From NCBI RefSeq assembly GCF_000002985.6, contig NC_003283.11, forward strand, positions 9,610,001-9,674,000: a stretch of 64,000 bases of DNA, given 5' to 3'. Below the pieces are notes generated by a model. The model had not been told where the DNA came from. It worked only from the letters and a program-made list of their open reading frames with translations, and made no database searches. Numbering within the stretch: position 1 is the stretch's first letter; each line of letters opens with the position of its first letter. This DNA is from Caenorhabditis elegans (lineage: Eukaryota; Nematoda; Chromadorea; Rhabditida; Rhabditidae). Below are positions 1 through 64,000 of the stretch, piece after piece. The position numbers and the translations under genes were made by a program.

Positions 1-494
1 ATGCACGGAAAGCCGTATTTATTGCTTCCTAGATCCTTCCAACCACGAAGGCTTTTCCTTTTTTTCCGGTAGATTAGAGAAAGCGTCAGGAGTGAAGAAT
101 AATGGAGAATTAGGGTAATGCGTATCAGATTCTGCAGAAAAAAGCAATTGAATAATAGACTTTGAAATTGTGTTTCAGTTGGGAAATTTCCATCGACAGT
201 ATAAATGAACACCATAATTACTATTGTAGTACAAAAACTAAAAATACCATATATTCTATTTTAGTGCTGCATCGCACTATTCCATTTTGGAAAGGTATAT
301 CTCGGTTTATTTTGAAGATATCAAAAATTACTGTTCTACAAAACTATAGAAAAAGAATTCAAAATGATTTATTCATTTGACAATTTTTAATAAAAGAAAA
401 GATAACCGAAAGTAGTCAAAGCAATGGTGTACAGAAGTAAAGAATATACGTTATTCGTTTTTTCAACTGTCCATTAATTTTCCCTAATTTGCAG
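1..494. other. Non-coding, probably dop-2 intron
   Basis: The first recognisable receptor exon begins at 495 behind a good acceptor, and it already encodes the stretch leading into transmembrane segment 3. The exons for the N-terminus and segments 1-2 must therefore lie upstream of the window or be too short to see here. I find no convincing exon in this stretch. The open frame at 162-380 has no receptor-like sequence. Confidence 0.6.
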
Positions 495-3400
495 GTCACC
501 AACGGCGACTGGTATCTAGGAAATCTAATGTGTGACATTTACATGGCATCTGATGTGTGCTGTAGCACAGCTTCTATTCTTCTTCTTGCCGTAATTTCAT
601 TCGATCGGTGAGTCGGGAGTTTCGAGTCATCTGAATAGAAAATGAACGTGTGGCTGTTATTCAACCAACCATTTTTTCTTTGTACTCATTTTTTGCATTC
701 AGAATATGACGGGGAACAGCAAAGATCGTGGGAAAAATGTTAAGAGCATAAATCTAAGTATTTTGCTAAAATAAAAATGCACAGTTTTCTACAAAAAACT
801 GAACTGTTCAATTATTTCAGATACCGTGCAGTCTCTTTACCAATTCAGTATTCAAGACAGTCACAAAATGTGAAACGGGTATGGACATTGATAGCTGTTA
901 TATGGTTGGTCAGCCTAACATTAGCCAGTCCAATGGTTTTTGGTTAGTTTCATACATATATCCTTTTAAAAAAAATCAAACTCTTCTGAATTGAAGGAGT
1001 AAACGTTCGTCCACCAGATGCTAACCCATACGAGTGTCGATTCTACAATGCTGAGTTTTCGATCCTCAGTTCTATGATCTCGTTTGTTATTCCTTGTTTT
1101 CTAGGTAAATTGAAAAGCCAAAAATGGTTTATTAAAATAGCTTCCCCGTTTCAGTACTTTTCGTCTATATTCGAATTATAATTGCTCTAAAAAAACGAGA
1201 AAAGGCAGCTAAAATGAGGAGAGAGAAGAACACAATTGCGCACGGTTTAACGTAAGATTTATTTGTTTACAATATTTGAAAATATTGAAATTACAGAATG
1301 AGGCCTGATACAGGCGAAGAGCAAGTTGACGAAGAAGCTGCAGGGCGTATTGTTGCTGGACCAGGTTAGTTTTCAAGTTTTTGTAAGATTGCATTCAGAT
1401 GAGCGCACAAAAATTGACTAGGCTTTGATACTTTTTTAAGATTCATAGAAATTTCATAGAGAAGTGAAGTGAATTTTTCTCTTGAGTCGTATAACATAAT
1501 TTATTTACTGATTTAACCTTTTTGCTTACAGTAATCTTATCGTAGCTTTTTGTGCAGCAGCGAAAACAGTTTCTGTGATTTTTCTTCTTTTCTATTAGTT
1601 TCAGATTAAAGCTTTAAATATTATATTTCAATGTCTTTCTCACGTTCTTTTTTTTTCAATTTTACTTCTCTCCTTCCACCTATTTTTTAAATTTTAGCAG
1701 TTTAGAATGAAAACTTTAACACATATGCACAATTTCCAACATTAACTACAAGACGAATTGAAAAGTTTTGAGACACACAACTTGGAAACTTATACCTTCC
1801 CCTAATATAGCTCAGTTTTGATACGATTTTCCCAAATTCCCTAGACATTTTTTAATTTCCGTTGAAAGTCGTTCATTTTTCAATCCTACATCAGCTCGAG
1901 CTAATTTAAGTTCTAGTCTTTCCTCTAAAATTATACTTTCCCTACACGTGTTTCGTCGTTTCCAGTGGTGAATGTCATGATGGCTGCTCTACCATCAATG
2001 ACTCGTCGGATGAGACAATTCGAACGACATCGTCGCGCAATTGAACTCGCAGGTGATGAAGAATGGGAGGAAGATGAGCTGGACGTTATGGATGAGTGTT
2101 GTGGGGGTGACGATGCCGGTGACGATGATGATGATTATCATGCTGATAATGGACAGGGCGTCGTTGAGGCATCGGCACCTCGTACCACTTCCATGCTCCG
2201 AAGGATCATAAACGCAGCGTCTGTCGGAACAGCAAACTCGACTGCGCAGAGTGTTGCTTCAGCGTCCGGCATGCCTGCCTTCTTCGCCCAAAATATTTCC
2301 ACCACCTCTCCGTCTTCTTCTTCGTGTGCTCGTACAACTACTACTACTTCTGCAATACCGAAGGCATCCGGTGATCTACCACTTCCTATGCTCCTGAGTA
2401 TGTCGGAATTCATATATTCACATGTACTATCAACAGCACCGTTTCCTCATTTCTGCACAGACTATTGCACAACACGCTTCTACCACTTTCACTGATTTCT
2501 TATGTTCTTTCATTTTCCAGCTTCTCACTCACTATCACCTCAAGCTTGCAGAACGTTAGTTGCATGATTCATTATAGATAAAAAATGAAATATGGATATT
2601 TATTTGGAAAATAAAAATGTTTGCAGTGAAAACTAGCACGAAAGTTAACTCAGCTTGAGCATTTGGGAATTGCGTTGAGCATGATTTATATATTGTATTC
2701 CTTGAAAATATTCAACACAGTTTGGTTTCAGATGAAAGAGAATTTGGAAATAGTTCGACACCACGATCAAGTCTTGAATCACTTTCGGAAAATGTCAACG
2801 TGATTACAAATGATTTTGTGTCGGAGAATTGCACCACATTTTCAAGGTATGCATTGAAAATTTTACGAATATTTTAAATTTCGTCTCAAATGGACACTAA
2901 ATTGCGCATCGATTGCTACTATTTTCGTAAAAATTTTGTAAAAATGTGAAAATATGCCACTAGAATGCAATTTATTCCAGAATATCTTTTTTCGAATTTT
3001 TTTCAGGGTTATTAGTACTTTTAATAACTAACTTTCTTGTGGCGACCCCTAAAAAACCACGCGCTTTTGGAAACACCATAAAATACTGCAAAATTACGGT
3101 AAAAACTACGTAGTAGCGAATTTGCAATAAATACATGAGAATAATTACACGAGAAGTGAAAGTGGTTTAGTTTTTCAACTTTTAAACCTATTTTTCACAA
3201 TAGCTGTTGAACTTTTGTTGTCTGAAAATGTATTATTTTTGACTGAAGTATAACATATGTTTCTTCCCATATTTACTGATTAATTTTTTCAGAAGATCGT
3301 CATATGCTGACGACTCCCAACCAACATCGTCTCAAACTTCATCCGGAGATGGTCGAAGTTACAGTATCAAAGGACAAAAAAGATTTAGAAATTTGTCAAG

Positions 3401-4797
3401 AAACTATTCAACAAAACATCATAGAAAAGTAGTGAAAGTGAATAGAGGCAATTCTAGAAATAATTCAAGAACAGCATCAATGTAAGTATAGAGTTTGTTT
3501 GAAAATTTAATGAAATTCTGTTTGCAGAACAAATCAATCAGATGATGCATTGATTCCTGCAATTATTCGAACAATCTCTAGAAAAAGTCCCCGTTTATTC
3601 CGAAGAGATAAGACTGATATTAAAAAACATTCGATGATATTAGCCAATCCAATAACTGAACCTCCAAAGGAATACCGACGAGTATCAATGCCAATTCATC
3701 CAACAAATTCACAAACTGAAACTGAAACTATTTCTGCATCACGAGATATTGAAAATCTTCCCACTACGACAATTAGCAGAAGTACGACGGCAAATAGTGA
3801 GAATTATAAAGAATTTTGAAGAAAATTTATTTGTTTTTCAGGCGCAGAACTACTTGGATCACCAGATGATTTTGAAAAGTTTCCAGCGTTGATTACTGAA
3901 ACAGTTTTAGAAGATGTATTAGCTGAAACAAGAGAAGGATGTTTTATGCAACCGACTGTTAGTTTTGCATTAACAGTTAGAGAAATGGAAGGAAATGCTT
4001 TGAATAATTTAAAAGGATGCAGTGTTGAATCGAGTCGACGTGTTTCGCAAGTTGATCCTCCCTTGGCCATTCAAATATTAACAAGACCCAGTTTACCACG
4101 TAAGTTTTTGAAATTCTTTTTTACATCAAAATATGTTTTTTTATTACATCAAAAAATGTTTTTTGAAACACTTCCGTACTTTGCAGATCTTGACCTCCAA
4201 CGAATGGATTCAATTGGCACTACATGCTCATCAAAAACACGTGCCGATAGCTTAAGGTCCGTCGACTCGAAAGGCTCAAAGAAAAGCAATCGAAATGGGA
4301 TTGCTGTCAAGTTGGTCAAGAGGGCTATCAAGCATGAGCATAGTTTGAAGAGGAAGGTAGGCGGATTTCACTTTATTCAGAAAGACATTCCAACTTTTTA
4401 GTGAAAAAGGGGTTTAAACACACAATTTCCAGGTCTCAAAAGCACAACGTAAAGAGAAACGAGCCACAAAGACATTGGGTGTTGTTGTTGGAGTATTTCT
4501 TGTGTGCTGGGTTCCATTCTTTGTTATTAATATTTTGAATGCAGTTTGCATTTTGCTCAATAAAGATTCGTGTCAGGTAAATGAGCTTTTCTCTTGATTC
4601 TTAATTCATATTTCTGAATTTCTCAGGTTGGCTATGATCTCTTCTTCTATTGTACGTGGATTGGTTACATGAATTCATTCATGAATCCCATTATCTATAC
4701 AATCTTCAACACGGAATTCCGTCGTGCTTTCAAATCAATTATATTCGGCCGAAATTCAACACGCCACCATTTCAGTAACAAGCAGGCGCATGTCTAA
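495..4797 (+). CDS. dop-2: D2-like dopamine receptor (GPCR), 5'-partial
   Basis: Thirteen exons can be joined in frame: 495-607, 821-942, 997-1104, 1155-1251, 1297-1364, 1966-2397, 2732-2846, 3293-3481, 3528-3796, 3842-4099, 4187-4356, 4433-4576 and 4627-4797. They give 751 residues. Visible rhodopsin-family marks are the aspartate in segment 3 (M-A-S-D-V-C-C), the D-R-Y box split across the first intron seen, serines in segment 5 (F-S-I-L-S-S), C-W-V-P-F-F in segment 6 and N-P-I-I-Y in segment 7. The third intracellular loop is very long, running from about exon 1155 to exon 4433, and contains a strongly acidic Asp/Glu run (about 2045-2150) and Ser/Arg-rich stretches. A Gi/o-coupled biogenic amine receptor is the family expectation; the D2-like dopamine call rests on overall resemblance and memory of the locus. 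AATAAA lies at 4920. Segments 1-2 are off the window. Confidence 0.88.
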
Positions 4798-6055
4798 TAT
4801 AACTTTTTTTCAATTTTCCATGGGTTTTTTGGGTGTTCGGGTCAACTGATGTTTATGATCTCTTAATTTAAAACTGAAACGATGTGCCAAAAGTTAGGAA
4901 TTTTGTCTGATATGTACAAAATAAATATTTTAATTTTTCCCATTGAAATCTACCTCCACTTAAAGAGCTTCAATCAAACAATAATTAAGACGTTAACCTG
5001 ATTAATTTGGGTTTAGTCGGAGTATAAAACCCGAATAATTTAGAGGCTACACCAATAACACACGGGTAACAAAGAGCATCGTCGCAGCTTTGAAAATAGT
5101 GGTTTTGGCCATTTTATGTCACGAAAGTTTACTACGATAGGTTGATGACATCTACATTTCAAACCCAAAGGTTGCAGCGATTTCCAGAGGTCAATACAAA
5201 AGTGCACAGCAAAATTGTAGAACCCTGATTTCTAGAGGAAAACAACAGTTCAAAAAACAAATTATTCCTATTGAAAACAATATTTCTCATAGAGAACCTC
5301 CTTGCTGAAGATCGATAGATTTTATTAAGAACAACGTCAATATGTGCAGATTTGAAAATTAATATGTAGTTGTAGAATTTTTCACATTACTTTGAAACAA
5401 GTTTTTCATATTTTGGAATAGGTGAACTTTACCAAGTCCCTTGTCAACCAAATCTAACTTTTGACAGCTTTTGCAAACAGCCCCTTCTATTCAAATAATT
5501 GATTGATAATCTGATTGTTGATCAATCTTTCTGCAAAAGAAAATCCCTCGGAAGAGTTCCGTCGCGGCAAAACTACAAGCGTAAGAGTCGGGTAATCATC
5601 AAAGATTATTGTGTATTGCGCAATCGTCCTGTGTACTTTTCTCCCATCACCACCAGTATCCAGTTCCCACGTGCGAATGAATAAGTCCATTGTTTACAGA
5701 ATGTTTCTGGGCACAAAGCAGAATAAGCATCGGAGGGAATCCATCAACTCATTCTCTTCCAAAAACTTTTTTTGCCCTTCTCTCCCACCAAGAAACCGGA
5801 ATTGTTACTCGAGTGTTTGTGTTCTTTGACGGCTCTCGTTGTGCTTTCTCTTTCTCTCTCTTTGACAGGCCAATGACTAGCCGCGTACCGGCGAGCCAAA
5901 TCACACAAAACCCACCGACTGATACAAAAAAGTTGCCAACGAGACAAGAAGCATGTGTGGCGTGGTCAGTTTGATTGCTGCTTCTAGAGAGAGCTTTCCT
6001 ATATAAACGAGAAATAGACGGCACGGCGGTTAGGTATACCTCACCACTCGATAAT
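4798..6055. other. Intergenic, dop-2 3' UTR and promoter of the Q/P-rich gene
   Basis: The region begins with the dop-2 3' UTR, with AATAAA at 4920. The last few hundred bases before 6056 are richer in C/G and CT runs and lead to a TATA box. Several overlapping open frames at 5.5-6.0 kb on both strands show no protein character and I do not call them. Confidence 0.6.
6000..6007 (+). promoter_or_regulatory. TATA box of the Q/P-rich gene
   Basis: TATATAAA lies 49 bp upstream of the start codon at 6056. It matches the TATA placement seen for every other secreted-protein gene of this cluster. Confidence 0.65.
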
Positions 6056-7539
6056 ATGCGTTATCACTTGGCACCAATTGGTCTCTTACTATGGTAGGTA
6101 TCTAGAAGATTGCGCCACGCATTCTGAACACGAAAACTAGCATTGAATGAACAATAAACATTTTCAGTTTATTTCTTGCTGACGCTCAGGTTGAGCAGCT
6201 CAATCCTGGAAGATATTATGCAAAGGCAGCTCCAGTTCTAACTCCCGATCTTCTTAGGCCTTGCTTATCCCCGCCATGCCCAATTGCTGCAAATCCTTTG
6301 GCTCCGGGACCTGTGGCACCTGCTCCTGGTCCAGCTCCAGGCCCAGCTCCAGGTCCAGCACCAGAAGAGAACCTACCAACTCCTCCACCAGAGCAATATC
6401 CTCCACAAGACTATTCTGTTCAATCTCCACCAGCTCCTCAAGGGCAACAGCCTATCTATCCAGGAGGCCAAACTCCACAAGGGTATCCAGCTCACAGACC
6501 TGTCTATCCACAACAACCATTACAAAATCCACAAGGTTATCCACAAGGATACCCCAATGCTGCTCAATCTCCTTCTCAGCCACCAGGATACCCACAACAA
6601 CAAGCCTCACAAGGCTATCCACAACCTCCGCAGGCACAACAGACTCCTCAAGGGTATCCAGGTCCTGCTCAAATCCCACAGGGCTATCCACAAAATCAGC
6701 AAGCTCCACAAATGTCACAAGGATATTCACAGGCTTCACAACAAGCTCCCCAAGGTCATCCATCTGGCCCACAGCAACCTTTAATGACTGGACAATATCC
6801 ACCATCCCAACAGAAACCACAGGGATATACACAAGGGTATCAAGATTCTGCTCAAGTTCCACAGGGATATCCCCAAAGTCAACAAGCTCCTCAGGCCCCA
6901 CAAGGATATCCACAGCAACCACCACAAGATCCTACCCAATATGCTCAGCCTCCGCAACAACAACAACCATATCCATATCCATCACAGCAACAACTTCAAT
7001 CACAGGCTTCCCAAGGATATCCTCAAAATTATCCACAGCAACAACCCATGCCATCCCAATATTCCCCACAGCAGGCTCAACAACAGTTGCCACCAAGCCA
7101 GTACCCTGAGCAAGGCCCCGGCCCAATTCAACAGCAATTCCCACAACAATATCCTCAAGGACCTGCACAACAACAAGCTCCTGGCCCACAACAATATCCA
7201 CAGGGGCTTCAAGGATCTCCGCAAGGATCACAACAGCAGCAAATGCCACCTCAACCACAGCAACAAATGCCTTCATACAATCAGCCAGAAGCCCTGCGAC
7301 AGGAGATTGACCAAATTCAGGAAGGTCCAATGCCTACACGTGGAAACCGTTTGCAGTTTGGAGATGAAGCTCAGGCAGTTTTCTCCAAGGCCGTATACAC
7401 TTCTTCTGGCGTTCCTGCACCAAGAGCTGGGAAATATCTTCAACCACCAAGAGCACCAAACGCTGAGCCAGCTGGAGCCAAGGCATTCACTTATGCCAAT
7501 TACTTCATTGGAAGTAACAAAAAGCCGTCTTCGGATTAA
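6056..7539 (+). CDS. pqn-63: Secreted Gln/Pro/Tyr-rich low-complexity protein
   Basis: Two exons, 6056-6093 and 6168-7539, give 469 residues. The start is the first ATG after the TATA box, and the split codon restores a hydrophobic leader (G-L-L-L-C-L-F-L-A-D-A-Q), a clear signal peptide. The mature start reads N-P-G-R-Y-Y-A-K-A-A-P-V-L, then come A-P-G-P repeats, then a long core of Q-G-Y-P-Q type repeats rich in Gln, Pro and Tyr. The last about 85 residues are more complex and end Y-F-I-G-S-N-K-K-P. Both ends resemble the neighbouring Ala/Pro-rich proteins, so this looks like the same family with a different core. An extracellular or cuticle-associated structural role is inference. AATAAA is at 7633. 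The symbol comes from memory of the prion-like Q/N-rich gene series at this locus and is less certain than the coding call. Confidence 0.85.
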
Positions 7540-8316
7540 GAGACCCAACTACCGTGACAAAGCTTTGACGAACCCCCGACTACGATCTGTATTATTTATC
7601 TGTAAATATTGTATTGTAAGATCATTCCATTCAATAAATATTTCAATGACATTGAACACTTGTGTACATAAGCTTGTTAAAAAGACAGGAAAATGTGTGG
7701 ATGAGTCAATCTTTGTGCATATTGTGTTACAAGTGAGGTCGGACATAAGGATAACTAGTAGACGGATTGTCGCGAAAATTAGTTGGGTCACTACTAGGAT
7801 ATGAATGCATTTATAGTGAAGAAACATTTTTTCATGGTTTCTGTTTGATATATTGTCGCTTGTTTAAATTCACCAAAGTGTGAAAGACCTATATACAAAC
7901 CTACCTACCTGTCTCCAAGGCGCCTTTCGCCGATGAATTTAACTGAAAAAAAAGAAGAAGAAGAACAATATCTTAATTTGTTGCAGTCTTAAAATTGAGC
8001 ATTTCAGGACTATCCTAATAAAATGACCTCATGAATCGAACAGAGATTTTTGACTTTATTGATCATAATATGAAAAATTTATATCCAGAAATTAACTCTT
8101 AATGAATCTGTAATCCCTTTTATCAAAATATCCGTTTTTAAAGCAAAATCTTTCACAAATCTCTTGTCAGAGATGCTTTCAATTTGGCAGCGTCTTCAAA
8201 AACTATCTGAAACTCAGATTCAATGACACATTTCATATTCAAATTATTCATTGTGCAGTTCACGGTTGCAAAATATACATAAAAGTTTTGAAAGATTTTC
8301 GTAGAAGTCACGCATC
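7540..8316. other. Intergenic between convergent genes
   Basis: This stretch holds the 3' UTRs of two convergent genes: the Q/P-rich gene, with AATAAA at 7633, and the Ala/Pro-rich gene ending at 8317. I see no further gene. Confidence 0.6.
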
Positions 8317-8986
8317 TTATGCCTTGACAGTCTTGGCCTTGTTGGATCCGATCCAGTAAGCGGCAGTTTGGAATGGAGCGTAGGCTGGAACTGCGGCTGG
8401 AACGGCTGCTGGGGCAAAAGCTGGAGCAAATGCTGGAGCGGCGGCAACTGGAAGTCCGTTGATGGAAGCAGCAGCAAGTGCTGGAGCAGCAGCAATCATT
8501 GGGGATGCGACTGGAGCTGGAGCATAAGCTGGGGCGAAGGCTGGAGCAGCGGCAACGACTGGAGCTGGTGCATATGCTGGAGCCAAAGCTGGAGCGGCAG
8601 CGACGACTGGTGCTGGAGCAAATGCTGGTGCCGCAAGTCCTGGAGCATATGCTGGAGCAGCAAGAGCTGGGGCGTAGGCTGGAGCTCCAAGAGCTGGAGC
8701 GTAAGCTGGAGCAGCAAAGGCTGGGGCAGCTGCAACTGCTGGAGCAGCGGCTCCACCGAACAACGCCTGGTAGAATGGTGAGTAAGAAGTGGATGGCCAG
8801 GCAGCCAATTGAGCGGTAGAGACAGCGAACAAAGCACAGAAGATACTAAAAAATTAAATAAGATTTATACAGTTTACAATTGAAGTATTTTTAAAATTGC
8901 TCAATAAGTCTAGATTCTGTAATTTTTAGAAAACTTAAAAAATACAAAGCTATAAAAAGAAAAGAAACTTACGCGACAGACTTCAT
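8317..8986 (-). CDS. Secreted Ala/Pro-rich protein (paralogue A)
   Basis: The minus-strand exons are 8973-8986 (14 bp: M-K-S-V plus a split codon) and 8317-8845, giving 180 residues. The first exon completes a signal peptide (M-K-S-V-A-I-F-C-A-L-F-A-V-S-T-A-Q). The mature start reads Q-L-A-A-W-P-S-T-S-Y-S-P-F-Y-Q-A-L-F-G-G, shared with the genes at 10.2 and 12.9 kb. The core is repeats of A-P-A-Y-A-P-A-L and A-P-V-V-A-A. The tail is Y-W-I-G-S-N-K-A-K-T-V-K-A. A 14-bp first exon followed by a short intron is typical of the whole group. Function is unknown; a secreted cuticle or epithelial matrix component is inferred from composition and from the collagen neighbours. Confidence 0.88.
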
Positions 8987-9040
8987 AATGAGTTGAGTGG
9001 TGATAGCAGAAAAGCTGATGAAATTCTGAGTAATTCCATC

Positions 9041-9048
9041 CTTTTATA
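9041..9048 (-). promoter_or_regulatory. TATA box of the 8317-8986 gene
   Basis: TATAAAAG reads on the minus strand 55 bp upstream of the start at 8986. Confidence 0.65.
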
Positions 9049-10168
9049 CGTTTCTGTTGAGCAAACTACGCATTGGGGCGATTACGGTATCAGTCTTCAG
9101 CTCCCCCAGCTCCCTTCATTTTTTATGTTCTCTAACGGTGAGGGAGGAGGGTAAATAGGCGAATAAAAAATTCTCATGAGCAAACTTTCTTTCCGCGCGC
9201 CCGGCGTTCTTCTTCAGCTTACCGCGAGAAAAGATCAGTTGAAGAGAAAGAAGAAGAAGAAGAGCCAGAAAGGTGTCAGTTACTTTGTCGGTAAAAATTG
9301 GAAAAAAATGACAAAGTCGACCGGTTATCCGGTCTGTTTGCATTTTACCGGTGCACTTTCACTCGGTGCGTTTTTGGTAGACGCGATGCGGAATAAAAAG
9401 TAAGACTGGATGCCGATATTGTTTATATTGCACCATTTCTGTTTGATTGGAATTCAATTGTACTGTATAGGTGTCAAGAATGACAATTGACTGCGTATTG
9501 CATGAAGAATGAGCAGGTTTCTGAAAAAAGAGTTCAAAGAATGCTCTGAACATTGTGTAGTTACAACAGATTTGGAAACGGAAAAGGAATGTAAGGAGGG
9601 GAGCAAAGATAACTTGCAAACAGAAGTACGGAAGTTTTTTTTCAATTGGAGTGAAATCAAAATCTGCAAGGTTTATTAAAATGTTTCAAGCTGTTATTTT
9701 TGAAAAAAAATTAATTACAGTTTTCACAGTCAATTTTTTCACAACGTAATCTCACAACATTTGTATTGCGAACAGTCTTTTCCGAGATGGGTACATTGTT
9801 TCCAGTCTTTGATCGCAATGAAACCAATATTTTTCCTTTTAATAGCAACATGCGAAAACTAATTAAAAATCCGATGAAATTTTGACACCTGCCTTTGACA
9901 CCTGATTTAATGTTATTCGGAAATTTTCATTTATTATGATTGTTTACTTTCAAAAAAATTATTATTATTTTGTGCTCATCATTTTTGGCAATTATGATTC
10001 TTTATTAGCAGACCAGCACACAAATCTCTTCAGTTTCCATGCTTCTCCGAAAATGATGAAAAACGATCTTCAGCGGGCGCCTTATACCAACACGCGTTCT
10101 TTTCTTTCAAAGTACGTAACCGCGCCCGACAGTGGGCATGGCTAATGGCACAAAGCATTGGCAAGGCA

Positions 10169-10176
10169 TATAAAAG
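10169..10176 (+). promoter_or_regulatory. TATA box of the 10232 gene
   Basis: TATAAAAG lies 63 bp upstream of the start codon at 10232. Confidence 0.65.
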
Positions 10177-10231
10177 AGTCTACGAGACACCGAAGTATAT
10201 TCATCAGACGATCACTACTTTTCTTCTCATC

Positions 10232-10892
10232 ATGCAAACCTTCTCGTGAGTGAAATATACAACTAAAACTGTGTTTATTATCAAACTAATAAAATGTTAT
10301 TTCAGATCTCTTCTTCTTGCTTTGGGTCTTTTCTCTGAAGCTTCTGCTCAATTGGCTGCCTGGCCATCGCAGAGTTACTCTCCATTCTACCAAGCATTGT
10401 TTGGTGGTGCTAGCACCCCAGTTCTCTCTGCTCCAGTTGCAAAAACCGCTCCATCTGCAATTCCACTCGCTGCTCCAGCTCTTCCAGTTCCAGTTGCTGC
10501 TGCGCCATTCTTCGCATCACCAGCACCAGTGCTCGCAGCTCCAGCTCCACTTTTGGCTCCACCAGCTCCAGTCTTCGCTGCCCCACGACCAGTCTTCGCT
10601 GCCCCAGCTCTTGCTCCAGTTGCTCCAATGGCCCCAGTTCTTCGTGGTCCAGCTTTCGCCTACGCTCCATCTCCAGTTCTTGCTCCAGTTGGAGTCGCCC
10701 CAGTTGCCCCAGCTCCAGTCTTCGCTGCTCCAGCTTTTGCACCAGTTGCTCCAGTTCTTGCTGCCCCAAGATTTGTCCCGGCTTACGCTCCATTCGCCCG
10801 TGCTGCTATGTTCATCGGATCCAACAAGGCCAAGACGTACGTTTAAAAAATATAGATTTATGAGACTTCAACTTTGAAATTTCAGCGCATAA
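10232..10892 (+). CDS. Secreted Ala/Pro-rich protein (paralogue B1)
   Basis: The exons are 10232-10245, 10306-10836 and a 7-bp last exon 10886-10892, giving 183 residues. The signal peptide is M-Q-T-F-S-S-L-L-L-A-L-G-L-F-S-E-A-S-A, followed by Q-L-A-A-W-P-S-Q-S-Y-S-P-F-Y-Q-A-L-F-G-G. The core is A-P-V-F-A-A-P and A-P-V-L-A-A-P repeats, and the tail is F-I-G-S-N-K-A-K-T-A. Reading through the last donor would end the protein at 10846 as K-T-Y-V. I prefer the spliced form because the inverted copy at 12225-12886 keeps the same donor, acceptor and tiny final exon. Only about ten residues differ between the two copies. Function is unknown; an extracellular structural role is inferred. Confidence 0.88.
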
Positions 10893-12224
10893 GAAGGCGC
10901 TTCTTGCTCAAGAAGTCTTCAACGACAAATTATCATTTTTGTATATATCGATCACTTTTATATCTTTTCATTTTTTACCAACAATGATTATCTATTTATT
11001 ATTCGACTCGTCTAATAAATTATGGATACTTTTTTCATTTATTGTTTTGAATCGACAAGAGTATTAAAATTATGTCGAATGGATAATAGATCAACTAATA
11101 TTTTAACTCAAAAGTTTACAATTTCGAAGAAGCGGTAGGTATCCTTCATAAATAAAACTAGTACAACACATTCGACTTTCGACATTAAAAATAAATCGGA
11201 GATTCGTCTGTTTTCCAGGTGTCCTGGTGATTCCAGGTGACACATGCACCTACGCCTGAAGATGTGCCTGTCTACTATTAAAGTCACAACTAGAAGAAAG
11301 ATTGACTCATATACTGAACGGTGACAGTTAAAAATATTTTCTTGGAAGTTTCCGAATGATTGAAATTCAGATCGTTGACAAGCCTTACAGTTTTTAGCTG
11401 TTCAATGCTTTAGTTTGTGTTTCAGAACCATGAAAGCTCAAGATTAAACGAAATCAAGAAAACCCCAAGTTAAATGAAGTTGAAACGGTTTTCTTTGTTT
11501 TTAATCAACATTCATTTTTTAACGATGTGTTCGGTCAAATAGTCAGACAATTTTTTCAAGTAATTTTTTTCAAACGTACAAATGTGTCCTTCTCTTTGTT
11601 TATTAATGTTTACCCTGGGTTTAGAGCAAACAATGCAAACAATTGACCGTCTACACAAGATCATGCTAAACACACGTGGACGACAAAAAGCTGATGATTG
11701 ACGCTACTTTTCATGTTTCTAGCCGGATATGAGTAGGAACAATGAGATTATTATATATTAGTGGAATACCAATATTGTGATTGAACAAAGGAAATTTGGT
11801 CGGAGCAGATCTTCCTCACAGTTATAGCTTTTTTTAAGACTGTGTAGGTTGGAATTTAAATTCAAAAACGCCGACAAGACCTAAATTTCCTAAAAACAAT
11901 TATTGGAAAACTGTAAGCCATATGAAAGATCTAAAAATAGGTTCCTCTCACACTTCGTTTTTCAGCCAAATTTTTTCGTACTTCTTGGAAGTTTTTCGCT
12001 CTGTCCTTTTTATTCTTACTAATGTGGTTTGGTACTACAGCTTAAGACAATAAGACAATACCCCACAAGCGACACTCGCCCTGTAAGTTTTCAAGAAACA
12101 ATTTAAATGTGCATAATTTATTATACGGAGGGAATAATAAATAGTACAGGCAAGTTTTCGAATTATACAGAAATGATGACGTCGTTGGATGACTTCTTGA
12201 ACAAGAAGTGGAAGCAAACCTTCT
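10893..12224. other. Spacer between inverted duplicate genes
   Basis: This AT-rich 1.3-kb loop separates the two inverted Ala/Pro-rich copies and contains their convergent 3' UTRs. No further gene is seen. Confidence 0.55.
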
Positions 12225-12886
12225 TATGCGCTGAAAAATTAGTATGTCATCCAGAATAATTTGATTCTGGGTTGTACTTACGTCTTGGCCTTGTTGGATC
12301 CGATGAACATCGCAGCACGGGCGAATGGAGCGTACGCTGGGACAAATCTTGGGGCAGCAAGAACTGGAGCAACAGGTGCCAAAGCTGGAGCAGCGAAGAC
12401 TGGAGCTGGGGCAACTGGGGCGACTCCAACTGGAGCAAGAACTGGAGATGGAGCGTAGGCGAAAGCTGGACCACGAAGAATTGGGGCCATTGGAGCAACT
12501 GGAGCAAGAGCTGGGGAAGCGAAGACTGGTCGTGGGGCGGCGAAGACTGGAGCTGGTGGAGCCAAAAGTGGAGCTGGAGCTGCGAGCACTGGTGCTGGTG
12601 GTGTGAAGAATGGGGCAGCAGCAATTGGAACTGGAAGAGCTGGAGCAGCAAGTGGAATTGCAGATGGAGCAGTCTTTGCAACTGGAGCAGAGAGAACTGG
12701 GGTGCTAGCACCACCAAACAATGCTTGGTAGAATGGAGAGTAACTCTGCGATGGCCAGGCAGCCAATTGAGCAGAGGCTCCAGAGAAAAGACTTAAAGCA
12801 AGAAGAAGAGCTCTGAAATAACATTTTATTGATTTGATAATAAACACTAATTTAGCTGTATATTTCACTCACGAGAAGGTTTGCAT
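12225..12886 (-). CDS. Secreted Ala/Pro-rich protein (paralogue B2)
   Basis: The minus-strand exons are 12873-12886, 12282-12812 and 12225-12231, with exactly the same sizes (14, 531 and 7 bp) as the gene at 10232-10892. The product is 183 residues with signal peptide M-Q-T-F-S-A-L-L-L-A-L-S-L-F-S-G-A-S-A, the same W-P-S-Q-S-Y-S-P-F-Y-Q start and the same F-I-G-S-N-K-A-K-T-A end. Differences from the partner are scattered single residues, for example F-F-T-P-P versus F-F-A-S-P. Sequence similarity extends into the 5' flank. This is a recent inverted duplication or a pair kept alike by gene conversion. The large plus-strand open frames over this gene, rich in Trp and Ser, are antisense reading of the Ala/Pro codons. 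Confidence 0.88.
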
Positions 12887-12941
12887 GATGATTAGAAGAC
12901 CAGTGATGATCGTTTGATGGCTTCTCCGTTCCATCTTTCAC

Positions 12942-12949
12942 CTTTTATA
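12942..12949 (-). promoter_or_regulatory. TATA box of the 12225-12886 gene
   Basis: TATAAAAG reads on the minus strand 56 bp upstream of the start at 12886. A GC-rich block follows it (about 12950-13030). Confidence 0.6.
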
Positions 12950-14752
12950 TGGCGGGGCGGTCGAGACAAAAACGCTTTCGCACGCACGAGCATGCCGATT
13001 TGCTCGGCCGCCCTATTCATTGGGAAAAAGCGACAAAGTTGCATGCCGTGTGTGTGCCGGTTACTTGTCCTGAAACGGAAGTGAAGACATACGTGAAATT
13101 GAATAGTACGCTAGTATCTGGGTGCGTGAGTATCGAATTGAAACTATGGGCATTCAATGAGTGCAATGAATTGACTGTGGGTCTGCCAATTCATCGATCA
13201 GAACATCAAAAGTTTAGTGGACTAAATTTTTTCGAAAAAGTATGGAATATGTGTGGAAACATTTTTAAAAGTCATTGTGCACATAGTCTAGGTGAGTCAT
13301 AATTCAATAGACTCTTCTCAAAATAACTTTGCGGGTTTTTATGGAAGTAAGAATATTTTGTGATTTATTTTGTAATTAGAAGTTTGTAACTAGAAACTGT
13401 AAAAGACTTGCCAGGGATCAAATTTTTGATTTGAAAATTGACGGAACAACTCGAAAAAACATCTTCGTTTTTGTTAATTCTAAATGTTAACTTGTAAAAT
13501 TAACTTTTGTTTTTATCACTACTCCGAGTTAATTTGGTGTCCCACTTTACCTATCAATTGTCATATCATGTATCATTCTTAATTTCTTCTACATACTTGT
13601 TCTCTTGTGTTGATCTCAAAGAACAAAACAAAAACATTTTTTTCTTTTCTCTCATTTTTCACTGTTCCCACACTTCTGTTTGCTCCTCTTCGGGACGCAC
13701 CGAACACTTTTTTGCGCCACGTGCTATCGTCAATGGGCTCAAATGAATTCAAGTTATACGGCCAACTGATATCTGATTTGAATGAATGCAAATAAAAAGA
13801 TTATCATAAGCTTAGAGACTAGTTACCTATCCTCCGATCACTGATTGTTCTTGGTTCAGACTAGAGTTTTATTTGAGCACTCGATTTGTGTTTGCACTTT
13901 GCACCTCGATTATACAGACTGTCTACTTAAAATAGAGAATGATCTAGTTATCTTGATATCTTATCACTTTGTAGTTTACTCCGCTTCATGATCCTCCCGG
14001 TTTTCTCAATCATGCGATCTTTGACGTATTTGTGATTTTTCTACTCTACTTCTTGAGAACGCGCACATTGACAAAAGAATGCCACATTTAGAAGAAAGAA
14101 CGGAGTTCGCGGAGCACTCAAATGTCGGTAGATGATGATGCAAAAACATATGGTTAGCGCAAGAGGTGTGGAAATCACTTGCGGAATTTTTTTAATGAGG
14201 AAGAAAGAGAAACGAACAAAGGAGATCCTGAACGCATTGCAACAAGGAAAACGAATTATTTAGAGACCGGTCTAGTCTTAAAGTGAAGAGACTGAAAATG
14301 AATAGAATATCTGTATATCATTAATTGTTATTATGAAAACAAATGTGTGGATATTGAACGTATGCATTAACTTTTGAAGGACTAATCTTTAAAAACTCTT
14401 TGCAAAAACGTTTAGGTTCAAAGACAATTATGAATTATTTCCACTTGCGGAATAAATTCTAAAAACGTGAAATATCTGCTCATCTAAATCTGAAATGAAA
14501 TCAATTTTCTTGGGTTAATCTATTCTGAACGTTTAAACCTTTAAAATAGGAGTGTATTAAGCCTTTAAAATAGGAGTGTATTCACCAGAAATCGAAGGAG
14601 GGAGCTCGAATGTCGGCAAATTAACTTTTTTCAAATTTTTAAAGTTAAAAAATCTAATCACTGATGATACAGTTACAAATCTGAATCTGAAATTGAATTA
14701 ATTTTAAAGAAATTTAATTTTTTTTCAATTAAAGTTAAAATTTGTTCATCTA

Positions 14753-14782
14753 TAATTATCTGGAGTATACTCCAGATAATTA
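14753..14782. repeat. 30-bp perfect palindrome
   Basis: The half-site TAATTATCTGGAGTA is followed directly by its reverse complement, with no loop. It could form a cruciform or bind a dimeric factor. Confidence 0.75.
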
Positions 14783-15392
14783 AAATAATTTGCTCCATCT
14801 GCAATTCCACTGCAGAGTATAAGTAGTTTGAACTTGGCTGCTTTAGGAGATTTAAAGAACATAGTGTATTAGCAATTTATTTTCACATGTAGCTTCAGAA
14901 AGAGTCCAGACTAAACTCAGATGATTCCTAGTGCATGCCTAAAAATTTTTTTGTAGATTATGAAGATACTTAGAAACATTATCATAGTCATATTGTTTCA
15001 ATAATGTCCTTCTTTTTTAGCATCACTTTTCCAAATCAGTTTCAACTTTTGCACAAATTCTGTTTGGTTCAGTTTTGTGAGACTCGAAGGATTGTTGTAT
15101 TAGAGTGGGTTTTGCACTTTGAGCCCAAATTTTTCACGAACATTTGGCTTCTTCCTCATCTACAAGCATTTCTAATTCTACAATTCCAATCGTTTTCCTA
15201 CCAACTCTTTAATCGCATTTACGGAGATGAGCAAACTCTGAGAAAGTGGGAGGACTCTGTGCCTTTACGCACCGACAGTGCTCAAAAACTCTATCGCCGG
15301 AAAAAGGAGGCGGAGTGCGGACAAAACTTTTTTGCACGCTTCACGCAAAACCTCCACCTTCTTTCATGACTACCGACCGGTCATGAAGGTAC

Positions 15393-15400
15393 TATAAAAG
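15393..15400 (+). promoter_or_regulatory. TATA box of the 15461 gene
   Basis: TATAAAAG lies 68 bp upstream of the start at 15461. Confidence 0.65.
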
Positions 15401-15460
15401 CTCAAGAATGCTGAGCACAAAATCATCACTCGATCCTCTTTTATTACTACTCAACTCAAT

Positions 15461-16196
15461 ATGAACACTGTCATCTCGTAAGTTTGTTTCCTATAAAATT
15501 TTCACTTTTTTACATTTTCCAACTTTTTACTTTCTTTCACAATTTATTTTTAGCCTTCTCTTCGCCGGATTGGCTCTTTCGTCGGCTCAGGTCGCAATCA
15601 ACGGACCATTCTTGGGACGTTACTACGTGGCTGCCAAGCCAGTGTTGGCTCCAGGAGTTGCACCACTTGCCGCTCCAGTTCTCGCTGCTGCTCCACCAGT
15701 CTTCGCTGCCCCAGCTCCACTTATGGCTCCACCAGCACCAGTTCTCGCTTCTTCTCCAGCATTCGCTGCCCCAGCTCCAGTCTTCGCCGCTCCACCAGCA
15801 CCAGTCTTTGCTGCCCCACCAGCACCACTCTTGGCTCCACCAGCACCAGTCATGGCTGCTCCAGCTCCACTTTTGGCTCCACCAGTCCCACCAGTTGCTC
15901 CAATCGTCCCAGCCTTTGCCCCAAGACCAGTCCTTGCTGCCCCAGCATTCGCTCCAGCTCTTGCCCCAGCCCCAGCTTTTGCTCCAGCTTTCGCTCCAGC
16001 ATTCGCCCCAGCTCCAGCATTTGCTCCAGCCTTCGCCCCAGCTCCAGTCCTTGCTCCAAGACCAGTCCTCGCTGCTCCAGCTTTTGCTCCAGCCGTCCCA
16101 GCCTTCGCCCCAGCTCCACTTGTCCCAGCCTATGCTCCATTTGCTCGCTCCGCATTCCTCATCGGAGGAAACAAGTCCAAGAAGGTGTCCGTGTAA
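15461..16196 (+). CDS. Secreted Ala/Pro-rich protein (paralogue C1)
   Basis: The exons 15461-15477 and 15554-16196 encode 219 residues. The short first exon completes the signal peptide M-N-T-V-I-S-L-L-F-A-G-L-A-L-S-S-A-Q. The mature start reads V-A-I-N-G-P-F-L-G-R-Y-Y-V-A-A-K-P-V-L-A-P-G, nearly the same as the gene at 18424-19172 and echoed in the Q/P-rich gene. The core is A-P-A-F-A-P and A-P-V-F-A-A-P-P repeats. The tail is F-L-I-G-G-N-K-S-K-K-V-S-V. AATAAA is at 16247. The next gene downstream starts only 207 bp after the stop on the same strand, so the two might share a transcript. Confidence 0.88.
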
Positions 16197-16403
16197 GAAG
16201 TGTTCATCATTATTCGATTATTGTTTGTATATACCGACCTCCTTTTAATAAACATTATTTAATTTTCTTGCTCATGTGTTGTTTGTATTCTCAAAATGTC
16301 TTTAAAATGAATCCATCAAAGCGGATTGGTGACGCACATTATAATCGGCTACCTGAATATTCCGATAATTCGTTATCTTTGCCTTACTTTGAATTTTAGT
16401 AGA

Positions 16404-18143
16404 ATGCTCTCGTTTTTCTCCTGGTACTGCTACATTTGTAATGGAATTGCAATATTTCTCAATGGGATTCTATTGTTTTTATCTTCTCACAAAAGTATTG
16501 AAACCATCCGGGTATGATTTTTAATTTTTCAAAGAATACATTTTGATCTAACTATGGTGCTCTGAAAGGTTTTCAGAGAATTATGAGTAATATAAATGAT
16601 ATTTTTTTCTGAAACTTGATCAAATCGTTTTTAAAAGTTTTTAGTAAAACTTCAGCAGTTAGACAATTATTATTTACACTGAAAATTTGCAGTTTTTGAA
16701 GTTCTTGGTACAAATGAAAAAAATTAAAAATGCTAACTAAATGTAAAAAATATTCTTTTGTAAGTCAAGGTTTTTCTTTTTTTTTTAGAGCGTTATTAAA
16801 TGTGAAATATGAAGTACGTGCCATTTCGATTTCGGTTCAAATATGATACGTCCATTGCACTGGCTTCTGAAAAAATACATATACATATATAACTAGTTCT
16901 ATTATTTTCTGGCCATCGTTCAAAATTTCCTACTGAATATGTTTAGGAGCTTCGTTACTTTCTCTCCAACATTGCTGCTTCTGGAATTGTTTTTGGTGCA
17001 TCTCTTCTTCTTCTCCAGCCTCAAACAGTAACACGTGGATCTATGACAATCCGTGTAATTCATGGGCCGGCACAGTATCTTCCAGAAAACGCTTTGGTGT
17101 CTAACTTTGTAGAACTACAATAAATATTAATCGAATTATTTCAGAAAGCAGTTGGATGTGTTTCAGTAATTTCCTATTTATATGCGATACTGTCGTTTCC
17201 ACTTTTCTTTTTCTATCGATCTATGATTCTTGCAAATAGGTTTGTTTTTTTCGAATAAAAAAGAAAATAAAAAATGAAAAAGTTTAATTTCAGTAACATG
17301 TTTGGACAGTATTTTACAAAAAACACACTGCTTATTACGTTTGTGGTTATTTTTATATTATGCTGCATTGAAAGTGTATTCTTTTATTACTCGAGTATTC
17401 CATATGCGGTAAGTTCAAAAAATAATTGTTCTTTGCATCACAATGTTTTGAGGATCTACTGGATCGTGCCAATCGAACAACATCAATAGTTGAAGAATTT
17501 GAAAACTCGACACTGATATTAACTCAACATCTTCGAAATATTGATATAAATTCTCAACACACAACTTCATCTTCAAATAACGTGTCAAGTGGAGTAATCC
17601 AGACTCAAGAAGAGCTAAGTCTCGGAAAGCATCACTTATCCTTATTTGGAGACGATTACAGCCGAAATCCTCTAATAATAATATTTCATGGAACTCTTCT
17701 CGTGTGCCATGTGCTCTCATATCTTATCATTCTAATCTGTGCACATTTCATGTTGAACACACTCAAACGAAAACAAGGAACAATGTCGCAAGACACGTTT
17801 CTCGAGAATGAGCTACTCGTCCATTCTGTGTTCGCCGAAGCCTTTGTGCCGTTGTTGTTCTCAGCACCGGTTGGAGCGAATGCGGTGCTTGTAACAGTTT
17901 TTGAGAATAGTCTGTGAGTCATTTGTAATCAGAGAGCAGTAATCGGATGCTTTATTGTTTTTCAGTAAATGGCAAGAGTTTCTACCAGCGTATTGCATGT
18001 CAATGGTTCCCGTTTTATCACCACTTTGCACAATTATATTCATTGAACCATACAGAAGAGCCATTTTGTCCTTTGTAACTTTGAAAGCATTACGAGGAAC
18101 AATCAATAACTCAAACACCCAAAATCAAAATAATGATTCATAA
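16404..18143 (+). CDS. Nematode seven-transmembrane (serpentine) receptor
   Basis: The six exons are 16404-16511, 16947-17096, 17145-17239, 17294-17408, 17453-17913 and 17966-18143, in frame for 368 residues. Hydrophobic segments recur along the protein: the first carries N-G-I-A-I-F-L-N-G-I-L-L-F-L, and the last reads P-A-Y-C-M-S-M-V-P-V-L-S-P-L followed by F-I-E-P-Y-R-R-A-I, the usual end of worm chemoreceptors. Segments 4 and 5 are separated by an unusually long hydrophilic, Ser/Asn-rich loop (residues about 165-230). The class is uncertain; an SRD-like chemoreceptor is my best guess. An acceptor-like TTTTAG at about 16394-16399 sits just before the ATG, suggesting trans-splicing. The ligand is unknown. 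Confidence 0.72.
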
Positions 18144-18423
18144 CTTTGACTTATTTGTAACTATTTTGTTATAGCAATTGTACTCTTTTTTAAACAGCAG
18201 TAATTTTTCAGTAATTCTTTTCAAAAAATTTGTGATAACTTAATTGAGACCTAATTTAATTGAGAGCGATCGTAATACTCAGGAACACTTAGCATGAAGA
18301 TTTTAAATTGTAATTGTAAGTCGAAATAAATGTATTGTCATTAAATCGCAGAAGAATTTGAAAGGAAAACGTCGATCGGTATATACAGAAAATCAAAAAT
18401 AATTAGAGCACGATGATTCGAAC

Positions 18424-19172
18424 TTAAGCCTTGACGGTCTTGGCCTTGTTTCCTCCGATGAGGAAAGCAGAACGAGCAAATGGAGCATAGGCTGGGATGG
18501 CAGCTGGAACTGCTGGAGCAAAAGCTGGAATTGCTGGGGCAGCAAGCACTGGTCTTGGAGCAATAATTGGAGCTGGGGCGAAAGCTGGAATAGCTGGAGC
18601 TGCGAGAACTGGTCTTGGTGCAAGAAGTGGGGCCGGAGCAAAAGCTGGAATAGCTGGAGCAGCGAGAACCGGTCTTGGAGCAAGAATTGGAGCGGGTGCG
18701 AATGCTGGGGCAGCAAGGACTGGTCTTGGGGCAAAGGCTGAAACGATTGGAGCAACTGGTGGGACTGGTGGAGCCAAAAATGGAGCTGGAGCAGCCAAGA
18801 CTGGAGCTGGTGGGGCAGCAAAAACTGGCGCTGGAGCAGCGAATGCTGGAGCTGCAGCAAGAACTGGTGCTGGTGGAGCCAAAAGTGGGGCTGGTGGAGC
18901 AAGAAGAGGAGCTGGGGCAGCCAAGACTGTTGGAGCAGCTGCGAGCACTGGTGCTGCGACTGGGGCAACTCCTGGAGCCAATACTGGCTTGGCAGCCACG
19001 TAGTATCTTCCCATGAATGGCCCGTTAACGGCGACTTGTGCGGAAGAAAGGGCAAGTCCAGCGAAGAGAAGGCTAGAGAATAAGAAGATAAGGTATTGCA
19101 AAGAAACCATTTGGAATGATTACTAAATTGTGAAAATAAAATAAAAACTCACGCAAAGACCGAGGAGCTCAT
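18424..19172 (-). CDS. Secreted Ala/Pro-rich protein (paralogue C2)
   Basis: The minus-strand exons 19153-19172 and 18424-19072 encode 222 residues. The start is M-S-S-S-V-F-A joined to L-L-F-A-G-L-A-L-S-S-A-Q, a signal peptide. The mature end begins V-A-V-N-G-P-F-M-G-R-Y-Y-V-A-A-K-P-V-L-A-P-G. The second half repeats a unit of about 20 residues (A-P-R-P-V-L-A-A-P-A-I-P-A-F-A-P). The tail is F-L-I-G-G-N-K-A-K-T-V-K-A. An open frame runs a few codons upstream of the chosen acceptor to 19110, but the spliced form gives a proper leader and matches the paralogue at 15461. A structural extracellular role is inferred. Confidence 0.86.
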
Positions 19173-19956
19173 GATGATTATTGGATTGCTGAAACCGTTC
19201 GAGGTGTGTGCTGTCTTTTCCGATTTTTGAGGCACCTTTAAATACAACAGAGGGCGGAGAGCTCAAAACCAGTCGACGTTGTTTCTTTTTCTCATTCGGT
19301 TGCGTCAAAAAACGTTTGACGGGACGGGAGCAAGAGGAGCTCGCGGGAGCAACTTTGTGTGGATCACCACCTCTATTCACAAAAAAACTTTTTTTCATGT
19401 GGTGTGCGCGGCAATGAACGGCGGGCGCCATCTCGCGTAATGGACACAAACAAATGGCGAGAAAAAGTTGATGTTTGCGAGAGTGGCGGCACCGGGGCAC
19501 GGAAGATGCGGAAGCGTTCTTTTTGATGGTGGAGATGGGCAAATAGTAATTGAGAATGTGGCATACTGATTTGAGGAATTGCACTTTGAACATTTTGTGT
19601 TCGTTTTGATAGAAAAAATAAATAAATTTTAGACAAGCCTTCGATCTATGAACTTACATACATACTAGCAACGTTTTCAAGTATGTCTATCTAGAAAAAA
19701 CGCCAAGTGTTTCTTATAATGATTTCTAACAATTGAGGAACCATTAACATTACGTCAAAAATACTTAAACCTATCTTGGTGTAAACATCTTCATCGAAAA
19801 TACGGAAGTATGGGCATTCGATTATTACAACACCGGAGGGCAGACAAAGAAGCTGCAAGAACGCCGCCCACTCTAATGGGCAATTCAAGGTTGATTTCAC
19901 TTGACCTTTATGGGTATAAAAACAATCAAATGCGTGGAAGAAGACACATCTCAGCA
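19173..19956. promoter_or_regulatory. Divergent promoter, Ala/Pro-rich gene and collagen
   Basis: This 784-bp spacer separates a minus-strand Ala/Pro-rich gene, with a TATTTAAA-type TATA box at 19237-19244, from a plus-strand collagen with TATAAAAA at 19915-19922. The central part (about 19330-19510) is GC-rich. No gene is called here. Confidence 0.55.
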
Positions 19957-20960
19957 ATGGTTAAGACTTTGGTAACAATCGCCAGCATTGGCAGCGGAGT
20001 TGCTGTTGTTGCTTGCCTCTTCACTGTTGGATACATCTTCAATGATATCAACTCTTTCCATGATGAGGTCATTGACACTATGACTGAGTTCAAAGTGAGT
20101 CCATAAGTTCATAGCTAGATGATACAAATACTTTTTCAAATCATGAACCACCAAGTCTTCTCTCAAATTCTTTTGTAGAATAAACCTGATTAAAAATGAA
20201 TTTCACAACATTTTCAAAAATTTAGTTCAACGAGCAACAAGCATGGAACTCAATGATGAAGCCAACTGATGTATTCGGAAGAATCAAGCGTGGAATCAAC
20301 AAGAGAGGAGCCCAATGCAACTGTGGAGCTCAATCCAATGGATGCCCAGCTGGACCACCAGGACCACCAGGACAACCAGGAGCTCAAGGAGAGGCTGGAC
20401 ACGCTGGAGAGGCTGGAAAGCCAGGAGCCAACGGAGTTACCATCGGACTTACCGGAGGAAATGGACCATGTATCACTTGCCCAGCTGGAGCCCCAGGACC
20501 AGCCGGAGCTCCTGGAGCACCAGGACCACAAGGACCATCTGGAGCCCCAGGACAAGACGCTGTTGGAGAAGGACCAGGACCAGCTGGACCACAAGGACCA
20601 GCCGGAGATGCCGGAGCTCCAGGACAAGCCGGAGCACCAGGACATCCAGGAGCCCCAGGACAAGGAGGACAACGCAGCCGTGGAACTCCAGGACCAGCTG
20701 GAGCTCCAGGACCACAAGGACCAGCCGGAGGACCAGGACAACCAGGACAATCCGGAGGAGCCGGAGCACCGGGACCAGCTGGAGCTCCAGGAGCACCAGG
20801 AGGACCAGGACAGCCGGGACAAGATGGACAGCCAGGAGCCCCAGGAAACGACGGAGCTCCAGGAGGAGACGCCGCTTATTGTCCATGCCCAGCTCGCTCT
20901 CAAGTTGTCAAGCACCGCAAAGTTATGGCTCACAGACGCCACGCTAAGATTGTTGCTTAA
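19957..20960 (+). CDS. Cuticle-type collagen, copy 1
   Basis: The exons 19957-20094 and 20226-20960 encode 290 residues. The N-terminus is M-V-K-T-L-V-T-I-A, with a membrane-anchor hydrophobic stretch and the short conserved region typical of nematode cuticle collagens. A basic stretch [10 protein letters not shown] is a likely subtilisin/furin-type processing site, followed by a Cys pair (Q-C-N-C), Gly-X-Y repeats, a break around C-I-T-C, then a long Gly-X-Y domain and Y-C-P-C-P-A-R plus a basic tail. I start at 19957 rather than the in-frame ATG at 19930, because the TATA box lies at 19915 and the inverted copy has only the equivalent start. The protein should be secreted, processed and cross-linked in the cuticle. 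AATAAA is at 20993. Confidence 0.93.
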
Positions 20961-21243
20961 ATTTGGACCATTTTGAAGTTTAACTTTCTCTCAATAAAAA
21001 TGCATTTTCCAACTTGCTTCACTAAACTGTTAAAGTTGAAAATAGGTGAATCCCATCAATTTTATTTGCTGGAAAATATTTTTTTACATGCGGCAACAGA
21101 CATCATCTCTCCAAAAAAATTGCCTTCAGTTTTCAAACAATACAATAATTTAAATATTTATTTACCAGGTTCACGTCAGAAGTTTAATCATAATATGCAG
21201 TGTACATGCAACGTTTTCAAAAATACATTTCATTATTTTTAGA

Positions 21244-22256
21244 ATGGTTATTTATATGAAACGAAAACTTTTCGTATTCTTCATCACACTTGTTGCTTTT
21301 CTTGTTTGCAATGCTGGACAAAATGGAGAATGTATTGGTGGAACTGTTGAGGATATTCCTAATGATTGCGTAATTATCATTTCAAAACCATTAATTATCG
21401 CAGAAAAATCTCATGGCAAGTATTCAAAAATTTTCTTTTCTAATATAATTGTTTATATTTCAGAAAACATCCTTCGTTCAAAACTGGCCAAAGTTGAGAA
21501 AATTAAAGCCGGTCTTGAGATTTCAAATATTCGTTTTTCAATGTTTAACTATCTACAAAACACAGTATCAATTGAAAACCCAACTGGTCCGGCCATATTT
21601 TTTAATGGAAACCAAAAATTGCAGCGAGTTTTGCTACAGAAACTGGAAAGTTTGAAAGGGAAACCGGTGAGAAATAATAATTGTAACATAATTTCAAAGC
21701 GAAACGATTTTTAGAACGAACTGTTATTTTCTAAAGACAACTTTATTCATTCGGTTTTCAAAGACGGAAACTCGTAAGCATAAGATTAAATATGAACATT
21801 AAACATTTTATTTTCAGAATGACTGACTTCATGAAACTCAGAGCTGCCGCTTACAACTCCAGTCGTCAAAAATGTGACAATAACTTCTTTGAGGTTCTAG
21901 ACAGTCAAGCACCAAACGTCGTGGTTTTGGAAAGAATGGAAATTTCTATGGCAATTGGAGCTATAACTACTATAGTGATTGCAATATGGATTTGCTATTA
22001 TTTCTGTGTTTCCAAAGAGAAAAAGTTGAAGAAGAAATATTGTTTAATTAAGAAACCGAAAACAAAAGCTACAACAAGCAGTAACAATGAAATCAAGAAA
22101 AACGTATTGAAGATGGATGTGACAAAGGATAAAGATCTGGAAAGTTCAAAACTTCCAACTGAATCTAAGCGCTCTTCATTACAATCTCCACAAAGTGAAC
22201 TCAGTAAAGTTGAAAAAGCCCAGGCTTCTATTAATTGTTCCATTTCCAAGAAGTAA
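21244..22256 (+). CDS. Single-pass membrane protein with receptor L-domain-like ectodomain
   Basis: The four exons 21244-21415, 21464-21666, 21715-21773 and 21818-22256 encode 290 residues in one continuous frame. An N-terminal leader (F-V-F-F-I-T-L-V-A-F-L-V-C-N-A-G) is followed by an ectodomain whose pattern (L-E-I-S-N-I-R-F, then G-P-A-I-F-F-N-G-N-Q-K-L) resembles the receptor L domain of insulin/EGF-receptor-like worm proteins. A membrane segment (A-I-T-T-I-V-I-A-I-W-I-C-Y-Y-F-C) and a Lys/Ser-rich cytoplasmic tail of about 80 residues come next. No kinase domain is present. The first intron uses a GC donor (G|GCAAGT at 21416). An acceptor sits directly before the ATG (ends at 21242), 283 bp after the collagen stop. 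The gene lies in the loop of the inverted collagen pair. The family call is moderate. Confidence 0.7.
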
Positions 22257-22321
22257 ATAAATTGATTCAATTATAAAAAAATTATTTATTGAATATTGAA
22301 ATCAGCTTTTGGTAACACTCT

Positions 22322-23326
22322 TTAGGCAGAAACCTTGGCGTGACGTCTACGGAAGACCTTGCGGTGCTTGCGAACAGCGCTGGCACGAGCTGGGCATGGA
22401 CAATATGCGGCGTCTCCTCCTGGTGCTCCAGCGTTTCCTGGTGCTCCTGGGGTTCCTGGGGTTCCCGCGTTTCCTGGTCCTCCTGGTGCTCCTGGAGCTC
22501 CAGCTGGTCCTGGGGCTCCGGCTCCTCCGGATTGTCCTGGCTGTCCTGGTCCTCCGGCTGGTCCTTGTGGTCCTGGAGCTCCAGATGGTCCTGGAGTTCC
22601 ACGGCTGCGTTGTCCTCCTTGTCCTGGGGCTCCTGGATGTCCTGGTGCTCCGGCTTGTCCTGGAGCTCCGGCATCTCCGGCTGGTCCCTGTGGTCCAGCT
22701 GGCCCTGGTCCTCCTCCAACAGCGTCTTGTCCTGGGGCTCCAGATGGTCCTTGTGGTCCTGGTGCTCCAGGAGCTCCGGCTGGTCCTGGGGCTCCAGCTG
22801 GGCAAGTGATACATGGTCCATTTCCTCCGGTAAGTCCGATGGTAACTCCGTTGGCTCCTGGCTTTCCAGCCTCTCCAGCGTGTCCAGCCTCTCCTTGAGC
22901 TCCTGGTTGGCCTGGTGGTCCTGGTGGTCCAGCTGGGCATCCATTGGATTGAGCTCCACAGTTGCATTGGGCTCCTCTCTTGTTGATTCCACGCTTGATT
23001 CTTCCGAATACATCAGTTGGCTTCATCATTGAGTTCCATGCTTGTTGCTCGTTGAACTAAATTTTTGAAAATGTTGTGAAATTCATTTTTAATCAGGTTT
23101 ATTCTACAAAAGAATTTGAGAGAAGACTTGGTGGTTCATAAATAAAAAAAAGTATTTGTATCATCTAGCTATGAACTTATGGACTCACTTTGAACTCAGT
23201 CATAGTGTCAATGACCTCATCATGGAAAGAGTTGATATCATTGAAGATGTATCCAACAGTGAAGAGACAAGCAACAACAGCAACTCCGCTGCCAATGCTG
23301 GCGATTGTTACCAAAGTCTGTACCAT
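22322..23326 (-). CDS. Cuticle-type collagen, copy 2
   Basis: The minus-strand exons 23189-23326 and 22322-23056 encode 290 residues and have exactly the exon sizes of the collagen at 19957-20960. The two proteins are nearly identical from the N-terminus through most of the Gly-X-Y domain and then diverge over the last about 45 residues: this copy ends with [15 protein letters not shown], the other with [21 protein letters not shown] box reads at 23361-23368 on the minus strand, 35 bp from the ATG. The 3' end converges on the L-domain gene, with only 65 bp between stop codons. Confidence 0.93.
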
Positions 23327-24979
23327 TTTGAAGAGGTGACTTTTCTGATTTTAGCTACCTCTTTTATACTATTATTTCTGCATGAAAACGGAAAACTATC
23401 CGTTATTTTTTCAGTATATCTTTTCTCGTAGAATGTGAAATAGTTTGAAATCAAAAGAGACGTAGAGAAATGTCATTGCCCATTTTCAGTTCCGCTTTAC
23501 TACAGGTGGTCATCAATACCAATAGTGATAGAACTATATTCAAAGATACGCAGAAAACTTTTCCTTCTCCTCCACCTATTCGACCTTCAAACCTCCAAGA
23601 TTATCGGTTTGAAAGGAGTAGTAAATAAGTAGTAAGATTCCTTTTTTGTGTCTTCTTCCGCGTTTGCTAACGTAGTTTTCTATCTGAATGCACCTATTGA
23701 TATCGAGAGAACGCTAGTGTAACTTTATTTAATATAACTTACAGTAAAAAGATAAGCTAGTATGTGATGTGGATATATTCTAAAATACCTACAAGACCGT
23801 ATATGGATCCAGATCTTCGAAGATACATTTGGAACAATGAACTTAAGAATTTCAAAAGTTTTTGAAATGTGATGGCGGTGAATCAAATCCAAAAGTAGTA
23901 CCAGGAATCTGATTACAAATTCTTCCGAATGGATTAAAAGTAGATTGATTCATAGTGGCCAACCGTGTAAAAACATGATTTGGTCAAAGCTTGGTCATTT
24001 GGTCAAAGATTTTGGTAAGAGCGTATCTTACCCTAAAACTAGGCATTAACTGCCACCTTTTCAACTAACTTGCGCTCAAAAAAACTTTATTAATAGTTAG
24101 CAAAGCCTGGACGAAACTTGAAACAGCACATCACCAAAGTCTTGCACAAGTTAAAATGTCACTGGAAAATATTTGACAAATTATTGGCAATATTTTTTGA
24201 TCAAATTGGAAGACGTCGCATAAGTCCAACAAGATCAAATTGTTGTGTGTTTGAAATCCGAAACGTTGATTTCTTAAAAATGTGATAAACTGATCTTTCC
24301 ACAAATTTAATTTGCTATTGAAAGAGCTTTGCTTCCAGTTGACTGAAAATTCTGGTTTGAAAGTCAATAAGCTCAAATAATTCAAGAGAAAAGAATACAC
24401 AAAAAGCTATATTTATTGTGTGATTAAAAACATAGTAGTTCCGACGAGCTACTACTATCAGCTATGACATGATGATTGTCACTTCAAATGTGATCCTCGT
24501 TGGCGGCTTCAATTCTGAGCCCAATCCAAGCCATTGTAGTGTTGGCGAGAGTTGAAGCAACAAGCTGATATCATCTATAAAAACAATTGCGAAAGGTCAA
24601 ACAATAAACATCTTTTTTTAATTAGAAAAGTTTCACGATGCATTCAAAAATGAAACAAACATTTTTGGACAAGTTTTTTTGAGCAAATTTTAGAAACTTT
24701 GCCAAAATGATTTGAGAATGTTTTCGGGTACAATTTCCGTTTTCATTTTGAATTGAATTTCCTAAAATTACTGATGTATTCTTGCTAGGGGAACAATTTC
24801 CTAGCTGAAATAATATTCCACCTGATTCTTTCTTATTTTAAGTTTAGTTTTTAAACTGTTAAAAATTAAAAATTTATTCGACAGATAATATCAAGCTCAA
24901 ATAAATATTTAGTTCAAAGACCGGTAATATATTTTCAAATGAGACCGAGATAATTCATGTTACACGTAAAAAAGAGATC
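23327..24979. other. Intergenic upstream of collagen copy 2, downstream of atl-1
   Basis: It includes the collagen promoter (TATA at 23361) and the atl-1 3' UTR. A short minus-strand open stretch at about 24470-24575, behind an acceptor-like TTTTATAG, ends in a stop but is too short to call. Nothing else is seen. Confidence 0.5.
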
Positions 24980-27900
24980 TTAGAGGGTCGCCATCCAACC
25001 GAGATACATCTCACTGAGTTTCTCCTCACTGGTCGCAAGTTCAATGAGTGATGATGCGAGTTGTGATACTTGCATTGGATGAGAGATTGGATTACTTCGA
25101 TAGAGCTTTGCCGTCATGATTTGACCGCGAAGACGTCCTGATACTAGTCGCTTTGCTTCTGACATATCGAAATCTTTCTGAAAATACATTTTCTAAAAAC
25201 TATTCAGATCAAAAGAATCACTAACCGGAGCTCTTTTGTTACTTGGAAAATCTGCAACAAGATTTGGCAGATCAGCAATATATTTCTCAATTTCGTATGA
25301 GTTTTCTCGGAAAACTCGAAGTGCTTGTTCACATACTGTCCTGAATTCTCCATCAAGTGCCACTTCGCCCATTCCGTTGATCATATTTTGTGTAAGACGG
25401 AATGGTACCAATTCAGGAGTTCCCAATGTTTCACCTTTGTTGAATATCATGTCAAAATCTACATGAATACATTTTCCAGTCGTATGTACCATCAAGTTTT
25501 TTGTATGTCTATCGCCGAGTCCAAAAATATATCCGATAACAGACATGACAGCAGTTGATTTTGCAAACAATTTCCGAGAGGCAAACCATTGCCCTGCTTC
25601 TGGATATTGGATACGGAACCATTTTCCCATCACAACTGGAGTATTTTTACAAGCAACTTCGCGGAAGTATTTTGTTCGTTCTTCTTTTCCCATTGGTTTC
25701 ATGTGTGTATTCCAGAATTTCAACTTCTCCAACCATTCACCAGAAGTCATTCCCATTAGTTTGTCAAGAGTTTCGTAAAATGATGTCACTCCTTCCATAA
25801 ATTCAATGATTCCACCTTGTTTTCCAAGTGGAATGACAGAATATGTTGTGGCTGTCATTTTTTGGATCCGTGTCTGCTCGTCCTTCATTAGTAGATCGTT
25901 GCACATCTAGAAATATATGTTTTTTTTTCGAAGTAAAATCAATTTCTAAACTACCTCCACCATTTTCGTGAAATGATAGTCTTTAGAGAGATCGTCGTCT
26001 TTTTTACAAATCAATCTGACTATTCGTCCGGTTTTCGTCGTGAGTTTAATGATTACAGGTTTGGTGTTCGAATGAAGAACCTGTAATAAAATAAAAATTT
26101 AAAACCTATAAATAGTGGTTGGAATTCGTCGATTTTTATCTAAAATCAAAACAATTTGGTCTTTCCATTTTCATTTTTAAGATATAAGTATATTTCAAAA
26201 AAAAATTTCGATTTTTGGTCATTTTTCTTTATGTTTTGTGTACTTATTTTTTTCAACAACCTAAACAAAAACTTATACAAATTTAATTTTACGGTTAATT
26301 TTCTGAACATTTTTTCCGATTTTCCCTTTAAAAATTACCTTGACTTTGTCGCTGAAATCATGAATAAGGTATCGATCGGGCAAATGACAAGATTCCTCGA
26401 ACCCATCATCCCTAATTTCGGTGTCGTGAACAGATTCATCAATAACCGAACGGACAGGTACCATAATTCCACTGAGAATCTTACAATCACAGTCTACTCT
26501 TCGATTCATCACCAACTCTTTCGGATCATATTTCTTATCTCTGAACATAGTCTTGAGACCATCAACCTTCTCCGACAATTTACAGTCATCTGATTCAACT
26601 TTTCCAGAGACCGTATTAAATACTCCAGACGCATAATCATATTGATCGATTAACGTTACATAACATGGAGCTTTTCGTTTAACTTCTGTTAACACTTCCA
26701 TATATTTCTCTTTGACAGATGCAATGTTTTGACGAAGCAAGTATGCTGATTGCCACATACATTGATGTGGCATTCGAAGAATCAACTGTTTCATGATTTG
26801 TTTGATGGTTCGTGTCACTTCTTCGTCTTGATGATCAATGTGACGAGCGAGAACTGCGTATGCTGGATAGAATGCACGCCATCCAATATGTTCCAGGGCT
26901 GTTTGAATTTCTCGATTCATGGACTTGATGTTTTGTCGTAGGTCCGAAATTTGTCCTTCTGGCAGTTTTGGAACAGAGGATATATGAGTGCTCTGAAAAT
27001 TGGTGTATCACATTTTAAAATTTAGTTTTTTTTTACTAATGAAAATAAAAAAGTGTGGAAAATATAACAAATAATTATAAAATTTGAGAATTAATTGGTC
27101 TTCTAGGTGTAAAATTATTTTAATTTTTTCATTCACTAACTTATCATATTTTTCTATTTAGAAAATCTTACAATTTTTCGAGTATTGCTTAACCAAAGTG
27201 ATGTCATTCTTTCAACTGCACGGGCTTGTAAAACTTGATTCTTCTCGTACTTTGCAACTTCTTTATAAGCTTTCAGTAGCGGAAGTACATGTTTGCTTCT
27301 TTCCTTATAATTTGAAAGATAATCCAACAACCACGCAGCTTCATACATAACTCCAGAATGAGCAAAACACTGAAGAAGTTGAGTTGTCTCGTGATAAACT
27401 TTATCAAAACCAATTGTATTTCCCGCTTTGATCATATGCGAAATTCGAAGCATTTGGACTGATGAGAATAGATTCTTCGTCTCTTCTTGATAGTGTTCGA
27501 TTTTCAATTTGGCAGATTTCTGGACATCTAGATTTACAGATTGTTGGGTATCTGTGTAAATTGTATGAAGATCTCCAAAGTTCTTTGAAATAATGCTGTC
27601 GAGCAAACTCATTCCGTTCAGCTCGTCCGATGTCTGTAGTTGAAGTTTGGCCTCTTCCAATACAATTTTGTTTTCAAAGGGTAAAACTTTTTTAGCATTA
27701 ATCAGTGACAATTGAGCTCGTTCGAAACATCCAGTGAGACGAGCAATTCTAGCACTTTGAAGATGAACTTCTACTATTCTTGAACGAATATTTTCTTTAT
27801 CTCTTCCTGTCATCGATTGCATTCGAATGTCTAGCATTGATCGTCGGACACGTAGAATTGGTTCCAAAATGCTAATTTTCTGTTCACTATCATCAGTCCT

Positions 27901-30900
27901 CTTTTGAATATTCTTCCAAAAATCCGAATTAAAAGCAGAAAGCTCATCGTTGCTGACATTCTTTAATTCGACAATTTCATTCAATTTCTGAAGTTCAACC
28001 AAAAATGGTGTTGCTATTTCGTAGCTACATGATCCTCCAATAGCACATTCAGACAGCCGTTCAATAACTTTTGATTTGGCGTTTTCAATAGCATTATTCA
28101 CAATTTCATCTCGTTCATCATTTCTAATCATTTTCAGAATTGTCGACTCTGTTGCCCAATATTCAATGTTTCTGGAGAATATGTGAGGTGATGGTCCAAT
28201 CTGAAATGTGGGAATGAAAAAATAAATTATTTATAAGATTGAACATACATCATTATCAATATTTACCCACTGGGATAAAGTTTTCAAAGAGTTCAAGTAA
28301 TCCTCCTGTTCGTTTCTCTCAATTTGAGAATATTCCAGACAATTCAGCTCGTCGATAAGCTTCTGGATAGCTTCTGTTGACTGTAATAACACTATTAATT
28401 TGAAAATAAATATTCCTTTAAACTTACATTAAACGGTTTTCCTTTTCCAGTCATTCTAGCAAAACAGGCTGCTGAATTAAAATCTCCAAATGCTTCCCGC
28501 ATGGAAATCTTTCCGTAAACATGATCAATCTGTATTCTACTCAATCGAGCATATGCTCCTCTTACACCATTCAACTCATGAATTCTTCCATACAAATTCA
28601 TTAAAGTGAAATAATACGCAGCTTCAGTTTCACTCTCAATTTCAGTCGACGTTTTCCGTTTCTGTTCCATAAACATTTCCAGCCATAGAATACATCGTTT
28701 CTCCATTCCAAATGTTTCAGCTACTTTGACAATTAACGGTTGACCATGTCCATTTTCATCTTTGAAAGTCCAACTCATCATAGATTTCCAGAATGAAATC
28801 ACCTTTTCCCAAATCTTTTTCTTTTTTCGAAGCTCTTCTGAACTACTGTAAGAGTAGATAAAATCGAAGACATAGAAAACAAATGAAGCTGGTCCTCTGT
28901 CTGAATTGGTCAGTCTTCGATGATTTGTATTTGTCAAAGCTTCTTCGAAAGTTGATAGAATCTGGAAAAAAAACAACATTTTCGGAAATTCTAGCAAATG
29001 GCCTATTGCGCCATGTTGTTCTCAGATTTTTAAGATTGAAAATTAGTGTTAACGTATATCACGGTCTCCTCGGGTGGAAACGAAGGGGGAGGGAGATTGC
29101 TTGCGCGTTTCACCGATGCGCCTTTCGCGTGCTGGCGCACTTCTGAATATTGAATTATTTTTGCGGAAAAAATGCATTTCTTTTATGAATTTTTCTTGAG
29201 AAAACAAAGGAAAGAAGATGAAATGAATTTTTGAAATAGTTTTCTCAGTTAAAAAGAGAATACCTTGCTGCAAAAGGTTAAATTTATTGAAAAATTGAGA
29301 AAATAAGAAGTTTATCTTTGTTTTCACTACATAAAGTGGGGAAATCTCAAAAAATTTGAAGACAATTAAGAAATATAATTAAATATATAGCCTGAAAGTC
29401 AAATAAGAAATGAAGGTTTGGTCACAAACAATATTATCTTTGAATTGAAGTTTTGAGAAATGATCATGTGCCAGAATCACCAAATCTGTGACATTCAGCC
29501 CAATTTCTTTAATCTTCTGTGGTTTTATCATGGAAGTGTGGCTTTTTCCGTGATCTTGCCAGTTTTTAACAAGTTGAAATTGGAAAATCGTGAAGTGGGA
29601 ATCTAGCAGTGAAGCTTCCAAAAATTTCAAGCCTTACTGAAAGGAAAGTATTGGAAGCTAAAAACGAAAGCTTAAGAAGATACCGTTTTTATAAATTTGA
29701 GTTTTGAAAGGCCGTAATAGGTTTTAAATACAGTTTCCTCAAGAATTCAAACTTGTAACGATTAAGTTGAGGCACAGAATAAGATGGTAATACTAAGTTA
29801 TGTTGAATAGAGCCAAGAAAGACTGTAAATATTGCTTTCAACCTGATTTTTTGTAAGTAATGTAATGTTGAAACATTATTCTTCATAGTTCAGCACTTTG
29901 TATGATTTGAGCCCAAATGTACAATAGTATGTGGCAAGAAATAAAATATTGTGCCAACAAAATTGGAGCCGAAAAACCCATTATAAAATGTTTTATACGT
30001 GTATTGCTTCAATAAAATACCAAATATTAACTAGATTCACTGTCTCGACTCGTTTAATTCAGATTAATAACTTTTAGCTCCTCTTTTTAACGAACAATTA
30101 TAACTGGATTTCACACAAAGAGTTCGATCTGAGTTCTTTCAACAGGTACATAGACGAATTATATTTTAAAATGACGACAAAAGTTTGCTCTATAAACGTT
30201 ACTATTGCAGGTTATGAGAAAAACTTAAATAAAAATTTAATTTCAAAAAATCCGAAATTTCAGTTGATATTTTCAAACAGTTCGTTATGCATTTCCACCG
30301 AACGGTTTCCGATAATTTTTGTTTCTCCACTTTCGTTTCAGTCTACTTTATAATTGTTACTATTTTTGAAATAGAAAAGTCGGCGAAAAACTAATAAAAA
30401 ACGAGGGAAATCACTTATCAATGGTGAAATCTCGATGGACGCAATGAAGGTGCAGCAAGCGCGCCCTATCGCAATTTCCACCCGAGGAGACCGTGCGCGT
30501 ATAAGTATTTATTTGATTCATCTGGAAATACCATTTCTTTTAACTAAAAAATTGGTCAAAACTGGCCTTTAATGTTAAAATATACATATAAATCCACTTG
30601 ATTTGCCAGAAAAAAATATTTTTCGACTAAAACATTGGAGAAAACTCTCAAAAAATGGTCGGAAAGTTGCCGATTTCCACAGCAATTGACAACTTTGTAA
30701 AATATATTTTTTTTAAATAACCGCCCACACCTGTTATAAACCACCTACCCATTGGGTAACTGAATCCCTTTCCATATGTATAACAGTCAGAATAAATCGC
30801 ATTGCAAGTTTTGAGAGGAATCGTGTATCGTCAACATGAGCAATCGAAGCCAAACTGGAAAGTGGAGCATCTTCGGACATCTCAGCACATTTTAGAATAA

Positions 30901-33900
30901 TCACAGTTAACCATCGAGAAAACGACTCTCGTCTAGATCCTCCAAGACTCAATTCATCAATCGTTTTTTGCTCAATCATCGATGGTTCGGGTTTCTGAGA
31001 GCAAATCATCTTGGCATACATGTTCTTGATTCCATCCAACGTTGACTTCATCCTAAATTATTTTTATTATTTTGCTCTAAAGTCTAGATTTAGAACTCAC
31101 TCTGGTGATGCTTCGTTTGGGTTGAAAAATTTGTATATTTCACACATGGTACGATCAACATACTCGATTTTCGACGTTCCAGTCATCACTTCCACAATTC
31201 CAGCACAGTCTTCTAATACTGCTTGAGTCAACTGTCTTGGCTCACAGAAAAACTTGAAACGTGTATCCCATCGAATGAAATTATGATCGGGAAGATCAGA
31301 GCAGATAATGGGAAGTTTTTGAAGAATTTTAATTATTTTGTTCTGTTCTCTCTTCGAATGACACTGTGGTAGAATTCTAGACAATGAGCCAATCTTGAAA
31401 AAAAAATTAACTATATGACCTATAAAGGAAGAGATACCAGTTTAGGCAATTCTTCTTTGTATACGGTTTTTCTTTCGATTTTACTCGCAAGATTGTCGGC
31501 AAACTGAACAGATGGATATTGTGGAAACATTCGAATGAATTCAAGAACATCTTCGATCTGTCTCGACTTTGATATTTCAAATTTCAAATCAATTCTTTTT
31601 TCGACTTCCAGAGGAATCAACCAGAACACACGTTTGATCATTGCATCACTGAAAAAAAAAGAAATCATGAAAAGGTGATGGTATATTGAACACTTACGTT
31701 GAAATTTTATCGATAACCATATCATAGCTCAATCGGTTCCAAACTTTTTCTATTAGTATGTCATTATTTTCAATTCTTGAGATATCTGTGAGGATTCTCC
31801 AAATATTCGAACGAAGAATGGAATAGTTGATTTGTTCAATAAACGAGATCCATGATGATTGTGTCGAGTCGAGATTCAGAGGAATTTGTCTCAGAGTCAT
31901 CAAAATTATGTACCAATTTGTATCAAAGAAATCTTGTTTCATGTTTTGTAACAAAATTCGAAAGCTCTCAGCAGTTGCCTCTCGCGTCAAGAAGTATTGA
32001 TCGTTTGTGAAATATGTCCGAAAAATGAATAAAAATTCAATTCCTTCGTTACGAGTTTCAATCGCAGTCGATATCATAAATTTCTCTCCTTTCTTTATAT
32101 TTTCGTACGTTGCACGAAGTTGTTCCACGATCATTGATGGGTTTCTCGGATTTAGAAATTCTCGAGCTGACACAAGTAGTAAATGCATAAAAACTTGTTT
32201 TCTGTACGAGCTTATCACGGTTCGTATATCTTCATCTTTAAAATCACAGTGATCCGAACAAAATTTCCAAAACGACGTTGTATTCCTATTATTTTCGAAA
32301 GCAAGAAATTGAACAAGTTGTGCAAATGTCTCTGTGATCAGTGATTTTCTTTGAATCATAACAATTCGAATATCACTTGGATTTGGCGAGATTGAAGACA
32401 TTGAAACACTTGCGGCACTCATTTCTTGGCAGATAAAGTCGATAACAGAAAGTGTAAGCTTCGAGTTTATTCCGCGAGCACTGGAAAGCAACGACCAGTA
32501 GAGAAGACTTGGACGAATCATGTTGAATGTGATCTTCTGATTCGGAAAATTGAAATCACTTAGCACGTGAGATAGATAACATCTTGTGATTTCTCGAATT
32601 CTGTGTTCATCGTAACTTGGTTTTTGAGCTCCAGCTGAAGAAGCATCAAAGAAGAGTCGGTTTAAAAAGCATCGAGTGAAGATTGTAGAATATCGTTTGA
32701 ACATAATTTGAAGTGCTTCCTCACATGTGCCTACTGGTGCTTTTATCAAACACTGAGAGAATTGTGTTTTCCAGGTATATGAGACATTCCAATCGATTTC
32801 ACAATTTTTGAGCACGGAATGAGCAAACGAAGAAGCAAAGAGCGTAGCTTTGACTGTACTTGACAATCTTGCGGATAACACATTGCTTAAAAAGCCATGA
32901 ACTTTCAAAGCAGCGTCATCTCCAAGCAGAGCAAATGAACGGCCGATGAGCGGGATATACATCTGTAGTTTCTTCTCGACGGTGGCTTCACTTCTACAGC
33001 ATACCAGTTCCCAGACACGACTGAAATTATTACAGATGGATTATTTGTATTTGTGTAAACTTACAAGTATGCATTGGCATTTTCTGAAAATCCAATGTCA
33101 AGTGCTTTAATAATTGATGTGAACGAGGAAGCAATTCCTTTCGAATCGACGTGTAATAGCATTACACGGGAAGTTTGCAGGAACTCTCGAATTAGTTCTT
33201 GAGAAAACGTATTTCTTCTCGCAACAATTCCTTTGATCAAACCAGAAAGCGATTCATAATCGATTTTGACATTTTCCTTTGAATCCGGATCAACAAAACA
33301 TTCTTCTCCGCACTTTTTGCAAGAATTTCTTCCATTTGCAGCCAGGCAGAATAATTTTTGCAAAGTCTTGAAATACTTCAATATTGTTAATTCACTATAG
33401 AATTCTTGTTTTTCGCATAACTTCGCGATGAGAATAGTGATAAAGTCATTAATCAACTGAAGATTATCTGTCAAAAACAGAATAAGCGGTTCGAAGCTAT
33501 TTGCAATCCGGTCGGTTTGAGATTTCGAAAACACTGCAAGCGACATTTCAGCTACCAGATTGATATACTTTCCCGTCTTCTTTTCAAGTTGAAGAGCACA
33601 GTTTACAGCTCGCAATTTTGTAGATTCCGATGTGCTCCTCTCGAGAACTGTAGTGAATCGTTCCAAGTTAATTAATTCTGACGGCTCCGATTTTGGTAAA
33701 CCAATGAATCTGAAGTTGTCCCATTTTGAGCCAACTCGATCACGAAAATCCTGGAAACAAGGAATCAATAAAAATGGAATAATTTGTTTCACTCCTTCAT
33801 CGTTATTGTTGGCAAATGGACAAGACGCAGTCACAATGACAAGAGAGTTTAAAGTAGCTCTCGATGACTCGCCATTCAATAATGTGATCCACAATTTGTC

Positions 33901-35454
33901 TATAGACGGGACGAATTTCTTGCAGAATTGCTGGCAATGAGGATTCTGTACACTGAGTAGAGATCTAAGAATTCGTGGCCAAAGCGGATTGTTGAGGGAA
34001 TGATGAGCCTCAATCTCTGTGGCAAAACATTGAAAAATGTCTAGTTTCTGAATTCGAGCAAGTTTCAGCAGAGACGCCAATATGTCCAGGTAATCAGCAA
34101 GGCAATCAGTGTGTGTACTTTGAATAGAGTGTTTGATTCGCCGCTGTAACAATTCCGAGATTTAATTGTTTAATATTCTAATTAACTCACCATGCAAATC
34201 TCACTTGCTGTCATACATAGCCTCGCAGGAAACTCATGTATATCATGGTTTGTCGATAAATCTAACAACAACAAGGAAAAGTTTTCTAGTAGTCCAAACT
34301 TGTCATTTGCATCATCGATTAACTCTAAATAAATTATGAGCCATTGAACTGGTTTTTGTCGAAGTTCTTTATGCATAATCAAAACTTTGCCATGATCCTG
34401 TAGAAAGTGTTGTATCTCCTGAAATTGATAAATTATACATTCGAAGTATAAAAATGAAATTACATTCAATAGCTTTGGAAACGTCATGTGATTGGTCGAC
34501 TTCTTCGCAGTTAATGAGTTAAATGTGGCAAACAGTTCATCAATGAACAGGGCCTGATCAAGAATAGAATTGTGCAGTTTTTTATATTTTAAGATTGTCA
34601 ATCCAGCACGCAAGCAATTTTCGGTCATCGAGCAATCATTTTTCAGTTTGTCTTCCAACTGTGATCGGCAGTGAGGCCAAAACAGAACCAATTCATCGAA
34701 ATGAACGCATTCTCCTGCGTTTTCTCCGAATAAAGTTGAAATGATATTCCACTTCAAATGATATCTAAAAAATCCTGAGGCACCTAATGAAATAGCTGAA
34801 GCAATTTCAGGAGTGATTAATTGTGGCAGAGAAGACGAAGGTTCGACGTCACAATATTTAACAACTTCCAGTAATCCTTGCAGGAAATAAATAGTTTCTC
34901 TCGGGTCTTGTTTCGTCACAGAGATCATCAGTACTGATAGAATTCGCTGAAATAAATAAAAAACATTGAATTATTGAATATAATTCTTGCTAACGTCAAA
35001 ACATTTTGCCAATTCTTCATCCTCAAAGGCACACATCGACGCAATCACTGATTGAAATAATCTTATTTTTTCCTCTGGAACGAATATATTAATACAAATA
35101 CTAAATTGTATTTTCTACCTGAAGAAAGTTCCTGCTTCTCTGTTATTAAATGTAATGTAAATGTTATACTCTGAAGGATCATTCTGAAAAAACATAAATA
35201 TAATCATCATCTTCTACATTTTCCAACTCACATCTTTTCCATGAACTCATTTTCGTCTAACTGCTCGATTCGGGAAACGAAAGATTTCGATAACAATTTA
35301 GTTATGTCATCTAACAAGAATTTCATTTTTTGTCTGAAAATGTAAAATAAAAAAGTTAAGATAAGATTTAATAATTATACCTGTTGAATTCTTTCTGCGT
35401 CACATATTTTTTCGCCGTACATAGCAGAGCTGAAACATCCTTATCGATATTCAT
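24980..35454 (-). CDS. atl-1: ATR checkpoint kinase (PIKK family)
   Basis: Eighteen minus-strand exons join in frame to 2525 residues. In low-to-high order: 24980-25177, 25226-25906, 25955-26080, 26339-26992, 27172-28200, 28267-28380, 28428-28961, 30749-31052, 31101-31393, 31438-31648, 31698-33020, 33065-34143, 34191-34418, 34464-34946, 34995-35074, 35119-35183, 35232-35333 and 35381-35454. The PI3K-like kinase domain occupies roughly residues 2190-2450, with catalytic loop G-L-G-D-R-H-T-K-N-L (Asp about 2364) and metal-binding V-D-F-D (about 2382-2384). The FATC end reads M-Y-L-G-W-M-A-T-L. The central part is helical-repeat and FAT-like. The length fits ATR. Family knowledge: a nuclear kinase activated at RPA-coated single-stranded DNA, acting in replication-stress signalling. 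An acceptor at 35465-35467 just before the ATG suggests trans-splicing. One intron (28962-30748) is swollen by an inverted-repeat element. Confidence 0.93.
29060..30495. mobile_element. Terminal-inverted-repeat element in an atl-1 intron
   Basis: The 21-bp sequence at 29060-29080 (CACGGTCTCCTCGGGTGGAA plus A) recurs exactly, inverted, at 30475-30495. Both copies are flanked outside by TATA-like text and inside by GC-rich, CGCGCTTGC-like text. The element would span 1436 bp and accounts for most of the 1787-bp intron, while the other atl-1 introns are mostly 44-60 bp. No transposase frame is visible, so it is non-autonomous or decayed. Confidence 0.65.
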
Positions 35455-35881
35455 TCCCAAATATCTGAAAGCCTGCGCACGTTATTTCAGTGGTTCGATG
35501 GATATTTAACAATATTTAAAATATATTGCTAACGTTTTTGTGATAATATTATGAAGAATTCACTAATACTTACTAAAAATAAGGAAACGAACAAAGTTTA
35601 AAAATAAATTCCTTCCGCAAAAAAAATTAAGCAAAATATAGAGTTCGATTGGATCGAATATATTCGAATTTGCATTGCAAATACAAACTCGCCCTATTGA
35701 AACGGCGCGAAATTTTAAACGATTGCTCCAGTTTTTGTATTGTTTTGTTGAAAATTATTATTTTCTCGTGAAGTTCCAGATTCACTTCGTTTTATTTCGT
35801 TAAACGTGGACTGTTTTTTTCAATAGTGCAATTCCCCAACTCATTATCGTAAATTCTCAGACGAATTTGATCAAATTCAAT
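35455..35881. promoter_or_regulatory. Bidirectional promoter atl-1/hcp-2 with E2F and CHR-like sites
   Basis: This 427-bp spacer lies between divergent start codons. GGCGCGAAA at 35704-35712 is a perfect E2F-type site (TTTCGCGCC on the minus strand). TTCGAA at 35663-35668 resembles a CHR (TTYGAA) element about 40 bp away. This pairing is what the DREAM complex (E2F/DP plus LIN-54) uses at cell-cycle genes, which suits both neighbours. Occupancy is inference. Confidence 0.55.
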
Positions 35882-38800
35882 ATGGAGGAAAGTACAAACG
35901 ACGGCGATGAAAACAAGCCTGCAACTGGGAAGGTAAATTAAATATTTTTGTATTTATCAAAAGCAAAACAATTTCAGAAGCGACAACAGCTTGAATCTCC
36001 GTTTTCTGCTGCGACACCGAAATCGCGTCTCGGAAAGGAATCGAAAAGGTTTTTCGGGCGTTCTGCTATGAATTTGGCCGATGGAAATCTTGAAGAAACT
36101 CGCATTGAGCCAGACTCGCGCCATTCGTCTACCAGTACCTCCGACTCTATTCTTGATGATTCTTCAATCTCCAATTTTTCCACACTCGCCCCGCCAAATA
36201 CCTCCGTTGATGATAACAGTGTCTGTGAACCGCCAAGAGCTTCCTCAGCTCATGATGTCGATCCTAATTTGGAACAAACGAAGGTTTACAGTGAAGACAG
36301 CATCAGCAAAGACTGTAGCATTGCTGACGAGAGTTTTGCGACTGATGGTGACGTCACACTGGCGAACGACTTCTTCCAACAAGCAACGATTCAAGATCTA
36401 GAGAATACTCCGTCAACACCACTTCGGAGCCAGACACAAGTTGGAGACGAAAGTACACCAACTGCTCCTTCCCCACTTCGTTCGAAAATTCCAATCGAGA
36501 GTGAGGTTGTGCAGTCAACTTCTGTAGAGTCAGTTCAGTCAACATCTCAGCATGAAAAATCGAGAATTGAATATTCTTTGTAAGATTAATTTAAATTTAT
36601 TCCCATTGTTAAATTGTTTATTTCAGATATGAATTCGAAATGCTGGAGAAAAATATCGAGCATGATGAAGTCGTTAAAGATCTTCAATTGAAAATTGAAC
36701 TTCTTGGAGAGAAACATAGACAAACTCTTGTTGAAATTAAAGAAGCTCGTGAAGTTGAAGAGAAAATGCTCATGCAACAAGTGGAGGAGGCTGTAAAAAA
36801 GACGAAATCTGAGCGCGAAGCTGCAAAAACTCTGGAACAACTTCTTGAGAAACGGATTGAAGAGCTCGAGATGAAATTAACGGAGCCGAACGGAGAGAAA
36901 CTACAGTTTGAACATCAGTTGGAAGAGTTGAAGAGTCGTTGTGAAGAGCTTACTGACAAAGCACTGAAGGTTGATGTCATGCAACACAGCATTGAGGACT
37001 ACGAAAAAAAGTTTGTGGAGTTGCAAGAAATGAAAGAGGAGGCTGATGAACAACTGCAAAAGGCTAAGGAAGACATTGAGACACTACAGATGAAGTATGT
37101 GGAATTGGAGACAACGATCAACAAAGAGGTAATGCAGTTAATATCTTGCCTGAAAATTAATTATATTTTTTCTTAGGTGTTCTCCAACTCTGAAATTGAA
37201 ACTCTGAAGTCGGAACATGAAATTGTTCGTAAACTGATGTTGGATGAAATCCATCGTCTTGAGAATGAAATGTCTGCTCTTCAACCGAAGAATGATACTA
37301 CTGAACTGGAAGAACTTCAGAAGACTCTCGATGATCTCAAAATTGACTGTTGCAATTTGACTTCAAAAATGCTTGAACTTCAGTCAGAGCTCGTAGAAGT
37401 GAAAGAGAAAGCCACGTCAGAAATTGGGGAAGCTGTTCAGAAAAACGGTGAACTCCTGGAACAGGTTCGTAGTTCGAGTTTAGAAATAATTGCACTATAT
37501 TTCTTATTTCAGATCAATAGCCTTCGCGTCGAAAATGCAAAATTGGTGGACATGGAAGGTCAGCTAAACGATGCACATCGTAAAGCGGAAGATAAAGATG
37601 TTCGAATCAGTGAACTATTGACTACCATTGAGTCTCTTCGTCAAGATTCTGAGGCCAGCGATAAACTTCTAATGGATTCGGAGTCTACACAAAATGAGTA
37701 TTCGCTTGCTCTTGAAAACACAGTCTCTGAGTTGGAAACAATGCGAAGAGAATATAAGGCTTCGGTGGATAAAGTTTGCAGTCTTCAACTGGAACTAGAA
37801 GAAATTCAACATGAAACATCAGTTGAATTGGAAGAGGCGGAAATAAGAATTAAAGAATTGGAGTTGGCACAAGAAGAAGCTGTAAAAACTGGAAGTTCAC
37901 AGCTCAAGAAGCTAGAAATTGTTCAAGAAGATTGTCAGAAGCTTCGTGATCAATTGAAGGAGGAACAAATTCAGCAACTTGTATCTCTTCGCGAGACTTC
38001 TGAAGTCATGCACCAGGAATCGGCTCGACATCAAGAAGAAAAGTACCAGATTCAGAGCAAGTTGATGTCGACGGAAGCAGAAGTTATTGAGCTGAGATCC
38101 TCTATTGATTCTCTCCAAGCTGAAGTTCGAGTGCAGTCAGATTCCGCCGCAGACCAAAAACACATCCTTGAAGATTATTTGAGAAAAATTCGGCAAGCAG
38201 AGGAAACCAACGAAAAACTTCGCTCTGATTTGGCCTCCTCTGAAGAACAAATTCTAGATCTGAAGAATCAACAGGAATCATTGATTGATGATTTGAAGGA
38301 AAAATTGCACTCTGCAGAAAGTACGAATCAAGAATTGCAGGTCTCTCTGGAGATGCTCAAGATAGAAGTCAGTAATGCTCGTCAGAAAGTGATGGAGAGT
38401 GAGGTTTTAAAAGAATCTTTCGAAGCCCTTCAACTGGAGTTGTCGGCATCACAAGAAGTTTCTCGATCAGTGGTTGATGCTGCAGTTCAAGAAAAAGATG
38501 GTCTTCTGAGACTGGTGGATACGCTGAAGTTGAAAATTGAAGATACGGAAAAGTCTGCTCAAGATCTTCAACAAAGCTCTGTGGAAGAGATAAAACAACT
38601 TCAATTGGACCTTCAAAATTTCAAACAAAATGCTGAAGTTCTCGAATCTCTGAATGAAAAACTAAATTCTAGTCACAAGAGGGATATGGTGGCGTTGGCA
38701 TCTCAACTAGAAGAGCTTCAACATAAACTCGTCGTCGGAGAATCCCAAGTGGAAAATGTTAAGGAAGAACTGATTGGAGCTAAGATAATGAACAAGGAAA

Positions 38801-40104
38801 TGGTTGATGAACTGAATGCGAAGCTTGGGGATGCTCTTGAAGGGATGGAAGAACTGAAAAAGAGCCTAGAAGTATCCGAAGCTAAAGTTCAGAGAAGAGA
38901 AGAAGAGGTTTAAATTCCTTAAGATTTCAGTCGAATTAAACTTGTTTTTCAGCTAATCGCTCAAGTATCGAAACATCGTGATCAGCAGGAGCAGCTTCAA
39001 TTGACTCTCGACGAGCTCAAATCGGCTCAACATTCCACGGAAACATCCCGTTCCCAGTCAAATGAACTTGCTGCTCGTATCGAAGAGCTTGAAGCTTCCA
39101 TCTCCTTTGCACAGAAGGCTCTTCAAGATGTAGAAGACGTCAAACATCAACAAGACATTCAGATATCTGAGGCGAATGAGGCAATGGTAAAGCTGAAGCA
39201 AGACTTTGAGACAGAGGTATATTCTTTCGAATTTCGAACAGAACATAATTTATTTCTTTTCAGAGGACATCACTTCAAAACGAGTTCAACCAAACTGTTT
39301 CCGCAGACAAAGAGCAGCTTGGTCATGCTGAACAAATGATTGCTCAGAAAGAAAAAGAGATTATCACTCTCCAAGCTCGAATCGAAGCGATGTCTCAGCA
39401 GTTCGAGGAGCGCCTTGAAGCATCGAATGTTTGGAAGACCCAAGCCATGAATGTCGGTACACTGACTGAATCGTTGTCTCAGTTACAAGTACAACTTCAA
39501 CAAATGAATGAGAAGCTGGTTGCATCGGACAAATACGCAGTTGAAGTGGAGCAGCAAGCTCAGCATGATATAACTGTGATCCAGGAAGAGAAGAACGAGC
39601 AATCAGCGGCTCTAGAAGAAGCACTATCCAAAATAGCGGAACTTGAGGAGCAACTGGGAAGAGCCCAGAAGGAGATTGTACGACTCGAGAAGGTGTGTGA
39701 CGATTTCGACGACGTTGAACGAGAGCTGAAGGATGCCATCTCGAAGCTTCAATCTGAGATAAAGCAATTGAAAGGAATCAAGAAACCACCAAAAGTAATG
39801 GGACTCCTTCAACAGGCCAGACTTGGGTAAGTCTCCATGATTTTCGACAAAACTCAGATATGTAAATCTTTGATATTTCAGAGTGAAGCCGCTGAGTCGT
39901 GAACATTCTCATGCGGAGCCACCAGAGCCTGTTGTTGAGGACAAGTTCGAAGATGCTCAGGATTCGTTCCAAGAAGAGTTTTCCCATTCGCCAGATGCTA
40001 TCACGTCATCTACGGTACTCCATCCAGATGATCATCTTCAAGAAACAACTGCAGTTGAAACGCCGTCGAAGAAGGCGAACCGCTCAAACTGCAACCAGCA
40101 ATAA
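35882..40104 (+). CDS. hcp-2: CENP-F-like holocentric kinetochore coiled-coil protein
   Basis: The eight exons 35882-35932, 35978-36579, 36627-37128, 37177-37464, 37513-38907, 38953-39216, 39264-39826 and 39882-40104 give 1295 residues. The first about 220 residues are Ser/Thr/Pro/Asp-rich and disordered. From about residue 220 to 1210 the protein is an almost unbroken coiled coil, rich in Glu, Lys, Leu and Gln heptads, broken by no globular domain. The last about 75 residues are again polar. This fits the large coiled-coil HCP-1/HCP-2 pair, which in C. elegans coats kinetochores and recruits CLASP; that role is from family knowledge. The sequence alone proves only a long coiled coil; the gene name rests on its known position next to atl-1. 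AATAAA is at 40194. Confidence 0.85.
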
Positions 40105-40429
40105 TTTGAACTCGTATTTTATTTATTTTTACTTTTTGTGTGCCATTACGTATTTCCGCGCACTACTCAACTGTGAATGTCTTTCCGGGTCAGAATAAAT
40201 GTCTTTATGTGAATTTAAATTTAGATGATTGTGCTTTTATATTACATAGTCTTCTTCTTTGATGCATTGAATTGATTAATTAAATCCGAAAAAATACAGA
40301 TCATTGATTATATTGAGTTTGTTTGATTATCATTTAAAAAATTGACCGTGATATTATCGAAAAAATACGATCGCACAAATTTCTCATAATTTATTTTTGA
40401 TCTACCTTGTTGACTAGGCTCCTCCCCTT

Positions 40430-41170
40430 CCTTCGACAAGACGGCCACAACAAAATAACAACGGCAACAAGATTGGAGTTATGAGTTGGACTAACGAAGG
40501 ACACGCCGACGGACCACATCTACCAAGAATGCAGAGTTCTCCCTTTGAAAGAAGAATATAAGCTCTCGACGCAACAGATGTACTTGGCAGCGATCAAGTC
40601 AAACACGCACCCGTGCAGAGACCTGGAAGCAAAGCGCCAACTGGAACGAACCTCTAAACCGCCAAGGATCCCGCCGCTGAAGCTATCGGACTCTGAAAAG
40701 CTCAGACTCGACAACATCCCAGGCGACAAGACGGAGGCCCAAAAGAAGAATCACACGAAGCTGGTAGCGGACTTCATCAGGAATGCACCAAACAACAAAA
40801 TTCTCAACAAACCTCCACCAAGAGTGAACTACAGGGACGAGAGGACGCTGCCAAAGGAGACTCGATGCGAATTGGCACGGCTAAGATGCGGTCACTCACT
40901 CCTCGTCGAGAAATACAAAGCCCGGCTGGAAGAAAGGCAAATAAAGAAATGTCTGAATTGTGGAGATGAAGAAGGAGATGTGCAACACCTATTAAGTTGC
41001 CTCCAAACTCCAGTCCCCCTAGAGGAACTCTGGACTTCTCCACTCACGGTGGCGGCGGCCTTAGGGCTCCCCACAAAAACTCCATATGACCCTGGAGGAG
41101 GTCATTAGCTATGCGAGACATAGCTGGCTGCTGCGCAGCCATTGTTGTTGCACAACAACAACAACAACAT
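40430..41170 (+). mobile_element. 5'-truncated non-LTR retrotransposon tail
   Basis: An open frame (about 40487-41108) encodes only the C-terminal end of a LINE polyprotein. It has an R-C-G-H-S-L-L motif and a zinc-knuckle-like C-L-N-C-G-D-E-E-G-D-V-Q-H-L-L-S-C segment, typical after the reverse transcriptase of CR1/Jockey-like elements. It is GC-richer than its surroundings, and it ends in a (CAA)n tract at 41150-41168, the usual short-repeat tail. There is no reverse transcriptase core, so the copy is dead on arrival. The frame is still open over about 200 codons, suggesting a recent insertion. Confidence 0.75.
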
Positions 41171-41254
41171 CTGTATTTTTTCGGATTTATGATCTATTGT
41201 ATGTGTACATTTTTCTTTTTTCTTCAACTTTTTCCACGTCTCCTCGCGAGCGTA

Positions 41255-41280
41255 AATAAATTAAATTAAATTAAATTATA
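41255..41280. repeat. (TTAAA)n microsatellite
   Basis: Four to five tandem copies of TTAAA/AAATT run here, just past the LINE tail. Confidence 0.7.
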
Positions 41281-41768
41281 TATAATATTTATTACTCAAA
41301 AAATGACGCGACTAGCCATATCGTAATTTTGTAATAATTTGTTCCTCCTCTTTAATGACACATAATGTTTTTCTCGAGTAGGCCTCGCCACGGTGGTTAT
41401 TACAAAGTGCTCAATATCGTAGAATTGCTTTTGAATTCGAACAACTTCTTCTCGTCGTATTTATTCTGAATTTCAGCCTTAGAACGAGCGAGCTTCTTCT
41501 TATCGAGCTCTGGAAACACAGGCGTGACTTTCGCTTCTAGACGAAGCTTGTCGAGAAGATCTTTCTTCTTCGCATTGATTCAATGATCTTCAGATGACCG
41601 CCACCCGACCAGTTGCCACCGATTTCATCGATGATGCTCGCCGCCAACTTCTGCTGTACCGGCTTCTGCTCACCCACGGGCTCTCACCGCGATTCGTTCC
41701 ACTTTCATTAATTTTTGTGTATGTGTCAATTGACCGTCTGAAATTCTGTTTGTTAAAAAAATGAAAAA

Positions 41769-41950
41769 ATTAAGCTTAATTTTTAACAATCAATAAGCAA
41801 AAACAACAAATTTTAAAGCATTTAAATTATTAATTATACAGACGACGTCGCTGCTATTGGCTCAGGAGTGGCTTCCTTTGAAGCATCTTGATCCTTCGGA
41901 GCTCCAGGAACCTCCACAGGTTCTTCCTGAGCAGCAGAATCCTGCTCCTT
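41769..41950. repeat. 182-bp perfect direct repeat, copy 1
   Basis: It is identical base for base to 42249-42430, at a constant 480-bp offset. It covers the 3' half of the fragmentary terminal exon and the sequence after its stop. Confidence 0.95.
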
Positions 41951-42248
41951 GGCCGCCTTGCTGTTCGATTCTTGCCAACTGCGCAGTGAGCCAACGCTTT
42001 TCCGACCGCCGACGAATGGAGCTGAAATTTAAAAAAACTGAAATATAAATCGGGAATATCGTTTATTTTTTACATTTCTCTTCTACAGAAGAGCATTCGC
42101 GTGCTCAATATCGTACAATTGCTTTGAAGTTTAAACAACTTCTCTAAGCTTTCTGATTTTCAGCAGTGGCTCCGCGCAGAGCTCTGGAATCACATGTTGG
42201 CATTCGCTTCAGAGATGAAGCTTATCGACAAGATGTTTCCTTGCAATG

Positions 42249-42430
42249 ATTAAGCTTAATTTTTAACAATCAATAAGCAAAAACAACAAATTTTAAAGCA
42301 TTTAAATTATTAATTATACAGACGACGTCGCTGCTATTGGCTCAGGAGTGGCTTCCTTTGAAGCATCTTGATCCTTCGGAGCTCCAGGAACCTCCACAGG
42401 TTCTTCCTGAGCAGCAGAATCCTGCTCCTT
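42249..42430. repeat. 182-bp perfect direct repeat, copy 2
   Basis: Partner of 41769-41950. The flanking bases on both sides differ, so the match ends sharply. Confidence 0.95.
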
Positions 42431-42557
42431 CCATCCTTTTCAGCCATCCTGAGCAACAGTAACTGCATCCCAATTTCCATCTTTTTCAGCTTCAGTAGCC
42501 ATGGACAAATTGGTAGGAGGCGAATAGAAGGTGATGAGTCTGAAATTTGAAAAATAG

Positions 42558-42727
42558 ATATTGGAAACCACGATCCGTCAAACAATATTCGACAACCATC
42601 TACATGAAGTCACCATGGAAGAGGAGAATCGAGGAGAAGATGAGACAGCTCCAAATGAAATGCAAGAACAAAAAGCTAAGGGGAGAGTGTATACCCAAGA
42701 GACGGAAAATTCAAAATTTGGAAAGCG
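42558..42727 (+). pseudogene. Orphan exon-like segment
   Basis: A clean open stretch of 56 codons runs between an AATAG acceptor-like site (ends 42557) and a CG|GTAAGA donor (42728). It reads I-L-E-T-T-I-R-Q-T-I-F-D-N-H-L-H-E-V-T, then a Glu/Lys/Gln-rich part. I find no neighbouring exon on either side to complete a gene, and it sits at the edge of the fragment graveyard. Probably a captured exon copy; the parent is unknown. Confidence 0.4.
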
Positions 42728-44738
42728 GTAAGACTTTTCTTGTAATATATATTAATAATTCTGAAATATTCATAGACAACGTTTTAATACTTGAACTGTA
42801 TATTTAGAACACTAGCTTTTAGAAATGTAACGAAATTGACAACTTTCCACGGGCAAATGCATATCCGCTATATGAGTAACACTTATTTTTTCTTTATCAC
42901 ACTCCGGTTACAATCGCGGCAAGAGTTTATAGGACGTAGTTAAAATGCTGTGTTGTTCGCTTAACTAGTTTTAATAGTTATTTTACTTGATGCACGTTAG
43001 CTTGATAATAATTTAAAAATTCAGTATTAGAATGCTAATATTATGTATTATTAACACTTATAGAGAGGAACAGTGATATCATCTCATACAAGAAAATGAT
43101 TGTTGAACTATCAATTGGGCAGAAGGCAGAAGACTGCGGAAGTAGAAAAATATGGGATATTTGCTGAAAAGAACATTTATGAACTTGTCTTCTCCGTGTT
43201 TAAGCGATTTGCAGGTTATTTAGCCAAGTGAACATAACGACTATAAGACAGAGCAAAACGAGTTAGCACAAGGTAGAAATTATTTTGAATGAGACTTCTA
43301 AGAATTAAATTGCACGACTGAATAATAAGTTACAACCTTTTAAATCAATTTTTTGTAATATTGAATATGATTCTTAATTTTTATGTAAAAAGCGGTACTG
43401 TTGTGCTTATTAGTAGTAGTACGGTACCTCAAAAAAAGTTTTGTGTTCTGGAAAAATTATTGAGGCAAAGATCTAGTAAAATATGAAAATTGTAGTTTTT
43501 TGAAGTGAAAACTTTCAAGAACATACCCAGAAATACTATCATACGAAACCCCATTTCCTATACCAGTATCACACTCGGCCTTGATTATAACACTAAAGAA
43601 GAAACATAAAATAATACGTGAGATTACTAGCTGAACATTTCGTTGGTAATTTTAAAAAGAACTTAAAACGGAACTACCAAACTTTACAATGGTCGGAATT
43701 TGCAGTGATACCCCAAAGATACATTTTATCCGGTCGAGGCATGGCACTGTAATCTAGCGTCATGGTGTGAACATTTTTTTTCCGTAATTCTGATGCTCAG
43801 TTTACGGATTTCAAAATGACCGAATATCATAATAAAACCTAGCCAAATTACAATGACATTTTTTTTGGCAGTCAAAGTTCTCAGGTTTTGCCATTTATAA
43901 ATTTAGGAATAATTTTGGAAGTCGACCAAACAAAAAAGTTTCCTACATTTTTTATACATAATTTTGTTTCAATTATTTGTATCAAAACACTGTAGTATTT
44001 ATACAAAATCCCACTGGCGCTACTCCACCTTCAAGTGATATAGAAATATATATGTATATGGTGTCGTGAAAATCTAAATCCCGAACGCTTCAATCAGCTG
44101 AAAAAACACTTTTCATTTGTTCATATTTCATTTTCTGCAAAAAAAATCATTTGTTCTTTAAAAGCACTAGATCATACTTCAATGATGAAAGCCTTTTAAT
44201 CAAGATGTGAACTGACCTTTTTACGTGGCCATAACAACATCTGTCCTATGATAAGAATTGGAAATTTTGCACGAAGGTACAATCAGATGATCAAAGAATT
44301 GAGATCACTACACAAACCAGTTGAGAATTCTTCCAGATCTATGACCTAATCGGGCGATTTTTCAATATCAAATCAGAAATAACAAACAGATATGGAGGAG
44401 TGTGAGAAGGAGAGAAAGATAGAGAGATGATACAAAACATATCATTTTCGATTGATAATGAATTTGTCTGGATATCTATTGAACATATTGTTCATGGTAC
44501 AGTATGCCTGCTACAAATCACGAGAAGGCGGAGTTAAAGAATGTTGCATTTGGAATATTTGAAAATTAAAAGAATGAATCGTAGTTTGTGTTCATTTGAA
44601 GAATGGTGACGTCGACGACGGAAATGATCTATACCGCCCATCAAATCATTTCAAATAGTTCATAAGTCAAATCAAGAAATTTTCAATTAGGTGATTGTTG
44701 ACTTGATTCATTTCTTTTCTTGTATCTACTTAGAATCA
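42728..44738. other. Intergenic
   Basis: Two kilobases of AT-rich sequence with no supported gene. It leads into the P450 promoter. Confidence 0.5.
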
Positions 44739-47700
44739 ATGTTCTCGGTTTTAGATATGTCGATTCTGATTCCAGTGGCTCTTGCATTGCTGTTTGTTTA
44801 TTTATTATCTTTCTATGATACAATACGTTTAATGCGAAAGTTCTGGATTTATGGAGGAAAGGTAAACCTTTTTTAATAACACAAATGTGGCACACTTGTA
44901 AAGACCACCCGCAATGATAGGACATGACATATTTACAAAATTCTAAGTTTTTTTCTGGATCGTTATCCATCGAGAGCCTCGATTAGTAAACTATTGTTAA
45001 AATGTTGATGTCGCCGCGTCGTAATTCGCGATTTGCAAAATAAATCTAAATTATTCAGACTAATAGGCATTTTACAAAACGGCGCTGTGTACACCCATAT
45101 TTCCGTGCGACATTACGTATTAATACTCATTTTTCCGCAGACATTATATTCGAAAACACATTTTGAGATAGTAGATCAGACACATCAAACGCTATTCGTT
45201 ATTAGTTAACAGTTTTTTATCAGATACTTTTTCGGAGAGAGAGAGAAAGAATTATGTCACATTTGTTTGAATGAAACAAGTATTTAAAAGTGAACTGGCA
45301 ATAATGGGAATTTTTCGGATTTTGAATTTCTGTAAATTACTTTCTAAGTTTGAGAAAAATTCGGCTGAACGAACTTTAATTTTTTTTTAATTCTAGAAAA
45401 ATTACTCATCAATCGAATTGTTTCGGAGTTTACATCGCCACTGATACTAATTCCCGAACCAAATTTTCGGCTTCAGCACGTGGTGTCAGGCTGTCCCATC
45501 GGGGCTTGATCTACAACAAATGCGATAATTTTTCCCACAGAAAAGTGTGACCTCAGTTTTATATCGAATTTTTTCACTTAACTGTTATTGGCGAGTTTTT
45601 ATTCCAATATGGAGAATCTGTCCTTTTTGTGGGCATAGTTTAGTTTAGACATTATATCCAAGGTTTCTTAAGTTAGGTATTCAATCAAGAATTATGGCTA
45701 AATTTTCCCAATCCTGCAAGTATAACACAAATCAGAAAGATTAAGACACAATAAACACCGCTAATTGTTCGTGGAATAGAATAATAAAACATGTGACATA
45801 CCGTAACCCATTTATAAACAGAATTTCAGATGCCCGGCCCACCTGCCCATCCAATATTCGGAAATGCTTCACTGTTTAAGAATAAGACAACCAAAGGTAA
45901 ATAAATTTTTATCAGCTCCACGAAATGAGCACAATAATCCCGTCGATAGCTCAGAGCGGAGGACTGTAGAGTCAGTGGGTATCCTCCTTACAATTAGGTC
46001 TCTGGTAACCCGGCTTGACGGAATTGTTTTGGTTTTCAGATTTTGTAGAACTCTTCGTACAACTTGCACACGAGGCAAGATCAAAAGGAGCAAACTTGAT
46101 GAGAACCCAAGTAATGAATAGGATCTATGTATGGCCGTTGAACGGAAAAACTGCAGCGGTAACTGGATATGGAAAATTAAATATTTTATTGAGAAACAAT
46201 TTCAGACAATTCTAGAATCATCAACAGAAGTGAACAAAGGTGATGACTATGCATTCCTGGTACCATGGCTCGGTGGTGGATTATTGATGGAAAAAGGCGA
46301 AAAATGGAAAAGTCATCGAAGAATCTTAACTCCAGCTTTCCATTTTGCAAAGCTAGAGGGATATTTAGATGTTTTCAATAGTGAATCAAAGGTTCAACAT
46401 TTTGTTTAAATTTCATTTGAATTAAAAGACTTTCTAGATTCTTATTGACTGTCTGGAGAAAATAGCAGAAACTCAAGAGACTGTGGATTTATTCCCATTT
46501 TTTAAAAGATGTACATTGGATATTATCTGTGGAACTGCAATGGGAATCAAATTAGATGCACAAAATGTTCATAATCTCGGATATGTGCAAGCTGTGGAGG
46601 GTTTCAATAAACTCACAGTAAGTGAAACTTTTTTTAAACTTAAAACATTGAAATTAAATACTGACTTTGTAGGTGGAATATTCGTTGAATCCATTTTTAT
46701 GGAATCGATTTGTTTATTGGGCTCTTGGCTATCAAAAAATGCACGACGATTTTCTGTACACTCTGAAAAAGTTCACAAATGATGCAATAGTTGAAAGAAG
46801 AACTGTAATTGCTTCAGGAGAAATTGAAAAAGAAACATCAAAACGAAAAATGAATTTTCTTGACATTTTATTGAACAGTGAAGAATCAAATGAACTGACA
46901 TCTGATGAAATAAGAAAAGAAGTGGATACATTTATGTTTGCTGGGCATGATACAACTTCAACATCTCTTTCATGGCTTTGTTGGAATATTGCACATAATC
47001 CAGAAGTTCAAGAAAATGTTTACAAAGAGATTATTAGCATTTTTGGAGAAGATCCAAATCAAGATGTAACTTCTGAAAATATCAACCGATTGGAGTATAC
47101 GGAACGAGTTTTGAAAGAATCAAAAAGAATGTTTCCACCAGTTCCAGGATTTCAAAGAAAATTAACAAAGGACATAGTTATTGGTTAGTTTCAACAAAAC
47201 GTATTTCAAAAAAAAAACCTCTCAGTCAGCAAAAGTTATAATAACCCCTCTAATAAACTTTTAGCTTTATTTCTAATCGAATGACTACAAAGTGTTGTAG
47301 AAACAGAAACAATAGTATTTTTTCAACAATTTCAACATTACATTTTTAAACAAATTAACATTACATTTTTAAAATTTGTATATCCTGGTTTTGTCCCTAA
47401 CAGGACGAAAAAGTTGAAAAACAAACTGTTTTGATAATCGATAAAACCATGTACTATTAGAGACACTATGATGTTTTTCAAGTTCTCAGGTGTAAATAAG
47501 AATCTTACAACCGAAAGGGAGAGCTCATAACCCCAAGCACATCTAAACAATTATATTTTTCAGATGGAATAACAATACCCTCAGAGGGTAACATCACTAT
47601 CTCCCCAACAGTTCTTCACTGCAATCCGTTTGTATACCAAAATCCTGAAAAATTTGATCCAGATCGGTTTCTTCCTGAAGAGTGCGCAAAACGACATTCC

Positions 47701-47949
47701 TACGATTATATACCATTCTCCGCTGGACTTCGAAACTGTATTGGACAAAAATTTTCGATTCTTAATGAGAAAGTCATGTTGATACATATTCTAAGAAACT
47801 TTAAACTTGAACCAAAACTCGAGTTTTATGAGACGAAACCTTTATTTGAGGTGAGTGAATGTAATGCTTCAAATAATAATGTTAACGTCATTTAGGTAGT
47901 TGCAAAACCATCACATGGTATTCCGGTTAAATTGATAAAAAGATACTGA
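44739..47949 (+). CDS. Cytochrome P450, CYP4-like (clan 4)
   Basis: The eight exons 44739-44861, 45830-45896, 46040-46158, 46206-46391, 46438-46617, 46673-47183, 47564-47850 and 47896-47949 give 508 residues, normal for a microsomal P450. It has an N-terminal membrane anchor ([13 protein letters not shown]) and a P-G-P-P hinge. The oxygen-binding helix reads A-G-H-D-T-T-S at 315-321, the E-x-x-R motif E-S-K-R at 374-377, and the heme loop [10 protein letters not shown] at 447-456 with Cys454 as ligand. The [13 protein letters not shown] stretch is the CYP4 C-helix. The start at 44739 follows an acceptor-like CTACTTAG, so it may be trans-spliced; the ATG at 44757 is an alternative. The substrate is unknown; fatty-acid omega-hydroxylation is the family norm. 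Intron 1 (968 bp) and intron 6 (380 bp) are unusually long. Confidence 0.9.
45475..45533. repeat. Fragment of a dispersed worm repeat
   Basis: The text GGTGTCAGGCTGTCCCATC followed by GGCTTGATCTAC and AAATGCG matches, from memory, a common C. elegans interspersed repeat. It lies in P450 intron 1. Confidence 0.4.
45939..46022 (+). pseudogene. Degenerate tRNA-Tyr (GUA) with intron-like insert
   Basis: It begins CCGTCGATAGCTCAG and ends TTGACGGA, whose seven-base arms pair as an acceptor stem with one G-U pair. GGACTGTAGA gives the anticodon arm with GUA followed by an intron-like insert, as eukaryotic tRNA-Tyr genes have. The D loop has lost about seven bases, and the T arm reads GGTAACCC where GGTTCGAATCC is expected, so internal promoter box B is gone. 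It lies on the sense strand inside P450 intron 2. It is almost certainly non-functional. Confidence 0.75.
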
Positions 47950-48993
47950 AGATCAAAAAATGGAGAAAACGATGGCTAAGATGGACGGGTTGTGTTGTGG
48001 TCATCTAACTTGCAAACATTTTGTATTCAAACTTGTAGATATTTTAATTTTATTTATAAGTATATGAATGATTGTTGATTCATGATTAGAATGTGTTTCC
48101 ATCATAAATAATAACTATTTTTCAAAGTATGTAGACGATTCTTGATACCACTCAATTACAATCACTACAAACCAATTAAAGTAAAAAATATGTTCAGATA
48201 CCTGTTGATAACAATTGAAACGGACTGTTGGAGTAGTACTATTTGTGACATAATTTTTGTATTTTGCAGTTTGAATTGGAATATTTTGCAAAATGTTTAA
48301 AATATTATAAATGGAGCAAACTGCAGCTGGTCTCAAAAGATGGAATTGCAAGATTTGATCTCTTGAAAATAAAAAAAAGTGAATAGTTTTTATGGATAAA
48401 TTGAGCTAAAAACTCAAATTTTCTCATTTTATTAATTAATCAGATATTTCGGCTAAAATTATGTGTTTTATTTTTCAAAAATTTGAACAGCTATAAAACA
48501 TTTTGAGAAATTTTCGATTCGTCTTATTATGAAATTCGGGGTTTTGAGTAATTCTGATTCTGATAGAGAAAATGTCTTTATTTTGAGATTCACTAGTGAA
48601 ACTTGCTAAAAAAACGGAAACTTCAGTTTTTTCTAATTAATCGGAAAGTGTTCTAACACTGTAAACAGTTTTGTTGAGAATTACCTTGTAAAAAATCAGT
48701 TTCGTAGCTTGAAAAACCTGGTCAAGCAAAAGATGCTCGAATATCAAATTTTGAGCTATTTATCAATTTAAATACTTAAGTTATCAAAGAAAACAACAAA
48801 CTGAGCTAGGAAGATTTAAAACAAAATGGCAACGGGCGAAATTCTCAGAAACATCCAACAATAATTTCAGATAATTTTTATTGTTGTAAGTAAAAATTTC
48901 AGATACATTCAGTTGGATAAATTAACGGAATGAAGTATTCGAACAACCCGTTTCAGTACAAATAAAAAAAACACGAAAAGAAACATTTACAAT
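47950..48993. other. Intergenic between convergent genes
   Basis: An AT-rich 1-kb stretch with the 3' ends of the P450 and the phosphate transporter. No gene is seen. Confidence 0.55.
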
Positions 48994-51613
48994 CTAAAGA
49001 AATTGCTGGAGAATGATAGTTGCTCCGATTCCAATAATTGCAGACATTGGGAAACAGAGAAGCCAAAAGAAACATATTTTTCTGAATGTTCCAAATGAAA
49101 CTCCTTCACTTGTTGATTTGGCCATTCCAACAAAAACTACTGCACCGACAGTACAATGAGTTGAAGAGATCGGAATTCCAAATTTAACGCAAATGAGAAC
49201 GGTGAATGCAGTTCCCACTTCGATGCAAAATCCAGATATTGGTGACATATCTACAGTCATTTCATGAGCTAATAACTTGATTGTCCTATGTCCAAGTGTC
49301 ACAAAACCAACAATCATTGCCAATGATCCATATGCAAGAAGCATTTGAGTATCATCTCGAGTTTCGGCATTTCCAAATGCATAACCGGACTCATAGCAAA
49401 GCCAAATGGCAAGCAATGGTGCAATTGTGTTTCCAGTATCATTGGCTCCATGAGTGAAGGAGAGCATTGATGATGAGATTATTTGAAGAGTATTAAACAC
49501 TTTTTTAGTTAGACGATCTTCTGGAACATACGCCCAAAGATATTTGTACCATGGAAGTTCTTTAATGTTGTCAGCAACATCTGGTTCTCGCATATCTTTG
49601 ATTTTGTGGCTTTCTGGAAAATAAAGTAATTGTCATTTTTATAACTGGAAACCCAATTTTAATTAGATTTCAAAAATCTAATCGACTCCAAATAGTAAAA
49701 TATGACTTTGGCAAAGTTAAATAGCCACAAAGAATAGCCCGGGAGTTGTTTCTAACTTAAGAAGCATACACCTATTTTTATTTTCACTATCTCGGCAATT
49801 CGCCGCAACTTCTAAACCAACTTCCGCAACTTTAGAAATATCAATCGCAAAAGTTGCTAGTTAACGGAGGAGTTGATATTAATTTCCAATTAATTCTCAC
49901 TTGTAGCTTTTCCAGCTTCCATTCTTCTTTGCATCTTGACGGTTTCCTTATCATAAAGCCGATGGGCTCTGTTCGGAAGCCAATTTCTCAATGGAAACGT
50001 CAAAATTGCCCATCCAGTAACTCCAATAGCTACCGATATTAAGAACGCTTCAATGGCATCAAGTCTATCAAGACCGAGATCTGAAACCTTCACTCAATAC
50101 TTTTTTGAAAACTAGAAACACTTACACTTTGATCCATCATAAATGCAGGCATAAAGATTGACAACAAGAGTGAAACACATGAAAATTGGACAAAGTCGAA
50201 GTGCCCATTTGAATGTATCTTGACGAATTAGTACTGAATATTTGATAATATAGTACATTGTCGCAGCGATTGTTCCGGCAATGATTGGAGAAATAAACCA
50301 CGAAACGACTATATTTATTATTTCTCCCCATTTGATCCCAACATTTCCTCGAATATAGAAAGATGTTGCAACAGAAGCCCCAACAATTGCATGCGTTGCT
50401 GATACTGGAATTTTGAAGCAAGACGATAAAATCATGAATGCTGCGACACCAGCAAGAGATGCTGTCTGAGTGAGCATAAAATCTATCGAAGTATACTTGG
50501 CACATTCAAGTGGTTCAGCTCCTGGAAGGATATCTGGAGCCTTCCATCCACCAATAAGTGTCGCATTTCCGCAGTGATCCACAGTGTCGTATTGATGTGT
50601 TGTTTCATTGTATTGTGCATAAACATCAAATATATCGAACTCAATTATTCCTGTTCGCAGAGTTTCGATGACTTTGTATCCTGTAAGGAAAGTGTAACTG
50701 CTTGTTTCAATAATGATGTATTTTTTACTCACTCCTCTATAAACTTACTTCCATTATTTTTCAAACTAAACAAGTTCAATGTATGCCCGTTATTAGTATT
50801 GCACCCCTCTAACACACTTTGAGAAATTTTTTAATTAACTCAACACGAAAAAATGAAAACTTAAAGATTTTATTGTCAGTTGTATGTCTCGGGATTTTTA
50901 TGAAATACTACCTGGATTTTTTTTTCATAATTATTTGAATATAACATCACAAATTTTGGTTCTTCAATCGCACCACCGTAAACCAGTTTCTTAACACGTT
51001 GAAATTCATGTGGACATGTAGATGTAATAAAATTTTCGTGAATTTCTATTTCTACAGTCCCGTTTTGTTTAACCCTCACATATGACACTTTGTTGATGAT
51101 TTAACTTAAATAGAGTGACCGGTCAAAGTTCCGTGTTAGTTTTTTTTGCATCTCAATTGAGAACAAAGAGGCAAAACATTTTCATTGACGGATATACCTA
51201 CAGCTGATTGACCGGTCAGGGGAGTTGGAAAACTTTATCAGTGATATTGTTTTTGAAAAGAATTCAATTAAGTCTACTAGGTCATTTTTATAATTAAAAA
51301 TTGAATACACCTGACTGATACTAAGACCATTAAATAATAATAAAATTCCAAAAACGCTCTTTTCTGAGGCTCAAACCAATTATTTAATTCAAATACCTAG
51401 TAAAACTGCTCCAGCCACATTCAGAATTCCTGATAAGAAGTATGCTTGAGGCAGTGTTACTGTTCCAGCACCAACTGCTGGACCCCAATCATTACAAGAA
51501 TCATTGGCACCCATTCCATAAGATACGAAAAATGCAAAAATGAAAGCAACGATTACAAGCCATGTTGCGTGTTCGGTCCAATTGGGAGCGTATTGTAAAA
51601 GTATGTCGAGCAT
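48994..51613 (-). CDS. PiT-family sodium/phosphate symporter (SLC20)
   Basis: The minus-strand exons 51397-51613, 50126-50680, 49901-50080 and 48994-49613 give 523 residues. Both halves of the inverted PiT repeat are visible: N-terminal G-M-G-A-N-D-S-C-N-D-W-G-P-A-V-G-A-G-T-V and C-terminal H-G-A-N-D-T-G-N-T-I-A-P-L. These carry the G-A-N-D-x-x-N signature, each followed by hydrophobic helices. Between them lies a short cytosolic loop with a basic and acidic stretch (about residues 270-340). The start is the first ATG, one base after an acceptor-like TTTCAG, consistent with trans-splicing. It would import inorganic phosphate with sodium at the plasma membrane. Worms have several pitr paralogues and I cannot tell which this is. 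Intron 1 (716 bp) contains an orphan open frame. Confidence 0.9.
50876..51088 (-). other. Orphan open frame in the phosphate-transporter intron
   Basis: Seventy-odd codons on the same strand as the host gene read like protein (L-V-Y-G-G-A-I-E-E-P-K-F-V-M-L-Y-S-N-N-Y) and end in TGA, with AATAAA a few bases further. There is no early ATG, so it would need an upstream exon or be a remnant of a nested gene. Unrecognised. Confidence 0.35.
51116..51125. promoter_or_regulatory. TGACCGGTCA palindrome
   Basis: A perfect 10-bp palindrome in the phosphate-transporter intron 1. Further perfect copies are at 51209-51218 and 53647-53656, and one-mismatch copies at 52000-52009 and 15374-15383. Possibly a binding site for a dimeric factor; unproven. 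Confidence 0.45.
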
Positions 51614-52874
51614 TCTGAAATATAAATTTGTCTTCGGATAGTAAGGGGAAACGAAATATATAAAATTATGAAAACTGGAACGATTTATACTAGATCTCTT
51701 CATCAGGAAAACGGAAATGGGCGGTCAGGAAAAAAACGGTTTCTACAGTATCACTTCAACCGCCCACTTTCTATTTCTTCGTGCTCTGTTCAGAAACACA
51801 ATAGAAACCAAAAAGTAGCCTGGTTTAATTTTATAGAAACATTGGTTGACGTCTTTTCAACAGTTACAGTAATGATGTTTTCATAAATTTGTGATGAATA
51901 TTGAAAAATAAAATGTTCAACTGAATCTAATTTGGTTCCTTTTTAAATTCTTTTATAGATCTACTTTTCTTGTCTATTGGCTGACTATGAGAAACAAGTT
52001 GACCGGTCGTTTGTATTGGGTCACGCACTTCCGATCACGTCTTCTCGCTTTCAATTTAAAGAGGACGCAGTCGAGAGATCTATTTTCAGAAAGTCGAGCT
52101 TAGCCTGGTTCAATTTTTATAAAAGGTTTTTTGAAACTACTCCATACAGTAGGACGATGTAAAAATTATAAACAAACGAATTTCACAGTTGAAATTAAAC
52201 TTTCCAGTGGTATTTTTGTGGAAAAATTTTGCAATGCCTCTGAAAATATGCTTTAAAAAAGTGAGTACTTATATAGGAATTATTGTGATCAAATATTCAA
52301 ATTGAAACTGGACAAAGAAAAGGCTTTCCAAAATACCACTTTATCATTTTTACCCCCAGCACGACCAGTAACCAAGCAAACCGCTAGGGGATTTGCATCT
52401 AAACAAAATGAATATTTAGGTCGTGAGTTCAAACATGGAAATCAGTGATGTTGCACGGGGAACTGAAAACTAGTTTTCTACAATATGTGATGATGTTGAC
52501 GTCGCCAGTGCAAAGTGTTCTAAATAAGATGAATTCATAGTGGACAATTGACCTGTCTTGGAAAATTTTTTAGGTTTTGGCCTGATAGTGTTCACAGCAC
52601 GACATAGCACACTTCTGGCTGAAATTTCAAAAACGAACATCTTTTGTTTTGAAAGATCGCGCTCGATCGATCGTAGGTTTCCCAAAAAATTTTAGCAGTT
52701 TAATCAACCTTTAATTCTAGCTTGTTTCAAAAAAATCCTCAAAAACAAAATTTTGATTTTTAGCAAGTTGTAATATTTCACAGAAAGGTAAAATTTTGTT
52801 AATGAACCAAACTTGATGACCAAGTCTCAAAAAATCACATATTTCGATAAATATTTTTGAATTTGTTCTGTTTA

Positions 52875-53155
52875 GGGGTGGCAATGGGTCGACCCTCTTT
52901 TTTGGGTCGACCCGCGACCCATTGGATGGGGGTCGGCGGAGAGTCCATTACGTTCCGTTTGTCACAAATACGGAACAGAAGTGTATTTACTTTTTTTGTG
53001 TTTATAAAACAGTTTGATGGCATCCTTTTTGATAAATCTCGATTAATCATATTAATGCGCAGAGTAAACAATGATCCGTGTGAGCGGGTCGCGGGTCGAC
53101 CCGCGACCCATCGATGCAAGTCGCGGGTCGACCCATTTCGACCCATTGCCACCCC
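52875..53155. mobile_element. MITE with ~20-bp terminal inverted repeats
   Basis: The left end GGGGTGGCAATGGGTCGA recurs inverted at the right end, and each side is bordered by TA (52873-52874 and 53156-53157), a Tc1/mariner-style target duplication. Inside, GGGTCGACCC-GCGACCCA blocks are repeated near both ends. At 281 bp with no transposase it is a miniature element. Open frames across it are artefacts of the repeat. Confidence 0.8.
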
Positions 53156-53211
53156 TAATTCTGTTACACTGTACAGCATTTTTCAGATTATACAGGTTAT
53201 TAGTGACTTTA

Positions 53212-53268
53212 GGCAAATGATTACAAGTCAGAACCAGTGGCTTTGGTTCTGACTTGTAATCATTTGCC
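53212..53268. repeat. Perfect 25-bp-arm hairpin
   Basis: The arm 53212-53236 (GGCAAATGATTACAAGTCAG and five more bases) is matched by its exact reverse complement at 53244-53268, with a 7-base loop. It could be a foldback repeat or a small-RNA precursor. Confidence 0.85.
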
Positions 53269-53970
53269 ACATCAGATTAGAAGTTTCGGAATTTTTATCT
53301 TTCAGTATCATAACATGAACACAATGAGATATATTTTGAACTCAAATTTCTCTTCTTCGTACTTTTTAGATTGTGAAATCAAAAACCATAAAGCCAACTG
53401 TTAAAATTTTAGTAATATGTGATATCATCGATGAATTGGGTTGATTTTGAAGCGTCATCATCAATTTCTAAAAAATGAAGTATAAAGGATACAATAATGC
53501 ATTATAATTTAATCATAAGTTCGTAGATAGATAAAGTATTCAGAGATATCCACCGAATAATCGACATGTTTTTCTTTTTTTTTTGTTGGTTTTTTTTAAA
53601 TCACATATAGTAGACAAACAAAACTTACAGTCTAGTTCTGATTTTCTGACCGGTCAACTTGTTCATACAACCAAGTGAGAATCAAATGCTTTTGGAGACC
53701 AAAGTCATCGGTTATTTTTTCTGTTAATGCATGTCTGTAGTTCAGTTAGTTTAATTTTTAAAAAAACAACACATTAATCTTTCTTAGTTTGCTTTTTTTC
53801 TAGATGTAAATCAATAAGAATAAATAGATACCTCCAATAAAAATATAAAAACTCTCCAAGAACAAAAGTTTATTTTAACAAAAAATTGTTACAACTTTTC
53901 AACTTTCCTGGAACTTCCATTATTTCCACAAAACAACAAGCTTGCTCTTCTGTTTCCACTTTTGAAAACT

Positions 53971-54144
53971 CTATTCATCAACTAACTCGTTCCGCTTCAT
54001 ACACACGCCTACTGCCTTCTGCTCATTAGTCAAGGTACTTGATGCTGGGTCCGTTGTGTTGGTTGCTCTCGCAACATTCATCAGTGAGTCGTCGTGATCT
54101 CCAGATACACCATCTGTCATTTCAAGACTCCCCGGGTGGTGCAT
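53971..54144 (-). CDS. Putative terminal exon or micro-ORF of an unknown gene
   Basis: A minus-strand frame opens with M-H-H-P-G-S-L-E-M-T-D-G-V-S-G and runs 57 residues to E-L-V-D-E stop. About 90 bases past the stop is AATAAA. The composition is polar and protein-like (D-D-S-L-M-N-V-A-R-A-T-N-T-T-D). The frame stays open upstream of the ATG to about 54240, so it may be the last exon of a longer gene. No homologue recognised. Confidence 0.35.
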   Translation of the reverse strand: MHHPGSLEMTDGVSGDHDDSLMNVARATNTTDPASSTLTNEQKAVGVCMKRNELVDE

Positions 54145-56935
54145 GTAATTACGAAATGAACGATGAAAAGCGAAATGAAAAGGAACAGAACACCCACTTG
54201 TTGGGATAAGTGAATTGTGAATAAAATGAAGAGGTCTTTATTTATATAAGGAGAGATAAAATATGATGTAAATATTTTGTAAATAGTCACTGCTTCCGGA
54301 ATAATTCGCTTTGTAAACTTGTCAGTAATTAAAACAGAAAACCAAAAAAAAATACGAACAACAATTCGAGTTTTGATATTACCATTTTTGTTTTGATGGA
54401 TTGCAATTTTATAACTCAGCAGATCCATATCAGGTATTGATCATTTTACAAATGTAACAGTAAATGAGGGTTTATTAATTATTTTTTATTTATTGCATCA
54501 ATATGTAAAGATATTCCGCATTTGGAACGTGGCGAAATAAGTTTCCCATGGATATTGAACAACTTATTGTAATCCTACATTCTCGATGTCTAGATGGATT
54601 CTGTTCGAATGTTCACAAGTTCTCAATCTATTCTTCTCCTTCAATCCAAAAGATGCATTTCCTCGCCTCGTTTTCCCACAACGCATTCTCTACGTACATG
54701 AAAAGAGAAAGAAAATGAGGAGAGGAGGAGGAAGGCTTCGACTTCACAACTGGCAAATTGCCAAATATAGAAAGAGAAGTAGAGGAGAAGGAAGACGAGG
54801 ACACAGACAGCATGCTGGGCATGGAGCACACAAACACACCATGCACATGCACAACACCAGTCCAGCATGGACAGAAGCAGCCTCCAACGACGGCTTCTTC
54901 ATGTTTCAATGGACATTTGTCTCTTCTCTGCTTCCACAACGCACCCGCCTTTCCGCTTCTCATTCCGTTTATTGATGTGCCGTTCAACAACTAGAGTTCG
55001 TATGCGCTAATATTGATATTGATGTGTTTGACACTTTTTTGAAACTAGGTATATGATCGTAGCGTTGCACAAAGGATTTTAGCTATTTTTTTTACTTTTT
55101 TTTTCTTTTCCTCGTGTTTGAAAAAATTTACTTGTTGATTGTTTCTTAAATTCCTTAAATTCCTTTCTAATTTTACCAAATTTCTTATGAGAACTCAAAT
55201 CAAAAATCAAAGTAATCCCTTTCCCTTTGGTTCGTATTTAAATTTAAAATATTCAAATATAATATAATATTTAGCAAATAAAAAATTAATAAAAAAGTGT
55301 TACTTTTCATACGATTTTATTTCTTCAGTTTTTTTGCTGTTTAAAATCAAACGTCCATAATATCGGCTTTTGTAAATGCAGTTCAGTACAATAAAAATCA
55401 AAAATTTTCCATTGCATATTCTTTGTTGTTTCAGTCTCCATGACAACAGCATTTCCCATCAACTAATAAGCTCTCATTAGTTTGAAAGTCTCCCGTCTAG
55501 CTTGCCATTTCCCTCGATATCTGAATTCTGTCAAGCCTCAAGACATATATTTTTACATGTTTGAAGAAGCAAGTCCACTCGTTTCGAAACCTCATCTCTA
55601 TTTTATCTGGTTGTCATCTTTGTTGGGTGGTGCCAAAAAGAGCCCACGGACAACACTACCATCGATAGATTACTTTTACTGGCTCTCGTGGGACAAATGT
55701 GGCGAAAGGCGCCAAGATGAACGATGGGGCCAGAAAAATGAATAAGTTAGAGGAATAGAGTTGGGAGAGAGAAAGAGATGCTCCAGTGAAAGACATGAAG
55801 GGACAAACTTGTGAAATCTCGCTAGATGCACGGGTTTATTTTTTATTTGTAGCTTCTTTTAGTAGCCAAGTTTTATTTATTTTTTTTGCCAACTTTATTT
55901 TAACCGTCGAACTTACCAACTCTGTGATAGGGGTAATTTTTGAGCAGCCGTTTTAGCTTGAGTTTCGTCTGCAAAACAAGCCAGTAGCCTTGGAGCTTCA
56001 ACTAAAACCCTATAAAAATATATTTGATTTCACTTTTTTGAAAACAAGAACATTTTGATTGTGGCGGAAAATTCTCCGGATATATTCGAAAGCCAAAATA
56101 ATCGTTAGTTTCTAAAGTTTTACGCACTTTGCGAAATTACATACATTGAATAATTGAATATTAAGAACATTTTTTTCGAGAGCTGTAAGTATCTAATGTT
56201 CTCAGTAGTTTATGCAATTTTTATTAAATTCGTATCAGTTTTGATTAATTTTCCAACATTAAAGGTTTTTTTTAAGTTTTCAAGATTTTTTTTAAATTCA
56301 TGTAAAATCACCTAGCAACCTATGGGATAAGATTTACGAGCCCTATAAAAAGCTCTTCTCTTTCTTTTCATCTGTCATTTCATATGAACATTTCTCTGAA
56401 CCGTCCGTCAAAAAAGCGTGCCTCGTCATCATCTTCTTTTTATTTTTCTTCGTGTAGGTACCCTACAATTACCTCTTCTAAGCTCGCCTAGTGGCTTTCC
56501 CAACGACGTCGTCGTCCATCAATTCTCTCTATTTTTCTTTGCTTTCTGTCCTTTTCTTATGCCTAATGAGTCGTTCGTTTGACACCTTCTAAGCCATGTG
56601 CAAGATTAACGAGATTTCCGTCTCCGCATGCATTTACTTTTTCTCAATTTTCTTTCTTCGAAACGACGCACTTTACTTTTCGAAATGACGACTTTTTAGG
56701 GACGGGAAGAAAGGATAGAAGCAGTAGAAGCCTGAAAGAAGAAGAAAAAACAAAAGACAAAGTGGAGAAGAAGACAACACAAATTTGTTGTGTGAACCAA
56801 AACTAGTGAGGAGCGGTCAGTAAGACCCCAATTTCCGATTGGGACCACACAAGCAACGCCACCGCGAAATTGGATATCTCCGAGAGTGAGGCGACGCCGG
56901 CGGCGGTGCGCAGAAGAAGACGTGAGACGAGCGAG
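54145..56935. other. Intergenic and 5' region of the CXC-deaminase gene
   Basis: A GC-richer island at about 54640-54970 is open in three frames on both strands, with no frame looking like a real protein. The 700 bases before 56936 are CT-rich and contain an acceptor-like TTTTTTAG at about 56692-56699, which may be the trans-splice or exon boundary of the downstream gene. Confidence 0.45.
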
Positions 56936-59882
56936 ATGGCATCCGAGATGAGTAGAGCTAATAATTACTGTTGCGAATGTGTTGCTTCACAAGGTAAGAA
57001 CAATGACTATAATCTAAAAACTTTTAGTAGCTTAAAAAATATTTTTGAATAATGTCTGTTTAGAAAAATTCCGGAAAATTCTTCAACTCGCGATGAATAG
57101 CTGAGAAAACCTTTCAGATTTTATTACTACTAAAGTATAGTTTTTTTTTTCAGTTTATAATTTTTCAGGTAGATGTAGTGCAGATACGTGCCCGTGTGTA
57201 GCCGCTAGAAAAACTTGTGACGAGCACTGTGAAAGTACAAGGTAAGTAAAGTTCCCTACCTTTATATAAATCTAAAAACCCTAGACGCAGACTACAATGT
57301 ACGTCAGAGTCTCATATCAAAATGCAAATTTACAAAACCTTTCCTCCACTCTACGTTTTGATTTCTCCATTTTCATTCTTTTTCTTACCCACACTTACAT
57401 CTTCTCTTCCTCCTCTCACAACAACATATCAAATATCACAAGTGCACTTGCCCGCTCAATTGGGCAATTGGGAATCGGAAAGAAGAGACCAAAATATTCT
57501 TCATTTTACTTTTTGGTTAGAAAAAGAGAGCATCATTATAGTTGGAGAAACAAATAATACATAGTGCAGTTTTGAAATTTTTAGATATCGAGGAGACTGT
57601 CTAAATCAAGCAATTTGTAAGTGTTCTTGTGAAGTAGATCCTGCAAAACCAGCAAAGAACGCGTGTGCCAAATCGGAACGATGTGATTGTCTTCGAATAA
57701 AAGAAGGATGTAGTAAGCTGTGTGCATGTAAGCAGATTTGTAAGAACAAGGTTAGTAAAAGGGAGATTCTCTTCAACATCACACTTTTCTCAGGAAGCAC
57801 CAAAGAAGCTGGCTAAAGTTGCGAAACCTACATCAGGGTGTCAATGTGCAAAAGGAAAGAAACAATGTGTGAAAAAGGAATGTGCTTGTAGAACTGTTTA
57901 CGGGTTCTGCTCAGCAAGTTGTAAATGCGGAGGAGATTGTACAAACGGAGCATCGAAGTTTTCGGTTCCAAAACATGTTCAGAATTGTTTTTTGGAGCAC
58001 AAACATGAATCATCTGGGTTGATTGTTACATTGATCGGTGAAGATTACGTTTATCGTGGTGATTTCTATCATGAGTCGAAAGGAGAACCACATGTAGAAG
58101 AACAATTAGTTGCTGCAATTTATGATCTCATTTCCAAGTATACTGTAGATCTTCATGAAATTCAAATCTTCGTCTCGAAATCTCCTTGTTTCCATCAGGA
58201 TTGTGAGCCGAAATGTGAAGTTGTGGACGAATGTAAAAGCAATAAAGCATGTGCTAAACTACTCGGATTGCTTTTGAGTAAAGTTCGAAAAGAAATCAAA
58301 AAAGTTGATGTGAAGATGACAGTGAAGTTCTTGTATCCACATTTGAACCGAGGAGATTTGTACACTAAACAAGGAATTCTGTGTATGCTTCAAGCTGGTA
58401 TTAAAGTTGAGCCATTGCTTATGAAAGATTGGTGTTCAATTATGGATTGGAGTCCGCATGTTGATCATAAGGGAGACTATCTTCAACTTTGGAATAATCA
58501 TCACTTAGATAAGGTGAGATTTTATTGAAACTGAAAATTTTTCTAAAAGTGCCAAAAATACTTAAAAGCTAATAATGCTAAGATTTTGGTGGTAACTTAT
58601 AAATGTACATCAAGATACATTTTGTTTATAAAACTTTTTATATCTTCTTAAAGTTCCAGAAATAAATATTTTCAGGCCGTAGCACAATCGCAACTTTTCA
58701 TCAACGAATGCCGCCGTGCCCTCGGTCTTTCAATGAAATTCTGGGTTGCCGAAATTCATGAAATAGTCAAAGACACAATTCTACATTTCTCCGATCTTCG
58801 TACCAAATGTGGGGATCTTAACGATGCACTCAAACAACTAGATCTGACTGCAACTCCTCACAAGATTCGTTCAACACCTTCAAAACGCAGAAGTTTCATT
58901 GATCTTCACGAACTTCGAGACAAATTATTGAGATCGTCGTCGTCGGACGGTGGAAAGAAAGCAGGGTCTCATGTGTCAGTAGCCAGGTAGCCTCTCCCGC
59001 ATCTCGCTTTCGCTATCTCTGTTCCAAACACATATTTCCTGTTTTAATGGAAATTAGAAGGGTTCAGGTGTTTTTTTGCTAATTACGCCTTCCCTTATTA
59101 CTTGCAAAATTGAATGTTACTTTATTGAAATCAGAAATTATATGTGTGTTGTCCCACTGTGTTTAAATTGCACTTCTGATTATCAGCATGTGAAAATATG
59201 ATATTTCATAGTCACCTTTCATCAAAAATTCGTTTCCTAGCAAATTATGGCATTTAATCAATAACTTTTCATCTCAACAGTTCGAGGCAACTTGTCAAAC
59301 GATTTTCTTGAAAACCAAGACAATTTTTTGATAACATTTCAAATAAGTTGACAAATTGTTGTTATCTTGTTGCTAACAAGTTTGTTTGGAAGATCCCAAA
59401 GTGTGTCGGAAGTTGTAGATGTTTAGCAGGAAGTAGCAAGTTGGTTTAAAATTCCCAAAAATATATTTTTATCCAAGAAACTTTTTCATTAAAAGATAGT
59501 AGGCTTGATGACATCCTGACAACACTCTAGCAACTAACTTTTTGGCATTGCCTCGGAACTATTTTCATTATTCTAACTATACCTAACTACACAACGCAGT
59601 AATCTCACAAAAATTTATACCAGTTTCTGTGCACGAGCTTTTAACACCTAATAACAAAATACAACTAAAAATGAACAAACCTTAACAACATTTTACAAAT
59701 TTAATTTATTTTTCAGTGAGGATGCTCAAGCTCAAGCAATGGTTGCTTCTTTCTGTGGACGTTCATTCGATGATTGTGAGACTGATGAAATCGCTCAAAG
59801 AATCCGTCGTGCAACTGCTAACATCAATCTGGAAATTGAAACGCTCATGGAGTTTCTCAATCACAAGGGAGCTCTTTCTTGA
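56936..59882 (+). CDS. CXC-domain protein fused to an AID/APOBEC-like cytidine deaminase domain
   Basis: The six exons 56936-56993, 57169-57241, 57585-57750, 57794-58513, 58676-58986 and 59717-59882 give 497 residues. Residues 12-148 hold three tandem CXC modules on the pattern C-x-C-x6-C-x4-C-x-C-x6-C-x3-C-x-C-x3-C; the third is cleanest (C115, C117, C124, C129, C131, C138, C142, C144, C148). This is the DNA-binding fold of tesmin/TSO1/LIN-54. Residues about 172-340 read as a zinc-dependent deaminase: H199-V-E201, then F-V-S-K-S-P-C231 and C236, later F-L-Y-P-H-L-N-R and A-G-I-K-V-E-P-L-L-M-K-D-W. Order and spacing follow AID (H56, E58, C87, C90; A-G-V-Q-I). The C-terminal about 150 residues are helical, partly Ser/Lys-rich. 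The start is the first in-frame ATG after an upstream stop. The exon 5 donor at 58987 is inferred from frame. I believe the locus is ZK287.1. The substrate is unknown. Confidence 0.82.
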
Positions 59883-60328
59883 AACATCAAAAAATATTCT
59901 TCACACGCACAATTTACTCTCTCTCTCTCATCGGCTTTTTCTTTCTATTCTTGTGATTCTTTCACCTTTCTTCTTCCCTTTAAAACTGCCCGATCTCTGA
60001 TTTTTTTTATTTATGTACCATTTGTAACAAAATAATGAACAAATTTATTTATTACTAATGGTTGTTAGTATTAATTAATAACATCGATATGTGGTGCACA
60101 AAATTCAAATGGAATGATCAACTTTTCGGAATTCAAAATGATTTTAAGATACAATTTGATATTAGCGAACAAGATGTAGTTCTCGTATTGTAGATTTTCC
60201 AGTCTAAAAAAATAAAATTTACATTTTATATTATGGAAAACTTCAGTTTAGCCCTTCAAGGTTTCATGGATACAAAATTGTTTTTCAAAGAATTTTCATG
60301 AATATCGTAGGATTGAAACATCTTAGAA
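59883..60328. other. Intergenic between convergent genes
   Basis: 3' UTRs of the deaminase gene and of the anion transporter. No gene seen. Confidence 0.6.
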
Positions 60329-62927
60329 TTATACACTTTGCTGATGTACAAAAGAGATGAGGCAACTATCAATTGAAGGAAAGAATGTAGAAGGTGGTAC
60401 AACTGAAAGAAAGTTCTCATCATTGGATAGAACAGAGAGTACATCTTCTGGGAGTCCGCAATAAAAAACGTGTACACCAAGTTTCAAAGCATCTTTGAAA
60501 ACATCTCGCAAAGCATCCACTCCCATTATATCTATAAATGCAACTGAACTAGCATCAAGGATAATAGTTCGTTCATCAATTAATGGATCTTCTTCTGGAA
60601 GTTTTCCGATAGCTTCTCCCATATCATCTTGGAACGCTGTCACATTTGCAAAATGAAGAGATCCGGCGAATTTTACAATTTTGACATTTTCAGGGACGTT
60701 TTGGCGTGGAGTTTCGTCATGCAAAACTGTAGAGAACGATGGCCATTGTTGACGGAGAACGAGAGTGTAGAGAGAGAAGGCAAGAGAAATTACCAAACCA
60801 GTGGTAACATCAGTGAATATTGTTGAAAGGCATGCGACTAGCCAGATTGCCTAAATTTAGAAAAATTGAAATGATAAGAAAAATTATTCGGTTGGAAAGT
60901 TATTTTTACCGCAGTATAGAGAATTATACATATAATTCAACAGACAAGTTTGGAACAATATATAATACGGTACTTATTTACACTTTCGACTTTTTTAGCT
61001 CATTTCTGTTTGAAATCAATAAAGAAAATGCCAGTAACATATTTTTGAGTCATGAAATTTGACGTTTAGCGATTTTTAGCAAGCTATTGTAAGTTACATG
61101 TTTTCAAGTTATGATCTAAACTTGCTAAGAGATTTAAAAAAGTTGACTTCATCCAATTTTGTAACTTTTTATGCCCATTCTAAATTTGCAACAACTTTTG
61201 ATTTAAAAACAGAATTAACTCACAAAATCGTATTTGCTTATCCTGTAGAGCCTTGGTAATTCCTTGACTTGCATGAATAGACTTTTCAAACTAACAATGA
61301 CAATACACGCCAATATGCACATTGGAAGTGGCTCGAGGAATGGTCCCAATAGAAGAATAACGGTCAGAAGTAAAAAGGAAGAAAATATTGTGTAGAGTTG
61401 TGTATTGGCACCTGACATTTCACAAACCGATGATCTAGACAACGAGGCGCCAACAGGGTATACTGGGAAGAATGAGGATAGTGCACTTGCAATACCAATT
61501 GCATACAATTCCTGAGTAGCATCTGTCTTGTATTTGTGCTTTTTAGCGAACAATTTTCCCATGGACATGACGAACATGTAGCAGACAACTGCAATTGGAA
61601 TTGCATCAGAAAGAAGTGCAGGGAGGAAATTGAGACGTGGAATTGATGGCAATGGGAATCCACGTGGAATTTCATAAACTGTCTTCACATGATATTCAGC
61701 ATCGAGATTGAAAATCATTGAAATCACAATTCCAAAAATGACCAAGATAAGTTCAAGTGGAGGTGGAATTGGTGAAAATTTTTTCACAATAGGATTAATG
61801 TATGTTCTACCCAAATCAAGAAAAAGTATTCCAAAAATAGAAATTCCAAGTGCAACAAAGTTCACTGATCCTAGAGACATTATCATATCTCTATACATTC
61901 GAACAATCATTCCAATTCCCTCGTGACGTGGCAATTTGATACCGAACACTTTGTTGAGTTGTGAAGTGAAAACATGAACAGCAGCACCAGTTGTAAAACC
62001 AGATACCAATGAATCAGATAGATATGTGGTAAGGAATCCGAGACGAAGAATACCCATTATGATTTGAACAACTCCGACAAGAAGAGTGAGAGCACTTGTA
62101 AATACAAGAGGATCCACGTATTCACCAAGGGGATAAACAGAAGGATTGATATCAGATGAGTTGGAAATTGGAATATCTGGAGCCAGTCGAAGTCTTGCGG
62201 CTCCTACCATCATTGAAGCTACTGCGAAGACGCCTGGAAAAATGATTTAAAAATGATATTGATTTTAATTAGACCGTTTATTTTGTAAACTGTCATTTCT
62301 AAGCCTTACCAATTGAAATATGTCGTGCAGTACCAAAAAACATGTATATTGTGCTCGCAAAAAACGATGAATACATTCCATAAACTGGTGGTACTCCTGC
62401 TAAACTAGCATACGCCATTCCTTGTGGAACATGCATAATTCCAACAGTCAGACCGGCAATGACATCTCCATGAAAATGATCTTTCCATTGATAATTTGGC
62501 AGCCATTCAAGAATTGGTATGTACTTCTGAAGCTTTTTTCGAAACGGAGAACATTCTTTCTTTTCGACAATATCTTGATCCGTAGTTGTACAGGGTTGGT
62601 ACACCTGAAATATTGGAATGAAAGAACTGAAAACATGGAATGTGATCATTTGATAACAACAAAAATCATCTTATCAATACGTTGTTCATTGAAAACAAAA
62701 AAAATGGCACTTTGATGAGCCATTTTATTAGATAATTTGATAGCTAAAACTTGGAAATTAATAAAACTGATAGTGAGACAAACATGAATCTAAAATAAAC
62801 TGATTCCCTAGTTGATGAGTTTCTATTCTCCGCAGAACTTTCATGGAAGTTGAATTTACTTCAAAATAAATAAAAAACTGAATTCAAAAAAGTACAAACA
62901 ACCAAAAAAAAACTCACCTCCTTCATC
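60329..62927 (-). CDS. sulp-8: SLC26-family sulfate/anion transporter
   Basis: The minus-strand exons 62919-62927 (M-K-E), 62310-62604, 61224-62233 and 60329-60850 give 611 residues. The SLC26 signature is clear: D-V-I-A-G-L-T-V-G-I-M-H-V-P-Q-G-M-A-Y-A, then Y-G-M-Y-S-S-F-F, and G-F-T-T-G-A-A-V-H-V-F-T-S-Q-L in the membrane domain. A C-terminal STAS domain follows, from about residue 480 (I-I-L-D-A-S-S-V-A-F-I-D-I-M-G-V-D-A-L). It is at the short end for the family because the N-terminal tail and the STAS insert are brief. An in-frame stop lies just upstream of the ATG at 62927, supporting this start. It should exchange sulfate, oxalate, bicarbonate or chloride across a plasma membrane. The symbol is from memory of the sulp series and this neighbourhood. 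Confidence 0.88.
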
Positions 62928-64000
62928 ACTTTCTATCTGTGAATGATAGTGTCTGCAGTATTGCGGCAATTCCGATTTGAACCTAAATAATGTAAATGAA
63001 ATGCAAAAACTACGAGATGAAAAGTGACAAAAGTCAAGTATACTATACGATTCCAATGATCATTCTCAATTTTTGTGAACCAGATCATTTTTTTGAAAAT
63101 ACACAAGATATTATTTAATTCTGCGATTTTACCTCACTTTTGGCAATTTTTTTTCAAATTAATTTTTCTCGGGTTAAAAATTGAAGTTGAAATATTAACA
63201 TTTTGAAACAGAAACACTGAAGAACATCAAGAGAAAAAAAGGAATATTTTTAAGAAACTGGTAGATTACAAAAAATGTGATTATAAGACCATTTTTATTT
63301 TCCTTTTGACATTTTCATGATAAAAAAGTAAAAAGCAATTTTAGAAAGGAACAAATATTTGAACACTTTTATCACTTGTTGTGTCATAGAAAAGACACGG
63401 TTAATGTATGAAAACTCTGGTTTATGGTGATAAGATAAAAATATATCTACTTCTTTTAAACCAACTCACTTGATTATACGTTTCGTTTCCGTGGGCGTTT
63501 TCAAGCACGAGCCACCGATCATTGTTGTTATTCGCCGACGTCTAATTAGTTTGGTTGCAGCATTTTTAGAGCTAAAATCGGTAATATTAAAATGTTTGTT
63601 CATTCAATGAATGAAAGCAATGGGGAATATTCTGTGGAGCACAGTTGCATACACTTTATGCGGGTGTAAACATTCAATAGACAGAGAGGAATAGAGAAGA
63701 ATACAAAAGAGTGCGCAAGGGACATAACTTGATGAATTACTTTAGAAAATCTAGGATGTTCATACTGGCCGGGATTTTTGTTCGTTGAAAATAAGACAAA
63801 GAGTAAGAAAGATAATTAACCTGTAGCCTGAAAGTTTGATAAAAAAAGTGTTCGAGAAAACTAGTTTTTTCAGTTACTTCAAAAATAATAACTACAGTGT
63901 TTGCCACTTTTTTGAAATTGTCGTACATGTCACCATCCCAAAAAATGATTATAAAAAATTTTCCTTTCCTGTAGATTTTTTTCCTGTGAATTTTATTTTT
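62928..64000. other. Upstream region of the SLC26 gene
   Basis: AT-rich sequence with a GC-richer patch at about 63480-63545. No coding exon is supported. Confidence 0.5.

Follow-up and report, generated by a model that had tools for sequence, protein, structure and literature searches.

Our analysis of the whole 64,000-nucleotide stretch of DNA (the window) revealed a gene whose product combines N-terminal CXC-type cysteine modules with a domain of the AID/APOBEC family. We interpret this product as a CXC-tethered, divergent member of that family, for which the odds between an active and a pseudo-catalytic protein are near even. Its likeliest function, to which we assign a probability of roughly 0.48, would be that of a nucleic-acid-bound, probably nuclear protein that changes C to U in single-stranded nucleic acid near its bound site.

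Results

The six-exon gene model proposed in the initial annotation (Table 1) is sound. All five introns have GT-AG junctions, and the joined exons give 1494 nt in frame, encoding 497 residues plus a stop, with codon usage in agreement. Based on a codon table for which ten long open frames in the window, assumed to be coding, were used, the joined frame scored 0.143 bits per codon, compared to -0.36 and -0.718 for the other two frames. The true frame was the highest of the three in each of the six exons, including the 73-base exon 2, where it was slightly negative (-0.052 versus -0.131 and -1.543), and in the four introns scored (of five) all three frames were negative. Since exon 57794-58513 holds CXC module 3 together with most of the deaminase domain, the fusion of the two parts is independent of any splice. 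The last exon sits beyond a 730-base intron. Readthrough beyond the exon 5 donor (58987-58990) completes one codon and then meets a stop, so that an isoform without the last 55 residues is possible.

Table 1. Features of the gene and its predicted protein, in coordinates of the window.
Feature	Position	Strand	Basis and remarks
Whole gene, 497 aa	56936..59882	+	Six exons: 56936-56993, 57169-57241, 57585-57750, 57794-58513, 58676-58986, 59717-59882; exon join, codon score
CXC-like module 1, residues 13-51	56972..57606	+	Encoded across exons 1-3; Asn and all Cys but Cys-8 present (eight of nine); Pfam TCR 10.5 bits
CXC module 2, residues 55-98	57616..57747	+	Full nine-Cys-plus-Asn pattern; no Pfam TCR match of its own
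CXC module 3, residues 115-150	57839..57946	+	Full nine-Cys-plus-Asn pattern; Pfam TCR 19.1 bits alone
AID/APOBEC-like domain, residues 158-347	57968..58699	+	PF08210 match, element order, PDB matches; spans intron 58514-58675
H199-V200-E201	58091..58099	+	Presumed zinc His and catalytic Glu; translation, alignment
K228-S229-P230-C231	58178..58189	+	Corresponds to W-S-P-C with Lys for Trp; first zinc Cys retained; alignment
Insert, residues 232-251 (20 residues)	58190..58249	+	H233/C236/C240/C246; candidate for an additional metal site next to the active centre
C252	58250..58252	+	Likely second zinc Cys at start of helix 3; alignment, CAKLLGLLL versus CARHVADFL of AID
C-terminal extension, residues 386-497 (112 residues)	58814..59882	+	No family match above cut-off

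The assignment of the domain at residues 158-347 to the AID/APOBEC family, the family named in the initial annotation, is solid, the domain being a divergent member. It matched the Pfam model APOBEC_N (PF08210, cut-off 25 bits) over profile positions 2-169 of 170 with 107.6 bits (E 8.8e-31); an AID chain analyzed for comparison scored 208.7 bits. The initial annotation had remarked that the domain may be catalogued. The APOBEC_N seed may include nematode sequences, and if so the match is less independent as evidence and the domain is already catalogued. Scores against the NAD1 model (19.3 bits for the whole protein, 22.2 bits for the domain) and the APOBEC2 model (22.5 bits for the domain) stayed under the respective cut-offs, in contrast to 205.5 and 201.9 bits for the AID chain.

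The predicted fold provides more independent support for the family link than the PF08210 match. A single-sequence model of residues 150-339, which is of low confidence (mean pLDDT 53.3, pTM 0.55), displayed the element order a1-b1-b2-a2-b3-a3-b4-a4-b5-a5-a6, in which helix 4 connects strands 4 and 5 and the last elements are helices, as in the AID/APOBEC fold. When this model was used in a structure search (best 50 of 1278 matches, E up to 10), the best 24 PDB matches were all AID/APOBEC chains, and among the matches listed other folds appeared only from the twenty-fifth on. Of these 24, 21 had an E value no higher than 0.001; their TM-scores by model length were 0.39-0.48, below 0.5, and so indicate agreement in layout and element order and not in exact fold or detail. 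Loop 3 as far as H199, and likewise residues 229-252, which include the insert, had a pLDDT below 50. The check by fold prediction that had been suggested earlier therefore yielded a deaminase fold, albeit on a weak model.

Comparisons at the level of single sequences were weak. Pairwise scores set against 500 shuffles corresponded to Z values of 7.6 for A3G-CTD, 3.1 for AID and 3.5 for A3G-NTD; only the comparison with A3G-CTD cleared the shuffles, the top shuffle exceeding the real score in the other two. A phmmer search with the deaminase part against solved structures returned no AID/APOBEC protein and one chance match (E 9.6), and in NCBIfam the sole match was a weak one to RibD, at 15.8 bits where the cut-off is 156.35. 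None of the 15 stretches that fit the pattern in bacterial and archaeal genomes was confirmed as a relative, and the viral contigs contained no match to the pattern, which is what one would expect of a gene from an animal.

The motif letters on which the initial annotation relied are present in the protein, namely H199-V-E201, S-P-C231-F-H-Q-D-C236, the 31-residue gap between His and Cys, and AGIKVEPLLMKDW. In each of three reference domains the corresponding gap is 30 residues, and HxE, SPC, C252 with helix 3, the loop-7 Tyr (FLYPH versus RLYFC) and the AG motif could all be aligned with these references. C236 had been taken as the second zinc cysteine in a PCx4C motif, a spacing for which the zinc ligands H70, C101 and C106 of A3A are a precedent (PMC5414352, in excerpt). 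However, the multiple alignment and the pairwise alignment with A3G-CTD both open a gap at this point and place C252 at the second zinc Cys. In line with this, when 11-residue segments of the whole protein were scored against the second-zinc-Cys stretch of the three references (mean -9.7, s.d. 6.6), the segment at C252 (CAKLLGLLLSK) reached 16.3, the best value in the protein, compared to -5.0 for C236, -7.0 for C240 and -1.0 for C246. PCx4C is consequently disfavoured as the zinc motif; the alignments and the segment score together point to C252 as the most likely second zinc cysteine and to PC-x20-C as the motif. The intervening residues include three Cys (C236, C240 and C246) and H233, numerically enough for one more zinc, and they might constitute an extra metal site next to the active centre. 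A 2018 PNAS survey by Krishnan reportedly mentions in its abstract new metal-binding inserts in several AID/APOBEC clades.

Residues bearing on activity differ as well. A3A relies on the side chain of its N57 to organise the nucleotide that it binds; this Asn is, according to the authors, completely conserved in catalytically active APOBEC domains, the single changes N57Q or N57D severely disrupted activity, and inactive A3 domains lack the loop-3 Asn (PMC5414352, in excerpt). The window protein has no Asn anywhere between residues 164 and 198, and the Asn column is occupied by H192 according to the alignment, or by S194 when counted back from H199. The exact column is uncertain, because in the alignment used here it holds Ser in A3G-NTD, whereas the source, which terms the A3G N-terminal domain pseudo-catalytic, names Gly at this position in the rhesus protein (PMC5414352, in excerpt). 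Since inactive A3 domains are likewise devoid of the Asn, its absence speaks to activity and not to family membership. The Trp of SWSPC is replaced by Lys228, which may be tolerated in part, because in A3A it is the main-chain carbonyl of the Trp that binds the target cytosine, at its amino group, though the Trp also contacts the neighbouring base (PMC5414352, in excerpt). In addition, the pseudo-catalytic A3G-NTD also retains HxE and PCxxC, and the presence of HxE and the cysteines alone is therefore no proof of activity. Calling the protein a cytidine deaminase, as the initial annotation did, is thus unsafe, given the missing Asn of active APOBECs and the Lys at the position of the SWSPC Trp.

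In the N-terminal region, eight Cys and one Asn are common to all three of the CXC modules that had been proposed. Modules 2 and 3 have the complete set of nine Cys plus Asn and agree with the published consensus of the CXC superfamily (Zn3Cys9), CX[C/H]X2-13CX4-7CXCX5-60CX2-4CX1-2CX2-15CXN (PMC3447885, in excerpt); for these two the proposal stands, but module 1, without Cys-8, falls short of it. This loose consensus was also present in 97 of 5000 composition-keeping shuffles of residues 1-155, while a tighter core motif, which was composed after inspection of the modules, occurred twice in the protein and in none of the 5000 shuffles. A long match to the loose consensus at residues 13-98 was rejected as an artefact that spans modules 1 and 2 together. 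No module exceeded the Pfam TCR cut-off of 23.5 bits, and module 3 scored 14.9 bits when the first 155 residues were scanned as a whole. Searched against PDB sequences, a profile built from the three modules gave 17 matches with E values up to 10. Fifteen of these were EZH1/EZH2 (E 0.028 to 0.22) and the remaining two were cysteine-rich channel toxins (E 0.057 and 0.48), which implies that the score is partly due to cysteine content alone. A phmmer search of solved structures with the CXC part gave no match, and module 2 modelled alone reached a pLDDT of 49.1 and a pTM of 0.24. Residues 1-155 are basic (29 K+R versus 15 D+E), and the CXC region is likely to bind DNA or chromatin.

The initial annotation had further described the protein as sequence-targeted by analogy to LIN54. 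The DNA-reading tyrosine of LIN54 presumably lies directly before Cys-4, in agreement with the residue numbers of the LIN54 paper, and all three modules lack a tyrosine at this position, which is taken by T26, R76 and E128. LIN54-type sequence choice is consequently unsupported. LIN54 reads TTYRAA through one tyrosine per module, while MSL2 inserts an arginine instead (PMC4974476, in excerpt), and sequence-specific binding of another kind is therefore conceivable, with R76 before Cys-4 of module 2 as a candidate for MSL2-like arginine reading.

A family scan of residues 338-497 gave nothing above cut-off; by eye, the C-terminal extension is rich in Ser and charged residues and has a helical-looking end. 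Elsewhere in the window, Pfam recognised a PI3/PI4-type kinase domain, a sulfate permease, a PHO4 phosphate transporter and a P450, and the gene order presumably resembles the neighbourhood of atl-1 and hcp-2 on C. elegans chromosome V. The window also contains inverted repeats. A pair of collagen-like genes in opposite directions, with Gly-Pro-rich frames by eye (20132-20896 / 22386-23150 and 19941-20136 / 23147-23342), is 96% alike over 765 bases and 95% over 196 bases, suggestive of a recent duplication or gene conversion. A second pair consists of Pro/Ala-rich repetitive frames (10211-10842 / 12276-12907, 95% over 632 bases), and a third lies within 15551-15960 / 18690-19075, with pieces 75-94% alike. 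An open frame at 40485-41108 had no Pfam match; we take its cysteine-histidine end to resemble the tail of a non-LTR retrotransposon protein.

Discussion

In the mechanism that we propose, the Zn3Cys9-type CXC modules (about residues 13-150) would anchor the protein on DNA or chromatin, and the domain at residues 158-347 would use H199, C231 and C252 as ligands of a single catalytic-type zinc, E201 being the putative proton shuttle. The cysteine-rich insert between the two presumed zinc cysteines would reshape the mouth through which the substrate enters. As in the classical AID/APOBECs, C would probably be changed to U in single-stranded nucleic acid close to where the protein is bound, and the most ordinary role of such a protein would be the restriction of mobile or foreign nucleic acid. 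Catalysis itself we consider to have about even odds.

The second-ranked explanation, to which we give roughly a one-in-three chance, is that of a pseudo-enzyme, in which the AID/APOBEC fold would serve as a zinc-stabilised nucleic-acid-binding module without deamination, like A3G-NTD, and together with the CXC region would form a chromatin or RNA adaptor. That two residues, the Asn found in active APOBECs and the SWSPC Trp, are both lost is consistent with this explanation, as is the retention of HxE and PCxxC in the pseudo-catalytic A3G-NTD (PMC5414352, in excerpt). However, the catalytic Glu and three zinc ligands are in place, and K228 could be tolerated at a position where A3A employs a main-chain carbonyl, even if the Trp there touches the neighbouring base too (PMC5414352, in excerpt). 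A third explanation, which we regard as unlikely, retains deamination but on another substrate. With K228 in place of Trp and H192 or S194 in place of Asn, the pocket, together with the insert, would suit another base or another context, for example structured RNA, a base beside the CXC-bound site or cytosine in modified form. In its favour, the insert with its three Cys and its His lies between the presumed zinc cysteines, adjoining the segment that corresponds to Loop 5, a substrate contact in A3A (PMC5414352, in excerpt), but residues 229-252 are poorly modelled (pLDDT <50). Similarly doubtful is a self-targeting nematode base editor, in which the CXC region would dock on chosen DNA or chromatin and the AID/APOBEC domain, with a second zinc knuckle, would edit a cytosine or modified cytosine there, acting as a programmed mutator, a genome defence or an epigenetic eraser in an animal without AID-type immunity. 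Finally, an artefact of the gene model or of chance, with wrong exons joining unrelated cysteine-rich and deaminase-like stretches, might be suspected from the position of the last exon past its long intron and the immediate stop upon readthrough of exon 5, but is already strongly disfavoured and highly improbable, given that one exon contains module 3 and most of the deaminase domain and that the true frame has the highest codon score in all six exons.

If the CXC-tethered protein is active, it would represent an AID/APOBEC enzyme that carries its own chromatin anchor, in an animal amenable to genetics, and the role of such enzymes outside vertebrate immunity would become accessible through knockout and mutation spectra. 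If it is inactive, it would be an invertebrate pseudo-deaminase whose fold has been retained for a purpose other than editing. In either case the insert between C231 and C252 serves as a natural experiment on what surrounds the active site. The insert, the missing Asn and the CXC head are details of specialist interest in a protein that is real and testable, with a solid family link, and already catalogued.

The deaminase-fold survey by Iyer et al. of 2011 is said to include a C. elegans AID/APOBEC-like protein, which is of the same family as the window gene and may well be the product of the same gene. Earlier work had identified, in both Nematostella vectensis and C. elegans, putative deaminases of nucleic acid whose similarity to vertebrate AID is extremely low (PMC5956068, in excerpt, citing a 2011 survey), and nematodes are named among the invertebrates having conserved members (PMC12993061, in excerpt). 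The AID/APOBEC link in this worm group was thus already known, and the statement in the initial annotation that the animal is usually thought to lack AID/APOBEC is dated, the domain being recognised by a Pfam model as well. No paper on a CXC-APOBEC fusion was found among the open-licence literature; since the main surveys (Iyer 2011, Krishnan 2018) lie outside that search, we do not claim the architecture as unpublished. The available parts of PMC12993061, PMC6651903, PMC11004436 and PMC3482391 do not mention the window gene.

Among known systems, C. elegans CDD-2/SVH-17 resembles the window gene in belonging to the deaminase superfamily, in its host and in the C-to-U editing proposed for it (PMC11305532, in excerpt). 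However, CDD-2 clusters with cytosine nucleoside deaminases, its coding region and promoter together measure about 1.4 kb, and its authors state that svh-1 mRNA editing by CDD-2 in animals lacks biochemical evidence; as a nucleoside-type deaminase with a far shorter gene, it is ruled out as the window gene (PMC11305532, in excerpt). With the CXC superfamily (MSL2, LIN54/tesmin/TSO1 and the EZ pre-SET region; Zn3Cys9) the window protein shares the nine-Cys-plus-Asn pattern in two modules and an eight-Cys version of it in the third. The closest, though weak, solved neighbours of these modules are EZH1/EZH2, and they differ from LIN54/tesmin in the absence of a tyrosine before Cys-4 and in scores under the Pfam TCR cut-off. 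With the AID/APOBEC family (AID, APOBEC2, APOBEC3, NAD1/NAD2) the protein has in common the order of fold elements, HxE, the first zinc Cys in SPC, the helix-3 Cys, the loop-7 Tyr, the AG motif and a later helix with Trp. It differs from that family, according to the alignment, in a PC-x20-C motif with a cysteine-rich insert in place of PC-x2-4-C, and further in the absent Asn, the Lys in place of the Trp of SWSPC and the N-terminal CXC region.
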